Shown piece after piece: positions 1 to 64,000 of a stretch of 64,000 nt of DNA (the stretch's first letter is position 1; each line of letters begins with the position of its first letter). The stretch spans positions 2,264,501-2,328,500 of the forward strand of contig NZ_CP045429.1 in NCBI RefSeq assembly GCF_005886805.2. Reading direction: 5' to 3'. Below the pieces are notes generated by a model. The model was not told where the DNA came from, did no database searches, and saw only the letters and a program-made list of their open reading frames with translations. Position numbers and translations under genes: made by a program. Origin of the DNA: Pseudoalteromonas rubra (lineage in GTDB: Bacteria > Pseudomonadota > Gammaproteobacteria > Enterobacterales > Alteromonadaceae).

Positions 1-1563
1 AAAGTTTAGTACCCAACGAGTCCATTGATAATCGAGTTGTTCAATCTGAAGTCTGACCCAATTTACCAACGCCAGATTGGAATAAGTCATCAAACTCAGT
101 CCAAGATTGTCCTTAAATTCATCTTCCAGCTCTGTTAATTCAGATAAAGACCCGATCAGCCTGTCCGGCGCTACCCAAGCGGTGGGATCCAGACGATACC
201 AACCTTGCTGAGGAACATAATACTCAACCCAGGCATGCGCGTCGTATTGATAAACACTGTAATATCCGCGCTCTTCATTATATTCTCCGCCAAGATACCC
301 TGAAACAAGTCGGGCAGGGATGCCAGCTGCGCGTAACATAAAGGCAGCACTAGCAGCATAATGACCACAAAATCCTTCACGGGTCTCAGTTAAGAAGGTG
401 TCAATACTATCTCGGTCACTTATCCTTGCGGGTTTAAGTGAGTAACGAAATCTATGTTCGATAAAATACTGTTTCATCTGCTCTATAAAGTCCGCAGTAT
501 TGTCAGTCGCGTTATCCCATCGTATTGCCATTGCCGTGGCCAGCGGATTGATTTCTTCAGGTAAAGCGGTGTTGAGTCGGTACTGCCAGTTGACCATACC
601 TGCCCCTGTAACATGAATAGGCGTCACCTGATATTCCATACTACTACTCAGGTTGTTTTGCATAAACAAAGTACCAAAGTGATTGGTATTCACACCCCGT
701 GTAACTGACTTAGCCTGACCAAGGTTGTATAACCAGGTTTTTCCTGATGGCCTTGCGATGATTGTGTAGCTTTCACCTACCGCACGATATGGTGCTTGCA
801 AGGGAACGTCATGATGTGCTGAAATCCGCCAACGTTTACCGTCAAACTTGTCATGGACTAAGGTCCGCCAGTAAAAAGGCGGTTTCATCTGAGCGTTGTC
901 AGGAAGAATTGCCCTGAATACCAATTCGTCTGAGCGAGATAACTCTGATATTTCAAACGGGTCTATGTCCTCAGAGAGCCCTGTTTGCGTTTTCTTCGCG
1001 CCGGGGAGCTGCCAAAACGGAGAAACTTTCGGCAGAAGCACAACCATGATTGCGGCCAGAGGGAGTGCTAATAACAGGTGCTTTGTCGCTTGTCTGATTG
1101 CGCTGTGTAATTCAATTTCATGTTCAATCCAGAGCATTTGCGCCAGATTGATCACCAGAAGTGCAAGCACGAATAGTAAAGAAAGAACATTCTGAGAGAA
1201 GATAAAAAAGCAAGGATAAACAAAAAAGTTGAGCAGCTGCACTGACATGGCTTGTTTTTTTGTTTTTGCCTGAATGGTTTTTAGTGCACATGCCCCTAAT
1301 AATAATGAAACGAACATTTCCACCAGATTAGAAAAACCGATTGCGACAAATACCACCAGAATAATGGTAAAAGCCAATAGATTTATCATCTTTTCGGATG
1401 GCCCTTTAACCAAGTTCTTGTAAATAGCGAGCTTAAACAGCACTATTAGCAACATGGCACAGGTAAACACCAGGCCAAAACTGTTGAAAAGCAAGGTACT
1501 GACTAAACCATAGAGCAGTGTTGTCATTAAGGTTTGGGAGCTTATGAGTTTGTCAGAAGTCAC
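1..1563 (-). CDS. TgpA-type membrane transglutaminase (partial, C-terminus off window)
   Basis: Membrane-anchored transglutaminase-like protein of the DUF3488/TgpA family; 521 residues are inside the window and the 3' end lies beyond base 1. The N-terminal third is a set of hydrophobic helices, followed by a periplasmic transglutaminase core with the expected triad: Cys399 in GFCGHYAAS, His443 in YDAHAWVEYY and Asp459 in YRLDPTAW. The start chosen is GTG at 1563 because GGAGG lies about 7 bases upstream, inside the end of the DUF58 gene; the ATG at 1527 has no ribosome site. It overlaps the DUF58 gene by 11 bases, so translation is coupled. TgpA, MoxR and DUF58 genes commonly travel together; the physiological substrate is not known. 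Confidence 0.9.
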   Translation of the reverse strand, partial: MTSDKLISSQTLMTTLLYGLVSTLLFNSFGLVFTCAMLLIVLFKLAIYKNLVKGPSEKMINLLAFTIILVVFVAIGFSNLVEMFVSLLLGACALKTIQAKTKKQAMSVQLLNFFVYPCFFIFSQNVLSLLFVLALLVINLAQMLWIEHEIELHSAIRQATKHLLLALPLAAIMVVLLPKVSPFWQLPGAKKTQTGLSEDIDPFEISELSRSDELVFRAILPDNAQMKPPFYWRTLVHDKFDGKRWRISAHHDVPLQAPYRAVGESYTIIARPSGKTWLYNLGQAKSVTRGVNTNHFGTLFMQNNLSSSMEYQVTPIHVTGAGMVNWQYRLNTALPEEINPLATAMAIRWDNATDNTADFIEQMKQYFIEHRFRYSLKPARISDRDSIDTFLTETREGFCGHYAASAAFMLRAAGIPARLVSGYLGGEYNEERGYYSVYQYDAHAWVEYYVPQQGWYRLDPTAWVAPDRLIGSLSELTELEDEFKDNLGLSLMTYSNLALVNWVRLQIEQLDYQWTRWVLNF

Positions 1564-2503
1564 TCAATGCCTCCAGACACTTTTCCCTATGTTTATCTCC
1601 CCGATCAGCGTTTACCTGTGTGGCATTGTTCAACCGCAGGGCAAAAATATCGCCTTGTTTATCAGCCTCAAGCACCTGATAACACAGCTTCGACAGACGA
1701 TTTTCCTTGTTGCCATCATGAGCTGCATAATCAAAAGTATGCTGAGAATAATAGCTATCGCCACTGTATTGCTTCACCAAAAGCTGCTGACTCTTAGCAA
1801 AATGTCGCCAGGAAATGCGGCTTTTACTGATTCCAGGCCTAAAGCGCTCTAAGCCATCGAAGTTCTCATGACTTTGGGTGCTTTGATGCACGTATTGCCC
1901 TTGCTCGGACGTCTCTTCCTGTTCACTATATGTAAATTGGCAGGGCAGTGGAGCAGGGTAGACACAAAATGTCTTGTCTGCATTTAAATAAGTCCAGACA
2001 CGTACTAGCCCAAAAGGATAGCAACTCGATAGTTTGAGCCTACCGAGCTGGTAGCGCCCTCGTAATTCTGGGTGTAAAAACAAAGACACTACTTGATTAC
2101 CTTGCTCATGATTACCACTACAATCACTAAAGTCGAAGTCCTGGCTGGTAATATCCAGTGAGTAGCAGTCATGTGGTGTATTGAGCTTTATCAATACTTC
2201 TACCGGTTTAGAAGCATAGTTGTTCTTAATATCCAGTAACTGAAGTGTCAGACCATGCAAATTAAGGTAGCCGTATATCAATGCCAAAACCAAAATAAGC
2301 AGCATGACATAAGCGACCCCAAGGATTAGGTTATTCTGGTAGTTACTACCTAAAATAAAGTTCAGGATCACCATACACAAAAAAAATGCGCCCTGTTTGG
2401 AAGGAACAATATAGATATTATGGTGTGAGAGGGTAAGCTGCGCAGCACTATGCTTGCGCTTGATCATGTCAGCCAGCCAGGACTGCAACCAGTCACTGCC
2501 CAT
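1553..2503 (-). CDS. DUF58 domain membrane protein
   Basis: 316-residue DUF58-family protein. Two hydrophobic helices lie at about residues 38-52 and 60-82, followed by a beta-rich soluble part. The family hallmark is in the C-terminal third: GLERFRPGISKSRISWRHFA (residues 218-237), preceded by the YPFGLVRVW stretch near 162-170. DUF58 proteins are almost always coded next to MoxR ATPases, as here: the moxR stop codon is 2 bases upstream and the transglutaminase gene overlaps the 3' end. The set is thought to act in envelope protein assembly or stress, but the molecular role of DUF58 is unknown. Confidence 0.9.
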   Translation of the reverse strand: MGSDWLQSWLADMIKRKHSAAQLTLSHHNIYIVPSKQGAFFLCMVILNFILGSNYQNNLILGVAYVMLLILVLALIYGYLNLHGLTLQLLDIKNNYASKPVEVLIKLNTPHDCYSLDITSQDFDFSDCSGNHEQGNQVVSLFLHPELRGRYQLGRLKLSSCYPFGLVRVWTYLNADKTFCVYPAPLPCQFTYSEQEETSEQGQYVHQSTQSHENFDGLERFRPGISKSRISWRHFAKSQQLLVKQYSGDSYYSQHTFDYAAHDGNKENRLSKLCYQVLEADKQGDIFALRLNNATQVNADRGDKHREKCLEALSDF

Positions 2504-2505
2504 GA

Positions 2506-3417
2506 TTACAATACAACCGCCACGTTATCAAAGATCCCTTTTACTACATCTTCTAGTTCGTTGGCGGAAATGTTCAGGCGATGCCCTGCAACGGCTGAAA
2601 ACACGGCTTGTACATCATCAGGTAATGCGTAGTCACGCCCTTGAGTGAGTGCATAAGCACGTGTTGCAAGGCCTAATGCAATGCTCGCTCGTGGTGACAG
2701 GGGATCACTAAACTGGCCACTATAGCGCGTAAAATTCACCAGGTTAATGATATATTGTACTATCGAATCTGACAGATTAACGGTGACCACGGCCTGCTGC
2801 AGGGCCGCCAGTGCAGTTAAATCTAATACGCATGACAGCTCGCTCAGGGATTGCCTTTGCAGATTATTGCCCAATATCAGGCTTTTCTCAGCATTCTCAT
2901 CTGGGTAGCCCAGACTTATCCTCAGGAAAAAACGGTCTAGCTGAGACTCAGGCAAAGGATGTGTGCCTGACTGATGCAAGGGGTTTTGCGTGGCAATGAC
3001 AAAAAATGGTTCCGGCAACGGGTGAGTCTTACCATCTACTGTCACCTGACGCTCTTCCATTGCCTCTAGCAAAGCGCTTTGCGTCTTGGGGCTGGCACGA
3101 TTGATTTCGTCTGCCAGTAATACCTGACTAAAAATAGGCCCGGGGTGAAAGTCGAAACTCTGTTGCTGGGTATTAAAAACACTTGAACCGGTAATATCGG
3201 CGGGCAACAGATCACTGGTGAATTGAACACGCTGATAACTCAACCCAAGTACATTGGCAAGACCATGGGAGAGGGTGGTTTTACCCATTCCGGGTAAATC
3301 TTCAATGAGTAGATGCCCTTTACATAACAAACAAACAACAGCCAACCGGATCTGTTCTTCTTTGCCTAATATCAGCTCTGATAGCTGATCAATTATTGCT
3401 TCGGTGGTTTTATTCAT
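2506..3417 (-). CDS. MoxR family AAA+ ATPase
   Basis: 303-residue AAA+ ATPase of the MoxR group, usually chaperone-like factors for maturing other protein complexes. Walker A is DLPGMGKTT (about residues 40-48), Walker B VLLADEIN (99-106), followed by the MoxR-typical NRASPKTQSALLEAMEE. Sensor 1 is FVIATQNP; the C-terminal lid domain (SPRASIALGLATRAYAL) is complete, and the length is normal. The start ATG overlaps the last codon and stop of the upstream response regulator by 4 bases, and the DUF58 gene starts 2 bases after the stop, so the genes form one tight operon. Confidence 0.93.
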   Translation of the reverse strand: MNKTTEAIIDQLSELILGKEEQIRLAVVCLLCKGHLLIEDLPGMGKTTLSHGLANVLGLSYQRVQFTSDLLPADITGSSVFNTQQQSFDFHPGPIFSQVLLADEINRASPKTQSALLEAMEERQVTVDGKTHPLPEPFFVIATQNPLHQSGTHPLPESQLDRFFLRISLGYPDENAEKSLILGNNLQRQSLSELSCVLDLTALAALQQAVVTVNLSDSIVQYIINLVNFTRYSGQFSDPLSPRASIALGLATRAYALTQGRDYALPDDVQAVFSAVAGHRLNISANELEDVVKGIFDNVAVVL

Positions 3418-3797
3418 GCAATCATTTCAAGTCTTTTCATTACTGAATCGACTTTTTTCGCGTTAAAGGGCTTAGCAATAAAACCTTTCGCACCCAATTC
3501 CCAGGTATTTTGTACATTTTCCAGGCTGTTATGCCCTGAACACATAATGACATGAACATTGGGGTAATTTTCATTGATGTACTCAAGGATTTGTGTGCCA
3601 TCGGTATCGGGTAACTCTATATCCAGGAAAATAACATTAGGGGATTTTTCTGCCATCAATGGCATTGCAGATTTAAAGTCCTCTGATTCATAGACTTCTT
3701 CAAAACCCAGGTTTTCAAGAATATCTATCAGGTAACTGCGTACATCCTCAACGTCATCGATGATCAAAATTGGTTCTAGGGGTCTGACAAGTTCCAT
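3414..3797 (-). CDS. Single-domain response regulator (receiver only)
   Basis: CheY-like receiver with no output domain, about 127 residues from ATG 3797. Counted from the longer possible TTG start at 3824, the acidic pocket is Asp23/Asp24, the phospho-acceptor Asp68 (VIFLDIELPD), the switch Ser96 (MCSGH) and the conserved Lys118 (AKPF). The TTG has no ribosome site and would add a non-conserved stretch, so the ATG is preferred. The gene overlaps moxR by 4 bases and is the first gene of the moxR-DUF58-tgpA operon, suggesting that phosphorylation controls the AAA+ system by protein contact. No histidine kinase is nearby. Confidence 0.88.
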   Translation of the reverse strand: MELVRPLEPILIIDDVEDVRSYLIDILENLGFEEVYESEDFKSAMPLMAEKSPNVIFLDIELPDTDGTQILEYINENYPNVHVIMCSGHNSLENVQNTWELGAKGFIAKPFNAKKVDSVMKRLEMIA

Positions 3798-4261
3798 ATT
3801 GTATTTACTTCTTTTGAACGACAAGGCTAATACTAAGACAAGCGCAATGTGAGCTCAATGGCAATTTATAAATTAACTGTAAATTCATCATAGCGATGAG
3901 CAGCGAGTAAATAGAAATCTTTTACGCGTTACATAGAAGCACAGCGGACAGGCATAAGGCTAAATCATCAATTGTTCTATCAAAGTCCGAGAGTCATGAT
4001 CTGAGCCCATCATAATTATCACAAGCTCGAGGCCAACGTTGCTGACTCTGTAGGTTGATGTCAGGTTTTGTCATGCTACAAACAGAAAATGTCCGATACC
4101 GTCTAGTATAGGACATTACTATATTTATTAAGCAATCTGAAGAGCGCTTGTGACTAGCACAATTAACATCCTATAAATTACGTTATGTTAAATAAGGTGT
4201 TTATAACAACTCCTTCGAATGTGGACTAAGCTTAAATCAGTTTTACTACGAGCTTTCAGCA
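3798..4261. other. Intergenic region with divergent promoters
   Basis: No convincing coding sequence. It separates the minus-strand response-regulator operon from the plus-strand solute-binding protein, so it should hold both promoters; no specific boxes could be assigned. The one clear structure is the imperfect inverted repeat at 4089-4116. Confidence 0.6.
4089..4116. repeat. Imperfect inverted repeat, ATGTCC...GGACAT
   Basis: ATGTCC, one base, ATAC, a six-base loop, GTAT, one base, GGACAT. The right half with flanking bases (TAGTATaGGACATTA) recurs at 6028-6042 as TAGTATcGGACATTA without a left partner. It could be an operator or a remnant of a dispersed repeat. Confidence 0.45.
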
Positions 4262-5170
4262 ATGCTAATTGCCTTGTTTCTGTTACACAGTTTGATTACT
4301 AGCTACGCCTTTGCCTTTGATACAAACGGTAACCAGATCAGTGTAACCTATCGTGATTATAAAGGTACTCATATTGTTACGGGCCGAAAAATCGGTGACC
4401 ATTCATTTCATTACAATATGAATGCCTCCAAGCAGATCCAGGTGACGACCCTGGAGTGGCAACCCTACATTGGTCAGAGCTTATGTAAGCAAGGCTGGGT
4501 TATGCAAGCTGTAATTGCTTTATTGCACAGTCAGAATTATGGTGCAACGGTTACCTTCTACCCCTGGGCACGCGCCGTAGCCTATGCGGAGAATGGCAAA
4601 GTAGATGTGCTTGTCCCAGAATACTATATCGAGCCGGAGGCACCATCGGATACTTTTCCAGGCACGCGGCGTTTGGATCATCTCGCGCTCACTGATCCAT
4701 TTGGCTGGGGTCCCATTGCGCTTTATAAACGAAAGAACTACAACACTGACCACTTTACAAGCCTGGTAGCACTGACAGATGAACGAATTGGTGTTGTCCG
4801 GGGCTATCAGAATACCCCCGAGTTTGACCGTTTAATGGATGCTGGTAAATTTGACGTTATTGAGGCAGTTGATGACGCCCACAATATCAGGCTGCTAATG
4901 GCTGGACGCGTGAACCTAATTATCGGAGACCCGGAAGTCATTAAGATGGAGCTCGAAGCATTGTCTCAAGAGCATAGCAATTCATCTCTGATGCAAAACT
5001 TAGTCATGGTTGAGCCCATATTACAAATGAACGGGCTGTTCTTTGCGGTGTCCAAGCGTAATAAACACGGAAAAACGCTACTGTATGAGCTTAACCAGGC
5101 TATCGCTGAGTTTAAACAACATGGCGTCCTGGATGAGATAAAATACAATACAGCCAAAAGCTGTAAATAG
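4262..5170 (+). CDS. Periplasmic solute-binding protein (SBP_bac_3-like)
   Basis: 302-residue exported protein resembling family-3 extracellular solute-binding proteins (amino-acid-type clamshell). A hydrophobic signal peptide covers about residues 1-18. The mature part has the usual opening strand (VTTLEWQPYIG), the YPWARAVAYAENGKVDVLVP segment matching the family pattern (W-R-A...G..D), and a late GVVRGYQNTPEFDRL hinge. ATG 4262 is the first start after an in-frame stop at 4193. No permease or ATPase lies nearby; Pseudoalteromonas genomes carry many such orphan binding proteins, whose ligands are unknown. Confidence 0.82.
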   Translation: MLIALFLLHSLITSYAFAFDTNGNQISVTYRDYKGTHIVTGRKIGDHSFHYNMNASKQIQVTTLEWQPYIGQSLCKQGWVMQAVIALLHSQNYGATVTFYPWARAVAYAENGKVDVLVPEYYIEPEAPSDTFPGTRRLDHLALTDPFGWGPIALYKRKNYNTDHFTSLVALTDERIGVVRGYQNTPEFDRLMDAGKFDVIEAVDDAHNIRLLMAGRVNLIIGDPEVIKMELEALSQEHSNSSLMQNLVMVEPILQMNGLFFAVSKRNKHGKTLLYELNQAIAEFKQHGVLDEIKYNTAKSCK

Positions 5171-5273
5171 TATTTATGTTCAGTTTCGATATAAGAAACA
5201 CTAAAGCGCCCTGCTATTCGTGCCTAATTTATTGACTCATTGTTCTTACGTGTCGTTAGCATACCTATGTGTC

Positions 5274-5300
5274 AAAAAAAGGAGCAGAGTTGTCGCCCCT
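5274..5300 (-). terminator. Rho-independent terminator of miaE
   Basis: Read on the minus strand, AGGGGC pairs with GCTCCT (one G-U pair) around a nine-base loop, followed by seven T residues. It lies about 60 bases past the miaE stop. On the plus strand the stem is followed by TTTT, so it may also end the upstream solute-binding protein transcript. Confidence 0.65.
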
Positions 5301-5362
5301 TTTATATTGCGCATTCAATTTAACATAACAGGAATTACCTGTTTTTAGGTCGCTATAACCTA

Positions 5363-5935
5363 TTAATGCAATGCAGCGGTAAATGGAATGCTTTCGCAGA
5401 TCTCGGATTCGGCAATCAGTATTTCTTCGAGACGAGCATCGATGATGGCCTTGTCAAAATATTCGTAACCAAGCTCAACAAACAGATTTTTATGCTTTTC
5501 CTCTGACTTAGCAATGGTCACGTAAAAGTCTTTTTCTTTGCCTTCAGGTAAGGCTTCTGCAACCAGAGAGAAACGCTCATGCCCCCTCGCCTCTATTACC
5601 GCAGCAACTAGCAGACGATCAATTAGAAACTCATCTGAACCCTGGCGAAATAAGGCTCGCATTTTTTTAATGTAAGGGTCGGCTTTGTCATTGCCTAACG
5701 TCACGCTGCGATCGGTCAATAACTTCAGAACCTGCTTAAAATGAATCATCTCTTCAATCGCAAGATCTGCCATCGCCTTTACCAGCTTTATTCGATCCGG
5801 ATAATGACTCAACATTGACATCGCCATGCCCGAGGCTTTTTTCTCTGCGGCTGCGTGATCTTGCAAAAAAGTATCAAACTCAGCCATAACTTTATGGGTC
5901 CATTCAAATGGAGTATGGAATTTTAATTCAAACAT
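5363..5935 (-). CDS. miaE: tRNA-(ms2io6A)-hydroxylase MiaE
   Basis: 190-residue di-iron monooxygenase that hydroxylates the isopentenyl group of 2-methylthio-N6-isopentenyladenosine at tRNA position 37. The ferritin-like four-helix fold is recognisable, with iron ligands in EEMIHF (Glu-x-x-His), EARGHERF and SEEKHKNLF. The opening FHTPFEWTHKV is typical for the family and the length is as expected. It stands alone with its own terminator; no miaA or miaB gene is in the window. Confidence 0.93.
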   Translation of the reverse strand: MFELKFHTPFEWTHKVMAEFDTFLQDHAAAEKKASGMAMSMLSHYPDRIKLVKAMADLAIEEMIHFKQVLKLLTDRSVTLGNDKADPYIKKMRALFRQGSDEFLIDRLLVAAVIEARGHERFSLVAEALPEGKEKDFYVTIAKSEEKHKNLFVELGYEYFDKAIIDARLEEILIAESEICESIPFTAALH

Positions 5936-6027
5936 ATATTACTTGTTCAGTTACCTGTTTCGGGCATTTTACCCAAGTACGGCATCGTATTACAACGCTG
6001 CCCTGAGCTAACTTTGATGCACAAAGC

Positions 6028-6042
6028 TAGTATCGGACATTA
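6028..6042. repeat. Half copy of the 4089-4116 repeat
   Basis: TAGTATcGGACATTA matches the right arm of the inverted repeat at 4089-4116 with one change. It lies just past the 3' end of the sulfotransferase gene. No left arm was found nearby. Confidence 0.35.
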
Positions 6043-6052
6043 TTTTAATCCA

Positions 6053-6694
6053 CTATATAGTTGAGCTGTACAAAATACTATCTCTGTCTGCTTTGCCGTT
6101 TCTGGTTGACTCAATTTTTAGTGGATGAACAATTTGCTTCCAGGCAGTCACTTTACCGTGCTGATTAAGGTTCGGCATGCGAATATTGGTATTAGTGTGC
6201 ACTCCGAGAAAGCCCGAGAGTTGTTGTAAGCTATCCGGCTGGGAAACATCTAATATTAAATGCTCTATCTGCTTCGCCTCTAGAAAGCTCAGTAATTCGT
6301 AGCGATGCTGATGATAAATATCAATAAGATACTTATCACATGAGATATTTTCAGCACTTAAGTTCTTAAAGGTATCAAAATAACAACGCTTAAGTGTGTC
6401 ATTGAACCCCCCTTGCTGGGTCTCTAATCTGGGTAGCATACGGGTAAGCAATTGCCTGACAGAAGGTATCCAGCACGTCATTGCTCTTTCAAGATAAACA
6501 AAGCGGCTGTCTGGGTATATAACTGCGAGCTTTTTATAGTCGTTAAAGACGGGGGTATCTGCTATGACCTGCGCCTGATTTAGCGCATCACGGGTGTAGG
6601 CTGTATGTGCTGTTTTAAACCCAAGTTCGAGAAATGCAGCACAAACGCTGGTAGTGCCGGTTCTTGGCAAACCGGCAATAAAGATTTTTTTCAT
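6053..6694 (-). CDS. Sulfotransferase family protein
   Basis: 213-residue P-loop sulfotransferase-like protein. The N-terminal FIAGLPRTGTTSV (residues 5-17) is the 5'-phosphosulfate-binding loop of PAPS-dependent sulfotransferases, and VYLERAMTCWIPSV has the place of the 3'-phosphate-binding region. Its acceptor is unknown. ATG 6694 is chosen because it forms a TAATG junction with the MAPEG gene, giving translational coupling. Such short bacterial members often modify small molecules or surface glycans; nothing here identifies the substrate. Confidence 0.82.
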   Translation of the reverse strand: MKKIFIAGLPRTGTTSVCAAFLELGFKTAHTAYTRDALNQAQVIADTPVFNDYKKLAVIYPDSRFVYLERAMTCWIPSVRQLLTRMLPRLETQQGGFNDTLKRCYFDTFKNLSAENISCDKYLIDIYHQHRYELLSFLEAKQIEHLILDVSQPDSLQQLSGFLGVHTNTNIRMPNLNQHGKVTAWKQIVHPLKIESTRNGKADRDSILYSSTI

Positions 6695-7068
6695 TAAACA
6701 AAATAACAATAGAGATTAATAATTGACAGTGCCAGCAGTGACAGAAAACTCAGTGCCATACTAATTACGCGCATCTTAAGCTTCACCTTGTTAAGCGCAA
6801 TCGAGTGTAAAACCCGGCCAACTAAATAGGTGCCGCCTGTGACGTACAACCAAATTGCCTGCCCTCCCTGAAATTCCAGAGCAAATAACAAGATTAATAG
6901 TAATGGCGTATATTCCATGAAGTTGCCATGTGCACGGATCGCACGCTCTAGTTCAGGGTGACCGCCATCCCCGAGAGAAACTTGGTTCTTATGACGTAAC
7001 CCTATGATATCAAAACTGAGTTTGATATAAAAAAGTGTAAATAACGCAGCAAAAAATCCTGTTATCAT
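6694..7068 (-). CDS. MAPEG family membrane protein
   Basis: 124-residue integral membrane protein with four hydrophobic helices. The family signature ERAIRAHGNFMEYTP (about residues 42-56) is that of the MAPEG superfamily (membrane-associated proteins in eicosanoid and glutathione metabolism), whose bacterial members are glutathione-dependent or uncharacterised. It shares its stop with the start of the sulfotransferase gene (TAATG), so the two are co-translated. Confidence 0.88.
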   Translation of the reverse strand: MITGFFAALFTLFYIKLSFDIIGLRHKNQVSLGDGGHPELERAIRAHGNFMEYTPLLLILLFALEFQGGQAIWLYVTGGTYLVGRVLHSIALNKVKLKMRVISMALSFLSLLALSIINLYCYFV

Positions 7069-7116
7069 GACGCAGACCTACTTGTAAGTATTATAAGTAG
7101 GTCCAGTATAGGGAGT

Positions 7117-7815
7117 TTATTCAATAAAATATACCGCATATACCTCAGCAGATAACGTCGTATCACCGGTATTGTAAGCCTGGCTGATATCCATAGACTC
7201 AGCGGCCATCATTTTACCTCGGGCGTAAGGTTGTACCGGCACATTCATCGGTGAAAATGACACAGAATACAAACGGCCCAGATCAACATCAAAGTCATCG
7301 GCCAGCTCTCTGGCTGCGGCCTTGGCCTCTTCAATAGCTGATTTCTTAAGCTTTTTCATATATTCGGCTTTATCTTCAACAACAAATTCTGTGTTATTAA
7401 ACTGGTTGATGCCGCTTTCCACAAAAGCCTGAAGCAGGTTGGGATATTCAGCGAGATCTTTAAGCTTAACAGTCAGGCTGCGATTGACTCTAAAACCTTC
7501 GAATTCTTCTTCATTAGATTTGCGGTTGTAGCGTGTTTGACGATGAACATTGAGTTGTTGCGCATGGATATCCTTACTCTTAATACCGAAGTCTTTCGCT
7601 ATCTGGATAGCCTTTGCCATGATTTGGTCAACATTTGACTTGGCGTCAGGCAACGACTTATGTTTTTCTGTTATCGCGACGCGAATGATGGCGGCATCAG
7701 GCTGCACTTCCATAGACGACATCCCTTTAACATACAAATGTGGGCCTTCTGGTAAACTGCCTGCGTTTGCACAGGCACTGATTGCGAATGCTACGGCGGC
7801 TAAAAGTGAGCGCAT
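7117..7815 (-). CDS. SIMPL (DUF541) periplasmic protein
   Basis: 232-residue secreted SIMPL-domain protein. ATG 7815 is preferred over an upstream ATG at 7878 because a strong GGAGG lies 5 bases before it and the protein then begins with a clean signal peptide (MRSLLAAVAFAISACANA). The mature domain shows the family pattern: GMSSMEVQPDAAIIRVAITE at the start, QQLNVHRQTRYN and FRVNRSLTVKLKDL in the middle, and AIEEAKAAARELADDF near the end. SIMPL proteins form periplasmic oligomers linked to oxidative and envelope stress; their biochemical role is unclear. Confidence 0.9.
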   Translation of the reverse strand: MRSLLAAVAFAISACANAGSLPEGPHLYVKGMSSMEVQPDAAIIRVAITEKHKSLPDAKSNVDQIMAKAIQIAKDFGIKSKDIHAQQLNVHRQTRYNRKSNEEEFEGFRVNRSLTVKLKDLAEYPNLLQAFVESGINQFNNTEFVVEDKAEYMKKLKKSAIEEAKAAARELADDFDVDLGRLYSVSFSPMNVPVQPYARGKMMAAESMDISQAYNTGDTTLSAEVYAVYFIE

Positions 7816-7898
7816 GAACGCCTCCTTACTTTGATTCAACAAAATGTGTGGTTTATAAAACCACATGCTTTGCGCCAATTAAAGCACAAGTTTGTTAA

Positions 7899-8714
7899 TC
7901 AATGCTGAATGTTATACGCTTTGTGTAAAGAGCGCAGAATAAAGGGTTCTTCCTGCGCAAAAAACAAGCCGGTATGGGCTGAAATAATCGCTTGCTGTAA
8001 GTCTGGTCTTTCCAGGGCGGATTGTAAAAAATCGACAGCGCGCTTACCCTCATTCGATTTCGCACAAGCGATATAACCAAAAATGGTCAGGCCAGCTTCT
8101 TCAATTGCATGAAAACTATAGCCGTTAAGAGCCTGAGCCGATGGGTGTTCATTAATAAACACAGAACTATATTCAATAATGCCATCCAGCTTGCCCTGAC
8201 TTAACATAGTTCTCAGTCGAAAAGCACTTTGATTTCCTTGCGATAACCAAAAGGCCCGTCGGTTATCTAAAATAAAATTGTCGATATCCAGACCATAAGA
8301 GCGCCCCTCTGAGACACCTATATTAAGCCCCATTCTGACAATGGTGCCCAGTGACACTGTATCTGGAATGTTCGGTTGATCTTTTAGTATCAATCGGTTG
8401 GCAGGAAAAGACATCAGCGGATAAGGCGTAAACAATGCCATGGCTTCCCTTTCTGGCGTTTTTACTTTGTTATACAAACAGGCTTTAGGGTTACGCACCA
8501 ACTCACGCCACTCTCTTTTTCGGCTGGCCGGCATGAAAGTCAGAATTAATTTACCCTCGAGTGTTTCTTCGAGTTTAAGCAAAAGCTGTGTAGCCAAATC
8601 GGCTGGGGCTTTATTTGAATCAGGGGAATAATCAGACACAATGTCTATGTGAATAGGCTCACTGCGTAACCCGAGAGAAAAAAACAACAGTGCTATCATG
8701 AAGGCATAGCGCAT
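7899..8714 (-). CDS. Periplasmic solute-binding-like protein
   Basis: 271-residue exported protein with a signal peptide (about residues 1-18) and a family-3 solute-binding-like fold: LTFMPASRKREWRELVRNPKACLYNK matches the R-x-W...CLYN pattern of a subgroup common in marine gammaproteobacteria, followed by the hinge segment GLNIGVSEGRSYGLDID. No transport partners are nearby. It is the second such orphan binding protein in the window and is not closely similar to the one at 4262-5170. Confidence 0.75.
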   Translation of the reverse strand: MRYAFMIALLFFSLGLRSEPIHIDIVSDYSPDSNKAPADLATQLLLKLEETLEGKLILTFMPASRKREWRELVRNPKACLYNKVKTPEREAMALFTPYPLMSFPANRLILKDQPNIPDTVSLGTIVRMGLNIGVSEGRSYGLDIDNFILDNRRAFWLSQGNQSAFRLRTMLSQGKLDGIIEYSSVFINEHPSAQALNGYSFHAIEEAGLTIFGYIACAKSNEGKRAVDFLQSALERPDLQQAIISAHTGLFFAQEEPFILRSLHKAYNIQH

Positions 8715-8861
8715 TTAGTTCACCTACATCGAACATCAATGCAAAGCCGGTTTTGCTGGGATCCTACTACAGAGCAAAATGGGGTCGGATTGCACAGACT
8801 TTCTATCAGTGCTCCATGCACAGCCCAACGCTATCTTTATAGCGCTTCATACTGATAATAA

Positions 8862-8892
8862 GTGTGGCGCAAAATTAGTAAATGCGCCACAC
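8862..8892 (-). terminator. Hairpin ending maeA (GTGTGGCGCA...TGCGCCACAC)
   Basis: Perfect 10-base stem with an 11-base loop just past the maeA stop. The minus-strand tail is T-rich (TTATT) but without a long T run. Its core TGGCGCA/TGCGCCA recurs at other gene ends (13203, 31639, 34564). Confidence 0.6.
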
Positions 8893-8908
8893 CCTTTATT
8901 TTACTGGC

Positions 8909-10603
8909 TTAGACACTGCAACGTTTGTAGTTACGGTACTCAGGTAACCAGTAATTTTTCTCGATTGCGGCCCAGATAAGGTCTTCCGGCATTTCCAGCG
9001 CCACGCCCTCTTCCATCGCTTTTTTAGCCACAGCAAAAGCAATGCGTTTGCTCAATGGTTCGATCTCAACAAGTGAAGGGAGCAGACTGCCCTTACCTGT
9101 ATTAGCCCAAGGAGAAGACTCAGCCAGCATCTCACTGGCAATCATCAGCATGGATTCTGTGATGCGTGATGCTTTTGCAGCCAAAACACCCAAACCAATA
9201 CCTGGGAAAATATAGCTGTTGTTACACTGTGGGATAGTGAATGTTTCACCATTAAACTCTACTGGCTCGAACGGACTACCAGTCGCCACTATCGCCTGGC
9301 CTTGGGTCCATTCAATCACATCTTTTGGATGGGCTTCTACCTGACGAGACGGATTGCTCAGTGGGAAAATAATAGGACGTTCACACCCTGTGTGCATTGC
9401 CTTAATCACCTGTTCGGTGAACAACCCTGGCTGACCGGATACACCGATCAAAATGTCAGGTTGCGCACAATGCATAACGTCCAACAAAGAGGCATATTCG
9501 CCACTGAAGTTCCATGTCTCCAGTGCTGATTTCGACTGAACCAAAGCTGCCTGGAAGTCACGTAACCCTTCCATGCCGTCCGTTAGCAAGCCGTAACGGT
9601 CAACCATAAATATTTGACTACGTGCTTGTTCATCAGAAATACCTTCCGACACCATTTGCGCAATGATTTGCTCTGCAATCCCACAACCAGCAGAGCCGGC
9701 ACCGACAAAAACGACTTTTTGTTCAGACAGCTTAGTGCCTTTAACACGGCAAGCAGCTAACAATGAACCAACGGTAACAGAGGCTGTTCCTTGAATATCG
9801 TCGTTAAAACAACAGATCTCATCACGGTAGCGGCTCAGTAAAGGCATTGCATTCGGTTGAGCAAAATCTTCGAACTGAAGCAAAACATTGGGCCAACGGC
9901 GTTTTATAGCTTTGATAAACAAATCGAGGAATTCGTCGTATTCTTCTTGAGAAATACGTTTATGTCGCGCTCCCATGTACATCGGGTCATTAAGTAGCTT
10001 TTCGTTATTTGTACCTACATCAAGCATGACTGGCAAAGTGTAAGCCGGGCTGATCCCACCACAAACGGTATAGAGCGCAAGCTTACCGATCGGGATCCCC
10101 ATTCCACCAATCCCCTGATCTCCCAGGCCCAGAATGCGCTCACCGTCAGTTACAACTATGACTTTTACCTTATTTTTAGTTGCATTGCGCAGGATATCAT
10201 CGATTTGGTGTCGCTCTTCGTACGAAATAAATAACCCTCGTGAGCTACGATAAATGTCTGAAAACTTTTCACAAGCATCCCCTACAGTCGGGGTGTAAAT
10301 GATGGGCATCATTTCTTCAAGGTGATCACGGACCAAACGGTAATATAAGGTTTCGTTGTTATCCTGGATGGCGCGCAGATAAATGTGCTTGTTAAGGTTG
10401 TCGCTGAAACTAGAAAACTGCTGGTAACAACGTTCGACCTGCTCTTCAATGGTTTCGAAGCGTGGCGGCACGAGACCTGTGAGGTTAAAGTTTTCTCGTT
10501 CGCGCTGACTAAATGCACTGCCCTTATTTAATAGCGGAGTTTCTAAAAGCGTTGGGCCAGAGTATGGAATGTAGAGATAATTGGGATCGGATTGTTTAGT
10601 CAT
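8909..10603 (-). CDS. maeA: NAD-dependent malic enzyme
   Basis: 564-residue malate dehydrogenase (oxaloacetate-decarboxylating) that converts malate to pyruvate and CO2 with reduction of NAD. Conserved blocks are present: [20 protein letters not shown] (active-site lysine and tyrosine region), the metal-binding FEDFAQPNA and FNDDIQGTA, and the Rossmann loop [15 protein letters not shown]. Length and organisation match Escherichia coli SfcA/MaeA (565 residues). It is a single gene followed by a strong hairpin. Confidence 0.96.
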
Positions 10604-10692
10604 ATTTACAAGCTGTGACTCGTTAATTTAAGTACAAGGAATTATTATTGCGCAAATGCATTAAAATTCAATGAATTTTAAGCATGTCAGAC

Positions 10693-10742
10693 CAATAAAA
10701 AACGGCTCTGATTAAACATGGTCAATGCGTAAACAGAGCCGT
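10693..10742 (-). terminator. Rho-independent terminator of ggt
   Basis: On the minus strand ACGGCTCTG pairs perfectly with CAGAGCCGT (10734-10742 with 10702-10710) around a 23-base loop, followed by a run of T residues (TTTTTTATT). It lies about 35 bases past the ggt stop. Confidence 0.75.
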
Positions 10743-10776
10743 ACATTATACGATAAATCCCAAATAATCGCCAAGG

Positions 10777-12540
10777 TTACTCGCTGGATTCTCCCATAGC
10801 CGCCCCTTCTCTGCGAGGATCAGCTCCCCCGATTAATTGATCATCAGTGACTTCTATGGCGTGAATACCAGAATTAAGGTCTCTGACGCGCACAACGTGT
10901 CCTTTTTCCTCTAAAATTGGCTTCAACTTTGTTACGTTAGTGCCTTTCTCAAGTGTTGTGTATCGGTTGCGATTGGTTACCCGGGGTAAGTCTATCGCCT
11001 GTTGCGCAGACAATCCCCAATCGAGTACGCCAATCACCGTTTGAGCGACGTAATTTATAATTCGACTGCCACCTGGAGAACCAACAACCAGTTTGAGCGA
11101 GCCATCTTTATTAAACACCATGACAGGCGACATCGAACTGCGTGGCCGTTTATTCGCTTCTACCCGATTAGCAACCCATAATTCTCCTACTTTCGGTGAT
11201 AAAGAAAAATCTGTTAGTTGATTATTCAGCAGATAACCATTCACCATAACAGTTGAACCAAAAGCCATCTCAATCGATGAGGTCATGGAAACGGCATTCC
11301 CTTGAGCGTCAACGATGGACAAATGTGTGGTTGATGGCAGTTCGTAACTGTCATCCTGAGCATAAGCCAAGGAGCCCATACTAGGATCGCCAATTGGGAA
11401 ATCATTATTGTCTTTGTCACCAATTAACGAGGCGCGTTGCTTAAGATAAGCTGGGTTTAACAAGCCTTGTGTTGGCACCTCAACAAAGTCAGGGTCTGCG
11501 ATATAGTAGTTTCGGTCGACAAACGCCAATCGGGAGGCTTGTGTAAACAGATGAATAGCCTCCGGGTCGTTCGGTTTATACTGACTTAGCTTCTTACCCT
11601 CCAATAGCTTTAGGATCTGTAAAACAGCAATGCCACCGCTGCTGGGCGGTGCCATCGAACACACCCGGTAGCTGTGGTAGCTAGTACAAATCGGGGCTCG
11701 CTCCTTACTGTGATAGTTTTTTAGATCCGTCAACGACAAGGTGCCCGGGGCAATTTCAGCTTTTTGCACAGCACGTACTATGTCATCGGCATTTTTACCT
11801 TCGTAGAAGCCTTTGAGGCCAAATTCAGCCACCTCCCGGTACAACTTTGCCAACTGGGGGTTACGTAACACAGTGCCTGCTTCAAGTGGTTTACCGTCAG
11901 GATAAAAATACTCTTTGGCGGGAGACAATTTAGTTAGCCCCGGGTTTAGTTCCTTCTTTAATAGCATGTGCAACCGAGGTGATACCTTAAAGCCATTTTC
12001 AGCCAACGCGATTGCCGGCTTGAACAAGTGACGCCACTTAAGTTTGCCATACTTGTCATGTGCTTGTTTTAAAGCATGCAAAATACCTGGAGTACCAACA
12101 GAGCGGCCACCCACAACGGCTTCAATCCATCGCACAGGTTTGCCTTCTTTGTCTAAGAATAGCGATGGGTTTGCCCCTTTAGGTGCCGTTTCTCGACCAT
12201 CAAAAGTTGTCAAGTATTCATTTTCTTTATCATAGTGAAGAATAAATGCACCACCGCCGATACCCGAAGATTGAGGTTCTACCAACGTCAATACCAGCTG
12301 AGCTGCAATGGCGGCATCAATAGCACTACCACCTTGTTGCAACATTAACTGCCCAGCTTTACTGGCATGCGCATTGGCTGCAACAACCATGTACTTTTTG
12401 GCGATTTTTTCTTTTTTAAGCTGCAGTCCAGTCGCAGCCTCGGGTTCTCTGACTTCTCTGGTGTTATTGTCTAATGCTGAACAAGTGAATGGCAATACGG
12501 CGCCAAACGCCAGAGCGGCTAGTGATAGGCGATGTTTCAT
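10777..12540 (-). CDS. ggt: Gamma-glutamyltranspeptidase precursor
   Basis: 587-residue periplasmic Ntn-hydrolase that cleaves gamma-glutamyl bonds of glutathione and related compounds. ATG 12540 is preferred over 12603 because it places a normal signal peptide (MKHRLSLAALAFGAVLPFTC) at the N-terminus. The self-cleavage site is before Thr404 in STTHLSIVDAQGNAVS; the oxyanion and substrate motifs GSPGGSRI and RPRSSMSPVMV are intact, and the large-subunit motif SGIGGGAFILHYD is present. It is divergent from rrtA, with about 80 bases between starts. Confidence 0.95.
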   Translation of the reverse strand: MKHRLSLAALAFGAVLPFTCSALDNNTREVREPEAATGLQLKKEKIAKKYMVVAANAHASKAGQLMLQQGGSAIDAAIAAQLVLTLVEPQSSGIGGGAFILHYDKENEYLTTFDGRETAPKGANPSLFLDKEGKPVRWIEAVVGGRSVGTPGILHALKQAHDKYGKLKWRHLFKPAIALAENGFKVSPRLHMLLKKELNPGLTKLSPAKEYFYPDGKPLEAGTVLRNPQLAKLYREVAEFGLKGFYEGKNADDIVRAVQKAEIAPGTLSLTDLKNYHSKERAPICTSYHSYRVCSMAPPSSGGIAVLQILKLLEGKKLSQYKPNDPEAIHLFTQASRLAFVDRNYYIADPDFVEVPTQGLLNPAYLKQRASLIGDKDNNDFPIGDPSMGSLAYAQDDSYELPSTTHLSIVDAQGNAVSMTSSIEMAFGSTVMVNGYLLNNQLTDFSLSPKVGELWVANRVEANKRPRSSMSPVMVFNKDGSLKLVVGSPGGSRIINYVAQTVIGVLDWGLSAQQAIDLPRVTNRNRYTTLEKGTNVTKLKPILEEKGHVVRVRDLNSGIHAIEVTDDQLIGGADPRREGAAMGESSE

Positions 12541-12622
12541 AGAGTCTGGAAATTCTTCTGATAGATGATTGGCATCATAAAAGTAAACAGGCACAATATG
12601 CAAAAAAATTCTAAGAAATATT

Positions 12623-13195
12623 ATGTTTGATCTGCCATTAGCGCCCCGTTACGTCTTACCGCCAGCGATTTTGATTGCCTTTTGTACATTACTTATGTTG
12701 CCACCCGTTCAGGAGTTATTACTGTTTAACCGTGAGCTGATCGGCCAAGGTGAGTTGTGGCGGATCTGGACCAGTCAGTATGTTCACACCAATTGGATGC
12801 ACTGGCTGCTGAATGTCATTGGTATCGTGTTTATCTGGGTATTACATGCAGAATACCGCACGCCCAAAACTTATATGATACATCTACTGCTACTCGGTCT
12901 TTGGACTGGAATTGGTATTTGGCTATTTTGTCCGGATATTCGTATTTATACTGGGCTTAGCGGACTGCTTCATGGTGTGATCGTCTGGGGAGCGATAAAA
13001 GACATCAAAATCGGTGAAAGAACTGGTATTCTGTTGTTTTTAGGTATTCTAGGTAAGCTTGCCTGGGAGCAGTACGCCGGGCCCAGCGCTGAAGTTGGAG
13101 AGCTCATTTCGTCACGCGTTGCCATTGAGTCACACCTGATTGGTGCTGTTGGTGGTATGGTGCTGGCTTTGCCTTTGCTATGGCAAAAAAAATAA
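12623..13195 (+). CDS. rrtA: Rhombosortase (rhomboid-family intramembrane protease)
   Basis: 190-residue polytopic membrane protein of the rhomboid fold. The catalytic Ser113 is in YTGLSGLLHG and the partner His171 in ESHLIGAVGG; the upstream HTNWMHWLLN (residues 55-64) supplies the conserved His and Asn. The short length and the GLSGLLHG form fit rhombosortases, which process proteins carrying the C-terminal GlyGly-CTERM anchor for type II secretion. No protein inside the window shows a GlyGly-CTERM tail, so its substrates must lie elsewhere. Confidence 0.82.
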   Translation: MFDLPLAPRYVLPPAILIAFCTLLMLPPVQELLLFNRELIGQGELWRIWTSQYVHTNWMHWLLNVIGIVFIWVLHAEYRTPKTYMIHLLLLGLWTGIGIWLFCPDIRIYTGLSGLLHGVIVWGAIKDIKIGERTGILLFLGILGKLAWEQYAGPSAEVGELISSRVAIESHLIGAVGGMVLALPLLWQKK

Positions 13196-13202
13196 CACGA
13201 TT

Positions 13203-13230
13203 GTGGCGCAGCTCGAGTAAACTGCGCCAC
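13203..13230. terminator. Convergent hairpin GTGGCGCAG...CTGCGCCAC
   Basis: Perfect 9-base stem with a 10-base loop between the convergent 3' ends of rrtA and the S9 peptidase gene. Neither side has a long T tract. It shares the TGGCGCA/TGCGCCA core of the recurring hairpin set. Confidence 0.5.
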
Positions 13231-13237
13231 GCATTAA

Positions 13238-15712
13238 TTATAAATTCTCTTTAAACAACTTATAGATACGACGATATTCGTCCAGCCAGCTCGAAGGCTG
13301 CACAAAGCCATGCGGTTCTACCGGATAAATTGCCGTTTCATAGTTTTCTTTCTCCAGTTCAATCAATCTTTGTACCAACCGAACGACATCCTGGAAAAAC
13401 ACATTGTCATCAATCATGGGAGCATTGATCAACATAGGCTTGTTGAGGCCTTCAGCAAAGTAAATTGGTGAGCTACGGCGATAAGCAATAGGATCATCCA
13501 CCGGACGATTCAGAATATTAGACGTGTAAGGGTCATTATAGTAAGCCCAATCTGTGACCGGTCTAAGCGCTGCCCCAGCCTGGAATAATTCAGGCTGAGT
13601 GAACAAAGCCATAAAGGTCATAAATCCACCATACGATCCGCCATAGGTGCCGACTGCGCCCTTATCAACATTGACGTTCTCAACCATCCAGTTTACGCCA
13701 TCAGCCAAATCTTCGATTTCTGGCTTACCCATATGACGATAGATAGCCGTACGCCAGTCTCGTCCGTATCCCTTTGATGCCCGGTAGTCCATGTCCATTA
13801 CCACATACCCTTCGCTGGCAAGTAAAGAGTGAAACATAAACTCGCGGAAGTACACTGACCAGCCGAGGTGAGAGTTTTGCAAATACCCAGCGCCATGGTT
13901 GAAAATCACTGCTTTACGGGTATTGCCTTGTTCTCCTTCCTGATAATCTGCAGGATAGTAAACTTTCGCATAAATAGGTTGGTCGGTATGGCTAGATGGT
14001 ACCGCAACGACTTTAGGTGCAATGAGTTTTTTACTTAAAAACGCCTCAGAGACTGTATTGGTAATTTGCTTTATTTCACTTCCAGGTTGAGCATCTGCAA
14101 TAAACAACTCTGGAGGCATGACAATTTTTGAATGCGTCAACAAGAGTTTGCTCTCATCCGGACTCAATACATAATCTGTCATACCATCGAGATTGGTTAA
14201 TGTTTCCAACTCACCAGATTGCAAATTTACACGGTATATTTCGTAAATACCTGGGTGCTTTTTATTCGCTTTAAAATAGATGGCAGCGTTGTCTTTAGTT
14301 AGCGTCAACTCTGAAACTTCGAACTTTCCTGATGTTAATTGGGTCGCTTTTCCATTTAGAGGCTTGGTGTACAAATGGCTGTAACCTGACTCTTCAGACA
14401 GATAGTACAGCGTGTTTTTGTTATTAAGCCAGCCAAAATCGTTGTGTGTATAGTTCACCCAGGCTTCATCATACAAGCGATGCTGAGAGACAAGTTTATT
14501 GTTGCTAAAGTCAACCGTAGCAATCCAACGGTCTTTGTTGTCCCAGGACTCTAGCATCAATGCAACTTCATTTCCCTGCGTATTCCATTGAATGGCTGAT
14601 TGATCCCAACCCCAATCGAGCATCAATGAGATATGACGTGGGGCTTTTTTACTGCTATAGGTTTTACCTTGTGCCTCAGCGTTTTCTCTCCTGACATGTG
14701 CTAACACATCTTCATCAAAACCAGGTAATGTCTCGTATCCCAGTGATTGTTGCTGTTTAGTGTTTAGGTCAATATATACCAGTGTGTGTTCGACCGGTTT
14801 GTTGTCTGCGACACGACTACGAGCCTTAACCGGGTCGATATTACCATCCTGTGTCACATAGTTTGGCATGATATCCTGAGCACTTCGTTCGGGGATGTCT
14901 TTGGTAATGGCTACAATGAGTTTGTCACCTGCCGGAGACAAGCTGCTTTCTAAGATGCGCTGGTCTTTGCCCAGGTAAAAGAGATTGTTATCTAAGGTGC
15001 TATTTTGATCTACTAACGCTTTTTTGCGGCTCTGTGCGTCTTTGGCATTCTTATGCTGTAGTGCCACGTAGCCGATTAATTGATGCTGCTCTTGTGCGAT
15101 ATAACTGGCTGGCTCAGTGACGCCCGGCGGCGCATCCTCGACTATCAATTTAGCCAGCTCTGTTGTCAGGCCAGTGGTAAGATCAATCGCATAAAACGTA
15201 TTGTCCGCAAGATACGCTAGTTGCCCTGAGGTCAAAAACTGAAGTCGCTCGGCTTTTTGGCTTGATCTGGTTAGCTGTGTTACCTGGTTGCTGCTGATAT
15301 CTTTAACGAACACATTTCCTGCAAATACATAAGCCTGAAGCTCACCGTCATGTGAATAAACAGCATTTTCCGAACCTACCTGATGTTTGTCAGATAAGGC
15401 AACCTGTTCAATTCCCTGTCCATCATACTTAAACGTGTCTCTTAGTTTGCTCCCTGATTGTTTTTGTTTAAACAAAACAGATTGGCTATCTGCACTCCAA
15501 AAACCGTCTTCAGGCTTTCTGCCGAGCCAATCTGGGTCTGCCATTGCCTGTTCAAGGGTAATTACATCAGAGCCTGTTGTTTCGGCAGTCGTAGCTACAG
15601 CTGCTGGAAGCGTATTTTGGGAAGCTTGATTGTTATTACTGTTTTGTGTGACCTGACAACCAGCCAAAAATAAAGCGGATGCCACGGCGAGAGAAGTAAG
15701 AGATTGTTTCAT
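13238..15712 (-). CDS. S9 family prolyl-oligopeptidase-like lipoprotein
   Basis: 824-residue lipoprotein peptidase. The signal peptide ends in a lipobox (FLAGC, Cys19). Residues 50-560 form a beta-propeller-like region; the C-terminal alpha/beta-hydrolase has Ser693 (GTYGGSYGGF), Asp769 (MIDDNVFF) and His801 (VEPHGFVQ), the triad order of family S9. It is probably anchored in the outer membrane facing the periplasm and cleaves short peptides, perhaps after proline (dipeptidyl-peptidase type), but specificity cannot be read here. The start ATG has no strong ribosome site. A structured RNA with its own terminator lies about 100 bases upstream on the same strand. Confidence 0.92.
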   Translation of the reverse strand: MKQSLTSLAVASALFLAGCQVTQNSNNNQASQNTLPAAVATTAETTGSDVITLEQAMADPDWLGRKPEDGFWSADSQSVLFKQKQSGSKLRDTFKYDGQGIEQVALSDKHQVGSENAVYSHDGELQAYVFAGNVFVKDISSNQVTQLTRSSQKAERLQFLTSGQLAYLADNTFYAIDLTTGLTTELAKLIVEDAPPGVTEPASYIAQEQHQLIGYVALQHKNAKDAQSRKKALVDQNSTLDNNLFYLGKDQRILESSLSPAGDKLIVAITKDIPERSAQDIMPNYVTQDGNIDPVKARSRVADNKPVEHTLVYIDLNTKQQQSLGYETLPGFDEDVLAHVRRENAEAQGKTYSSKKAPRHISLMLDWGWDQSAIQWNTQGNEVALMLESWDNKDRWIATVDFSNNKLVSQHRLYDEAWVNYTHNDFGWLNNKNTLYYLSEESGYSHLYTKPLNGKATQLTSGKFEVSELTLTKDNAAIYFKANKKHPGIYEIYRVNLQSGELETLTNLDGMTDYVLSPDESKLLLTHSKIVMPPELFIADAQPGSEIKQITNTVSEAFLSKKLIAPKVVAVPSSHTDQPIYAKVYYPADYQEGEQGNTRKAVIFNHGAGYLQNSHLGWSVYFREFMFHSLLASEGYVVMDMDYRASKGYGRDWRTAIYRHMGKPEIEDLADGVNWMVENVNVDKGAVGTYGGSYGGFMTFMALFTQPELFQAGAALRPVTDWAYYNDPYTSNILNRPVDDPIAYRRSSPIYFAEGLNKPMLINAPMIDDNVFFQDVVRLVQRLIELEKENYETAIYPVEPHGFVQPSSWLDEYRRIYKLFKENL

Positions 15713-15813
15713 TTTATGAATTATCTAAATTTGCAATTGAAGCCTAATTTAAGCAAATGAAACCGGATAATTCGAACAATTTTAGATAAACAACCAGACA
15801 GAGCGTTTATTGC

Positions 15814-15910
15814 AAAAAAAAGGCCAGTAAAGCTACTGGCCAAATACTCTCTGCGCTCACATAGTCGTTGATGGACAACGAGTATGAAATGAGGCCTATC
15901 CACGCCTCAT
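15814..15910 (-). ncRNA. Candidate small RNA with intrinsic terminator
   Basis: About 97 bases with three nested or tandem secondary structures on the minus strand: a 5' hairpin (ATGAGGC/GCCTCAT, 15889-15910), a domain closed by 15880-15885 pairing with 15844-15849 that encloses a TCGTTG/CAACGA hairpin (15865-15881), and a terminator stem GGCCAGTA/TACTGGCC (15822-15841, loop of four) followed by eight T residues. No plausible protein is coded here. An RpoE-like promoter lies just upstream. This is the layout of Hfq-type small RNAs. An alternative is a transcription attenuator in the leader of the S9 peptidase gene, whose ATG is 102 bases downstream. Confidence 0.55.
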
Positions 15911-15914
15911 AAAA

Positions 15915-15943
15915 GTAGACCTGCGAGTGATAGAATAAGTTCC
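15915..15943 (-). promoter_or_regulatory. RpoE (sigma-E)-like promoter
   Basis: GGAACTT (15943-15937) and TCTAC (15919-15915) are separated by 17 bases. The sigma-E consensus is GGAACTT, about 16 bases, TCTRA; the -35 element is exact and the -10 element differs at its end. The expected start, 6-7 bases further on, falls at the first base of the 5' hairpin of the small-RNA candidate. Confidence 0.4.
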
Positions 15944-16036
15944 AAAAAAATTCATTTTTTTTATTTTTTTTGTAATACCTTGTTCTGCTGTGCGAATCGA
16001 ACCATGTATTGATTCAATGAAGAGACCAGTTACCTT

Positions 16037-16975
16037 TTACAGTGTAACCAGACCATCCAAAATCAGTAACAACATAACGCCACTGACGATAAACCAAAGT
16101 ACAGATGCCATAGCAAAAGGACGCCAGCCACTTTGGCGTAACATTGCCATCGAAACACCGCTGCCTATCAGAAATAAGCTCGCAACCAATACTGACTTGG
16201 CACCACTATAAAGTACAGACCACACAGGCTGGTAATCTGGCAGCCAGGTGTTAATCATAGCCGCAGCAACAAAGCCGATGATGAACAAAGGAATACTGGC
16301 TTTTTCAGAAGAGCGCCAGAACACACCTGCCATAGCAGCATACGGCACAATCCACATCGCCCGGGTAAGTTTAATCGTAGTTGCCATCGTCAGAGCAACA
16401 GGCCCATACACCGAGGCCGCAGCAACAACACTGCTGGTGTCATGAATCGCCAGCGCACTCCATAAAGCAAACTGACTCTCCGAGAGCGAAAAATAATGTC
16501 CGAGCCAAGGAAAAACAAGCAAGCCAAGCGCATTCAAAGCGAAAATTACACTGAGTGAAATAGCGATTTCGTCCTGTCTGGCCTTGATCACCGGCGCCAT
16601 TGCCGCAATCGCACTGCCACCACAAATTGCTGTGCCAAATGAGATCAAAGTCCCCGTGTTGCGATTAAGGCGAAACACTTGGGTGAGAATTTCACCCAGG
16701 CCTATCGTTGCCGTAATACTGACGATGGTTAACACCAGGGAGCTACGCCCAACGGCCAGTACTTCTTCGATATTGACGTTAAAACCCAATCCAATAACGG
16801 CCAGTTTTAATAACCATTTTGATGCGTTGTTGGATAAATCCGGTAAGGGGTTACCTAATACAAGTGCAAATCCAAGACCGATGAACAGTGCTGAAGACGC
16901 GCTGGCAAAAGGTGATAACGCGAATAAGAATGCTAATAAAAATAAAGCTTTATGGAAGCCTGGTCGTTCTAACAA
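16037..16975 (-). CDS. YeiH/UPF0324 family putative sulfate exporter
   Basis: 312-residue integral membrane protein with about ten hydrophobic helices. Family landmarks are GFALVLGNP near residue 35, VIGLGFNV, ISFGTAICGGSAIAAMAPVI (about 109-128) and ALAIHDTSSVVAAA (about 168-181). The family is annotated as putative sulfate exporters, but the substrate is not firmly proven. The usable start is TTG 16975; no ATG occurs upstream before an in-frame stop, and the ribosome site is poor. It lies 72 bases after purK on the same strand, with a hairpin between. Confidence 0.85.
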   Translation of the reverse strand: MLERPGFHKALFLLAFLFALSPFASASSALFIGLGFALVLGNPLPDLSNNASKWLLKLAVIGLGFNVNIEEVLAVGRSSLVLTIVSITATIGLGEILTQVFRLNRNTGTLISFGTAICGGSAIAAMAPVIKARQDEIAISLSVIFALNALGLLVFPWLGHYFSLSESQFALWSALAIHDTSSVVAAASVYGPVALTMATTIKLTRAMWIVPYAAMAGVFWRSSEKASIPLFIIGFVAAAMINTWLPDYQPVWSVLYSGAKSVLVASLFLIGSGVSMAMLRQSGWRPFAMASVLWFIVSGVMLLLILDGLVTL

Positions 16976-17011
16976 AATATGTACGCTCGCACGCAGTCAC
17001 CAGATGAAACT

Positions 17012-17038
17012 GCGTCGGGTAATCATAAACCCCGACGC
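17012..17038 (-). terminator. Hairpin after purK
   Basis: Perfect 8-base stem GCGTCGGG/CCCGACGC with an 11-base loop, just past the purK stop. The minus-strand tail has only a short T run (AGTTTC), so termination may be partial and read-through into the YeiH gene is possible. Confidence 0.5.
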
Positions 17039-17047
17039 GATTATGCC

Positions 17048-18196
17048 CTAGTTGAGAATTAGAGCATGGCTAGTCTCGGCTATACCAGGATAAGCCGCTT
17101 CAGGGAGTATCTCAGCCAGATCAGCAAGCCGCTCACCCAACTCGTGTAAGCTGTTCGCTGAGACGTTAATATGCCCCATTTTTCTTCCGGGTTTGGCCGT
17201 TTTACCATACCAATGGCTGGTCACACCGAGCGTCTGCAATACGTTAGTTGGAATGTTTTCCTGTCCCAATACATTGATCATGGCAGTAGGCCTGATAAGA
17301 CTGGTATCACCAATGGGCAATCCAGCGATAGCGCGAATATGGTTTTCAAATTGGCTAACGTGACACCCTTGTTGTGTCCAGTGACCTGAATTGTGCACAC
17401 GTGGTGCAATTTCATTAACCAATAACGTGCCATCAACATCAAAAAACTCAATTGCCAGCACGCCAACATAATCAAGTTCGCTGGCTACCGCTGAGAATGC
17501 CGATTCAGCCTGAGCTTGAATTGCAGACTTCTCTTTTCCTGCGATAGATAATGTTAGCACGCCATTAGTGTGCTGATTTTCTGTCAACGGATAGATACGA
17601 CATTGGCCATTACGATCTCGCACACCAATAATTGACACTTCACGGTCGAATGGGATCATTTGCTCTGCAATAATGGCATGAGGAACCGCTTCGGTACCGG
17701 CAGCCAAAAACTCAGACATTTCCTGCCAGATAGCCTCAATTTCATCGTCATGCTTCACGCGCCATTGACCCTTGCCGTCATAGCCGGCCTGGCATGTTTT
17801 AACGACAAGCGGCTTACCCAGTTTTTCAACTGCTGTCAGAAAATGTGCTTTTTCGGTGATCAATGCATATGGAGCACAGGCCACCTGCGCTTTTTCTAGC
17901 AAGGCTTTTTCTTTAGCCCGATCACCACCGGTCAAAATGGCTTCAGCTCCTGGATAAAACTTACCCGTTTGCTGACATACCGCCAAAACGTCCGCCGGAA
18001 TATGTTCAAACTCTGCAGTAATAGCATCGACGTCCGCTATCGCTTGGTCAAGTGTTGCACTGTGCGCTTCAAACGTTACCGGGTTAATGATTTGCTGACT
18101 GGAAACATCGTATGCAGAAACCTGAATATCTAAGTGAGTGGCAGACAAGCTCATCATACGAGCTAACTGGCCTGCACCTAAAACTAATACTTTCAT
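17048..18196 (-). CDS. purK: 5-(carboxyamino)imidazole ribonucleotide synthase
   Basis: 382-residue ATP-grasp enzyme that carboxylates aminoimidazole ribonucleotide to N5-CAIR in purine synthesis. It opens with VLVLGAGQLARMM, has the ATP-grasp lysine in KPLVVKTCQAGYDGKGQW and the metal and substrate motifs in FFDVDGTLLVNEIAPRVHNSGHWT. It starts 2 bases after purE, as in most purEK operons. It is slightly longer than the E. coli enzyme (355), with no sign of disruption. Confidence 0.96.
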   Translation of the reverse strand: MKVLVLGAGQLARMMSLSATHLDIQVSAYDVSSQQIINPVTFEAHSATLDQAIADVDAITAEFEHIPADVLAVCQQTGKFYPGAEAILTGGDRAKEKALLEKAQVACAPYALITEKAHFLTAVEKLGKPLVVKTCQAGYDGKGQWRVKHDDEIEAIWQEMSEFLAAGTEAVPHAIIAEQMIPFDREVSIIGVRDRNGQCRIYPLTENQHTNGVLTLSIAGKEKSAIQAQAESAFSAVASELDYVGVLAIEFFDVDGTLLVNEIAPRVHNSGHWTQQGCHVSQFENHIRAIAGLPIGDTSLIRPTAMINVLGQENIPTNVLQTLGVTSHWYGKTAKPGRKMGHINVSANSLHELGERLADLAEILPEAAYPGIAETSHALILN

Positions 18197-18198
18197 TA

Positions 18199-18681
18199 CT
18201 ACTCTGCTGGGTTAGGGTTAGCCAGAATGGTTTCAGTTTGTGCCTTACGGAACGCTTCTACCTTGTCGAAAATCTCTGGTTGTTGACAACCCAATATCTG
18301 CGCAGCGAGCAAGCCAGCATTTGCCGCGCCAGCATCACCTATAGCAAGCGTGCCAACAGCTACGCCTTTAGGCATTTGGCAGATAGACAGCAATGAATCA
18401 ACACCATTAAGCGTTTTAGATTTCACAGGCACACCTAGTACTGGCAGGCTGGTAAATGCGGCAGCCATTCCAGGCAAATGTGCAGCTCCACCGGCGCCAG
18501 CAATAATAACTTTAATGCCTCGCTCTGCCGCTGAGGAAGCATAGTCAGCTAACAACTGTGGTGTACGGTGCGCAGAAACAACTTTTGTTTCGTATTCAAT
18601 ACCGAACTTATCCAGCATATCTGCTGCATGTTGCATTGTAGGCCAATCGGACTTGGAGCCCATAATGATGCCAACCGTCAT
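18199..18681 (-). CDS. purE: N5-CAIR mutase
   Basis: 160-residue class I PurE, which converts N5-CAIR to CAIR. The signature [13 protein letters not shown] (residues 4-16), the SAHRTP loop and [12 protein letters not shown] are all intact, and the length is normal. It is the first gene of a purEK operon. I looked for a PurR operator upstream and did not find a convincing one. Confidence 0.97.
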
Positions 18682-18810
18682 AATTATTCCTCAGTTTAAA
18701 TTGAACGATTTAGACGCAGTTTTTTGGGGTATGCGCCAACTTCAGGCGTATTATACCCAAGTGGCGCAGCAAAGCGAATCGACATTTCCATACTAAATAG
18801 ATTTGCCAGG

Positions 18811-19011
18811 CTAACCCTCTCGCACTTCAATTTTAGGTTGTCCAGCTCGCGCTTGGCGCCAATGGTAGATAAATCCGTCAGGACCTAAAATTAAAAATAA
18901 TAAAGCTAATCCACCAGGCACCAGCACAGCTTTGAGCACTGGGCCAAGTACATAGCTGTAAAACACGATAAACGGGATAAACAAAACATAACCAATAATC
19001 CGCTGCAACAT
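18811..19011 (-). CDS. Small two-helix membrane protein, TetR-neighbour
   Basis: 66-residue protein of unknown function with two hydrophobic helices (about residues 5-25 and 30-46) and a basic, soluble C-terminus (YHWRQARAGQPKIEVREG). The start at 19011 is supported by a strong GGAGG 4 bases upstream; the ATG at 19044 would place the palindrome at 19032-19043 inside the gene. Two palindromes directly upstream, and a divergent TetR gene 240 bases away, suggest that this is the regulated target. Confidence 0.8.
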   Translation of the reverse strand: MLQRIIGYVLFIPFIVFYSYVLGPVLKAVLVPGGLALLFLILGPDGFIYHWRQARAGQPKIEVREG

Positions 19012-19031
19012 AAAACCTCCTTCATAATTAT

Positions 19032-19068
19032 TGAGCGCGCTCACATTTTTAATTGAGCACGCTCAATT
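19032..19068. promoter_or_regulatory. Paired palindromic operators, TTGAGC-N2-GCTCAA type
   Basis: Two dyads, TGAGCGCGCTCA (19032-19043) and AATTGAGCACGCTCAATT (19051-19068), with centres 22 bases apart, about two helical turns. They lie between the small membrane protein and the TetR gene starting at 19250, as expected for a TetR-family operator pair. Confidence 0.65.
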
Positions 19069-19249
19069 GTCAATATGTAACGGTCTGACTGTGCTGCTAT
19101 CTCACAATATGAAACAGCTCTGTCGTGCCAAAGTGAATCAGTTCAAAACTTCTGAGGTAACGTCTAAGATGCTGATTAATATCTGGTAGTTTATGTATGG
19201 GTGGCCAATTTTCATGGTATAATGACGAAAAAAATGGTATCGAACTGCA

Positions 19250-19771
19250 ATGAAGAAAAGTGAAAAAACAAAACAGCAAATCCTGGATGAAAGCTGGCAA
19301 CTGTTTATTGCACATGGCTATCAGGAGACCTCCACCCGTCAAATAGCCAAAGCTGCGGGTATTGCCGTGGGAACTGTTTTTAGCCACTTCCCGAGTAAAG
19401 TGGATATTCTGAAAACAGCAATGCATCAGCGTATCGATGCAGTTATCGAAAATGCCATCAACACGGATCAACATCACTCTGCCAGGCTGAAGTTACGCCA
19501 CTATGCCAGCCACCTGTTCGCTTTTTATTTGCAGCATCGTGAATTCAGTCAGGCACTACTTACTGATTTACTTTGGCATCAAGCCTACTTTGCCGATCAG
19601 ATATCGGCCTTTAAGGCGCTCCTTTTTGCGGAGCAAGAGTACGATGAAATAAAAGCGACAGTCATGATGGACTGTTACTTTATGACCCTGATCCAGGGTT
19701 TGTCCGACCCCGCATCTTGTGAAGATAGCATGCTAAGGATTCTTACTAATAAGCTGACTTTGCTTTATTGA
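19250..19771 (+). CDS. TetR/AcrR family transcriptional regulator
   Basis: 173-residue repressor. The N-terminal helix-turn-helix (about residues 10-57) is typical: ILDESWQLFIAHGYQETSTR, then IAKAAGIAVGTVFSHFPSK. The C-terminal ligand-binding part is diverged and gives no hint of the inducer. It is divergent from the 66-residue membrane protein, and the paired palindromes at 19032-19068 are its probable operators. ATG 19250 places the helix-turn-helix at the usual distance from the N-terminus. Confidence 0.92.
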   Translation: MKKSEKTKQQILDESWQLFIAHGYQETSTRQIAKAAGIAVGTVFSHFPSKVDILKTAMHQRIDAVIENAINTDQHHSARLKLRHYASHLFAFYLQHREFSQALLTDLLWHQAYFADQISAFKALLFAEQEYDEIKATVMMDCYFMTLIQGLSDPASCEDSMLRILTNKLTLLY

Positions 19772-19808
19772 ATTTTATGTATGATGTGTTCTTAATATAG
19801 GATATATT

Positions 19809-19837
19809 AAAGGCAGAGCAAACCATGCCCTGCCTTT
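19809..19837. terminator. Convergent terminator between tetR and PepSY gene
   Basis: AAAGGCAG pairs with CTGCCTTT around a 13-base loop that can add a GC/GC pair. It lies between the convergent 3' ends of the TetR gene and the PepSY membrane protein, with short T runs on both sides. Confidence 0.6.
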
Positions 19838-19842
19838 ATCAG

Positions 19843-21456
19843 TTAACTGTGTTTCACTGTCAGTTCAGGCGCATTAGCACTACTTTTTGGCAGATACCAG
19901 ATACTACCGGGCTCATTATTTGCGGCTCTGCGTTCAACATATTCAGACATATACCAAAATACACTCCCAAACAAAAATGCAATGCACTCTACCATCAAAG
20001 TGCCCAGATCATTTGGCGTCCAAAGATTCAACGCAGGTACAATTGCAGCGAGTACTGAAGTTATGGGTATCAAAACACACAGAAGAGCCAAGCCTTTCAG
20101 ACCGTTAGTCGCCGTTTTGGCAGGACCATAAACAAAGGCACTTACCAGCACACATGCAAAACATGCATAATAAACAAACATATAGGCCTGATTAATATTC
20201 ACCGGAGCCAGTGTCAGCCACTTGTTGCTAGCAAATACGGCCGCGATACCAATTATAGCTCCCAGGCTCACGCCTAGGGTAAGTGCTCCCATAACACGAT
20301 AAGAGCGTCGCTGTACCGTGCCCTTTTGACGTCTTTTCTCTAACCAGAGAATATTGCCTGAATAGAATAAACAGGCGCCTGCCAATCCCATGAAAAAATA
20401 CGCCCAACGTACGAGGTCACCACCATAGCTACCAAAATGCAAACCAAAGAAACTTGATACAAGCCTTGCCCAGATAGTTTGCTGTGAGTTAGCAACGCTG
20501 GAAGACACCACATTAAGTGTATAAGGATTAATAAAGATAAAGTCGTGTAATGCCCCTCTGGCTATTTCTGCTTCATTAACCACATCAATCGTCGCAAAAG
20601 CGGTTGGCTTATTAAGATTGTTAAGTTTTATCTGTACGACCCGATAACCAGGAGCATGAGATTCTGCTGCTGCAATCAACTCGCTCACCTTAGGTAGGTC
20701 AGCGATGTTACGCTCAATTTGTGAGGGGGCATTGCGAGGAAAAAGAGGCTTATCGCCATACAATTGAGCAAGTCCACCGTACAGCACATCATGAAATGCA
20801 AACACGCACACCGTAAACGCAATCACAACATGAAAAGGTAAACTCGCAATACCCAGCAAATTATGACCATCCAGCCAGAATCGCTTTCGCTCTCCCTGGT
20901 TTCGAACTGCCAGGAATCGTTTTACCAGAGTAGGCAATAGAAAGATGACGCCCGACACCAGTGCCAGGAAGTACAAACCCGCAGCAACCCCCATTACGAA
21001 GACGCCTGCCTGAGTATGGCCAATCTCCCCCCCGATGCCGGCAGTTCGATGCAACATATCCAGTAGTGCAGATAAAGTATTAACGGGCACCAGTTCAGTG
21101 ATCAGCTGGTTATTCTCATCCAAGGTGCCATGCCAGCGAATATCATCCAGCCGCAATCCCCGTGTCGACCCCTGCTCATACCAGCTCACTGGCGACAGAG
21201 CCTCATCAAAATGCAGACTCACACTATTGCTCGCTTTTGGGTGTGTTTGTAAAACCGTATCCAATAGCACATCGTAACGTTCAGGCTCGATTGCAGTCAT
21301 CTGGTGTTTTGTTGGCGTCGCCCAGCGGTCAATCTCGGGCGCAAACATCACCAAAGCGCCAGCAAAGAAGCCGATAAACAGCAGTAAACTAGAAGTGATC
21401 CCCGTCCAGGTGTGTAAACTCTGATACGCTCTCAGAATATCCGCTCTTACCTTCAT
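19843..21456 (-). CDS. PepSY-associated TM protein (siderophore reductase-like)
   Basis: 537-residue inner-membrane protein of the PepSY_TM (PiuB-like) family, many of which act in ferric-siderophore reduction or iron uptake. The N-terminal RAYQSLHTWTGITSSLLLFI motif, periplasmic PepSY-like loops and the second HNLLGIASLPFHVVIAFTV helix with its conserved histidine are visible. The start is ATG 21456, with an AGGGGAG ribosome site and a 4-base overlap with the upstream gene. It is last in a three-gene operon behind a Fur-box-like site at 22070-22088. No receptor gene is adjacent. Confidence 0.88.
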   Translation of the reverse strand: MKVRADILRAYQSLHTWTGITSSLLLFIGFFAGALVMFAPEIDRWATPTKHQMTAIEPERYDVLLDTVLQTHPKASNSVSLHFDEALSPVSWYEQGSTRGLRLDDIRWHGTLDENNQLITELVPVNTLSALLDMLHRTAGIGGEIGHTQAGVFVMGVAAGLYFLALVSGVIFLLPTLVKRFLAVRNQGERKRFWLDGHNLLGIASLPFHVVIAFTVCVFAFHDVLYGGLAQLYGDKPLFPRNAPSQIERNIADLPKVSELIAAAESHAPGYRVVQIKLNNLNKPTAFATIDVVNEAEIARGALHDFIFINPYTLNVVSSSVANSQQTIWARLVSSFFGLHFGSYGGDLVRWAYFFMGLAGACLFYSGNILWLEKRRQKGTVQRRSYRVMGALTLGVSLGAIIGIAAVFASNKWLTLAPVNINQAYMFVYYACFACVLVSAFVYGPAKTATNGLKGLALLCVLIPITSVLAAIVPALNLWTPNDLGTLMVECIAFLFGSVFWYMSEYVERRAANNEPGSIWYLPKSSANAPELTVKHS

Positions 21457-21764
21457 GACACTCCCCTTAATATCGCTAATACGGCAAAGCACGCGGCACT
21501 GACTGACAACAGGTAAAACCAAGCCCGAGCACCACTTCTAAACATGTAAGTAAAACTCAGGGCCAGCAACCAAATAGGTACACTCAGCCACATGTTAAAC
21601 TGAGTTCTCCACAGTAACTCTGTGTCGCTTATGGAAGACGCCAGCCCAGACGGACCAAACCAGGCAAACAGTCCAACAATGGAGAAACTTAATAATCCGC
21701 CACCAATGATTCCGGCAAGCGTTTTACTCAACCAATCAGGCTGTATCGGTGTATAGTTTTTCAT
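21453..21764 (-). CDS. Small membrane protein, DUF3649-like
   Basis: 103-residue membrane protein with three hydrophobic segments (about 13-34, 57-71, 80-100). Position and pattern resemble the small DUF3649 proteins coded with PepSY siderophore membrane proteins; this assignment is from context and general pattern. It shares a TAATG junction with the upstream gene and overlaps the PepSY gene by 4 bases, so all three are co-translated. Function unknown; it may be an accessory subunit of the iron-uptake membrane complex. Confidence 0.75.
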   Translation of the reverse strand: MKNYTPIQPDWLSKTLAGIIGGGLLSFSIVGLFAWFGPSGLASSISDTELLWRTQFNMWLSVPIWLLALSFTYMFRSGARAWFYLLSVSAACFAVLAILRGVS

Positions 21765-22018
21765 TATTTATCTCTCACCATCAAAACCAAAAACGGGATA
21801 AACATAAGTGACAGCATAATTACCATTAAAGAGATAAACAGGCTTACAGATAAACTCATACCGCTATAAAAACCAATCAATGCGGCTGAAAATAAAAAGT
21901 AAGCCAGAATACGCCAGCGACTGCTAATCTGTTTTTTTAACCAGCGCTGATTCTTGTTGCTAAGATAAATAACTGAGGCCCCTGCGATGAGCGCAAAGAC
22001 CAATATAGAAGTAAGCAC
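21764..22018 (-). CDS. Small membrane protein, DUF3325-like
   Basis: 84-residue protein with a first hydrophobic helix, the polar YLSNKNQRWLKKQ segment (about 18-30), then two more helices. The short NQRWLKK stretch between helices recalls DUF3325, found with DUF3649 and PepSY proteins in siderophore clusters. It is the first gene of the operon, about 50 bases from the Fur-box-like site. The molecular role of the family is unknown. Confidence 0.75.
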   Translation of the reverse strand: MLTSILVFALIAGASVIYLSNKNQRWLKKQISSRWRILAYFLFSAALIGFYSGMSLSVSLFISLMVIMLSLMFIPFLVLMVRDK

Positions 22019-22069
22019 TTTTCACTCCCTGTCATAACGTGAAGACCATCCTATCCATTATACACAAAC

Positions 22070-22088
22070 GGTATTGATAATCACTACC
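22070..22088 (-). promoter_or_regulatory. Fur-box-like operator of the PepSY operon
   Basis: GGTATTGATAATCACTACC matches the 19-base Fur consensus GATAATGATAATCATTATC at 15 positions by hand count, including the central TGATAATCA. It lies 52 bases before the first gene of the operon, in promoter position. Confidence 0.65.
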
Positions 22089-22121
22089 ATTTACCTTATT
22101 GATAAATTCAATTGTGACCGC

Positions 22122-22586
22122 TTATTTTTTTAAAGTTAATTTGGGCCAACGTGTTTTCAACAAATGATAACTGCGGCCGAGTATGACCAAGCTAACGGCG
22201 CCAGTTAACACTGGAAATAGCAAAAATGTCCAGCCCTGTCCGCTCAGCATAATAAATAGCGGGTTTGCACCAGCTGGCGGATGCACGGTTTTAGTTAGGA
22301 CCATAAGCGCTACAGCCAGGCCTGTTGCCAGACCCAAAGTAAACGGGTTAACAGGTAAACAGAAGACAAATACAACCCCGATCAAGGCAGTCAGACTATG
22401 ACCAGCAATCACATTACGCGCCTTAGCAAGCGGGCTGTCAGGCACAGCAAAAATAAGCACACAAGAAGCGCCAAAAGCAGCCATCAGAAGCCAATACCCC
22501 TGATCATTACGCCCGAGCAATGCGAGCACCATAATAGCCAACATAGAGCCTAATCCAGCTGATAAAGATACAGTCCAATTAAGCAC
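22122..22586 (-). CDS. HPP family membrane protein
   Basis: 154-residue protein with four hydrophobic helices and the name-giving motif KTVHPPAGANPLF (about residues 99-111). An early FGASCVLIFAVPDSPLAKARNVIAGH segment is also characteristic. HPP proteins are integral membrane proteins, with some members linked to nitrite transport. It is divergent from a TetR gene, with two palindromes between, so it is probably that regulator's target. It is on the same strand as, but separated from, the PepSY operon. Confidence 0.88.
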   Translation of the reverse strand: MLNWTVSLSAGLGSMLAIMVLALLGRNDQGYWLLMAAFGASCVLIFAVPDSPLAKARNVIAGHSLTALIGVVFVFCLPVNPFTLGLATGLAVALMVLTKTVHPPAGANPLFIMLSGQGWTFLLFPVLTGAVSLVILGRSYHLLKTRWPKLTLKK

Positions 22587-22605
22587 ACTCTCCTCCTTAA
22601 TTTAA

Positions 22606-22650
22606 GTAGACAAATCGTTCTACATCATCAATGTAGACAAGTTTGTCTAC
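22606..22650. promoter_or_regulatory. TetR operator pair, GTAGACAA-N2-TTGTCTAC type
   Basis: A perfect dyad, GTAGACAAGTTTGTCTAC (22633-22650), and a second, degenerate copy, GTAGACAAATCGTTCTAC (22606-22623), have centres 27 bases apart. They fill the gap between the divergent HPP gene and the TetR gene, so the repressor probably controls both. Confidence 0.65.
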
Positions 22651-22687
22651 CCATGTCAAGATAGGCTCAAACGTAAGGAGGCACGAT

Positions 22688-23254
22688 ATGTCAGACAAGC
22701 GAGCGTTACTACTCAACAGCGCATTAGAGTTGTTTTACCAAAAAGGCACAAGTTCGGTTGGGATCAACGAGATCATTACCTATAGCGGGATTGCAAAAAA
22801 AACCCTCTATCATCACTTCAGTTCAAAAGACGATTTGATCCTTGCAGCTTTAGCACTTCGCGATCAGAAATATTTGCAGTGGCTCGAAGCAAAACTGACT
22901 GATGCCCAAAATAATGAAGAGCTGGTCAAGCAACTTTTCTACGCGCTCAATGACTGGTTTAATGATCGTGTTGCTGAACTTGGCGGCTTCCGGGGTTGCT
23001 TTTTTATTAATACAGCCAGTGAGTCTGTAACACTAGACCGGCAAATTCAGGACCGCTGTGCCAGTCATAAAGTTGCCGTCAGACAGCTCATCACTAATAG
23101 CCTACCCCAACCTAACGATCGGCTCGTCGACGCGCTGTGTTTACTAAAAGAAGGTGCCACGGTATCTGCGTTTGTACAAGGTGATAAACAAGCCGCTTTG
23201 CGCTGCATAGATATCGCTCTGGCATATGACACACAAGCGCCTTTTCCGGTGTAA
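22688..23254 (+). CDS. TetR/AcrR family transcriptional regulator
   Basis: 188-residue regulator. The start at 22688 has a strong AAGGAGG ribosome site; an earlier ATG at 22643 would start inside the operator palindrome. The helix-turn-helix is clear: LLNSALELFYQKGTSSVGIN, then IITYSGIAKKTLYHHFSSKDDL. The C-terminal half has a GGFRGCFFINTASE segment with one cysteine, seen in a TetR subgroup that includes electrophile-responsive regulators, so a redox or electrophile signal is possible but unproven. Likely target: the HPP gene and itself. Confidence 0.92.
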   Translation: MSDKRALLLNSALELFYQKGTSSVGINEIITYSGIAKKTLYHHFSSKDDLILAALALRDQKYLQWLEAKLTDAQNNEELVKQLFYALNDWFNDRVAELGGFRGCFFINTASESVTLDRQIQDRCASHKVAVRQLITNSLPQPNDRLVDALCLLKEGATVSAFVQGDKQAALRCIDIALAYDTQAPFPV

Positions 23255-23330
23255 TGCCGTGAAATTTAACCAGACAACTCGTTAATCTATAATTGCGTAA
23301 GTCCCTTTGTATTCAATGACGGCCTGAACA

Positions 23331-24638
23331 GTGCAGCAAGAAAAATACCTAAAACAGGGTGCCCTGACACTTTGTGCATCCGTTATTATCGGTTTTTTGG
23401 CTGATTATACTTTTAATCTAAGCTTGAGCCGCACGCTAAGCGCACACGAATATGGCGATTATAAAGTTGCTTATGCCTATGCCACTATCTGCGGTGTTTT
23501 GGTTCTGCTTGGCGGTGATCGCGTCGCCCCTAAGTTCTTAGCTAACCCACTGGCCAAGAAAGCATCGAGTGAAGTGGGTGGGTTCGTCATCTTCTTCTGC
23601 AAAATTGCTGCCTGTATTTCTGTACTGCTCTTTTTATTCGCCTATTTGAGTGGCTATCTTCATTTAGGGAGTTGGTCGCCAGATGAACATCATGCGCTAC
23701 TTTGGATTTCGGCGGCAATTCCCCTTATAGCGGCAGGTGCAATATTGAGTCGCGTGCTACAAAGCGCAAAGTTACTGACCTACGCCAACTTGCCATGGCG
23801 CATCGTGCTGCCCCTCGGGAAAACACTGGCAATCTTGGTATTAGCCTCTTTGTTAAACCAAGTTCGGCTTTGGCAGGTAATCGTCGCTGGCATTGCCATC
23901 TTGACGCTTATCACGACATGGCAGCTATTCATCCTCTATCGAAAAAACCTCATTACATTGACCCACACTGTGCCAATTCGCAACCAGTCACAACTTTTGA
24001 CAACCTCTATCCCAATGATGCTGGCCATGTTGGTTACCATTGCCATATCCCAGCTAGATTTATATATGCTTGAATTATTGGCACTGGAGCATGAAGTTGG
24101 ACATTATGCGGGTGCTGTTACGACTTCGCATATGATCCCAGTTGCACAAGTGAGTGTGATCGCGCTTTTCGTCCCCCTATTGGGTCAAGCCTTGGAAAAA
24201 GGTGAAGAACACGCCGAACGCGTGTTATGGCAAGGTCAAAAGGTTATGTTTGTCATTATTTTAGTACTAACTGTTGGACTATTGATATCAGGCGCACATT
24301 TATTGCAGCTATTCGGGAGAGATTTTTTTACCGCCCATGACGCATTAAAATATCTAATTTTGGGATCATGCTTTTGGGCGATGACAGCGTTTATTTCAAC
24401 CTGGCTACAATACACGGGTAAAGGAAAATACGTGGTAGTCATTGGCCTGTTAACACTTGTTACGGATGCAGTACTAAATTGGCAACTTATTCCAACACAT
24501 GGAATTACTGGGGCGGCAATTGCAACTTGCATTGCGCTCTGTGTAGCCTCATTACTGACCTGGAGTACGTTCATGCTATGCAGAAAACCACCCTATTCCA
24601 ATGCGACTATTCGGTCGGCCCAGTCAGGTCATCGCTAA
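23331..24638 (+). CDS. Oligosaccharide flippase / polysaccharide biosynthesis protein
   Basis: 435-residue membrane protein with about twelve hydrophobic helices, similar to Wzx/MATE-type flippases that move lipid-linked sugars across the inner membrane. Typical features are the early LADYTFNLSLSRTLSAHEYG DY pattern and the late TDAVLNWQLIPTHGITGAAIAT segment (D-x-x-L-N...P-x-x-G-x-x-G-A-A). The start is GTG 23331, which lacks a clear ribosome site; the in-frame ATG at 23316 is followed by a stop. It is not inside a glycan gene cluster, so its substrate is unknown. Confidence 0.82.
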   Translation: MQQEKYLKQGALTLCASVIIGFLADYTFNLSLSRTLSAHEYGDYKVAYAYATICGVLVLLGGDRVAPKFLANPLAKKASSEVGGFVIFFCKIAACISVLLFLFAYLSGYLHLGSWSPDEHHALLWISAAIPLIAAGAILSRVLQSAKLLTYANLPWRIVLPLGKTLAILVLASLLNQVRLWQVIVAGIAILTLITTWQLFILYRKNLITLTHTVPIRNQSQLLTTSIPMMLAMLVTIAISQLDLYMLELLALEHEVGHYAGAVTTSHMIPVAQVSVIALFVPLLGQALEKGEEHAERVLWQGQKVMFVIILVLTVGLLISGAHLLQLFGRDFFTAHDALKYLILGSCFWAMTAFISTWLQYTGKGKYVVVIGLLTLVTDAVLNWQLIPTHGITGAAIATCIALCVASLLTWSTFMLCRKPPYSNATIRSAQSGHR

Positions 24639-24754
24639 TTTAACGGCTGTCATCGATTATTTATTAAAATAATTGACACAATCTGTACCCTTTTGTAATT
24701 TTAACTTACCTGCTAGTTTGCAGACTGGATCAAATAAAAATAATAAGGAAAATT

Positions 24755-25150
24755 ATGGCGCAACGAGCTAAGCGAAGTGCGGTGTTTATTCTGATGTTGT
24801 TACTGGGTTTAAGCTTGGGCGTCATGCTCAAATATGGCTATCTAAAACTATATCATCATCCGAATATAATGACTCAAGATACATCTGCCCATTACGAGGG
24901 AACTGACAAACCTGTGATTTTATACACCACTCTCTGGTGCCAATACTGTAAACAGGTTCAAGATTACTTTAAAAAGCATAATATTGATTACCTGAGCAGA
25001 GACATAGAATCCAATGATCAAAAGATAAAATCTCTGTTTGACAGCCTTAAACGCGCTGACATACCGCAGATCATCATTGGCAATAAAGTCATTACAGGTA
25101 CAAACCTGAGTGTGGTGGAAAAAGCATTACAAGAACAAGCTTTTCTCTAA
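24755..25150 (+). CDS. Membrane-anchored glutaredoxin-like protein
   Basis: 131-residue protein with an N-terminal membrane anchor (about residues 8-26), a short linker and a glutaredoxin domain from about residue 53. The active site is Cys62-Gln-Tyr-Cys65 (TLWCQYCKQV), the cis-proline is Pro104 (DIPQIIIG), and NKVITG follows as in glutaredoxins. The dithiol site suggests disulfide reductase activity at the membrane. A good AAGGA ribosome site precedes the ATG. Which side of the membrane the domain faces cannot be settled from sequence. Confidence 0.85.
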   Translation: MAQRAKRSAVFILMLLLGLSLGVMLKYGYLKLYHHPNIMTQDTSAHYEGTDKPVILYTTLWCQYCKQVQDYFKKHNIDYLSRDIESNDQKIKSLFDSLKRADIPQIIIGNKVITGTNLSVVEKALQEQAFL

Positions 25151-25253
25151 GATTGGCCCTTTCAAGGCGTATACCTAATACGTAGACGCCTTACCTTTAT
25201 TGCGCTATCTTAAAAAGTGTTTCGTCGTTCACTCACTTTTTTAGGAGTATGCG

Positions 25254-26306
25254 TTGCAATATAAGTTGTTACTACTCATTGGTTTACTATATGGCTTACC
25301 TGTTTCAGCCACACCTCAATTGCAACCCATACACCGCTCCACCGCGGATATCCTAAGAGAAGCCGAAGACTATATTATTGTAGAGCCTTCACACTCTTAC
25401 CAACTGCTCAGGCAAGTTGAGTCAATAACCACACTCACTCCCTCACAGCGGATCCGCTGGCACTTAATTAAGGTACGTTCAGCTATTGCCACAAATAATT
25501 TAAGCGACATAGAAGCAGAGCTAGCTGCCCTGATTAAGTTACAGCAACACGCCTACTTTAAAAACCATCTTCCCAGTATGCTCAGTGCAATGGGCATCGC
25601 GCTAAGACGCCTTGGTTATCAGGCAGAAGCTAAATCTTTATATACCTGCGCATTGTCACTTGATGTGACAGACAAAAAAAGAATGGCATTACTCATCAAT
25701 CTTGCCGTTTTATCACGGCATATGAATGACTATCCGCTTGCCAGACAATCTTACAAATCCGCAAAGAACATTGCACTCAGACTTCATCACGAACGTGCAC
25801 TGGCAAACGTTAATAATAATTTGGGAACTCTGGCACTGGATGAAGGTAAAATAGACTTAGCTGAAGCATACTTTCGTGAAGCCTTGGTTGGTTATCAGTC
25901 CAGTGACAAACGCTCAGGCAATATTACAGCAGGCACCAACCTGTTACTCGTATTTGCAATTCAAGGGCACACTCTCAATTTCCAGCGCCTGATCAGCCCT
26001 ATTTCTGCCTTGATAGACGCTTACCCAGATGCGTCAAAAAAAGCGCTGTTACTATGGCTGATAAGCGCGAATGATGCCAACCTGGGCGTGGCACTCCCGC
26101 AAAACATGAAAGAAAACCTGATCTCAGCGTTTGAGCAACTTGAGAGCGTCAAAGTGCAACAGCTGATTCAACGCCACCTGGCGCCCAAAGTACAGGTTGC
26201 AGTCACGCCAGGCAAGCGCTCGGCCCGAACTACAAAAATCACACCAACCTGGTTTCAAGAGCGCTCATTTTGCACTAACAAGGAGCCTGAGTTTAAGGTT
26301 CAATAA
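25254..26306 (+). CDS. Exported tetratricopeptide repeat protein
   Basis: 350-residue secreted protein with a signal peptide (about 1-19, cleavage near VSATPQ) and TPR-like helical pairs, clearest at about residues 145-215, where SYKSAKNIALRL is followed by NNLGTLALDEGKIDLAEAYF. The start is TTG 25254, supported by TTAGGAG 6-8 bases upstream; no ATG is usable in this frame. The C-terminus overlaps the convergent neighbour by 14 bases. It is probably a scaffold for protein contacts in the periplasm; no partner can be named. Confidence 0.78.
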   Translation: MQYKLLLLIGLLYGLPVSATPQLQPIHRSTADILREAEDYIIVEPSHSYQLLRQVESITTLTPSQRIRWHLIKVRSAIATNNLSDIEAELAALIKLQQHAYFKNHLPSMLSAMGIALRRLGYQAEAKSLYTCALSLDVTDKKRMALLINLAVLSRHMNDYPLARQSYKSAKNIALRLHHERALANVNNNLGTLALDEGKIDLAEAYFREALVGYQSSDKRSGNITAGTNLLLVFAIQGHTLNFQRLISPISALIDAYPDASKKALLLWLISANDANLGVALPQNMKENLISAFEQLESVKVQQLIQRHLAPKVQVAVTPGKRSARTTKITPTWFQERSFCTNKEPEFKVQ

Positions 26307-26919
26307 AGTCTTGCGTTTCCTGATATAAGGAACGAACAAATTGCAATTTTAAGGGAGTAGTTTTATCTAACGGTTTATCAGTCATACTTTCCAGCAACCG
26401 CGGTAAACTTGCATGGTCACGACACCTCACTTGAATAAGCTGATCGAAACTAGGGAGATGGCCGATTTTATGCACTAGCAAACAATCGTTCATGGTGAGT
26501 GGTAAGATGTAGTACTGGCCATTATCAGCCAGCGCCACAGGCTCATCGAGCAATATCTCTTTTACTTTGAGTGTCAGCCCGGTTAGCGCTTGAACACCAC
26601 CTCGTTCAAAATGCCCCTGATAGACATGGCCTTTCACCCGAACTAACTCCCCACTGCGTAACTTGTCAAGTTCGAAGGCTCTCGGAGCAAACGTCACTAA
26701 AGAGTTTGAATTAATTAACTGCACCAAAGATTCTTGGTGTTGCTCTTCAGCTTGCACTTCAAAGATAAGTTGCCGAGCATGCATTCCCCTCGGAAGTGGC
26801 AAATGTGAAGCAATAATTTTGTGCTCTACATATACCAGCGCAAGTCCATGCACACCAAAACTGCTGTGCTGATGAGAGAACACAACCGGCGTAAATAATA
26901 CCAATAGCCATCTAAGCAA
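26293..26919 (-). CDS. Hypothetical exported protein
   Basis: 208 residues, unrecognised. A short hydrophobic signal (LRWLLVLFTPVVFS) is followed by HQHSSFGVHGLALVYVE, a histidine-rich start that faintly recalls zinc-binding periplasmic proteins such as ZrgA (DUF2796), but the rest does not match clearly. The start is TTG 26919 with an AGAGG site about ten bases upstream. The 3' end overlaps the TPR gene by 14 bases, and the 5' end faces the LysR gene, so it may be a LysR target. Confidence 0.65.
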   Translation of the reverse strand: MLRWLLVLFTPVVFSHQHSSFGVHGLALVYVEHKIIASHLPLPRGMHARQLIFEVQAEEQHQESLVQLINSNSLVTFAPRAFELDKLRSGELVRVKGHVYQGHFERGGVQALTGLTLKVKEILLDEPVALADNGQYYILPLTMNDCLLVHKIGHLPSFDQLIQVRCRDHASLPRLLESMTDKPLDKTTPLKLQFVRSLYQETQDFIEP

Positions 26920-27008
26920 TGAAAGATCCTCTTTTTTATCAAATTCCTGACAAGTTTAAGGTATATTTAGTTCCACATCGTTACCAAGTAGGCATTGATG
27001 ATTCCAAA

Positions 27009-27878
27009 ATGGAAATAATAGAATTAACTCGATTTGTCGAGATTGCGAATGCAAAGACGCTTCAGAGTGCGGCAGCCAACTTGCACACTACACCTGGTGC
27101 ATTATCCAAGTCATTGAAAAAATTGGAGTCTTCACTAGGTATATTGCTATTCGACCGAGTTGGAAAGCAGCTGTTCCTTAATGAAAATGGTAAACGCCTG
27201 TTACCTGAGGCACTTAAGATTTTAGACCTTAAAGATAACGTAAAAGCCATGTTGACTCCGACAACCCCTGTTTTTAATTGCCGTGTCTCAGCGCCAGCTA
27301 TCCTCCAATATCGCTGGGTAGGCAGTATCGGCGCCAAGGCTTGCGATATCCAAATAGAATATGAAACCGACTTCGAACTCACTGCGCTCGATAAAGTTAA
27401 AAGAGGCCTGGTTGATATAGCACTGACAACTCAGCTAATCCAATCCCGTTTGAATGAGGATCTCGAAATGGTCACTATTGGAGAGCTGACCTTGAAGTTA
27501 GCGGTTGGTAAAACCCATCCATTGGCCAGCCAACATTCAGTCACCTCAGCTGAGCTTGCGAACTACCCATTCGCCGTGCCAAATACGTCTCCATTCTGTG
27601 GGGAATTACGTGGATTTAGTTGTGATGGCTGGCCACACAGCAATCTAAAAAGAGAAATAAAGTGGATTGTTAACGATTACGCCGCGCTGTGCGAACTTGT
27701 GAAATGCGGGCTGGCCGTTGCTTTTTTGCCTGATTACATGATTGAGGCCTGGCAACTCACTCAGCTTGAAGTGGCTTCAAACCTGAAGAACGATACTGAA
27801 CAGGTGTGTTTAATTTACCGGCGACATGCGCCAGCCTGGATAAAAGCACTGGCTGAAGAGGTAAAATTAATCAGTTAA
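27009..27878 (+). CDS. LysR family transcriptional regulator
   Basis: 289-residue regulator. The N-terminal winged helix-turn-helix is complete: IIELTRFVEIANAKTLQSAA, then LHTTPGALSKSLKKLESSLG and LFDR. The C-terminal co-inducer domain runs from about residue 85, with the late VKCGLAVAFLPDYMIE pattern. Start 27009 fits the family's usual N-terminus; an ATG at 26919 would add 30 unconserved residues and overlap the divergent gene's start. It may control the divergent exported protein; the ligand is unknown. Confidence 0.88.
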   Translation: MEIIELTRFVEIANAKTLQSAAANLHTTPGALSKSLKKLESSLGILLFDRVGKQLFLNENGKRLLPEALKILDLKDNVKAMLTPTTPVFNCRVSAPAILQYRWVGSIGAKACDIQIEYETDFELTALDKVKRGLVDIALTTQLIQSRLNEDLEMVTIGELTLKLAVGKTHPLASQHSVTSAELANYPFAVPNTSPFCGELRGFSCDGWPHSNLKREIKWIVNDYAALCELVKCGLAVAFLPDYMIEAWQLTQLEVASNLKNDTEQVCLIYRRHAPAWIKALAEEVKLIS

Positions 27879-28180
27879 AGAATGGGCGTAATCGTTTCCC
27901 CTTGCTCAGATACCACCTTTAAGTAGATAGTCTGTAAGCAAAAAAAGTTTAGAAATGAAAATAAAGCAACTTTAAGTCATCTTAATCACTTAATTCTGCA
28001 ATGACATTTTAGATAGGCAACGACTCTTTAAACTGTCGCACTGACAGCGGCACGTGTGCTTACGAATCTTGTTATTGTCGCGAAGCCCACACTGACTGTA
28101 GTGACCTCATTGAATAATTGACAAGATTTGGCAGTTTTCATAACCATACACAAACCAAATTCACTTGATTTATAAACTAA
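27879..28180. other. Intergenic region, AT-rich
   Basis: About 300 bases between the 3' ends of the LysR gene and trhO. I see no coding sequence, RNA fold or repeat other than the terminator at its right end. Confidence 0.5.
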
Positions 28181-28205
28181 AAAAGCCAGCAATGTGCTGG
28201 CTTTT
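28181..28205. terminator. Bidirectional terminator between LysR gene and trhO
   Basis: Perfect 11-base stem AAAAGCCAGCA/TGCTGGCTTTT with a three-base loop. On the minus strand it is followed by TTTTTTA, a strong terminator for trhO; on the plus strand by TTTT. Confidence 0.85.
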
Positions 28206-28224
28206 ATGATCTTAATAAACAATT

Positions 28225-29211
28225 TTAAGCTGATTTAGCGCGCTGCGCGTCTTTCTTCGCTTGTTTTTGCTCTTTACGGGCACGTAAAGTTTCCTGTGCC
28301 TCATGACCGATATGGCCTTCACCACGTTGCTTTGCCAGCTCCATTTGTCTTTGACGCTCTGCAAAACGGGCTTTTTGCTCTTCGGTCACATTATCATGAC
28401 AGTGATGACAGGATACACCTTCCATATATTCCGGACGCTGCATTTCTTCTGCGGTGATCGGCATACGACATGCGTGGCACTGATCATATGAGCCTTTGTT
28501 CAAATCGTGGTCAACGGCAACGCGGTTATCAAATACAAAGCACTCGCCCTCCCACATCGTTTCTTCTTTAGGCACATCTTCCAGATATTTAAGAATACCG
28601 CCTTCGAGGTGGTAAACTTCATCAAATCCCTGCTCCTTCATATAGGCAGTGGACTTTTCACAGCGTATGCCACCTGTACAGAACATGGCTACTTTTTTAT
28701 GTTTTGCGGGATCCAGGTTCTTCTCGGCCCACTCTGGGAATTCGCGAAACGTTTTTGTATTCGGGTCGATGGCATTTTTGAACGTACCGATTTCAATCTC
28801 ATAATCATTACGCGTATCAACCAAAACCACGTCAGGGTCAGAAATCAATGCGTTCCAATCCTGTGGCTTAACATAGGTTCCAACCACTTCTTTAGGATCG
28901 ATGCCCTGAACACCCATTGTCACGATTTCTTTTTTCAGCTTGACCTTAGTGCGATAAAATGGGCAGGTTTCGTCGTATGATTCTTTGAAAACAATATTAT
29001 CCAGACCCGGTTGCTCATTCAGCCACGCTAGTAAAGCATCAATGCCTTCGCGCTTTGCGGCAACGGTACCGTTGATCCCCTCTTCTGCCAGTAATAAAGT
29101 GCCACGCACTTCATTGGCTTCCATGACATCCAGCAAGGGCTGACGGATCGCCTGATAATTTGGCAAAGACACAAACTTGTACAAAGCACATACAACAAAA
29201 TGGTTATTCAT
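28225..29211 (-). CDS. trhO: tRNA uridine(34) hydroxylase TrhO (YceA family)
   Basis: 328-residue rhodanese-domain protein that makes 5-hydroxyuridine at tRNA position 34 in an oxygen-dependent way. The N-terminal acylphosphatase-like part ([17 protein letters not shown]) and the rhodanese domain ([17 protein letters not shown]) are clear; the active loop is Cys178-Thr-Gly-Gly-Ile-Arg-Cys184. A C-terminal cysteine cluster (CHAC, then CHHCHD) follows, then a basic tail. Length and architecture match E. coli YceA. Confidence 0.93.
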
Positions 29212-29448
29212 AACTTTCTCTTTAATAAGCTTTATAACAGCCTACACTTAAGCACGACGTGTAAGCACTTAACCGGATCGCAAATCCGGCGCCAGGCGCG
29301 ATATTTTACGGATTTTAAGGATAATTGCAAAACCGTTTGCCCCCGGTGGTCAAAGAACTCACACAAAGCGCTGCAAAGTTATGGTGGTAGTGGAAGTTAG
29401 TTTGTTATAATGCTGCGTTTTAGAAAATAATTACTGGAGAAAAGTACC

Positions 29449-30780
29449 TTGAGATTTTCCGAACTGGGTCTTGACCTGCGCTTTGAAAAACAATTAGAAC
29501 ACCAGGGGATCACAACCCCGACCGAGATCCAGGCTCAGGCCATCCCTACAGCCCTTGCCGGGCATGACACCTTTGCTCAGTCAAAAACGGGCTCCGGAAA
29601 AACTCTGGCATTTTTACTGCCTGCCGTACAACGCGTGATGAAACAAAAGGCGCTCAGTAAACGAGACCCAAGAGTGCTGATCGTTGCTCCAACCCGAGAG
29701 CTCGCCACACAGGTATTCAACCAATGCCGTTTGTTAATTGCGGGTACCGCCATGTCTTGTACTAAAGTTCTCGGTGGTGAGAACTTTAACGACCAGGTAA
29801 AAGCACTTCGTAAAGACCCACACTTTGTTATTGGTACTCCGGGTCGTATTACCGATCATATCGAGCAACGCAGTTTACAGCTTCATGGCCTTGAATTGTT
29901 AATCTTTGATGAAGCCGATCGGATGCTTGATTTAGGCTTTGAAAAGCAACTGTCTACAATTAACAACGCAGCTGATCACCGCTTACGTCAGACGTTATTA
30001 TTCTCTGCAACGCTTGAGCATGCTCAGGTCGAGATCACATCAAGAGATCTGCTAAAATCGCCAAAACGGATCCTGCTCAGTGGCAGTAACGAAAAGCATG
30101 ACGATATTCGCCAGGCAATGTACTTTGCTGACCACCTGGATCATAAAGAAGCACTACTTAAACATTTTGTACAACAAAGCGATGTAAAACAGTGTATTAT
30201 CTTTACTGCGACTCGACAAGATACTAATCGCTTCAGCGACATGCTCAATGAACTGGGAATAAAGGCCGTTGCGCTGGCCGGCGACCTGGCACAGAGCAAG
30301 CGTCTGGATATTATGGATGCATTTAGCCGTGGCTTGTTTAAAGTGCTGGTTACCACAGACGTGGCATCGCGAGGCCTCGATCTGTTAAATGTATCTCATG
30401 TCATCAACTTTGATTTACCCAAGCAGGCAGAAGAATACGTTCACCGAATTGGTCGTACCGGGCGTGCTGGTTTCAAGGGAGACGCGATTTCCTTTGTAGG
30501 CCCTAAAGATTGGAAAAGTTACGAAGCCATTGCTGCTTATCTTAAAGAAACAGTCCAGTTTCAGTCTGTTGAAGGGTTAGAAGCCAAGTTTAAAGGCTTT
30601 AAGCCCAAGGTAACTAAGCCTAAACAGAATATCAAGCGTAAGCCAGCTGACACCAAAGCTAAGGCAAAGCGCGTCCTTAAGCGCAAACCACAACAACCGA
30701 AAAAGGCGATCCCGGCACCGTTTGATGTCGATGGACACGCACCACTAAGAAGAAAGCCTAAGAAGCCAACCGAGGAATAA
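29449..30780 (+). CDS. DEAD-box ATP-dependent RNA helicase (SrmB/RhlE-like)
   Basis: 443-residue RNA helicase with all family motifs: Q motif ITTPTEIQAQAI (21-32), motif I AQSKTGSGKT (43-52), PTRELA (81-86), TPGR (130-133), DEAD (154-157), SAT (186-188), TTDVASRGLD and HRIGRTGR. The lysine-rich C-terminal tail (from about 390) is expected to bind RNA. Length and layout recall SrmB (ribosome assembly, mRNA decay). The start is TTG 29449 with GGAGA 8 bases upstream. It forms an operon with the CvfB-like gene 2 bases downstream. Confidence 0.95.
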   Translation: MRFSELGLDLRFEKQLEHQGITTPTEIQAQAIPTALAGHDTFAQSKTGSGKTLAFLLPAVQRVMKQKALSKRDPRVLIVAPTRELATQVFNQCRLLIAGTAMSCTKVLGGENFNDQVKALRKDPHFVIGTPGRITDHIEQRSLQLHGLELLIFDEADRMLDLGFEKQLSTINNAADHRLRQTLLFSATLEHAQVEITSRDLLKSPKRILLSGSNEKHDDIRQAMYFADHLDHKEALLKHFVQQSDVKQCIIFTATRQDTNRFSDMLNELGIKAVALAGDLAQSKRLDIMDAFSRGLFKVLVTTDVASRGLDLLNVSHVINFDLPKQAEEYVHRIGRTGRAGFKGDAISFVGPKDWKSYEAIAAYLKETVQFQSVEGLEAKFKGFKPKVTKPKQNIKRKPADTKAKAKRVLKRKPQQPKKAIPAPFDVDGHAPLRRKPKKPTEE

Positions 30781-30782
30781 AC

Positions 30783-31619
30783 ATGCTAGGTACCACACAG
30801 TTTTTAATGATCGAAGAGATCTGTGCCGAAGGCGCATACCTGGATGGCAAAGAACAAGGCGATGTTTTTTTGCCGCTTAAAGAACTACCGGACCACCTCG
30901 AAGCGGGTGACAACGTTGAAGTATTTGTGTTCAGTGACAACCAGGGCCACCCTTGCGCCACCACGCAAAAGCCGCTTGCGCAACTGGGCGAGTTCGCCCT
31001 GCTGCGCGCCAAGCAGATTAATAAAGTGGGTGCCTTCTTAGATCTTGGGATCAGTAAAGATGTATTAGCACCATACAACGAGCAAAAACCAAAAATGCGC
31101 GAAGGATACAGCTATCTGGTAAAGCTCTACCTGGATAACGCCAGTAAACGTCTGTGTGCTTCAAGTAACCTTGGGAAATTTTTAAATAAGACGCCTGCGC
31201 AATACAAGAAATTTGAGCAAGTTGACTTAATTGTCGCCGCTAAAACTGATCTCGGCTACAAAGTCATTGTCAACGAACAACACTTTGGCATGGTATTTTT
31301 CAATACCGTATTTAAACGCATGTATATCGGTCAACGCATGACAGGTTATGTAAAACAAGTTCAGGAAGATGATAAGATTGATATCTTACTCGAAAAACCC
31401 GGCATGGATAAAATCTCAGATCTTGGCGAACAGATCCTTAAAAAGTTGGAAGATAACAATGGGTTTCTACCACTTGGTGACAAATCAGACCCTGAGCTGA
31501 TTAAGAAAACTTTCTCCACCAGCAAAGCCAACTTTAAAAAAGCCATCGGTGGTCTGTTCAAGCAGGAAAAAATCCAAATTGAAGCGACCTCAATTTCTTT
31601 GATTAAAAATAAAAATTAG
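30783..31619 (+). CDS. CvfB-like S1 RNA-binding protein
   Basis: 278-residue protein with tandem S1-type OB folds, similar to the CvfB/YitL family. The second domain shows AKQINKVGAFLDLGISKDVLAP, typical of the family; a further S1 domain (about 150-210, GQRMTGYVKQVQEDDKIDILLE) and a C-terminal winged-helix region (FLPLGDKSDPELIKKTFSTS) follow. It starts 2 bases after the DEAD-box helicase stop, so the pair probably acts on RNA together. Family members influence virulence-gene expression in Gram-positive bacteria; the role here is unknown. Confidence 0.9.
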   Translation: MLGTTQFLMIEEICAEGAYLDGKEQGDVFLPLKELPDHLEAGDNVEVFVFSDNQGHPCATTQKPLAQLGEFALLRAKQINKVGAFLDLGISKDVLAPYNEQKPKMREGYSYLVKLYLDNASKRLCASSNLGKFLNKTPAQYKKFEQVDLIVAAKTDLGYKVIVNEQHFGMVFFNTVFKRMYIGQRMTGYVKQVQEDDKIDILLEKPGMDKISDLGEQILKKLEDNNGFLPLGDKSDPELIKKTFSTSKANFKKAIGGLFKQEKIQIEATSISLIKNKN

Positions 31620-31638
31620 TCAACTAGAGTGATTCTAG

Positions 31639-31667
31639 AGAAAGGCGCAAAGGTGATGCGCCTTTCT
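31639..31667 (+). terminator. Terminator of helicase-cvfB operon
   Basis: Perfect 11-base stem AGAAAGGCGCA/TGCGCCTTTCT with a seven-base loop, 20 bases after the CvfB-like stop. The tail lacks a long T run. It shares the GGCGCA/TGCGCC core of the recurring hairpin set. Confidence 0.65.
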
Positions 31668-31676
31668 GGGCGGTGT

Positions 31677-31916
31677 TTATCCTATCTCGAAGGAGGCCAC
31701 GCCAAGCGTTTTATCGATATTAATTTGTTGGGTATAACTGATATAAATTTTTGCCGTATACAATACAGGCCTCATGGCAAGCTTTTCACCCAGTTCAACC
31801 GCTGCCAGATTGTCTGGCCATAGCCCACCCCAGTAAACTTTCTCAAGAGATAGCAATAAATAAAGCAGGGTGTTTTTTAACCCCTTGGTGTTGACTATAG
31901 CGTGACCCGGAGGCAC
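31677..31916 (-). pseudogene. Decayed C-terminal remnant of a GNAT acetyltransferase
   Basis: The last 50-odd codons of this 79-codon open stretch are clearly related to the C-terminus of the intact GNAT gene at 34608-35459: LAAVELGEKLAMRPVLYTAK aligns with EALALVEKLNMTAVFDTARM, and DKTLGVASFEIG with EKTFGVTSFEIG, both followed by TAA. No N-terminal acetyltransferase domain precedes it: the bases at 31917-32130 show no related coding. It is best read as the 3' end of a duplicated, otherwise lost GNAT gene. Confidence 0.65.
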
Positions 31917-32130
31917 AGTGCTCTGGTCATTCTAGTCTGGATAATTAAATGTCGACAATAAAGGCTTCGTTAATTGCCAGGCTTTACTAGCATGACGTAT
32001 CAATGACAAATACTATGCTGTGGGCAGTTTCTATTACTTCGAAAAATTGAGATTTTGGAACCTACCACCTATAAAAACACACGACATAAAAATACACGCA
32101 AGTGTTGAATAATAACAAAAGGAATTATAA
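31917..32130. other. Spacer and promoter region of the repeat protein
   Basis: No gene seen. It carries the upstream region of the 749-residue secreted protein; an AAAGGAA ribosome site precedes the ATG at 32131. No operator could be recognised. Confidence 0.45.
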
Positions 32131-34380
32131 ATGAATTTCCTCAACGTCCTTTCTCTGAGGAGAGAGCAGATCAATACCATCAGCTCACTGACTCTCATAA
32201 CAGGTTTAGTCGCCAGCCCGGCTTTTGCAAACCCTGTAGTCGGTAAGGTAACGCACTCAATATCAGCACCTGGCTCTGGCAGCGTATACGAAAACAGTAC
32301 CGTTAGTTGGTCGCCTTTGTCAGACTACTCAAACCTGAATTTTTCACATGTAAAGTTAGGTATAAAAGCGCCTGGATTGGGATACAGCTACCGCAACCTG
32401 TCCTCGAGTAACTACTCATTTAAACCAAGCAAAGCAGGTAATTGGTGCTTTGTAGTTAGAGGCTGGCATGATGGCGCATTTGGTCTTTTCAACTCCGAAC
32501 AGTGTATGAACGTAAGCGATTCCATTTCGGGTTTAGTTACACATTCCGTGTCCGTCCCTAGTAAAGGTAACACCTATAAAAACACCACTATTGCCTGGTC
32601 GCCATTATCGGCATTTTCAACAACCGATTTCTCATATGTTAAGTTGGGGATCCGCTCACCGAATGGGAGCTGGCGCTATCCAAATTTTGGCGGTAGTAGC
32701 TATACATTTATACCCGATCAAAAGGGTACCTGGTGCTTTAAAGTACGCGGTGTGTCGGGAGGTACATTTGGATTGTACAACACCCAAAGATGTATGACTG
32801 TGAATGATTCTGTATCACAGTTTGTAACGCACTCTCTGAATGTCCCTACCAGTGTGGCCATGAACAATCCGATAAAGGTAAGCTGGGCACCTTTACCTGC
32901 TTTTTCTGACCGTAACTTCTCTTATGTAAAGCTCGGGACTAAAGCACCCGATACGGCATGGAGCTTCCAGAATCTGTCTGCTTCAGATATAAATATTACG
33001 CCTAATACAGCAGGTCAATGGTGCTTCCAGGTTAGAGGTAATACCGACGGCGTATTTGGCTTGTTTACTGCGCAACAATGCGTGAATGTACAAACCTCTG
33101 TCAACGGCTTGGTTACTCATAAGGTTACACCCGTTCCTGAGGCTGTAGAAGGTGATCCGTTGGCTGTTAGATGGTCTACATTACCCGACTTTGAACACCT
33201 TGATTTCTCGTATGTAAAGCTGTACGTTACGCGCCCGGACGGAACGGCTTACCATGACAATTACCCTGAACATGGCGAGTACCAGTTTAACCCAAATCAA
33301 CCGGGTAACTGGTGTTTTAGAGTGCGCGGAAAATATGATGTACTTGGACGGTACAGCAATGACGTGTGTGCCAAAGTAAAACATCGAAATATGCTATTTG
33401 ACGGAGAGTTCACTCATGCAACCAATTCGGATTTGTCGCCTTTTACCAGTCACCAGACTTACCACATCGGGGACTGGAATATTGTTGATGTAAACGGCGA
33501 CAAAAAAATTCGTTTCACAACTCCGGTATTGAGCGAGCAATTGAATGATCCGGTTACTGACGAGCTTGATTCATATCAGCAGTTTTACGACTACTGCACG
33601 GGTGCCCAAACCCCATACACTAACTTTAAGTCTTTCCGGTGTATAAAATCAGAAATTACGTTTGGCCGAGACAATTACGAAGATGGCGCTGATGTAAGTG
33701 CAGGTGCCACAAGCTGGTATGCTTATGAGTTTACGATTGACAAAATGCTCACCAAAGAAGAGTGCATATCGAAAAAGTCTAATAAATGCTATGTATTTAT
33801 ATCTCAGTTTCATACGACCAGCGCACACCCGCATTTGTCGCCCAATAATGCGGTATTGCTGAGATATACTGACGATAAATTCAACGACATCAGTCTGAAC
33901 GTTAATACAAAGGTTGATTGTGATAATCCCGTTTTAACGGGTACTTCTTATTGCAATGCGCCTAATACTTACTGTGCTGAAAAAGATGAAGACGACAACT
34001 GTATCTCAGTCAGAAAATACCAGCAGCACATAATGGGCAGTCTGTCTGGCTTAAGAGAAGGCGAAACTTACTTAATCAAAATGAAAATCAAATGGGATAC
34101 AGGGCTGAATGGGCGGGTAACGTCATATATTAAACGCCCGGAAGAAACCGATTTTGTACAGTTTGGAGATCAACAAAACATCCAGACTTTACCCGAAAAC
34201 ATACCTCTGGTTGTACAAACCGGGATGTACTGGGGCGGGTTAGACCCAACAATTCTATTTCCGAATGGAGATAATGGTTCACCAATGACGGTAACTTTAG
34301 ATAAAATCCAGATGGTGAGAGAGGTATGCCATCTCCCTGACATTTTCAAAAGTCAGTCTGAGTTGAGCAGCTGTCATTAA
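32131..34380 (+). CDS. Secreted four-repeat protein with polysaccharide-lyase-like C-terminus
   Basis: 749 residues. A signal peptide ends near residue 33 (ASPAFA). Four tandem repeats follow, at about 38-130, 133-225, 231-322 and 327-417, each with a WSPL/WAPL/WSTL strand, a FSYVKLG-type strand, a WCFxVRG motif and a closing cysteine (FGLFNSEQCMNV type), so each domain probably has one disulfide. The C-terminal 330 residues look like a concanavalin-type polysaccharide-lyase fold (heparin-lyase-like, PF14099 type): SEITFGRDNY, WYAYEFTI, FISQFHT, LIKMKIKWDTG and QTGMYWGG. It probably binds and cuts an acidic polysaccharide outside the cell. Catalytic residues cannot be assigned by eye; the lyase assignment is an inference. 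Confidence 0.75.
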   Translation: MNFLNVLSLRREQINTISSLTLITGLVASPAFANPVVGKVTHSISAPGSGSVYENSTVSWSPLSDYSNLNFSHVKLGIKAPGLGYSYRNLSSSNYSFKPSKAGNWCFVVRGWHDGAFGLFNSEQCMNVSDSISGLVTHSVSVPSKGNTYKNTTIAWSPLSAFSTTDFSYVKLGIRSPNGSWRYPNFGGSSYTFIPDQKGTWCFKVRGVSGGTFGLYNTQRCMTVNDSVSQFVTHSLNVPTSVAMNNPIKVSWAPLPAFSDRNFSYVKLGTKAPDTAWSFQNLSASDINITPNTAGQWCFQVRGNTDGVFGLFTAQQCVNVQTSVNGLVTHKVTPVPEAVEGDPLAVRWSTLPDFEHLDFSYVKLYVTRPDGTAYHDNYPEHGEYQFNPNQPGNWCFRVRGKYDVLGRYSNDVCAKVKHRNMLFDGEFTHATNSDLSPFTSHQTYHIGDWNIVDVNGDKKIRFTTPVLSEQLNDPVTDELDSYQQFYDYCTGAQTPYTNFKSFRCIKSEITFGRDNYEDGADVSAGATSWYAYEFTIDKMLTKEECISKKSNKCYVFISQFHTTSAHPHLSPNNAVLLRYTDDKFNDISLNVNTKVDCDNPVLTGTSYCNAPNTYCAEKDEDDNCISVRKYQQHIMGSLSGLREGETYLIKMKIKWDTGLNGRVTSYIKRPEETDFVQFGDQQNIQTLPENIPLVVQTGMYWGGLDPTILFPNGDNGSPMTVTLDKIQMVREVCHLPDIFKSQSELSSCH

Positions 34381-34420
34381 AAGGGACATTAGTCATCATT
34401 AGACAAATATACTGAATCAG

Positions 34421-34454
34421 AAAAGCACAAAGGCGTAAGCCATTATGCTTTTTT
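34421..34454 (+). terminator. Terminator of the repeat protein
   Basis: AAAAGCA pairs with TGCTTTT around an inner GGC/GCC mini-stem, followed by a T run (TTTTTT in all). It lies about 40 bases after the stop. Confidence 0.7.
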
Positions 34455-34563
34455 ATTGTCTCATTCAAAAGGTGATGAGCTATTCATTGAGTCTGCATTC
34501 GGGCGCGATAACGCTCCATGTGAACTGACTTTAGAACACAACATTAGCCTGTGATCTGGCACT

Positions 34564-34585
34564 ATGGCGCACTATCGTGCGCCAT
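34564..34585. terminator. Convergent hairpin ATGGCGCAC...GTGCGCCAT
   Basis: Perfect 9-base stem with a four-base loop, 22 bases before the GNAT stop codon on the convergent side and followed on the plus strand by CTTAGTTTTTT. It carries the TGGCGCA/TGCGCCA core. Confidence 0.6.
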
Positions 34586-34607
34586 CTTAGTTTTTTGACT
34601 CAACAAA

Positions 34608-35459
34608 TTAGCCAATTTCAAAAGACGTCACGCCAAACGTTTTCTCTATACCAACAGACGGTGTCTCTTTGGTATACATTCTCGCCGTGTCAAATACTGC
34701 CGTCATGTTGAGTTTCTCAACGAGCGCTAGTGCCTCTGAGTTACACGTAGGTACATCAAGATATACAGCACTATCATCAGCTACTTTGGCACTCAATGCA
34801 CCAATGATAGCCACTGCTTGTGACGCATTTTTGGCAAACAAAGGCGCTATTTTATAGCCCTCCTGGCACTGTCTGATTACACCTGCCCCCTGTAATTCTC
34901 CCGAAACAATCACACCAACCGAGAAAGCATTATTCTGTCCAAGCCAGGCATGCCAAAAATCGTTTCTTTGCACAGGAAAAAAGGGCATTAAAAATTGCTT
35001 AATCATTTCAGACGGCAGCGAATCAAGCGCTACGAGGTCTGCCGCGCCTCTGCATGCCAACCTGTGACTAATGCCCTGATAGCGACGATTTGAATAGGCA
35101 AAATTAAAACCCGACTTTTTGTAGTTTTCTTGCTGCTCAACCACTCCATCCAGACCAATATTGCATCCATCCAGTCTCGCCATTGCAGCCTGCCAGATTT
35201 TTAGCCCAAGCCCCTGGCCCCGGTATTCAGGTTTAACAATATAAAACCCGATAAAACCAAACGAACTGCCATATTTTACGGCAGAAATCACAGCGACCGG
35301 CTCATCATTCAGTAGCCCAATGAGAAACCCCTGAGGATCGGCCTGATAGTAACAATGTGCATCTTCAAGTCCCGGGTTCCAGCCTTCTTGTGCCGCCCAG
35401 TCGATTGCTAAATTCACCTCATCACGGGTCATAGTACGAATTGTATACTCTTGATTCAT
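34608..35459 (-). CDS. GNAT family N-acetyltransferase (two-domain)
   Basis: 283-residue acetyltransferase. The N-terminal GNAT domain (about 1-130) has the acetyl-CoA loop in PEYRGQGLGLKIWQAAM (Q/R-x-x-G-x-G/A), preceded by the FGFIGFYIV strand. The C-terminal half (about 150-283) resembles the second domain of YitH-type proteins (Acetyltransf_18). The substrate is unknown. An ATG with a usable ribosome site (GGAGC) opens the gene. Its last 50 codons have a decayed relative at 31677-31916, on the same strand on the other side of the secreted repeat protein. Confidence 0.88.
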   Translation of the reverse strand: MNQEYTIRTMTRDEVNLAIDWAAQEGWNPGLEDAHCYYQADPQGFLIGLLNDEPVAVISAVKYGSSFGFIGFYIVKPEYRGQGLGLKIWQAAMARLDGCNIGLDGVVEQQENYKKSGFNFAYSNRRYQGISHRLACRGAADLVALDSLPSEMIKQFLMPFFPVQRNDFWHAWLGQNNAFSVGVIVSGELQGAGVIRQCQEGYKIAPLFAKNASQAVAIIGALSAKVADDSAVYLDVPTCNSEALALVEKLNMTAVFDTARMYTKETPSVGIEKTFGVTSFEIG

Positions 35460-35610
35460 AGCGCTTGCTCCTTGTGTACAGCGATGCCGACATGACAGTG
35501 TACCAGCACTATAAACTTCTGGGTGGGAAAATGAAGTCCGACTAGCGCTGTTAGCCTTCCATTATCAATATGGACAGAAGCTAAACATGAGTACTCATCT
35601 GGTCCAGACG

Positions 35611-35910
35611 CTAGCTAATAAGCGCAACGTAATGCCACAAACCGGGACAAATCCAGCCCAGTGAAACTAAAAAGAGTGACGAAAGAGCGGCCACCAGGAC
35701 CACCCATTTAGGATGTAATTCATTACCATCCGGGTTGTCCGGCCCACCGGGTAGCTCTTCAGGTAAATGAGCTATTTGGCTTAGAATTATGAACAAGCAA
35801 AGGCATATAGCACAGAAAAGTAAACTCAACTCAGTAATATAAGACAGGACAAATGTCATACAAGGCACGATGAAAGCCACGTTTCTAGCGCTCTGCCAGT
35901 ACCTGTTCAT
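35611..35910 (-). CDS. Hypothetical membrane protein
   Basis: 99 residues, not recognised. Two adjacent hydrophobic helices (about 10-47), a polar proline-rich loop (HLPEELPGGPDNPDGNELHP) and a third helix (about 69-92). A GAGGAGA ribosome site lies about 7 bases before the ATG, which supports a real gene. No operon partner is adjacent. Confidence 0.68.
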   Translation of the reverse strand: MNRYWQSARNVAFIVPCMTFVLSYITELSLLFCAICLCLFIILSQIAHLPEELPGGPDNPDGNELHPKWVVLVAALSSLFLVSLGWICPGLWHYVALIS

Positions 35911-36193
35911 CGGGCTATCTCCTCATATGTGATTTAGTTGTCGAGGTAAGATTGAGTGCTACTACAATACCAGTCGGATTAAGCCGCACTTAATGTGTTT
36001 TTCACATAAGAATATCTTTACAGCAGAGTGATGGAACTGTAACGACATACTTTGCGGAACGTCAATAACCAATACTATCATGCATTGTTACTTGGCAACC
36101 CGCCGTGAAAACCTAGGCGTCAATTGATACTTTACCCTGCTAAAGGGTACCGATATAATGCACAGCTTTCAAACAACCAAAACCTACTAACAT

Positions 36194-37102
36194 ATGAAAA
36201 AGCTGCTACTTATAAGCTCTATAGGCTTGATTTTACAAGGGTGTTCGGGAATGAAGAACATCCCTATGACACAAGAAACACGGGATGCCGCAAAGCAAAC
36301 CAATACTTACAATTTGGTACTACAAGATGAAGTCAGACCCGCAGTCAATTTATCTAATAGTGTCAGTGGCGGTGTTGCAGGTGGCCTGGTTGGCGCATTA
36401 GTCACCTCTGCCATTGATTCATCCATAAATGAAGACCGAGCGATCGGTGCATTTGGCGTAGCAGCCCCTTTGTTGAACAATACGCTTGATTTGAACTTCC
36501 GCAAGTTGATCGTTGAAGAGTTTAATCCGGTGCTTATCTCTGAGTTTAACGCGCAAGACACCAAAGACAGCGCAGAAACAAAATATCTTAATGATGATAA
36601 AGTCAAAGCACAAATATCTGCCCTGAAAGAAGGTGAGGCTGCGCTTTACCTTTTCACCCACTATCAGTTTTTTGATAATTTCAAAGTCGTTTTGTTTGAA
36701 ACAAACGCGACACTCTATGTGGCTAAGCAAGGCAAGGTCTCTGTTTCAAAGCCTGCGTACCGAAATTCATTTACCTATATTTCAGATAATGTAGGCAATG
36801 GTGGTATGGATTCAATCCGTCTATGGAATGATAACAACGCAGATTTATACAGAACAACAGTCAGTACAGCATTGTCTGAGATTAGAGAAATGCTAGAACA
36901 TGATATTAAAGTGGCTCAGGAAGAGTCATGCATTACCGGTACCAAATATATCCGATATAACGCATTAGGTGAGATGAAAAGCTCAGGCAAGATTACAGAG
37001 CGAGAGGGAAAGCGGGTTCAAATCAGAGACAAAAATGGTTCACTGGTTAATTTGGCCGACAACTTACTTGTTAAAGAATTACCGAAAGAATGTAAGGCGT
37101 AA
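36194..37102 (+). CDS. Hypothetical lipoprotein (first of a two-gene unit)
   Basis: 302-residue lipoprotein with a short signal peptide and lipobox LQGC (Cys17). A glycine-rich segment at about 59-70 (GGVAGGLVGALV) may insert in or touch a membrane; the rest is soluble mixed alpha/beta with no recognisable domain. A late pair of cysteines (CITG near 250, KECKA at the C-terminus) could form a disulfide. The gene is followed after 3 bases by another exported protein, so the two are an operon. Function unknown. Confidence 0.78.
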   Translation: MKKLLLISSIGLILQGCSGMKNIPMTQETRDAAKQTNTYNLVLQDEVRPAVNLSNSVSGGVAGGLVGALVTSAIDSSINEDRAIGAFGVAAPLLNNTLDLNFRKLIVEEFNPVLISEFNAQDTKDSAETKYLNDDKVKAQISALKEGEAALYLFTHYQFFDNFKVVLFETNATLYVAKQGKVSVSKPAYRNSFTYISDNVGNGGMDSIRLWNDNNADLYRTTVSTALSEIREMLEHDIKVAQEESCITGTKYIRYNALGEMKSSGKITEREGKRVQIRDKNGSLVNLADNLLVKELPKECKA

Positions 37103-37105
37103 ACA

Positions 37106-37669
37106 ATGAAAAAACTAACGACTCTTTTACTTCCTCTTGCACTACTTTCAACGAATGCTCTGGCTGTTGTCGACGTAGAGATGAAAGTGAGCAAACTCCC
37201 AAAAAAGGTAAGTAAAACGCATCAACAAATCGCAGCTAAACTTGCCGATTCCAAATGCACATATGTTGTAAATCCCGTTTCAGACATCCGCCAAAACAAG
37301 GATGCAATCAGCTGGAAAGTGAACGCAACAGGGGTTCAGCAATGGTTTAATACTGTGCATCAGAATGTTGTGGCCCCCCTGCTCCCAGAAACAACTAAAG
37401 ATATCGTTGTTGAAGTCACACCAAAATTGAACATGCTATACACCTATAACGAACAGTTAAATATTAATGGTATGGCGGTATCTACAGTGGGCTACTCTAT
37501 TAACGGTAAACCTGCTGGCCAATATCATGTCAGAGGGTTTAACTCAGACTCTAACTGGGCAAATGGAGACAGCGAATTTGTGGGATCAGCAGAACACGCT
37601 GCTCAACATATGATCACACGCATTCTGGAAAAACTACCAGAAATTTGTAACAACGCTGAATCAGCATAA
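37106..37669 (+). CDS. Hypothetical exported protein (second of a two-gene unit)
   Basis: 187 residues with a signal peptide (cleavage near ALAVVD, residue 21) and a mature part with no recognised domain. Cys50 and Cys181 may pair. It starts 3 bases after the lipoprotein stop, so the two are co-translated and probably work together in the periplasm or at the outer membrane. A strong hairpin ends the unit. No homologue could be named. Confidence 0.75.
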   Translation: MKKLTTLLLPLALLSTNALAVVDVEMKVSKLPKKVSKTHQQIAAKLADSKCTYVVNPVSDIRQNKDAISWKVNATGVQQWFNTVHQNVVAPLLPETTKDIVVEVTPKLNMLYTYNEQLNINGMAVSTVGYSINGKPAGQYHVRGFNSDSNWANGDSEFVGSAEHAAQHMITRILEKLPEICNNAESA

Positions 37670-37680
37670 TTATCGCTACA

Positions 37681-37707
37681 GCAAAGGGCTGCGACACAGC
37701 CCTTTGC
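37681..37707 (+). terminator. Hairpin ending the lipoprotein pair
   Basis: Perfect 11-base stem GCAAAGGGCTG/CAGCCCTTTGC with a five-base loop, 11 bases past the stop, followed by TTGTTT. Confidence 0.75.
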
Positions 37708-37897
37708 TTGTTTACACGAAATCACAATTCTCGTCCCCTTTCACATCAAACAAGGGTTGGATGAACTTACCAGGTACATCATCCGGATAACCCATACTCA
37801 ACTCAAAGTGATCTGATCTGTGTAATACTCAGTAATGGTAACTTCTTGTGATTGCTCTACAGTAGTAAGGACCGTCTCGATATTGAAAGGAATTGTT

Positions 37898-39184
37898 ATG
37901 CACCCCCTTAAGCTTTCCCTAATAACAGCTGCAATCACAACATTGCTGGCTTGCTCCACCGAGCCTACAGGCTCTGAAAATACAGCTTCCAGTCAGGATC
38001 CCCTGTTTTGCCCGGCCAATATTAACTGGGTAACAAACCCCAATAATCCTCCCAGTGAAATTCCAGGTGGCGGGCAGAATTTGTGTCAGTTTTACCAATT
38101 CTCCTGGCAATGGTTTATTTCTTTGGTGAATGCGCCAGATGGCAATGAACGTACCTTTTTGAACGAGGAGCGCTATCGAATATTTCTTGGTGGAGGCCAG
38201 GATTCTTGTGCCCCCAATACGTTGCAATCTAAGTTGTTTGTCAGGGGTGGGAAAGACCCCCATACTACAGGTGAAGACTTTAAAGCGCCTCATGAAATGA
38301 ATCAGGCGTTAAACAATGCTGTATTGTACGACCAGAATGCCAACATCGTATTGTACGAAACCCGGTTTGACAGTGGTATGTGTGATGTCGCTAAGGGCTC
38401 ACCGACATTACCTGCCGGTACAACCGAGATTAAAACCTCCTGGCGCAAAATCACTGAGAAAGACAGACCTAATTATGTCTGGGTAAGATCAGATACCAAT
38501 AACAATGGAGAGCTGGATGCCGATGAATTATATGGCATGGTTGGCTTCCACTTGGTAATTAGCACCCCAGAACACCCCGAATTTATCTGGGCTACCTTTG
38601 AGCACAAATACAATGCGCCGGATTGTCAAAAGGCCAACCAGCCCATCTCCGGCTGGAGCTTTGCCAGCGAGCAATGTACCGCCTCGTTGCCCACCCCGGA
38701 TGCAAACTGTGAATTCAACAAAACCCTAGATCCCGACAAAAAAGGTGACTCCCCGTTAACGGGCGCGCCCACAGAGGTCTGTCAGGTTTACGCGCAAGGT
38801 ACAGCTAAGGGCGACAACCAGGCCGAGCATAACAGAGCTAATATTATCTCCCTTAATGAGCAACTAAATAAAGTGTTTAAGCGTATGCCTACCTATAATT
38901 CACTACGTGTACTCGCAAAGTATGAACTGGTGGGTGGGCTCTGGTTGAACGATGTCACTCAGCCCTCAAGCAACCGCAATAATCAGCGCGGCTCCATTCA
39001 GCTAGCCAACACCACCATGGAAACCAACGCACAACAAGGACGCAAGTTCAATGAAGTGGTCTATACGGGTCCACACAACTTGACACCTGCGACAAACTGC
39101 TTTGATTGCCATGCGTATTCAGGCCCTACCAAAAACGCTGGCGTTAGCCATATTTTTAACTCTATACATGGCTCTACCAAATAA
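37898..39184 (+). CDS. Lipoprotein with a single C-terminal CxxCH haem motif
   Basis: 428-residue lipoprotein. ATG 37898 is preferred over 37835 for its AAAGGA ribosome site and a clean signal with lipobox LLAC (Cys19). A c-type haem attachment motif, Cys401-Phe-Asp-Cys404-His, sits about 25 residues from the end; the segment DTNNNGELDADEL has the spacing of an EF-hand calcium loop. Several further cysteines (for example FCPAN, NLCQF, DSCAP) could form disulfides. No named cytochrome family was recognised; it may be an outer-membrane electron carrier or an enzyme with a haem-binding tail. Confidence 0.72.
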   Translation: MHPLKLSLITAAITTLLACSTEPTGSENTASSQDPLFCPANINWVTNPNNPPSEIPGGGQNLCQFYQFSWQWFISLVNAPDGNERTFLNEERYRIFLGGGQDSCAPNTLQSKLFVRGGKDPHTTGEDFKAPHEMNQALNNAVLYDQNANIVLYETRFDSGMCDVAKGSPTLPAGTTEIKTSWRKITEKDRPNYVWVRSDTNNNGELDADELYGMVGFHLVISTPEHPEFIWATFEHKYNAPDCQKANQPISGWSFASEQCTASLPTPDANCEFNKTLDPDKKGDSPLTGAPTEVCQVYAQGTAKGDNQAEHNRANIISLNEQLNKVFKRMPTYNSLRVLAKYELVGGLWLNDVTQPSSNRNNQRGSIQLANTTMETNAQQGRKFNEVVYTGPHNLTPATNCFDCHAYSGPTKNAGVSHIFNSIHGSTK

Positions 39185-39195
39185 CGCCCCAAAGT

Positions 39196-39228
39196 CAGTG
39201 ATAACCTGGGTCTACCAGGTTATCACTG
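39196..39228 (+). terminator. Long perfect hairpin after the haem lipoprotein
   Basis: Perfect 14-base stem CAGTGATAACCTGG/CCAGGTTATCACTG with a five-base loop, 12 bases past the stop. There is no T tract, so it may stabilise the 3' end rather than terminate alone. Confidence 0.6.
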
Positions 39229-39341
39229 TCAAACCAAAATAATCGCAAAAACATGTATTAACCCTGCATTTTATCTGTGTTTAACCTGCAATTTTAAGTC
39301 TAAAATAAGCGTAATCTTAGTAATATCCGATGAGGAAAATC

Positions 39342-39815
39342 ATGATTGAACAAGGGCAAGCCTTACCTAAGACGACATTAAGTGAATTGACTGTAGATGG
39401 CATGGTCACGCATCACAGCGACGCTCTGTTTGCAGATAAAAAAGTGGTCTTGTTTGCACTACCTGGCGCATTTACACCAACCTGCTCAGCGGCCCATTTA
39501 CCTGGTTACGTCGCTCTGGCCGACAAAATCAAAGCCAAAGGTGTCGATATCATTGCATGTGTGTCTGTAAATGATGCATTTGTAATGAAAGCCTGGGGAG
39601 AAGCGCATAATGCGAGCGAAATAATGATGCTCGGTGACGGCGATGCCAGCTTTACTAAAGCATTGGGGCTGGAAATGGACACTGAAGGGTTTGGTGGGAT
39701 CCGCTCACAGCGCTATGCCATGATAATCGACAATGGTGTAGTGACAGAGCTTCTGGTTGAAGCACCGAAAACCTTTGAGGTCAGTAAAGCAGAAGTCATC
39801 CTTGAAAAATTGTAA
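39342..39815 (+). CDS. Peroxiredoxin (Prx5-like)
   Basis: 157-residue thiol peroxidase that reduces hydrogen peroxide and organic peroxides. The peroxidatic Cys48 is in the signature PGAFTPTCS; Cys73 (IIACVSVND) is the only other cysteine in the core. The GxGFGGIRSQRYA segment near the C-terminus is typical of Prx5-type enzymes, which use glutathione/glutaredoxin or thioredoxin as reductant. ATG 39342 is preferred, with GAGG 6 bases upstream; the ATG at 39330 overlaps that ribosome site. Confidence 0.92.
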   Translation: MIEQGQALPKTTLSELTVDGMVTHHSDALFADKKVVLFALPGAFTPTCSAAHLPGYVALADKIKAKGVDIIACVSVNDAFVMKAWGEAHNASEIMMLGDGDASFTKALGLEMDTEGFGGIRSQRYAMIIDNGVVTELLVEAPKTFEVSKAEVILEKL

Positions 39816-39957
39816 TTTTCAATGACAAGCGCTGAGGGGGTGCAAACGCTCTCTCAGTATTTCGTTTGTTATCCTTTTCACTTTCCCACCTTATTTGAAC
39901 ACAATAACGAATACAAAAAACCAGGAATGTCATTAGGTGTCACAACTCAGTGAATCA
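39816..39957. other. Intergenic region before a possible remnant
   Basis: Nothing recognisable apart from the peroxiredoxin 3' end. The full gap to the next intact gene is 388 bases and includes the remnant at 39958-40139. Confidence 0.4.
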
Positions 39958-40139
39958 ATGGCCACAGTGCTTGAAGATCTTATTGGAACTTTAAAGGAGG
40001 CGAGAACGGGCTAGTCTGGTTCGAGCAATTCAATATCCAGTTTAACCGATGCGAACTAAGGGGTGCTATCAAAGCACTTCAGGCTTATGGAGATATGTGC
40101 AATTTGGATGGACTTGTGCTCTCGAAGCTATTGAGATAA
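39958..40139 (+). pseudogene. Possible frameshifted short gene remnant
   Basis: An ATG opens a short frame (MATVLEDLIGTLK); after the AAA run near 39994 the sequence continues as coding-like protein in another frame (GGENGLVWFEQF, then CELRGAIKALQAYGDMC, to LLR and a stop). Restoring one base would give a continuous 61-codon reading. No family recognised. Evidence is only the protein-like composition of the joined frames. Confidence 0.25.
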
Positions 40140-40203
40140 AAAGCATACTTAAGTATCCTTCAAACATAAACTTGGCAGCTTGTTCAGCACATTGTGAAAA
40201 ATT

Positions 40204-40803
40204 ATGAATGCTCACCTAATGCAGATTAACATTGAACACGGTTGGGATATCATACACAGTCAAACCATTGCGCAAATTTACGACGATGCGTTTGGTGCTA
40301 AGTTTGCTCGTGCAATCCCCGACAAGGCAAAGCGGCTCGTCATACTCGCAGATTGCTTTATGCCCGAGTATTCCTTCATAGCTTTCGATAATGACCAACC
40401 AGTTGGAGTCGCAGGCTTTAGTGACCAAAATGGTGCACTCACATCAGGCATCGATTTTATAGGGTTATTCAAACACCTTGGCATACTCGGTGGAATACGT
40501 GCTTGCGTTATTTTTAGTTTATATGAGCGCCAGCCAAAATCGCGAGAGTTAGTGATGGACGGTATAGCAATTACAGAGTCACATCGCGGCAGAGGCATTG
40601 GCACTCAGTTACTGGACAGCATTATCAGTTATGCCCAGTCACATCACTATTCATCAATCCGCCTGGATGTGATCAACAGCAACCCCAGAGCAAAAAAACT
40701 GTATGAAGCGAAAGGTTTTGTTGTAGTTGAAACAGACTACTTTCCATATCTGAACTGGTTGCTCGGCTTTTCAGGATCAACCACCATGCAGTTTACCCTT
40801 TAG
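40204..40803 (+). CDS. GNAT family N-acetyltransferase
   Basis: 199-residue acetyltransferase. The acetyl-CoA-binding motif is ITESHRGRGIGTQLLDSII (about residues 123-141), preceded by the ELVMDGIA strand and followed by SIRLDVINSNPRAKKLYEAKGF, the standard motif B. The N-terminal third is longer than a minimal GNAT and may bring substrate specificity. The target is unknown. It is unrelated in detail to the GNAT gene at 34608-35459. Confidence 0.9.
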   Translation: MNAHLMQINIEHGWDIIHSQTIAQIYDDAFGAKFARAIPDKAKRLVILADCFMPEYSFIAFDNDQPVGVAGFSDQNGALTSGIDFIGLFKHLGILGGIRACVIFSLYERQPKSRELVMDGIAITESHRGRGIGTQLLDSIISYAQSHHYSSIRLDVINSNPRAKKLYEAKGFVVVETDYFPYLNWLLGFSGSTTMQFTL

Positions 40804-40863
40804 TTAAGTACAAAAACGCCCCGACTTTCTAACAGCTGCGGGCTTACTTTGTTTCTAACAACC

Positions 40864-41151
40864 TCAGAGGCCAACAATCTCTCGTAATGCAGCAACATGC
40901 CCCCGATAAGCGGCTTCTCCTTGTACACTCAAAGAGAGCCAGGTGCGCTGACGAGCAAAGCTGGTTCGTTTATTGACTGTGAGATAGCCAGCCTGCTCTA
41001 GGGCTTTTACGTGCTTAGATAAAACCGAATCGCTGACCTCCAGCTGTGCCTTTACTAAAGAAAACTCCATTTCGGCTACGCTTTCGAGTAATGCGCAGAT
41101 CTGCAAACGGTTATGTGCATGGATCAGCGGATCAAAACACGCTTCAGTCAT
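40864..41151 (-). CDS. Winged-helix transcriptional regulator (MarR/HTH_34-like)
   Basis: 95-residue single-domain regulator. The winged helix runs through most of the protein: HAHNRLQICALLESVAEMEF, then EVSDSVLSKHVKALEQAGYL and a basic wing (KRTSFARQRTWLSLS). ATG 41151 is chosen, with AGGA about 8 bases upstream; it overlaps the 3' end of the upstream membrane-protein gene by 8 bases. Such small regulators are commonly coded with a membrane protein as here; the signal is unknown. Confidence 0.85.
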   Translation of the reverse strand: MTEACFDPLIHAHNRLQICALLESVAEMEFSLVKAQLEVSDSVLSKHVKALEQAGYLTVNKRTSFARQRTWLSLSVQGEAAYRGHVAALREIVGL

Positions 41152-41623
41152 TGGCTTTATCCTGCGATATCCACTCCCCTGTAGGAAGCTTATACAGCAC
41201 AACAAAACTCAGCAAGCCAATCATAATCCCAGCGGCGTATGCAAAGTGCCAGTCCCCCTGTTCAGTAAAATAGTGGCCTAGTAACACGATAAATGCACTC
41301 GTAAAAGCCAGCGCAATATTGCGGACTCCGGCTTGCGACTTGGAAGCCATGCTTTTTGCTTTTATACCCACACCTTTTAGATAAAAAGACCAACTCATTA
41401 CCAGTACAATTAATGTACCTACAGACACGAAAGTTACGAAAGTCCACATACTACTGTGACTTGCCTGGGCACTCGCCGCAGTTGCAAGTGCAGCTAACAC
41501 ACTTATTAACCCGTTGAGCCAAACAGGTGGTCTGAATTTCAACAGGGCAAACCTCTTACCTTCGGCCGACATCGCCAACAGGGCTTCAGCAGATCCCACC
41601 CCTACCTTATTGTCTTTATTCAT
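41144..41623 (-). CDS. Hypothetical four-helix membrane protein
   Basis: About 159 residues with four hydrophobic helices (roughly 36-52, 60-80, 100-115 and 128-145 from ATG 41623). An AAAGGA site supports this start over 41644. No family was recognised. It overlaps the winged-helix regulator gene by 8 bases and is first in the pair, so it is probably controlled by, or signals with, that regulator. Confidence 0.75.
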   Translation of the reverse strand: MNKDNKVGVGSAEALLAMSAEGKRFALLKFRPPVWLNGLISVLAALATAASAQASHSSMWTFVTFVSVGTLIVLVMSWSFYLKGVGIKAKSMASKSQAGVRNIALAFTSAFIVLLGHYFTEQGDWHFAYAAGIMIGLLSFVVLYKLPTGEWISQDKAND

Positions 41624-41782
41624 TGTCATTCCTTTACTTTCCAATATGGAAACTAAATACTAGCAGCGACTTTCCACATTGGCAAGTGAATAAATACTAC
41701 ACTGCTGTATTCAAAATCACAGTGCGGCACGTCGGATGGTAAATATCAGTAGTTGGGTAGTGTTTTATACCTAGTAGAGCAA

Positions 41783-42910
41783 TTATTGACCGCCGATAAG
41801 GGACAACAACTGCTCGCCAGCCATAATGGCATTGCTCTCCCCGGCAAACACATTATCGGCTTTACGCTCAACAAACACGTCATTCAACCAACTACTGATA
41901 TCTTTGTTAAACATCAGCAAAAATTCAATAGGAAAAGATGGATCCGTTGCCTGGCTGTCCAAACGCTCTGCAACCTCATCAATCATTAATGCACCGTCAT
42001 TAAATTCAATACAAAAATACAATGTGTTTGCGAGCTCTTTGTATAGCCGCGCGACATTTTTAAACCGGGCCTCAGAGTAACCGTTAAGCTCTATCAAGCC
42101 TGTTTCTGATTCCAGCTCATTAAGCGCTCCGACGATAGATTCAACATCATCTTCTTCAATTGGGCTGTCCGCCCAAAAATCTTCAGCAGTCAGCGCTTGC
42201 TTGTTCAATCGCTGATCTGTGCCTCCTTCTGATGGTTCGTCCAGGTCAAAAAACAGCTCATCGAAACTGTTTTCATCAGGTTCCTGATACGGAAAAGCTT
42301 CCTGAAATAGCTCAACATTGTCTTTCAGGTGCAATCTGCCGTTTAACAACTTAGCACTTCTTTTTAAGGCCCGAAGCACAGAGTCAGAAGCATCGCCAAA
42401 GCGATTACCCTGACGCGCTGAATCCTGATAAAACTGTTTAAAGACATCGGTTGATTCACGTATTTGCCTGACCAGACGACGCATGTTCGTCAGGTCTTTT
42501 TGCAACGAAATATAATGAGTGACCTCTCCTGCCTCATTGGTGATTGCCGAGATATTCCACTCCACTGGATACATTGAGCCGTCTTTTCGATAATTAACTG
42601 AAGACCCATAGAAATAGCCATTTTCCTCCAGTGCCGGACTCAACCTGGCCAGGACTCTGCGATTACTTTTTGGTCCCTGTAAAATGGCCGTTGACTGACC
42701 TATCAGTTCTGCAAGCTCATAGCCTGTATGACGGCAAAATACCCGATTTGCATAAACAATCCGATATCCATGGTTACGATCCGCATCTGTGACGACTATG
42801 GCGTGGTGTGAGCGCATCAGTATTTGTTTGAGTAATTCAATTGGAGAAGAGTTCTCTAACAACTGACCAAAAAACAGGGTTTCTTCCATCGAGGGATCAT
42901 TGGTATTCAT
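41783..42910 (-). CDS. PAS domain sensory protein
   Basis: 375-residue soluble protein with one N-terminal PAS domain (about residues 25-145) and a predicted helical linker. The PAS core reads HAIVVTDADR, IVYANRVFCRHTGYELAELI, then AILQGPKSNRRVL and KDGSMYPVEWNISAI, like LOV-type domains, but the flavin-binding cysteine (NCRFLQ) is replaced by Thr-Ala-Ile, so it should not be photoactive in the LOV manner. The acidic C-terminal 200 residues have no known output motif. ATG 42910 is preferred to a TTG at 42916. Confidence 0.82.
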   Translation of the reverse strand: MNTNDPSMEETLFFGQLLENSSPIELLKQILMRSHHAIVVTDADRNHGYRIVYANRVFCRHTGYELAELIGQSTAILQGPKSNRRVLARLSPALEENGYFYGSSVNYRKDGSMYPVEWNISAITNEAGEVTHYISLQKDLTNMRRLVRQIRESTDVFKQFYQDSARQGNRFGDASDSVLRALKRSAKLLNGRLHLKDNVELFQEAFPYQEPDENSFDELFFDLDEPSEGGTDQRLNKQALTAEDFWADSPIEEDDVESIVGALNELESETGLIELNGYSEARFKNVARLYKELANTLYFCIEFNDGALMIDEVAERLDSQATDPSFPIEFLLMFNKDISSWLNDVFVERKADNVFAGESNAIMAGEQLLSLIGGQ

Positions 42911-43099
42911 TGGCAACTCAACTCATATTCGACCATAACGACGCTCTACACGACTAATGACAGCAAGCGATATAGGTATCGTATTGTGTGAGTTTAACTA
43001 TAGTGCAAATTACCGAATACCATGATTTTTTTGAACTACATCAAATTAATTTTTCTGGGGTAACACGCATGTCAAGTTGCGGAGTCACCCCAGTTGTCA

Positions 43100-44371
43100 T
43101 CAGTCACTGCGTTTTGCGAAACTGAATGTCTGCTCGGCCTCGAGCTTACCGCTTTGATCATGGGGAGTGGTATAAAAAGACACATTCAACTTATCCTGAT
43201 CATTATCCAGTTCAATGTGTGTAAATCCCCAAATAAAGCTTTTAGACCACACCAGATCGTATTCGGGATAGCGCCTTTCCTGTTGCTGCGCAAACGGTGT
43301 ATGGGTACCACGCATTTTTGCAGCTGCCCCGCTGATTATCAGGGGCAGTTTAGGTTTAGAACTACCCGGCATTACGCGGCTACAATCATCCGTTAATAAC
43401 TCCAGATCATGTTCGTGACCCGCAATGTAGGCATCTGCATATTGACATAACTCGGGCAAAATCAGCCGTCTCAACACATGGCCTTCATCATATTTAGTGC
43501 CACCTATCGACCATAATATGTGATGTCCGTACACCAGTTTCCACTTTGCTTTAGAATTTTTAAGGCCATCGGCCAGCCAGGCTAATTGCCGGTGATCTTC
43601 ACCATTAACCGGCTCTTCATGACGCTCAATGTCTTCAACCTCTGCCTGCCCAGCAGCCAGAGCACTGGCCAACCCCTGTTCGCTGCCGTCCGGGCGTAAC
43701 GGGATCTCATAGTAGTGTTGGCCCGAAAGCAGCATATTGGTATCGAGTACAAACAGTTCAACATCATTACCCGGCTCTCCTTTGGTATAGCTGTAGTAAC
43801 CTCGCTCAGACATGGTAAAATTTGGCTGACTTGCCATCCATTCAGTTTGCAACTTCACCCCTTTACGTGATGTTTTCCAGTCGTGGTTGCCCAGAGCAGA
43901 GTACACAACTAACTCTGGTTGCTGCGCAAATAGCGGCTGCAACGGTTTTAAGATCAGATCGTTCATACGTTGCTGATCGTCTTTACCATCATTCGCGCCG
44001 GCGCCATCAGGGTAAATATTGTCGCCCAGTTGAATGGCAAAATCGCACCGTTTTATCTGGCATAAGGTTGCCATCGCCTTACCAGTTGCTATCGCACCGG
44101 TCTGCTCGGTGGCTATGTCCGTGTCAGGGTAAATATATATGGGGGCATGATTAAACTCATTCAGCGGGCGATGCTCTTCGAGCCAATCTGCTTTTTCAGC
44201 CGCAATAAATTGCGTTTTATTTTTGGGCTTCTGAATGTGTTTTTCTTTAGGGTAATCCGGGTGATACCCCCCGTCACCAAACGCCAGGAAAGAAACATTG
44301 GCCGACATCGCAGGACTCGATATCAATACAGAAACGCTCAGGCAGGAAAGTGCAATATATTTTAAAGTCAT
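43100..44371 (-). CDS. Purple-acid-phosphatase-like metallophosphoesterase
   Basis: 423-residue exported phosphoesterase with a signal peptide (about 1-23, cleavage near MSANVS). Metal-binding motifs occur in order: FGDGGY, QLGDNIYPDG, ALGNHDW, VYGHH and AGHEHDLELL, the arrangement of dinuclear-metal phosphatases. The likely role is release of phosphate from organic phosphates in the periplasm or outside. It lies 43 bases after the TonB receptor stop on the same strand, so the two probably form an operon for uptake of a phosphorylated compound (inference). Confidence 0.9.
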   Translation of the reverse strand: MTLKYIALSCLSVSVLISSPAMSANVSFLAFGDGGYHPDYPKEKHIQKPKNKTQFIAAEKADWLEEHRPLNEFNHAPIYIYPDTDIATEQTGAIATGKAMATLCQIKRCDFAIQLGDNIYPDGAGANDGKDDQQRMNDLILKPLQPLFAQQPELVVYSALGNHDWKTSRKGVKLQTEWMASQPNFTMSERGYYSYTKGEPGNDVELFVLDTNMLLSGQHYYEIPLRPDGSEQGLASALAAGQAEVEDIERHEEPVNGEDHRQLAWLADGLKNSKAKWKLVYGHHILWSIGGTKYDEGHVLRRLILPELCQYADAYIAGHEHDLELLTDDCSRVMPGSSKPKLPLIISGAAAKMRGTHTPFAQQQERRYPEYDLVWSKSFIWGFTHIELDNDQDKLNVSFYTTPHDQSGKLEAEQTFSFAKRSD

Positions 44372-44414
44372 AATTTTAAATGTGCCGGATCAGCCCGGCA
44401 CGCTCCAACAAGGA

Positions 44415-47204
44415 TTAGAATGAGTTATAGGTAAAGCCCAGTTCGAATGAGCGACCATATTGCTCATACTGGAAGTTATATTTTTGCTCACCGTGATAAA
44501 TGTAGAGTGGTTCATCCGTCAGATTGACGGCGTTAAAGTACATCTGCATTTGCTCATTGAAGTAGTATTTAACGCTCAAATCTAACTGCATGTGGTCATC
44601 CTGATACACACGTGCATCATTTTCAGTGCTCAGATAGGCTTTGCTTTTATAGTTACCACTCAGGCGCGCACTTAAGGTGTCATCTTCGTATCCAACCATC
44701 AGGTTTACCACTGTATCCGACTGACGAGTCAATTTGTCATCTGCGTCAATTAAGGTGGTATTAGCTGACAGCATCAGGCCATTTTTGAAGTTTTTGCTGT
44801 AAGCCAACTCAATACCTGTTAAGTCTGCCTCGCCACCATTCACGAATTGCATGACCTTTTTATAGCCCGCCCACTGTGCCTGATCCTGCACTTCCTGCTC
44901 AGTGATAAAGTTATCGATTTGCTTGTGGAATAATCCAGCAGACATAACGCCAATACTGCCTGTGTAGTATTCAATGGACAAATCCAGGTTCTGAGACTCA
45001 TACGGGTCCAAGTTTGGATTGCCAACTTCACCTTCTCGCTCTGTCACCACCTGTCCGTCGTCTTCATCTGTTTCACTTTCGAGTAACTGGTAGGCTGCAG
45101 CCTCTTCAAATCCCGGACGTGCAATGGTTTGGGTATAAGCAAAGCGTGAAATCAGATCATCGCCCAGCTCGTAACGCAGAGTCAGATTGGGTAGCAAATG
45201 ATCGTAGGATTTCTCAACTTCCCAAGGGGTGATATTGACTTGCTCTGTGTCTGCTAATTTATCTTTTTCCAGTGAAACCTGATAACCCCGCGTGGTGTAG
45301 TCAGTATCCTCGTAACGTACACCCGTGATCAGGTTTAGTTTACCAAAATCAATATTGACCATGGCATACAGCGCACTGACGGTTTCTTCAGAGCGATAGC
45401 TACGACCCTTTGACTCGATATCGGTTTCCTGATCGTTTCGCTCGAAGGATGCCTGATTTTGCGCAAAGTAGGCCTGCAATCCGGATTCGGATAAGCCCGG
45501 ACCAAAGTCGCCCAGGTCATACTCTGGTGCACCCGTTTTAAACTGCTCTGCCGTCACATCATCAAACCCGCCATCGTATACCACAGCGTTGACTGAGTTC
45601 AGCTTTTCACGGTCGCGATACTTAGCGCCAAACTTAAGCTCTGCATTATGTCCAGCGATAACCAGATCTTTAGTCAGATCTAATTTAAAGCTGGTTGCTT
45701 CATCTTCGCTCAGATTATTTTCGTGAACAATTTCGTCGAGTTCAAAACGGCTTAATTGATGTGCGGCCTCACTACGAGACAAAATCGGGGTGTCTCCCAG
45801 GCTGGCATAGCCCAGAGTCAAATCTTCTCCGGCAAACGCTATATCCAGTCGATCAGGCTCTTGCTCGTCTGATTTTGAGTAAACCAGACTGTATTCTACA
45901 AACCAGTCTTTGATCAGATGCTCACCACCCGCGACCACAGACAAAATGCTTTGTTCCTCGTAACGATCTTTGCTGTCCCGGTCCATTTCAGCACCGCTAA
46001 AGTACGCCATCGTATCGCCTGATTGCCCGCTTAAATAATTGCCTTTATCGAACTTGTATTCATTGCGCAGACGGAACTCGTCGTCTGAGAATTCGCTGTA
46101 CATGGTTCTCAGATAGTACTTATTGAACAATCCCTGATGCAGATCCAAATTCAGGGCAGCTCCCAGGCGCTCTCGGGTGATGGTATAGTGACGCTGTTCA
46201 ATTTCCTCTGCACCAAAAAAAGCCACTTCTTCGCCGGAATTGGCATCTTCCATTTCCAACTCCATCCAGCCGCCATCAGTTTCCATATTATGTGAGCCAA
46301 ACTTTCGTTCAAACCAGGATACCGCCGTCGCTACGCCCAGCTGAGTCTGGCTGCCAATGTCATAAATATCGCTGTAGCTAGCGGACAGTTTGGGGCTGCT
46401 TTTTTCAACCTGTTCATTGTAAGCGCCCTGAACATTGAAACTGTAGCTTTCCCCTTCACGGTCAAATGCACTCAGACTTTTCACTTCGATACTGCCACCA
46501 ATCGCATTGGCATCCATATCTGGGGTGACTGTTTTGCTCACCTCAAGACTCTGAATAATTTCACTTGGCAGCACGTCCATTGCAACGCTGCGCACACCAC
46601 CTTCCGGAGAAGGTACAGCTGCGCCATTGATAGTCACATTGTTGAGATTTGGATCAATTCCCCGGATCCCAACAAAACGGCCTTCACCCTGATCTCGGTC
46701 GATAAACAAACCCGGCAGACGCTGCAATGCCTCGGCCGCATTCTGATCTGGTAACTGTCCGATGCTATCTGCACTGACGATAGACTTGATACCATCCGCA
46801 TTTTTCTGCCGGTTCAATGCACCTGCTTGCCCTGCGCGTTGTCCTTTAACGATTATGTTATCCATTTCTCCCTGGTAGGCGCTAAGCTGCACCCGGGTTT
46901 TAGTCACTTCATTGTCTTTGATCACCACTTGTTTTGTGACAGATTGCGCGCCGATATAGCGTACTTCAAGCGTGTAGGTACCGGCTGGCAGATTGATGAA
47001 CCTAAACTCACCATTACGCTCGGAGCTGACTTCACGCCCCAGCTCCTTAATAATAACTTTAGCCCCTTCAAAGCGGGCTTTGTTTTGCTGATCCGTCAGT
47101 TCACCTTGCAACGTATTAGCAAGTGCTGGTGCACTCATCACGCCAAGTGCTAAAGCAACGCCCGCACAGGCCTTAGAAATCACGGAAGGTAGATTATTTT
47201 TCAT
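44415..47204 (-). CDS. TonB-dependent receptor with carboxypeptidase-like N-terminal domain
   Basis: 929-residue outer-membrane receptor. ATG 47204 is preferred, as it gives a signal peptide ending near APALANT. A CarboxypepD-reg-like domain (about 30-105, GEFRFINLPAGTYTLEVRYIGA) precedes the plug, whose IGQLPDQNAAEALQRLPGLF and RGIDPNLNNVTING stretches place it with the Caulobacter/Xanthomonas-type TonB receptors. The beta-barrel ends in an aromatic-rich strand (FELGFTYNSF). It is paired with a phosphatase gene, so an organic phosphate ligand is possible; no Pho box was found upstream. Confidence 0.93.
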   Translation of the reverse strand: MKNNLPSVISKACAGVALALGVMSAPALANTLQGELTDQQNKARFEGAKVIIKELGREVSSERNGEFRFINLPAGTYTLEVRYIGAQSVTKQVVIKDNEVTKTRVQLSAYQGEMDNIIVKGQRAGQAGALNRQKNADGIKSIVSADSIGQLPDQNAAEALQRLPGLFIDRDQGEGRFVGIRGIDPNLNNVTINGAAVPSPEGGVRSVAMDVLPSEIIQSLEVSKTVTPDMDANAIGGSIEVKSLSAFDREGESYSFNVQGAYNEQVEKSSPKLSASYSDIYDIGSQTQLGVATAVSWFERKFGSHNMETDGGWMELEMEDANSGEEVAFFGAEEIEQRHYTITRERLGAALNLDLHQGLFNKYYLRTMYSEFSDDEFRLRNEYKFDKGNYLSGQSGDTMAYFSGAEMDRDSKDRYEEQSILSVVAGGEHLIKDWFVEYSLVYSKSDEQEPDRLDIAFAGEDLTLGYASLGDTPILSRSEAAHQLSRFELDEIVHENNLSEDEATSFKLDLTKDLVIAGHNAELKFGAKYRDREKLNSVNAVVYDGGFDDVTAEQFKTGAPEYDLGDFGPGLSESGLQAYFAQNQASFERNDQETDIESKGRSYRSEETVSALYAMVNIDFGKLNLITGVRYEDTDYTTRGYQVSLEKDKLADTEQVNITPWEVEKSYDHLLPNLTLRYELGDDLISRFAYTQTIARPGFEEAAAYQLLESETDEDDGQVVTEREGEVGNPNLDPYESQNLDLSIEYYTGSIGVMSAGLFHKQIDNFITEQEVQDQAQWAGYKKVMQFVNGGEADLTGIELAYSKNFKNGLMLSANTTLIDADDKLTRQSDTVVNLMVGYEDDTLSARLSGNYKSKAYLSTENDARVYQDDHMQLDLSVKYYFNEQMQMYFNAVNLTDEPLYIYHGEQKYNFQYEQYGRSFELGFTYNSF

Positions 47205-47675
47205 ATTTTTTCTCGCACAGGAAGAGTCGTTTATAAAATCCGCGAAGACCTTAACCGGGCTCAATGACCGAATTATTGCAATTCCTGTGGGTACAGCCTC
47301 TATTTAACGGCAAAAAGGGCCATTTAAAGCCAATTTGAGCTAAAATGTCCCCTCCTCAGGCTTTAACCTGCTGGCATTTATGAAAAAAGCTGGATTCTTC
47401 CGCGCACCTAAACACTTCCATGAGCTATTTTAACCCGGTAAGAACATTGCTCAGTTATTCGCTATGCTGCAACCATGGTTCGCTAACTACATGATCCCTG
47501 CCACTTTTGCTTAGAGTAACTGACTGAGGGTAAGCAGTGCATAACACCCCATCATTGCGGTTTCATAAACACCGCAGGGTTTAGAAAATAAAGTGAGAGC
47601 TAGTAACTTATAAATTTATTTTGCTGCCATTGCGTGATAAGAATGGCCAATCAGGTTTGATGAGCAATAAATATG
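47205..47675. other. Intergenic region upstream of the TonB receptor
   Basis: No gene seen. It carries the promoter region of the TonB receptor operon and, at 47556-47576, a small inverted repeat (TGCGGT/ACCGCA). I looked for Pho and Fur boxes and found none convincing. Confidence 0.5.
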
Positions 47676-47709
47676 AAAAAAGCCGCGGTACGAAGGTACT
47701 CACGGCTTT
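47676..47709 (-). terminator. Rho-independent terminator of etfBA
   Basis: On the minus strand AAAGCCG and GTAC pair with GTAC and CGGCTTT around a four-base loop with a small internal bulge, followed by TTTTTT. It begins about 20 bases past the etfA stop. Confidence 0.8.
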
Positions 47710-47727
47710 AACAACCAGAATTTGTTT

Positions 47728-48654
47728 TTACAAAGCTTGTTCAAGCTGAGGTAAGACGTCGAACAAGTCTGCGACCAGGCCGTAATCAGCCACCTGGAAA
47801 ATTGGCGCTTCGGCATCTTTGTTGATGGCAACAATGACTTTCGAATCTTTCATGCCTGCAAGATGCTGAATTGCACCGCTGATACCAACAGCAATGTACA
47901 AGTCTGGTGCAACAATTTTACCTGTCTGACCTACCTGCATATCGTTAGGTACGAACCCGGCGTCAACCGCCGCACGAGATGCACCAATAGCAGCGCCTAA
48001 TTTGTCAGCAATGCCGTTAAGCAATGAGAAGTTTTCACCATTTTGCATACCTCGACCACCTGAGATAACAACAGGTGCCGCCGTCAGCTCAGGGCGCTCT
48101 GATTCTGTTTGTTCAACACCAACAAAACTACTTTGGGTATTTTCAACTGAGGTAGCCAGTGTCTCAACAGCAACAGGTGCCTGCTCACCAGCCGCATCAA
48201 ATGCGCTGGCACGAACAGTAATGATTTTCTGCGCTTCCAGTGACTTAACTGTCGCAATAGCATTACCTGCGTAGATCGGACGCATAAAGGTGTCGGCATC
48301 AACAACCCCGACAATCTCAGAAAGTTGTGATTTGTCCAGTAAAGCAGCAACGCGCGGCATGATGTTTTTACCCGTGGTTGAAGCCGCTGCCAGAATATGA
48401 CTATAACCTTCAGCCAGCGTAATCACCAGATCAGCGGTACTTTCTGCTAGTTGATGTTCTAGCACACTGTCGTCAACCAGCTTTACCGCCTTTACACCGG
48501 CGATTTGTGCAGCAGCCTCTGCAACAGGACCCACATTATTACCCGCAACCAGAACATCAATTTCAGCGCCAAGCTGACTAGCTGCATGAACGACTTTTGC
48601 CGTTTCAGGCTTTAATACACCATTTTCGTGTTCAGCAATGACTAGTACGCTCAT
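47728..48654 (-). CDS. etfA: Electron transfer flavoprotein, alpha subunit
   Basis: 308-residue FAD-binding subunit of ETF, which carries electrons from acyl-CoA dehydrogenases to ETF-quinone oxidoreductase. The C-terminal FAD domain is complete: [59 protein letters not shown] and the closing DLFDVLPQL. It overlaps etfB by 4 bases. Its position behind LiuR-type palindromes suggests use in branched-chain amino acid and fatty acid degradation. Confidence 0.97.
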
Positions 48655-49403
48655 GAGATCACCTTAGCTTCAGTTTTTAGTTTATTGACCAGTTCTTCTA
48701 CGCTCTCAACAATGATGCCCGCTTCACGTTTAGCAGGCTCTTCCACACGCACAAGTTCAATACGTGGCGCAAGGTCAACGCCCAGCGTGTCTGCTGCGAT
48801 AACATCAAGCGGTTTACGTTTTGCTTTCATGATATTTGGCAATGAGGCATAACGAGGCTCATTCAAACGAAGATCTGTGGTTACAACCGCAGGCAGGTTC
48901 AAGGCCACGGTCTGCAGACCACCATCTACTTCTCGAGTCACAACGGCTTTACCATCTGCAATTTCAACGTTAGATGCAAAGGTTCCCTGAGGACGTTTAG
49001 TTAATGCAGCTAACATCTGACCAGTTTGATTGTTGTCAGAATCGATAGACTGTTTACCCAAAATAACCAGTTCAGGGCTTTCTTGCTCTACCAACTTTGC
49101 CAGAAGTTTGGCTATATGTAGGGATTCAAGTTTTGCATCAGTTTCAATATGAATTGCTTTATCAGCACCCAAGGCCAGTGCGGTGCGTAGCTGCTCCTGA
49201 CACGCTTTATCACCGATTGAAACAGCGATCACTTCGTTCGCTTTACCTGCTTCTTTTAAGCGAACGGCTTCTTCTACCGCGATCTCACAGAACGGGTTCA
49301 TTGCCATTTTCACATTGGTCAGATCAACATCACTGTTGTCGGCCTTGACTCTTGCCTTGACATTGTAGTCAATCACGCGTTTGATTGGCACAAGTACTTT
49401 CAT
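48651..49403 (-). CDS. etfB: Electron transfer flavoprotein, beta subunit
   Basis: 250-residue beta subunit, which holds AMP and shapes the interface with dehydrogenases. Recognised by the opening [20 protein letters not shown], the [16 protein letters not shown] segment, [18 protein letters not shown] (recognition/AMP loop) and the late [13 protein letters not shown]. It is the first gene of etfBA and overlaps etfA by 4 bases. Two TTGACGT-type palindromes lie upstream, shared with the divergent quinone oxidoreductase gene. Confidence 0.97.
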
Positions 49404-49434
49404 GGTTACTCCATCATCTGGTTATTCTATTGGC

Positions 49435-49509
49435 TGACGTACACGTCAACAAAACAATTTAATGAAACCAGACTACTTCCTGTTGACGTAAACGTCAACC
49501 TAAAATAAC
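49435..49509. promoter_or_regulatory. Two LiuR-type operators between etfBA and ETF-QO gene
   Basis: TGACGTACACGTCA (49435-49448) and GTTGACGTAAACGTCAAC (49492-49509, perfect dyad) match the TTGACGT-N2-ACGTCAA motif of LiuR, the MerR-family regulator of branched-chain amino acid and fatty acid degradation in gammaproteobacteria. One site lies close to the etfB start, the other about 70 bases from the ETF-QO start, fitting control of both. Confidence 0.75.
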
Positions 49510-49578
49510 CTTAGCTTAACCTTAACAAAACTAAAGCCTCGTTTTAGTTAAACTACCGTCAATCTATGTGAGGTAAAA

Positions 49579-51228
49579 ATGGTCGAACGCGAAACCATGG
49601 AATTTGATGTTGTGATTGTAGGCGCGGGCCCTGCGGGCCTGTCGTGTGCGATCCGACTTGCACAACAAGCACAGGAAAAACAACAAGAACTGATGATCTG
49701 TGTCGTTGAAAAAGGCTCTGAGGTCGGAGCACATATATTGTCTGGTGCTGTCTTTGAAACTAAAGCGCTGGACGAATTAATCCCGGATTGGGCCGAAAAA
49801 AATGCCCCTGTCACAACAAAAGTGACCGAGGACGAAATCTACCTGTTTAAAGATCAGGACAAAGCCACCAGCATCCCGCACTTTGCGGTCCCCAAAACGT
49901 TTAAAAACGACGGCAATTATATTGTCTCTATGGGCAATGTCTGCCGCTGGCTGGCTGAACAGGCTGAACAACTGGGCGTGGAAGTATTCCCCGGATTCAG
50001 CGCTCACTCGCTGATAGTTGAAGATGATGAAGTGAAAGGCATCATCACCGGCGATATGGGTGTTGGCAAAGATGGCGAGCCAAAAGACAGTTATATGCCA
50101 GGTATGGAACTGAGAGCCAAATACACTGTCTTTGCAGAGGGCTGTCGTGGCCACTTGGGCAAACAGCTTATCAGTCAGTTTGCACTGGATAAAGACGCCA
50201 CCCCTCAGCACTACGGTATTGGCTTTAAAGAGATCTGGCAAATTGACCCGGCAAAACATCAGGAAGGTAAAGTTGTCCATGGCACGGGCTGGCCGCTCGA
50301 TAGCGAAACCCATGGTGGTTCGTTCATGTATCATGCCGAGAATAACCAAGTCGTGATCGGATTGATCATTGATCTAAACTACAAAAACCCGTATCTGAGC
50401 CCGTTTGACGAGTTTCAGCGCATGAAACATCAGCAAGTATTCAAAGACACGCTGGAAGGTGGCGAGCGCGTTGCATACGGCGCCCGCGCTATTGCAAAAG
50501 GCGGCCTTCATGCATTACCTAAAATGCACTTTCCGGGGGGTCTGCTAATAGGGTGTGATGCCGGTACGCTGAACTTCGCAAAAATCAAAGGCAACCATAC
50601 GGCGATGAAATCGGGCATCATTGCCGCAGATACCATTGTGACGGCGCTGGGAGAAGATGCTCATCGTGCTGAGTTAAACGAATTTGCTGACAATTTTAAA
50701 AGCAGCTGGCTATATGACGAACTTTATCAGTCACGTAACTTTGGTCCGGCCATGCACAAGTTTGGTCGTATCTTAGGCGGTGCTTACAACATGGTTGACC
50801 AAAACCTGTTTTCAGGTTCATTGCCATTTACACTCAAAGATACCACGCTGGACCACGCATCTCTTCGACTGGCAAAAGATTCGCAGGAAATTAGCTATCC
50901 GAAGCCGGACGGAAAGTTAAGTTTTGACAAGCTTTCATCGGTGTTTTTATCCAATACTAACCACGAGGAAGAGCAGCCTTGTCATCTGCAGCTCAAAGAT
51001 GTGACCATTCCGATCCAGGTTAATCTTGAGCAGTATGCAGAGCCCGCTCAACGTTACTGCCCGGCTGGTGTCTACGAAGTCAGCGAGACTGAAAATGGCG
51101 ATAAACAGTTTGTGATCAATGCACAAAACTGTGTCCACTGTAAAACCTGTGACATCAAAGATCCGAGTCAGAACATCACCTGGATGACTCCAGAGGGTGC
51201 CGGCGGCCCCAACTATCCAAATATGTAA
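49579..51228 (+). CDS. ETF-ubiquinone oxidoreductase
   Basis: 549-residue flavo-iron-sulfur protein (ETF-QO, also called etfD) that passes electrons from ETF to ubiquinone at the membrane. The N-terminal FAD motif VVIVGAGPAGLSCAIRLA, the central GxxCRWLAEQAE region, GCDAGTLNFAKIKGNHTAM and the C-terminal [4Fe-4S] cysteines (YCPAGVYEV, then CVHCKTCDIKDP) are all present. GAGG stands 6 bases before ATG 49579. It is divergent from etfBA around two LiuR-type sites. Confidence 0.96.
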   Translation: MVERETMEFDVVIVGAGPAGLSCAIRLAQQAQEKQQELMICVVEKGSEVGAHILSGAVFETKALDELIPDWAEKNAPVTTKVTEDEIYLFKDQDKATSIPHFAVPKTFKNDGNYIVSMGNVCRWLAEQAEQLGVEVFPGFSAHSLIVEDDEVKGIITGDMGVGKDGEPKDSYMPGMELRAKYTVFAEGCRGHLGKQLISQFALDKDATPQHYGIGFKEIWQIDPAKHQEGKVVHGTGWPLDSETHGGSFMYHAENNQVVIGLIIDLNYKNPYLSPFDEFQRMKHQQVFKDTLEGGERVAYGARAIAKGGLHALPKMHFPGGLLIGCDAGTLNFAKIKGNHTAMKSGIIAADTIVTALGEDAHRAELNEFADNFKSSWLYDELYQSRNFGPAMHKFGRILGGAYNMVDQNLFSGSLPFTLKDTTLDHASLRLAKDSQEISYPKPDGKLSFDKLSSVFLSNTNHEEEQPCHLQLKDVTIPIQVNLEQYAEPAQRYCPAGVYEVSETENGDKQFVINAQNCVHCKTCDIKDPSQNITWMTPEGAGGPNYPNM

Positions 51229-51235
51229 TCCAACC

Positions 51236-51258
51236 CGGCAGGTGCCAGCTACCTGCCG
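51236..51258 (+). terminator. Hairpin CGGCAGGT...ACCTGCCG
   Basis: Perfect 8-base stem with a seven-base loop, directly after the ETF-QO stop. It has no T tract; the stronger terminator follows at 51284. Confidence 0.5.
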
Positions 51259-51283
51259 TAAACACCCTTTATCCTAAATTGCC

Positions 51284-51305
51284 GGGGCAAAATGCCCCTT
51301 TTTTT
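51284..51305 (+). terminator. Rho-independent terminator of ETF-QO gene
   Basis: GGGGCA pairs with TGCCCC around a three-base loop and is followed by seven T residues, a classic intrinsic terminator. Confidence 0.88.
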
Positions 51306-51342
51306 CTATACTTAAGCAAACGTTGAGATAATGAGGTGCCCC

Positions 51343-51825
51343 ATGGCGCAGCAATCGGAAGTCGTGTTTCGCTTTTTAGCAGAGCCAACAGATGTAAACT
51401 TTGGTGGCAAAGTACATGGCGGTGTGGTGATGAAGTGGATAGATCAAGCGGGCTATGCCTGTGCAGCAGGCTGGAGTGGTGCCTACTGTGTTACTGTATC
51501 CGTCGCGGGTGTGCGTTTTCACCGCCCTATTCTGGTTGGTCAGATTGTGGAGGTTTCCGCCCGTATTGCACATACCGGCAAAACCAGTATGCAGATATTC
51601 ATCCAGGTACGCTGCGGTGATCCACAAAAGCAACATATGGTAGAAACCAATCACTGCATAATCAGCTTTATCGCTATGGATCAGGCTGGGTACCCTGTTC
51701 CCGTTGCCAAGTTTGAGGCAAAAACAAAAGAGCAAAAAGCGCTGGAGCAATATGCCATTCAGATGAAAGAAATTGCGATTCAAACAGAATCTTTGTTACA
51801 AAATACGCTGGATCAGGGTGACTGA
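51343..51825 (+). CDS. Acyl-CoA thioesterase (hotdog fold, YciA-like)
   Basis: 160-residue hotdog-fold thioesterase that cleaves acyl-CoA. The core FLAEPTDVNFGGKVHGGVVMKWIDQAGYAC contains the conserved N-x-x-G...H-G-G and aspartate, and VSVAGVRFHRPILVGQIVEV follows. ATG 51343 is preferred (GAGGT 6-7 bases upstream). Residues at the end are charged and not conserved. It is next to the ETF genes but separated by a terminator, so it is probably transcribed on its own. Confidence 0.9.
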   Translation: MAQQSEVVFRFLAEPTDVNFGGKVHGGVVMKWIDQAGYACAAGWSGAYCVTVSVAGVRFHRPILVGQIVEVSARIAHTGKTSMQIFIQVRCGDPQKQHMVETNHCIISFIAMDQAGYPVPVAKFEAKTKEQKALEQYAIQMKEIAIQTESLLQNTLDQGD

Positions 51826-51832
51826 TCCAGCG
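51806..51832. terminator. Hairpin overlapping the thioesterase stop codon
   Basis: Perfect 11-base stem CGCTGGATCAG/CTGATCCAGCG with a five-base loop; the TGA stop lies inside its right arm. It stands between convergent genes, without a T tract. Confidence 0.55.
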
Positions 51833-51853
51833 CTTACACAAGCCACTTACATA

Positions 51854-52648
51854 CTAAAACTGATACATAGCACCGATGAAGGCTATGTCCATCGTATCAT
51901 CGCCAACGAGTGGACTTTTGCTGATAACATCATCCAACTCCGTTCTGCTCACACTGCCAATCAATGTTACCTCAGGCGTGATTTGATAATACGCATTGAG
52001 TCCAAAGGTAACGTTTATCGCATTGTCGTCAGTCTGATAGGCTGTGCGGCCGACTGATGCATTGATATTCTTACCGCTTATTCCGTAAACGGTGTTCACA
52101 TAGTCCGAATCGAGCCAACGTACCTGTGCCTGTGCTGAAATACCAAACCCGTGGCTGCTTTCATACAAAGGAACTTCTGCACTCAGTGCAAAATTGGTTG
52201 CATCTGATTCATCAGACAAGTCAGTGTGGCCGGATAAACCAAACCATAAAAACTTTGCCCCATAATTCAGTACCAGCTCACCATCGGGCGCATCATAGCC
52301 CTCAAACACTTTGCTGTTAGAGCTATTGTCTCCAAACAGGCTGTCATACCCTTCGTTACGGTAGCCAAGACCCGCATAAGCGCTGAAGACGTCGTTAATA
52401 TTCAAAAATTGATAACCAATGGTGCTGTCTTCATTAGAAAACCAGTTGCCTTTTTTAATGTCTGCCATAGGAATGAGTGCAAACTCATTCTCACCGCCCT
52501 GCCAGGGCAGATCTGCAACAAGCACACCCGCGCCTATTTTTACGTCCCAATCGTCGTTTGCCTGCTCTTCAGCAAGACTGCATACACTTGTCATTGCCAG
52601 ACACAGCCCAAGTGCTTGTACCATGTTGTGTTTTGTTATCCCGATCAT
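51854..52648 (-). CDS. MipA/OmpV family outer-membrane protein
   Basis: 264-residue outer-membrane barrel. A signal peptide precedes the mature start near EEQANDDW; family features are WDVKIGAGVLVADLPWQGG, the central VNTVYGIS, GRTAYQTD and the late LDDVISKSPLVGDD, and the C-terminal phenylalanine (IGAMYQF) recognised by the BAM machinery. MipA/OmpV proteins are porin-like scaffolds with poorly known substrates. It is not in an operon. Confidence 0.87.
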   Translation of the reverse strand: MIGITKHNMVQALGLCLAMTSVCSLAEEQANDDWDVKIGAGVLVADLPWQGGENEFALIPMADIKKGNWFSNEDSTIGYQFLNINDVFSAYAGLGYRNEGYDSLFGDNSSNSKVFEGYDAPDGELVLNYGAKFLWFGLSGHTDLSDESDATNFALSAEVPLYESSHGFGISAQAQVRWLDSDYVNTVYGISGKNINASVGRTAYQTDDNAINVTFGLNAYYQITPEVTLIGSVSRTELDDVISKSPLVGDDTMDIAFIGAMYQF

Positions 52649-52992
52649 AATGAGTTCCTTTGTCTCTATAAATTTGCTTTAGCGCTGAGGTAAAATAATC
52701 AGAGGACTTTGGAGACCAATACAAGATGCCTGGCCGACTGCCCCTGAACTTCACGGCTTCATAATGCGCTGAAATAATGCAAAACTCAGTGAGGACCTTG
52801 TGAGCAACTGTTACTTTGTGCGGCATTTCAAAACAATTATTCACATAACCTGCTTTCATCGGTATTTTCTTGTGAGTAAGTCACTCAATTTGGAACGGTT
52901 TAAAATTATCGAATCCAACCCTTACCTACTGGTAAGAGCTGTGGTATGATTGCCGCCGGCTTAAATAATGGTCAAATATAGAGCAAGCAGTA
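52649..52992. other. Intergenic region with divergent promoters
   Basis: About 340 bases between the MipA/OmpV gene and the CheY-PilZ gene; both promoters should be here. A small inverted repeat CTTACCtactGGTAAG lies at 52921-52936, about 60 bases before the CheY-PilZ start. Nothing else was recognised. Confidence 0.45.
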
Positions 52993-53754
52993 GTGAGAAA
53001 TGTCCGATTTTTGGTGGTCGATGATTGTACCACTGTACGCAACGTTGTACGTAACATCATTAAGACGCGTCTGGGTTCTGAACAGGTGATGATGGCCGCC
53101 GATGGTAAGCAGGCACTCCAGATCCTAAAATCAAAGCCTGTCGACATTATTATCTCTGACTGGCAGATGCCTGAAATAAACGGCGAAGAGCTGCTTTATG
53201 AGGTTCGTAACAGCACCCAGTTTAAAGACATTCCTTTTATCATGATGACCTCTAATGGCGAGCGTGATTTTGTTATTACCGCAATACAAAATGGGGTCAG
53301 CCATTTTGTCGTTAAACCTTTCAGAGCAGATAAACTGGAAGCTGCAGTCAATAAATCTTGGAACAGTGCCAGTAAACGAGATTCAGTCAGACACTCGGCT
53401 CTGCCCTCACATGCAATGCGGATCATCGCCTCTGATGCCCTACTTGAAGCCAAAGTACATAACATCAGTCATACCGGTATGCAGGTCTATACCAATTATG
53501 TTGATGCTCTGAAGCTATACAAACTCACTGAATTTAACCTCAGCTTTGACAATTTTGACGGGACTCAGGCACTGAGCATATCCCCGCTCTATGGCACCAT
53601 AGTGCGCATAGAAGCAAATGATGGACCTGAGCAGGATTGTTTACTTGGTGTACGCTTTGAGTTAGAAAAATGCAGTGAACAGGTTCAGAGGAACCTCGAC
53701 AAACTGATGAAGCGCCTCAACAACGTGGTACCGGATATCGTTGATAATAGCTAG
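52993..53754 (+). CDS. Response regulator with CheY receiver and PilZ-like domain
   Basis: 253 residues. The N-terminal receiver (about 1-125) has Asp10/Asp11, phospho-acceptor Asp56 (ISDWQMPE), Thr86 (MMTSNG) and Lys108 (VVKPF). The C-terminal half (about 140-250) resembles a PilZ domain, AKVHNISHTGMQV and LLGVRFELE, but the RxxxR start of a c-di-GMP motif is not obvious, so ligand binding is uncertain. The start is GTG 52993. No kinase is nearby. The 3' end overlaps a convergent gene by 4 bases. Confidence 0.85.
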   Translation: MRNVRFLVVDDCTTVRNVVRNIIKTRLGSEQVMMAADGKQALQILKSKPVDIIISDWQMPEINGEELLYEVRNSTQFKDIPFIMMTSNGERDFVITAIQNGVSHFVVKPFRADKLEAAVNKSWNSASKRDSVRHSALPSHAMRIIASDALLEAKVHNISHTGMQVYTNYVDALKLYKLTEFNLSFDNFDGTQALSISPLYGTIVRIEANDGPEQDCLLGVRFELEKCSEQVQRNLDKLMKRLNNVVPDIVDNS

Positions 53755-54104
53755 ATGACCTGTCTGGCGAGTTCAAATACCGTTTTATTGGTGTGCTTAA
53801 CCAACTCATGACGCGGCATCTCGCATTGTGACATCACCTTATTGACGACTAACTCTATTTCACATTGTAATGCTGTATTGAACTGGGTAGCGCGCACACT
53901 GCCGTCGCCCACACCAGCGAATAAAGGCTGTAAGAATGCCCGCCGCTTACGCAACTGCTCAACCACCAGGGGCGTCACCGGCGATTGCTCCGAAAACACT
54001 TTGCGACAAATATTGCTTACCAGGCGGCTGTAAGTCGGCTCCATCATATTTGAGATTAAATCTGTGTGTTGCCCACCTACCTGGGTACTTTCTAAACTAA
54101 ACAT
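53751..54104 (-). CDS. Hypothetical protein
   Basis: 117 residues, soluble, no recognisable domain; mostly helical by composition, with a cysteine pair (Cys33, CEI) and no signal peptide. Its stop overlaps the CheY-PilZ gene end by 4 bases, with convergent transcription. The ribosome site is weak. It may be a conserved Alteromonadales protein but nothing can be said of its role. Confidence 0.6.
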   Translation of the reverse strand: MFSLESTQVGGQHTDLISNMMEPTYSRLVSNICRKVFSEQSPVTPLVVEQLRKRRAFLQPLFAGVGDGSVRATQFNTALQCEIELVVNKVMSQCEMPRHELVKHTNKTVFELARQVI

Positions 54105-54254
54105 TTAACAAACCAATACATAATGTAATAACCCGATCCTAGCTACAAACCTAAGTCTATGGAATTACACTCGATTACAGCGATATGCTGTTGCATTTGT
54201 TCGATGCGCATTACATCGTTACAATACGCGCAAATTTACTAGCCGGAATAAAGC

Positions 54255-54965
54255 GTGCAATTCGATATACAGCCAATCGGTGTGATCCACTCACCATATA
54301 AACAAAAGTTTGCTATTCCCAGACAACCTCGCCTGGTGCCAGAGGCAAAGGCCAAACTGGTATTTTGCGACGCGTTTAACCGCGAAGAATTCGTACGAGG
54401 AATAGAAGAGTTCAGTCACCTTTGGCTATTATTCCGCTTTCATGAAACCGCTGACAAAGGCTACTCTGCCTTAGTACGGCCACCACGGCTGGGGGGCAAC
54501 GAGCGTAAAGGCGTATTCGCAACTCGCGCCACCTTTCGTCCCAATGGCATTGGTATGAGTGCGGTGAAACTCGAAGGCGTTGAGTACAAAAACGGGCAAC
54601 TTGCACTTTTGCTGTCTGGTATTGATTTATTGGACGGCACGCCCATTGTTGATATAAAACCTTATCTGCCCTACTCAGACGCGCTGACCGACGCGGCAGC
54701 CGGATTTGCCGATACCCGTCCTGAAACGGCAATGACCGTCAGTTTCAGCAAACAAGCCGAAGCCTTTATTAATACCCAAAGCGATTACCCGGAGCTTAAA
54801 GCCTTCATAACCAACGTGCTCAAGCAGGACCCGCGCCCGGCGTATAAGAAAATGAAGGCAGAAACGCAGAGTTATGGTATGAACCTGTATGACTTCAACA
54901 TTCGCTGGATGGTCGACGGGGAGCACAATCAGGTGCTGGAAGTGACTCATATCCAGCCGGATTGA
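54255..54965 (+). CDS. trmO: tRNA (N6-threonylcarbamoyladenosine(37)-N6)-methyltransferase
   Basis: 236-residue TrmO (formerly TsaA/YaeB), which methylates t6A at position 37 of threonine tRNA. Family blocks are IGVIHSPYKQKFAIPRQPRL (7-26), VRGIEEFSHLWLLFRFHE, PPRLGGNERKGVFATRATFRPN and the SAVKLEG strand; the C-terminal part (DPRPAYKKM) is also typical. Located 150 bases upstream of proS on the same strand, so co-transcription is possible. Confidence 0.94.
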   Translation: MQFDIQPIGVIHSPYKQKFAIPRQPRLVPEAKAKLVFCDAFNREEFVRGIEEFSHLWLLFRFHETADKGYSALVRPPRLGGNERKGVFATRATFRPNGIGMSAVKLEGVEYKNGQLALLLSGIDLLDGTPIVDIKPYLPYSDALTDAAAGFADTRPETAMTVSFSKQAEAFINTQSDYPELKAFITNVLKQDPRPAYKKMKAETQSYGMNLYDFNIRWMVDGEHNQVLEVTHIQPD

Positions 54966-55123
54966 GCAAAAACTCCTCAGCCATAGTAACAGTCGCTTTT
55001 TCACAATAAATAAAGCTTTTTAAGCGGTTTTAGCGCTGTTAAACTAACCCGACAAAAATACTACAACAACGTAGGGTTGCGTGGTCGATTGGCCGAAGCA
55101 ATCTTCATTTGAACGGAACAAGT

Positions 55124-56848
55124 ATGCGTACCAGTCAATATATTTTAGCGACTCAAAAAGAGACGCCTGCAGATGCAGAAGTGATCAGCCACCAGCTGAT
55201 GTTACGTGCGGGCATGATCCGCAAGTTAGCCTCAGGTTTGTACACCTGGTTACCCTCCGGCCTGAAAGTGCTGCGTAAAGTAGAGAACATCGTACGCGAA
55301 GAGATGGATAAAGCCGGTGCCATCGAAATGCTGATGCCCATCATCCAACCTGCGGATCTGTGGCAGGAATCTGGCCGTTGGGAACAATTTGGTCCGGAAC
55401 TACTGCGCATCAATGACAGACATAACCGTCCATTTGCGCTGGGTCCGACACACGAAGAGGTGATCACCGATCTGGTACGCCGTGAAGTCAGCAGCTACAA
55501 GCAGCTACCTCTGACTTTGTACCAGGTTCAGACTAAAGTACGCGATGAAGTACGCCCTCGTTTTGGTGTGATGCGCGCGCGCGAATTTACGATGAAAGAT
55601 GCCTACTCCTTCCACCTGGATGAAGCATGTCTGGAAAAAACCTATCAAGTAATGCACCAGGCTTACTGTAACATCTTCGAGCGCCTGGGACTGGATTACC
55701 GCCCGGTTATCGCAGATACCGGCTCTATTGGTGGCAGCGTATCACATGAATTCCACGTTCTTGCTGAATCTGGTGAAGATGCCATTGCATTCAGCACCGA
55801 CAGTGATTATGCCGCTAACATCGAAAAGGCCGAAGCCGTTGCGCCATCAGAGTCTCGCCCTGAGTCTTCGAAAGAACTGAATACTTTCGATACGCCTGAA
55901 GCAAACACCATTGCCGAACTCAAAGAAAAGCACGGTGTTAAACCACACCGTGGTGTTAAAACACTGATCGTCTACGGTGCACCGAACGAAGACGACCAGC
56001 GTGGTCTGGTTGCTCTGATCCTGCGTGGCGACCATGAGCTGAATGAGCTCAAAGCAGAAAAACTGCCACTGATAGACGCGCCGCTGGAAATGGCCAAAGA
56101 AGAAGACATAGTTGCAGCCATTGGCGCTAAGCCAGGTTCATTGGGCCCGGTTGGTCTGAACATGCCAGTTATCGTTGATCGCAGCGCTGCGGTAATGGCC
56201 GATTTCGTCGCAGGTGCAAACCAAAATGGCGTGCACTACAGCGGCATCAACTGGGATCGTGATGTCACAGATTACACGGTTGCTGACATTCGCAATGTGG
56301 TTGAAGGCGATCCAAGCCCGTGTGGCAAAGGCACGCTACAAATCAAACGCGGCATTGAAGTGGGTCATATTTTCCAGCTTGGAACTAAGTACTCAGAAGC
56401 CATGAGCGCGGGTGTATTAGGTGAAAGCGGTAAAAACCAGGTGATGACCATGGGTTGCTATGGTATTGGTGTATCACGTATTGTCGCTGCTGCGATTGAG
56501 CAAAACAACGACGATTACGGGATCAAGTGGCCTCAGGCTATCGCCCCATTCGAGCTGGCGATTGTGCCAATGAACATGCACAAGTCACATCGTATTCCGG
56601 ATATTGCACAGAAGTTCTATACCGATCTGCAAGCGGCCGGCGTCGAGGTGTTATTCGACGACCGTAAAGAGCGCCCGGGTGTGATGTTTAACGACATGGA
56701 GCTACTTGGTGTGCCATACACGCTCGTGATTGGTGAGCGCAACCTGGATAACAACCAGGTTGAACTGAAAAACCGCCGTACAGGTGAAAAACTCATGCTG
56801 GACATCGATTCTGCCGTTGCAGAAATTGCCAAGGCACTGGGTAAATAA
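55124..56848 (+). CDS. proS: Proline--tRNA ligase
   Basis: 574-residue bacterial-type prolyl-tRNA synthetase, class II. Motif 2 is present in [21 protein letters not shown] (in [16 protein letters not shown] form) and motif 3 in GCYGIGVSR; the editing insertion (about 225-405) includes [11 protein letters not shown] and the lysine loop. ATG 55124 (MRTSQYIL) is chosen over a TTG 15 bases earlier; E. coli ProS is 572 residues. A clear terminator follows. Confidence 0.97.
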
Positions 56849-56856
56849 ACCTTCAG

Positions 56857-56892
56857 ACAGAGCGTACACAGTTGCGCTCTGTTTCTCTCTTT
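56857..56892 (+). terminator. Rho-independent terminator of proS
   Basis: Perfect 8-base stem ACAGAGCG/CGCTCTGT with a ten-base loop, followed by TTCTCTCTTT, 9 bases after the proS stop. Confidence 0.75.
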
Positions 56893-56971
56893 GCTGTCAT
56901 AATAGCTTCTCGTAACTGCCCTGCTTTTGTCATCCGCCGTCTCTAACTTAGGGCTTATTACGCTCGAGAAC

Positions 56972-57778
56972 ATGGCTATGACACAAACCTACTATCCGAC
57001 AATTTGGATCTCCGATGTCCACCTTGGCTACAAAGACTGTAAAGCCGATTTCCTGCTGGACTTTCTTAACAGTACTCGCTGCGATACCTTATATTTGGTT
57101 GGCGACATCGTTGACCTTTGGTCTTTAAAACGTCAGTTCTTTTGGCATCCAAGTCACTATCAGGTGCTGGAGTGTATTCAGCGCAAAGCCGAAAATGGCA
57201 CCCGGGTTATTTATATCCCTGGCAATCACGACGAAACCTTTCGCAGTTATGTGGGTAAAACGCTGTTTCACGTCGAAGTGCACAAAACTTACGTACATAC
57301 TACGTCAGCGGGTAAGCGGTTCTTACTTTTACATGGCGATGACTTTGATTCCGCAACCCGATATAACAAACTAATCAGCATTATCGGCGACGCGGCCTAT
57401 GACTTTTTGCTATTTCTTAATCGCTGGACTAACCGGATCCGAAGATTATACGGTGGTCATTACTGGTCTTTAGCTTCCTGGCTGAAAAACCGCGTCCATA
57501 AAGCCCGTGAAGCCATTCATGCCTTTGAACAAGCCGCCGTACACGAAGCCAAAAAGCACGGTGTCGATGGCATCATTTGTGGCCATATCCACCAACCAAG
57601 AATCTCGGTTATGGATGGCATCGTATATTGTAACGATGGTGACTGGATTGAGAATTGCACAGCGCTGGTTGAAAATGAGCAAGGCCGCATTGAGCTACTG
57701 CATTGGTCAGACATTAAGAAAGTGCTGACCGTCGTTGAACCGGAAGCCAGTTCGCCGCAAGATGTGAAAGCCGCTTAA
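56972..57778 (+). CDS. LpxH-like UDP-2,3-diacylglucosamine diphosphatase family protein
   Basis: 268-residue calcineurin-like phosphoesterase. The metal-binding motifs are ISDVHLGYKD, YLVGDIVDLW, YIPGNHDE, LLHGDDFD and CGHIHQP, in the order found in LpxH-type enzymes of lipid A synthesis, with an insert of hydrophobic/basic helices (about 125-165) typical for the longer LpxH2-type relatives. It is longer than canonical LpxH (about 240), so another diphosphatase role is possible. ATG 56972 (MAMTQ) is used; the ATG at 56978 is equally possible. Confidence 0.85.
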   Translation: MAMTQTYYPTIWISDVHLGYKDCKADFLLDFLNSTRCDTLYLVGDIVDLWSLKRQFFWHPSHYQVLECIQRKAENGTRVIYIPGNHDETFRSYVGKTLFHVEVHKTYVHTTSAGKRFLLLHGDDFDSATRYNKLISIIGDAAYDFLLFLNRWTNRIRRLYGGHYWSLASWLKNRVHKAREAIHAFEQAAVHEAKKHGVDGIICGHIHQPRISVMDGIVYCNDGDWIENCTALVENEQGRIELLHWSDIKKVLTVVEPEASSPQDVKAA

Positions 57779-57782
57779 GCAA

Positions 57783-57817
57783 CTAGCATGGATAAAGTCT
57801 GCGTTTATCCATGCTAG
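57783..57817. terminator. Convergent 14-base hairpin
   Basis: Perfect stem CTAGCATGGATAAA/TTTATCCATGCTAG with a seven-base loop, between the convergent LpxH-like and ABC permease genes. Neither side has a T tract; the stem alone is unusually long. Confidence 0.6.
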
Positions 57818-57826
57818 CCCGTCGCT

Positions 57827-59035
57827 TTATCTGAATAATACCTCTTCACGGCTAAACCAGCGCACACAGCATGCCAGTAGCGCGGCTGCGAGCAGGATTG
57901 AAGCTAGGAAAATCATACCCACGGCCTGGTAGTCCACCGTTCCTTTGACTATTTCTTTAATCGCCAGCGCAACATTTGTGATAGGGATCCAGGCGGTTTT
58001 GGCATTTAACGCCATGTTAGGTAAAACAGACACCACGATGGGCACAAACACCAACATGCTCAAAGGCCCCATATAATTTTGTGCCTCTTTGAAGCTACGC
58101 GCATAAATCGAGATCGCCAATACCAAAGATGACAACATCATGGCCACAGGCAACAGCAATGCAAAAATAAGTAAAAAATCCCATTGAGTGACACTCGCAA
58201 AAGCACTCAGGATAGGATCAAGCGCCCCAAAGCCGCTGGCTAAACCAATCCAGATTGACATGCTGGATACAGTCACCAAAGCGCAGGCTATAGAGCTGAT
58301 CAATATAGTGAGGAACTTACCTAAAACCAGCTGAGTACGAGTCAATGGTGTCAGTAGCAACGTCTCCAGTGTACCACGTTCTTTTTCACCTGCACCGAGG
58401 TCGATAGCCGGGTAACTGGCTCCCATTAGTACCAGCGGGATCAGCATATAGGGAATAAAAGCACCGATTTTCTCGCCAATATTTTCTCGCCGATCAGCGG
58501 TGTCCACTTTTTCCATCAGCACAGGCTGAAGCACCGCGCCTTGCTTATCGGTATCCACACCGAGCTCACTGAGCGCTTGCTCCGTCAGTTTGGCAGAATA
58601 GGTATCAATAACCTTTTTTATCCTACTATAAATGTAATTGATCGACTGCGCATCATTAAAAACCACCTGAAACCGGCTCTGTTCGCCTTGAGCTAACTGT
58701 TTGTCTGGCGCTGCCGGGATATAGATACCCACATCGATAATGCCCTGCCTGACTGCGTCACGCAATGCGGAGACACTATCAAGCTGAGCCTCTCCTTCGT
58801 ATCGTTTAAAGCTGCGGTGGTAGAACAAGGTGTCGGAAAAAGTAGGTGCGTAGTCTTCGTTGACTACAAAATAGGTATGGACTTTTTGCTCAGCTTCGAG
58901 TGCTGCCTTAGAAGTTAAAAAAGCCACAAAAGCGAACAACACAGGAAAGATTACAATGGGCAGCGCAATCACAAAGAACAAGGTTTTTCTATCTCTAAGC
59001 AGCTCTCGAAGCTCCTTGAACATGACCTCAAACAT
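57827..59035 (-). CDS. ABC transporter permease, NatB-like
   Basis: 402-residue ABC-2 family permease with six or more hydrophobic helices and a large external loop (about 60-180) between the first helix and the rest. The segment LLLTPLTRTQLVLGKFLTILI (GTLETLLLTP) is the hallmark coupling region, and GAGEKERGTLE is strongly conserved. It is coded with an ATPase like NatA; NatAB of Bacillus exports sodium, but substrates vary. ATG 59035 has a strong GGGAGG site and overlaps the ATPase gene by 8 bases. Confidence 0.9.
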   Translation of the reverse strand: MFEVMFKELRELLRDRKTLFFVIALPIVIFPVLFAFVAFLTSKAALEAEQKVHTYFVVNEDYAPTFSDTLFYHRSFKRYEGEAQLDSVSALRDAVRQGIIDVGIYIPAAPDKQLAQGEQSRFQVVFNDAQSINYIYSRIKKVIDTYSAKLTEQALSELGVDTDKQGAVLQPVLMEKVDTADRRENIGEKIGAFIPYMLIPLVLMGASYPAIDLGAGEKERGTLETLLLTPLTRTQLVLGKFLTILISSIACALVTVSSMSIWIGLASGFGALDPILSAFASVTQWDFLLIFALLLPVAMMLSSLVLAISIYARSFKEAQNYMGPLSMLVFVPIVVSVLPNMALNAKTAWIPITNVALAIKEIVKGTVDYQAVGMIFLASILLAAALLACCVRWFSREEVLFR

Positions 59036-59813
59036 CTTGTGCCTCCCGAACAATGTTTAAAAACGCCTGATTAAGCTCCCTATTCTTTCCTTGCTCACGA
59101 AACGTCGCCAAATCTCCGTCAAAACAACTGACACCTTTATCAATCACACACACCCGATCGCACAACATATCCACTTCATCCAGATGGTGAGTAGAAAAAA
59201 TAACGGGTGTGCCCTGTTCTTTTAACTGCCTGATAAATGTCAGCACGGTTTGTTTGGTCATGATGTCCAGACCTGTTGTCGGCTCGTCCAGAATAACCAC
59301 CTGGGGTTCATGCACCACGGCCCTGGCGATATTGGTTTTTTGCTTCATTCCGGTTGACAGGCTCTCTGCCCGCTTATCAAGAAATGAGGTCATATCCAGT
59401 GTCTCATACAACAGCTCACAACGTGCTTTCAATGATTTGCCTTTAAGCCCGTGTAATCTGGCAAAGTACTCGACGTTTTCTTGCGCACTCAGTCGCCCAT
59501 ATAACCCCGTTGTACCAGACAAAAAACCGATACTACGCCGCCCGTGAAGCGGTTTTTTAACGATATCCTGTCCACCGACAAAGATTGCACCACTGTCAGG
59601 TGTAAGCGCAGTAGATAGCATCCTGAGGGTGGTGGTTTTGCCCGCACCATTAGGCCCAAGTAACCCAAGTACCTCCGCCTGCTGGCATTGAAACGAAACA
59701 GACTCGACAGAATGAAAATAACCATTGCGTTCTCGAGGATCGCTACTGGTTTTATTTTTGTTGTGCTCCTTGCTGAGCTTGAAGCGTTTTTTTAAACCTT
59801 CAACCTGTATCAC
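59028..59813 (-). CDS. ABC transporter ATP-binding protein, NatA-like
   Basis: 261-residue ATPase. Walker A is LGPNGAGKTTT, the signature LSTGMKQK, Walker B VVILDEPTTGLD, and the switch histidine IFSTHHLDE. It fits the NatA/drug-exporter subgroup with ABC-2 permeases. It overlaps the permease gene by 8 bases and the DUF3025 gene upstream by 4 bases, so the three genes form one tightly coupled unit. Confidence 0.93.
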   Translation of the reverse strand: MIQVEGLKKRFKLSKEHNKNKTSSDPRERNGYFHSVESVSFQCQQAEVLGLLGPNGAGKTTTLRMLSTALTPDSGAIFVGGQDIVKKPLHGRRSIGFLSGTTGLYGRLSAQENVEYFARLHGLKGKSLKARCELLYETLDMTSFLDKRAESLSTGMKQKTNIARAVVHEPQVVILDEPTTGLDIMTKQTVLTFIRQLKEQGTPVIFSTHHLDEVDMLCDRVCVIDKGVSCFDGDLATFREQGKNRELNQAFLNIVREAQDV

Positions 59814-60631
59814 TGAGTATCCTTTTTCTTAACCGGCTGCCGCTTGGGGCGAAAGTAGTCGGTATCACTGTAAAAAGCCAGATCCTGTTGCCCCTGATAC
59901 CATTGTGGGATCCCAAGCAAGGGTAATGGCGACATCTGTTGGTTATTATCTAACAGCCCTTGACGCTCTATCATATTAACCAGTTTCTGGTCCAGATGGC
60001 GATACTGAAGTTGCAAAGGCAGATGATAAAAGGCTTCATCAACTTCGATACAAACCACTTTACCCGTTAAACCGATAAAGGGCTTGGTCAGCATTTCATA
60101 ATTCGCATGACCAAAGGTAAATGGCAACAGATTATGATGCCACATCGCACCGTATTCATAGAAAACCTCCTGCCACTGATGCGCTCTTAACGCACTTTGC
60201 CAGCTCAAGTCAGGTATCGCGAGCACGACACCACATTCGTCAAACAGAGTCAGGGCATTGCGCTTTTTACTACGTTGCTTCAGGCCGTGCTCTGCGATTT
60301 CCTGCATATGCAAACGGTTAAGCAAAGACTTAGTTTGCGGAAAGAGACACCAAATCAGGGCACCAAAAAAGTCGTGCCAGTTGTTTTCACGGGTCGGAAT
60401 GCGATGGGTTTGCGCTATGATCTCCTCGTAATACAAAGTTTCGCTTTCCAGCTCACTGTTTGGTGTAAACACAATGTCGCGACTTTGCGTGCTATCTTTT
60501 TGTTCATTCAGCCAAGTGAAAGATGGCCAGTCTGAATGATGACTGAGTGCAAACAACTCTTCTAAATGCTCAAATGGCGCCTGATTGAACAGGTCTGCAT
60601 GCCAGTGTTCTGGCGCGGTAAATTTATTCAT
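59810..60631 (-). CDS. DUF3025 domain protein
   Basis: 273-residue soluble protein of the DUF3025 family. The hallmark is RENNWHDFFGALIWCLFPQTKS (the first twenty residues RENNWHDFFGALIWCLFPQT), followed by RSKKRNALTLFDECGVVLA. The role of the family is unknown. It is the first gene of a unit with the ABC exporter and overlaps the ATPase by 4 bases, which suggests a shared regulation or function with the transporter. Confidence 0.88.
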   Translation of the reverse strand: MNKFTAPEHWHADLFNQAPFEHLEELFALSHHSDWPSFTWLNEQKDSTQSRDIVFTPNSELESETLYYEEIIAQTHRIPTRENNWHDFFGALIWCLFPQTKSLLNRLHMQEIAEHGLKQRSKKRNALTLFDECGVVLAIPDLSWQSALRAHQWQEVFYEYGAMWHHNLLPFTFGHANYEMLTKPFIGLTGKVVCIEVDEAFYHLPLQLQYRHLDQKLVNMIERQGLLDNNQQMSPLPLLGIPQWYQGQQDLAFYSDTDYFRPKRQPVKKKDTQ

Positions 60632-60771
60632 ATTGCCGGTTTATCTTTCTCTGGCATAAATCAAAGCAGCCATTTTACCTCAGCGAGCCGCCTTATCCCA
60701 GCCGACTTTGTTCAGTAATTGTACAAACCCGTCAATTGTCGCCAAAAGTCGAAATATCAATACAAATAACG

Positions 60772-60792
60772 TTATACTAACGGCGTATAACA
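60772..60792. repeat. Inverted repeat GTTATAC-N7-GTATAAC
   Basis: A 7-base perfect dyad about 20 bases before the M28 peptidase start. It may be an operator or overlap the -10 region (TATACT / TATAAC). No matching regulator is adjacent. Confidence 0.35.
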
Positions 60793-60813
60793 ACAAGCGA
60801 AGATAATAACACT

Positions 60814-62445
60814 ATGAAACTAAAACTAGCGCTAAGCGCACTTTCTGTTGCTGTGTTAGCTGGCTGTATGGCGACACAAACTAACCAGCCAGGCGACGTA
60901 AATGCCGCTTATAACAGCATCAATGCAGAGCAACTGGCCGGACATATCAAAACCCTGGCCTCTGATGAATTTGGCGGTCGAGCACCGTCTACAAAAGGTG
61001 AAGAGCTGACCCTCGCTTACCTGAAAAAGCATTTCACAGAGCTTGGCTTTCAGCCGGGTAATGGCGATAGCTTCTTCCAGGAAGTACCTCTGGTCTCAAT
61101 CGAAGCCGATCCAAACATGACGCTGAGCATTGGTGGAAAAGACTACGAATACAAGAAAGACATGGTAATGGGTACGGGTCGCATCAGCAAACTGGAGTCT
61201 ATTAAAGACTCTGAGCTGGTATTTGTCGGCTATGGTGTGAACGCTCCGGAGTATGGCTGGAACGATTATGAAGGCCTGGATGTGCGCGGAAAAACGGTTG
61301 TCATGCTGGTCAATGACCCGGGCTTTGCACGCAAAGACCCTGCGCTGTTCACCGGTGAAGCCATGACCTACTACGGTCGCTGGACTTATAAATATGAAGA
61401 AGCGAGCCGTCAGGGAGCAGCTGGTGCAATTATCGTTCACGAAACAGCACCTGCCTCTTATCCCTGGAGTGTTGTTGAGAACTCCTGGAGTGGTCCTCAG
61501 TTTGGCTTCCAAAAAGAAAACAACAACATGGATCGTGTCGCGGTAGAAGGCTGGGTTACTAGTGACGTTGCCAAAGAGCTATTTGCTAAAGCCGGTCTGG
61601 ACTTCGCGCAAGCGAAAGAAAAAGCCGCAGCCGGCGCATATCACGTCGATATGGGCGATTTGACCGCGTCTGTTACCGTGAAAAGCAAGATCAGTACGTC
61701 AACGTCTTATAACTTCATCGCGACTTTGCCTGGCGCAAAACACAGTGATGAGCACATCATCTATTCTGCGCACTGGGACCATTTAGGCACTGATCCTAAC
61801 CGTAAAGGTGATAAGATCTACAATGGCGCGCACGATAATGCAACCGGCACGGGTGGCATGATCGAAGTGGCGGAAGCATTCAGCAAGCTACCCGTGAAAC
61901 CAGACCGCTCTATTACTTTCCTGGCGGTTACCGCGGAAGAACAGGGCCTTTTAGGTTCCAAGTTCTATGCAGCGAACCCGGTGATTGCAGCCGACAAAAC
62001 AGTTGCTAACATCAATATGGACAGCCTGAACCTGCTGGGTAAAGTGAAAGACATCAGCGTCGTCGGTATCGGCAAATCATCACTGGATGAGATGCTGGAA
62101 ACGGCTGCTAAAGAGCAAGATCGCGTTGTTTCTGGTGATCCGCGCCCAGCTGCTGGCGGCTACTACCGTTCAGATCACTTCGCCTTCGCTAACATGGGTG
62201 TGCCGGCAATGTATGCTGGCGGTGGTACAGAAGCGCGCAATGAGGCCACAGCACAATATCGTAAGCGCATGAGTCTGGTTCTACGTGGTTGTTATCACCA
62301 ACCGTGTGACCGTTACCGCGATGAGTGGGATCTGAGCGGTGCAGTACAAGATCTCCAATTGTTCTTCCAGGTCGGTTATGACATTTCACAACAAAGTGAA
62401 TGGCCAACCTGGAAAGCAACCTCGGAGTTTCAGCGCAACAAATAA
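60814..62445 (+). CDS. M28 family metallopeptidase lipoprotein with PA domain
   Basis: 543-residue lipoprotein aminopeptidase. The lipobox is LAGC (Cys18). An N-terminal region, then a protease-associated domain (about 140-250) inserted before the zinc-binding catalytic core, whose metal ligands are in SAHWDHLG, GAHDNATGT, TAEEQGLLGS, NINMDS and YRSDHFAFANMGVPA, the M28 order. It probably degrades peptides in the periplasm or at the cell surface, complementing the S9 peptidase lipoprotein. The C-terminal 60 residues (after GGGTEARNE) extend the domain. Confidence 0.93.
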   Translation: MKLKLALSALSVAVLAGCMATQTNQPGDVNAAYNSINAEQLAGHIKTLASDEFGGRAPSTKGEELTLAYLKKHFTELGFQPGNGDSFFQEVPLVSIEADPNMTLSIGGKDYEYKKDMVMGTGRISKLESIKDSELVFVGYGVNAPEYGWNDYEGLDVRGKTVVMLVNDPGFARKDPALFTGEAMTYYGRWTYKYEEASRQGAAGAIIVHETAPASYPWSVVENSWSGPQFGFQKENNNMDRVAVEGWVTSDVAKELFAKAGLDFAQAKEKAAAGAYHVDMGDLTASVTVKSKISTSTSYNFIATLPGAKHSDEHIIYSAHWDHLGTDPNRKGDKIYNGAHDNATGTGGMIEVAEAFSKLPVKPDRSITFLAVTAEEQGLLGSKFYAANPVIAADKTVANINMDSLNLLGKVKDISVVGIGKSSLDEMLETAAKEQDRVVSGDPRPAAGGYYRSDHFAFANMGVPAMYAGGGTEARNEATAQYRKRMSLVLRGCYHQPCDRYRDEWDLSGAVQDLQLFFQVGYDISQQSEWPTWKATSEFQRNK

Positions 62446-62450
62446 ATACA

Positions 62451-62469
62451 AATGATATTGATTTTCATT
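62451..62469 (+). promoter_or_regulatory. Fur-box-like site upstream of the metal exporter
   Basis: AATGATATTGATTTTCATT matches the pattern AATGATAATNATTNTCATT with one mismatch. It lies just past the M28 stop and 49 bases before the exporter ATG, so it is placed to control the exporter (Fur or the manganese-sensing Mur). Confidence 0.65.
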
Positions 62470-62481
62470 TAATAACATTTT

Positions 62482-62517
62482 AAAGTGCAACTGTGTTTTC
62501 AACCGGTTGCACTTTTT
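62482..62517 (+). terminator. Hairpin with T run touching the exporter start codon
   Basis: AAAGTGCAAC pairs perfectly with GTTGCACTTT around a 14-base loop, followed by a T run ending at 62517; the next base begins the ATG of the exporter. It reads as an intrinsic terminator of the M28 gene but also as a structured leader of the exporter. Confidence 0.7.
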
Positions 62518-63684
62518 ATGCTCTCACAATCCTACTCTGTCACAACCAGAGGTAAATCAGCGCTCTCTTCCTTTATAGCAAACAAGCGATTATTGCTTCC
62601 CTTGCTAGTCTGTCTGGCGATTTTATTCGAACCTCTCCGTGAGCTGACTATCGCCACACTTGCAGATGCGTTTTTTCAGGTAAGCGTATTTGTTGCCGGC
62701 ACACTCGCTATTTATTACTTTCTGGTCGACCGACTGCCGCAACTTGAACTCAGCTATCTTAAAGCGAAATCCCCGGCACTGGAAATCTCTATGGCCGCAG
62801 TACTTGGCGCTCTGCCTGGCTGCGGTGGCGCCATCATAGTGGTTACTCAATTTACGAAAGGCCAGGCAAGCTTTGCGTCAGTGGTCGCCGTACTGACTGC
62901 AACCATGGGGGATGCGGCTTTTTTGCTTCTGGCTAAAAAGCCAATTGAGGGACTTACAATCATCACTTTGGGTATTGCCGTAGGCATAGTCAGTGGTTTA
63001 GTCGTTAACCTGTTACACAAACCCGGGTTTTGCCAACCCGATGCGCAGAGTAAAAATGTGATTGAATGTAAAGCGCCGTCTAGTGCTATCCGTTTCAGTG
63101 AACCTGTATGGCGTTGGGTACTTCTCCCTTGTCTGATGATAGCTTTGCTTATCGCATTTAACACCGATTTAGGCATACTGACACAGCCCGTTGAACTGGC
63201 TGGTGCGGCACTTGCCCTGTTTGCACTCACAATCTGGGCGTTGTCTTCTAAAGGTCAAAGTTATCGGGAAGTCACTGCGGAAGATGATGAGCAAGATCCC
63301 CCTTCCAAGCTTGCCAAGGTGATCCACGATACGCATTTTGTCACGGCCTGGGTTGTCGCCAGTTTTATGCTCTATGAGTTGTCTGTCGCTCTCTTTGGCT
63401 TAGATCTGGCTGCTTGGTTTTCCCAATACGCCGTTTTCGCCCCGCTTATCGCAATAGCCATTGGCATGCTACCAGGTTGTGGCCCTCAGATAGTGGTAAC
63501 CAGCTTATATATTCAGGGAGTTTTACCTTTTAGTGCACTGGCAGCCAACGCGGTGGCAAACGATGGAGACGCATTGTTTCCGGCCCTGGCACTCGCCCCC
63601 GGCGCTGCGGTCGTGGCCACACTCTACTCGGCCATACCGGCACTGTTTGTGGGTTATGGGCTATATTACTTTGCCAATCTGTAA
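62518..63684 (+). CDS. Putative manganese / heavy-metal exporter (ArsP_2 type)
   Basis: 388-residue membrane protein with about ten hydrophobic helices and an internal duplication: GALPGCGGAIIVVTQF with a later MGDAAFLLLA in the first half, GMLPGCGPQIVVTSLY with NDGDALFPALALAP in the second. This LPGCG repeat is typical of the putative manganese transporter family (DUF2899/ArsP_2). Export of manganese or another metal is inferred from the family. ATG 62518 follows a hairpin and lacks a ribosome site; a GTG at 62485 could extend it by 11 codons. A Fur-box-like site lies upstream. Confidence 0.85.
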   Translation: MLSQSYSVTTRGKSALSSFIANKRLLLPLLVCLAILFEPLRELTIATLADAFFQVSVFVAGTLAIYYFLVDRLPQLELSYLKAKSPALEISMAAVLGALPGCGGAIIVVTQFTKGQASFASVVAVLTATMGDAAFLLLAKKPIEGLTIITLGIAVGIVSGLVVNLLHKPGFCQPDAQSKNVIECKAPSSAIRFSEPVWRWVLLPCLMIALLIAFNTDLGILTQPVELAGAALALFALTIWALSSKGQSYREVTAEDDEQDPPSKLAKVIHDTHFVTAWVVASFMLYELSVALFGLDLAAWFSQYAVFAPLIAIAIGMLPGCGPQIVVTSLYIQGVLPFSALAANAVANDGDALFPALALAPGAAVVATLYSAIPALFVGYGLYYFANL

Positions 63685-64000
63685 TTTCACCCTTTGTCCG
63701 AAAGATTTGCTAGACAGGCACCCAGTGGTGCCTGTTCAAACATAAACAACCAAAGATCATTGCTCTGTACTTTGACTAAGTGCAATCTCAGCGCCACCAG
63801 ATAAGCATTCGGCGCAAGCTTCTTTATCCCTGAGGCTCAGCCTGAAAAACCTTCAACACGTCAGCTCATCGCGCTCGAGACGACTCCATAATCACATAAT
63901 AAGAACAGGTTCATAGCTACTAAGTTAATAGGTACTGATCTTGACTATTTAGCTTCAGGTTACTGATGCTATGTACAGTTAGGCACTCTGCCCCATTAGC
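63685..64000. other. Intergenic end of window
   Basis: No gene seen in the last 316 bases. A 9-base perfect hairpin, ACAGGCACC/GGTGCCTGT at 63714-63735 with a four-base loop, probably ends the exporter transcript. The rest shows no recognisable feature; a neighbouring gene may begin beyond the window. Confidence 0.5.

Follow-up and report, generated by a model that had tools for sequence, protein, structure and literature searches.

What is encoded on the minus strand between the genes for a YeiH-type transporter and an S9 peptidase in Pseudoalteromonas rubra? The stretch of DNA analysed here, referred to as the window, comprises 64,000 nucleotides of contig NZ_CP045429.1. An earlier note, made from the letters of the window, had read this intergenic region as a structured small RNA of about 97 bases behind a sigma-E-type promoter, likened it to envelope-stress small RNAs that act on outer-membrane protein mRNAs, and named an attenuator of the peptidase gene as the alternative. 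The questions are thus whether there is an RNA gene, whether it is independent of its neighbours, and on which mRNAs it may act. The features needed for the argument are as follows.

15814..15909, minus strand: small RNA gene, predicted transcript of about 96 nt with inferred ends (fold, conservation and covariance model)
15937..15943, minus strand: −35 element GGAACTT, sigma-E-type (sequence and upstream strings of relatives)
15915..15920, minus strand: −10 element GTCTAC (sequence and alignment)
15890..15909, minus strand: 5′ hairpin of 6 pairs with an invariant GGAT in the loop (fold and alignment)
15865..15881, minus strand: inner hairpin of 6 pairs, loop UCCAU (fold)
15842..15865, minus strand: core, RNA bases 45-68, mostly unpaired, the proposed pairing region
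15857-15849, minus strand: AGCGCAGAG within the core (read from the sequence)
15814..15841, minus strand: intrinsic terminator, 8-pair stem and eight U (terminator scan)
13238..15712, minus strand: S9 peptidase gene, downstream neighbour, lipoprotein-like start by eye
16037..16975, minus strand: upstream neighbour (open reading frame list), which we take to be a YeiH-type transporter gene, following the name in the earlier note
17048..18196, minus strand: presumably a purK-like gene from the look of its sequence; conserved upstream context
18199-18681: presumably a purE-like gene, on the same grounds, beside the purK-like gene

Fold and promoter of the RNA

The region from 15909 to 15813 folds at −36.1 kcal/mol, compared with −22.3 ± 3.0 kcal/mol for dinucleotide shuffles (z = −4.6), and one of 200 such shuffles reaches equal stability. 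The fold and a terminator scan agree with the six pairs described earlier for the inner hairpin and with the 8-pair terminator stem (15841-15822) followed by a run of eight T (15821-15814). However, the 5′ hairpin has six pairs rather than the seven claimed, and the domain described as closed holds in part: its inner hairpin stands, whereas the helix that should close it is weak, consisting of three A-U, two G-U and one C-G pair, and is missing from the centroid structure. A kissing contact between the two loops (UGGA with UCCA) was considered and rejected; 95.5% of the cells pair, but the changes are one-sided only, with no covariation.

The promoter letters are as stated in the earlier note, with GGAACTT at 15943-15937, a 17-nt spacer and TCTAC at 15919-15915, and a direct reading places the predicted start at T15909, five bases after TCTAC. 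This arrangement is kept among relatives. Of 35 distinct upstream strings, which come from 59 locus records, many of the same genomes, a script matched GAAC[CT] in 34; its sole failure among the 35 was a locus cut off inside the RNA (L066). A further locus, L055, was missed by the script because its RNA starts CGAGGC, and its promoter was read by eye, which brings the distinct and complete upstream sequences with the promoter to 35. In all 34 matched strings, the hexamer lies 15 or 16 nt from GTC, and the distance from the G of GTC to the first RNA base is always 11 nt, GTC included. The earlier claim that the 5′ hairpin begins where the promoter predicts the start is borne out by the alignment, in which conservation across clades begins exactly at T15909.

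RpoE regulates its own gene. An rpoE promoter of the same form, GAACTTTT...GTC (mostly GTCAGA), sits about 90-130 bases ahead of the rpoE match in 12 of 12 genomes of the genus, and in some relatives GTCAGAGTA is common to the RNA promoter and the rpoE promoter. By this comparison a sigma-E-type promoter at the RNA start is strongly supported, and we infer that RpoE would drive transcription of the RNA. As a separate observation, an A-rich tract, TATTTTAAAAAAAATAT...AAAAAAACA, precedes the rpoE promoter in most of these 12 genomes (L083-L094); it is possibly an upstream element.

Conservation and spread in the genus

A DNA search of 99 genomes, 60 of them from the own genus, returned the element in 26 (own genome included), all in Pseudoalteromonas. 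The 21-mer GAGCGCAGAGAGTATTTGGCC occurs in 37 of 147 genomes, i.e., 37 of 89 in the genus and none of 58 outside it; all 37 carry it free of mismatches although two were allowed. A second place with two mismatches to the core, in G035, is without a terminator and was discarded. The exact 20-base core is found on 33 contigs of an 84,980-species collection, all from Pseudoalteromonas, the species including P. rubra, P. luteoviolacea, P. piscicida, P. flavipulchra, P. phenolica, P. aurantia and P. peptidolytica. A covariance model matched 47 of 108 genomes of the genus at 98-122 bits, the next match being at 34 bits.

Across clades, an alignment with flanks shows conservation running from T15909 to the U-tail, with diverging flanks and promoter spacer, whereas the six closest copies (L001-L006) also have much of the flanks in common. 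Among 26 aligned sequences, all core columns but one are invariant, as is the GGAT of the 5′ hairpin loop, and the second loop is nearly so. Compensatory changes are few. One pair of the 5′ hairpin has changed from G-C to A-U in L026, and the strong-match group as a whole has two pairs changed on both sides, in five cells, a slight covariation that follows from how little the body varies. The minus-strand structured RNA of the earlier note thus stands, at about 96 nt. The body is kept from T15909 to the U-tail across clades while the flanks and promoter spacer are not, which is well beyond chance; the status of an RNA gene is well supported, and we consider it very probable.

The window copy can be read through in one frame without a stop, as would be expected if 15814..15909 encoded a short protein and were not a non-coding RNA gene. 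However, several relatives have a TAA in that frame (CATAATCG), the varying length of the terminator loop breaks the frame, the changes TCC/TTC, ATC/GTC and AAC/AGC alter residues, and the divergent copies described below are without two bases in the core. The coding reading was rejected on the stop codons and the frame-breaking loop lengths, and is extremely improbable.

Eleven genomes outside the 47 have divergent copies, found by a pattern search and among weak matches of the covariance model, below 35 bits, read by eye: G002, G011 (C29:699016), G016, G034, G040 (C1:1026068), G053 (C12:197321), G101 (C31), G105 (C1:2265235), G108, G112 and G162. The recognised copies are thus 47 plus 11, and 50 of the 108 genomes of the genus are without one. 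The divergent copies share a plan, namely a 5′ hairpin of other sequence, an unpaired AGYGCAGAG with UAUU or UUUU after it, and a terminator; the inner hairpin was not recognised in them. The motif AGYGCAGAG is kept in all eleven, though the core is shorter by two bases, and a GAAC[CT]...TC promoter is present in eight, the other three being without a −35 match. For the terminator, seven pairs were counted over 16 distinct sequences, and pairing holds in each of the 112 cells. Three pairs show two-sided changes, 13 cells in all, compared with 4.0 cells in shuffles, none of 500 of which reaches 13, but the number of pairs so changed is not above shuffles, 207 of 500 reaching three. What is constant in letters is the unpaired motif, and what is constant in shape is the hairpins on either side, which is the pattern of a pairing RNA.

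Other weak matches were set aside. Those in G155 C22, G009 C1, G160 C20, G005 C16, G045 C46, G158 C1, G123 C1:1831829, G037, G007 (twice), G008, G051, G010 and G022 look like post-gene terminators, and 20 further weak model matches are without the motif. Two post-gene terminators in P. phenolica genomes, L112 (G009:C1:62432-62523) and L118 (G045:C46:133673-133785), have no sigma-E promoter and end like the RNA, with AGAGAGTATCT and AGAAAGTATTC...GGCCAG, respectively, i.e., AGA(G/A)AGUAU and a GGCC terminator; each might be an RNA released from a 3′ UTR, its core resembling that of the small RNA.

No copy was recognised outside the genus, whether by the 21-mer in 58 genomes, by exact core in the 84,980-species collection or by a pattern search over 394 genomes of the order. 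The last would miss copies built exactly like that of the window, and such copies were instead sought in the 58 genomes and, by exact core, across the species collection. None of the 28 loci outside the genus given by the pattern search has both a T-run and a promoter; of five rows listed with no locus, the three read (G439, G221 C12 and G079) have no terminator. Inside the genus, L124 combines a T-run and a promoter fortuitously, its sequence looking like part of a coding region.

Relation to the neighbouring genes

The order at the locus is purK-(yeiH)-RNA-S9. The S9 gene follows on the same strand, 85-222 nt on, in 32 of 33 named loci (the remaining locus ends), and likewise follows 10 of the 11 divergent copies. 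This proximity is what one would expect of a 5′ leader or attenuator, in which transcription would start at the sigma-E promoter and the terminator would gate reading into S9. However, an S9 gene was found in all 14 tested genomes of the genus without a strong RNA match, and 10 of these have neither the motif in the 900 nt upstream nor a model match there. The other four have divergent copies, upstream of S9 in G101, G105 and G108 and elsewhere in G034, where no S9 gene lies within 1.5 kb of the RNA and S9 is on another contig. In addition, the gap from the terminator to the S9 start is variable in length, and the RNA body is far more conserved than S9 itself, with a median DNA identity to the window copy of 94.8% (33 loci) compared with 64.7% for the S9 coding DNA, of which up to 900 bases were aligned (32 loci). 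S9 genes without the RNA and an RNA away from S9 disfavour the attenuator, and we regard a leader as improbable.

The RNA also shares its strand and gene order with the genes upstream, so that it might be derived from the 3′ UTR of yeiH or be part of a purEK-yeiH transcript. Against this origin, the RNA has a conserved promoter of its own at a fixed distance from a conserved 5′ end. The YeiH-type gene is directly upstream in 26 of 34 loci (window included), absent in six and cut off in two, and thus comes and goes at this spot; the RNA is kept in the six loci without it. Derivation from the upstream genes is very improbable.

Complementarity to TonB-dependent receptor mRNAs

For the proposed action on outer-membrane protein mRNAs, the evidence divides: complementarity of the core to the starts of TonB-dependent receptor genes is in excess in three genomes, but not, by 7-mers, in the own genome. 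TonB-dependent receptor matches number 43 to 61 per genome in four genomes, and start codons were chosen by a rule of our own. The test set consisted of 110 of the 155 Plug matches in G009, G004 and G014, with the prediction set down beforehand. The gene that had prompted the receptor idea, L306, a distant receptor of G009 with thirteen contiguous core-complementary bases straight after ATGAA, was left out of this set.

For the 110 starts, the core duplex z at −30..+40 had a mean of −0.45 ± 0.12, compared with −0.09 to +0.24 for five control intervals. Contiguous complements of at least 8, 9 and 10 bases occurred in numbers of 9, 4 and 2, where 2.5, 0.71 and 0.15 were expected from shuffled cores; these counts were reached by 1, 0 and 1 of 100 shuffled cores. 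In the interval +60..130, complements of at least 9 were found in two genes vs. 0.30 expected (3 of 100 shuffles).

Signal peptides favour Leu-Ser-Ala-Leu, and a second control therefore used synonymous-codon shuffles, which hold amino acids and codon pools fixed. At the 110 starts, complements of at least 7, 8, 9 and 10 bases numbered 18, 7, 4 and 2 vs. 7.9, 2.1, 0.57 and 0.16, and were reached by 0, 1, 0 and 4 of 300 synonymous shuffles; the duplex energy was reached by 11 of 300. Dinucleotide-shuffled cores with such an excess numbered 1, 0 and 0 of 60 at 7, 8 and 9 bases. Further into the genes, a small residual is seen at codons 30-54 (two of at least 9 vs. 0.12), while at codons 60-84 there are five of at least 7 vs. 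2.7, reached by 5 of 60 shuffles.

The excess belongs to the core. Over 140 receptors in four genomes, bases 45-68 give 34 seven-mers vs. 13.6, with none of 200 synonymous shuffles reaching this number, whereas no such excess is seen in the other parts of the RNA (bases 1-20, 7 vs. 4.2; bases 21-44, 0 vs. 3.6; bases 69-90, 14 vs. 11.1). It stays when ortholog families are weighted once, with counts at 7 or more, 8 and 9 bases reached by 0, 3 and 4 of 200 shuffles, respectively. However, it is uneven, being strongest in G014, moderate in G004 and G009, and absent by 7-mers in the own genome; G014 gives most of the matches, and once it is removed the count is reached by 8 of 200 shuffles. In receptors beginning MQFSR or MQYSR (L260, L336 and L402), AATTCTCTCG or AATACTCTCG follows right after the start codon, in three genomes from different clades; the MQFSR family is thereby one of some that retain their site across clades, in three of the four genomes. 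Complementarity near the start also marks the receptor families of L382, L398, L311 and L321/L338.

In the own genome, the set was 38 starts, made up of 30 of 46 Plug matches and 8 of 11 barrel matches. The core duplex z at −30..+40 was −0.47 ± 0.15 on average, compared with −0.31 to +0.25 in five other intervals (the lowest −0.31 ± 0.14); for RNA bases 21-44, it was −0.57 at starts and −0.17 to −0.55 elsewhere. The 7-mer excess is absent here (3 vs. 2.35, reached by 73 of 200 synonymous-codon shuffles). At one receptor start, L269, TTACTCTCTGGAAG lies at the ribosome site, and ACTCTCTG at this place is kept in five close relatives, which have most of the region in common anyway.

The exact antisense of the motif, CTCTGCGCT, has 72 sites in the own genome, of which 70 were examined, leaving out the RNA itself and one other site. 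These 70 are not concentrated at gene starts; some start codon lies near 27 of them, one of which, in a secreted peptidase, is convincing by eye. Two places in the own genome may be recorded separately. At L209 (G000:C1:1652901), CTCTGCGCTCAC is a 12-base perfect core complement; the genes on its two sides are convergent, and a 306-aa reading frame ends about 115 bases before it. At L234 (G000:C1:4454775), CTCTGCGCTC is found at codons 7-10 of a secreted protein that, by eye, is protease-like and has a PKD-like end.

Taken over the receptor starts, a putative action of the RNA on TonB-dependent receptor mRNAs is moderately supported, in an indirect and statistical manner.

Proposed mechanism and other targets

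The best reading of these data, and in our view a probable one, is a stand-alone small RNA, driven by sigma-E, that represses TonB-dependent receptors. Envelope stress would free RpoE, which would start transcription at about 15909, and the RNA would end at the intrinsic terminator with its U-tail at 15814. Between the 5′ fold and the terminator, the core (bases 45-68, AGYGCAGAG...UAUU) would lie unpaired and could pair with the first codons or the ribosome-binding region of receptor mRNAs; the signal-peptide codons of receptors, e.g., those for Leu-Ser-Ala-Leu, are often complementary to it. Pairing would block translation, and fewer large outer-membrane barrels would be made under stress. 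Pairing in the cell and its outcome in repression are proposed, and Hfq dependence, expression and stress induction of the RNA are suggested by analogy.

The own-genome receptor signal is weak, and the targets examined were receptors and a few barrels only. These two points would fit a sigma-E small RNA whose main targets are other mRNAs, or which titrates a protein, with receptor complementarity being incidental or minor. The invariant GGAT loop and the nearly invariant second loop also suggest further contacts, and GGA in a hairpin loop resembles CsrA sites. However, a CsrA sponge would be expected to offer more than one loop GGA, and the core-specific excess at receptor starts survives both the synonymous and the shuffled-core controls. 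We hold other main targets to be unlikely, though with an appreciable share of the probability.

Within the receptor reading, one further step is possible, which we put forward tentatively and with some doubt. A single stress RNA might hold down the whole class of paralogous nutrient receptors by virtue of a core that is antisense to codons often used in their signal peptides, and the synonymous codons of individual receptors might be tuned to raise or avoid the pairing. If this is true, signal-peptide codons would be a regulatory barcode common to receptors and read by a single RNA, and envelope stress would be coupled directly to the nutrient uptake of marine bacteria. If the repression of receptors holds, it would explain how the synthesis of dozens of large barrels could be cut at once, and would offer a natural setting in which to test for selection by small RNAs on signal-peptide codons.

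Comparison with known systems

No match in the window attains the gathering score of its Rfam family, in line with the earlier statement that no known RNA family was recognised. The best matches up to E 10 are sroB (27.7 bits, gathering score 44), RyhB (23.4, 55), RprA (22.4, 70) and MicA (19.5, 41); membership in these four families was rejected on these scores, and no RybB or VrrA line appears among the matches up to E 10. MicA has a GGCC-type terminator stem, as does the present RNA.

A small-RNA arm of the sigma-E response is known from E. coli (PMC4618604), Vibrio (PMC8359247) and Fusobacterium (PMC11005410). Among the matches listed in the open-licence literature, none was recognised as describing such an RNA from Pseudoalteromonas. 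MicA of E. coli is a sigma-E-dependent RNA of about 70 nt with two stem-loops and a short unpaired stretch, uses Hfq and has outer-membrane targets (PMC4618604). The Pseudoalteromonas RNA resembles MicA (RF00078) in its apparent sigma-E-type promoter and in the predicted hairpins flanking an unpaired stretch. However, MicA lies at luxS-gshA and the present RNA by purK and S9, and the candidate pairing region is internal and next to the terminator, unlike that of MicA. With respect to RybB of E. coli and VrrA/MicV of Vibrio, the predicted targets here are instead TonB-dependent receptors. We rate the Pseudoalteromonas RNA as a probable new family, the comparison with RybB and VrrA being that of the Rfam listing up to E 10.

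FoxI and FoxJ of Fusobacterium nucleatum are sigma-E small RNAs whose promoters have motifs in common with rpoE, and FoxJ sits before a gene and was first annotated as a 5′ UTR (PMC11005410). The rpoE-like promoter and, for FoxJ, the position ahead of a gene are shared with the Pseudoalteromonas RNA, whereas the C-rich seed, the length of about 156 nt (FoxJ) and the porin FomA as a target are absent here. Small RNAs from the same or a related genus, Pf1-Pf3 of Pseudoalteromonas fuliginea and Aln1a-c of Alteromonas, bind CsrA (PMC11882849, PMC5864184, PMC9927453), and the passages cited describe no sigma-E promoter for them.

A precedent for the proposed target class is ChvR of Caulobacter, which represses a TonB-dependent receptor by pairing, with one site just upstream of the start (PMC6237742). 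ChvR is under ChvI-ChvG control, has this receptor as its sole target and is Hfq-independent, whereas the Pseudoalteromonas RNA has a predicted sigma-E promoter and many receptors are proposed as its targets. Pseudoalteromonas gains a candidate small RNA of the sigma-E type whose promoter is clear, whose core is conserved and whose proposed target class is open to test.
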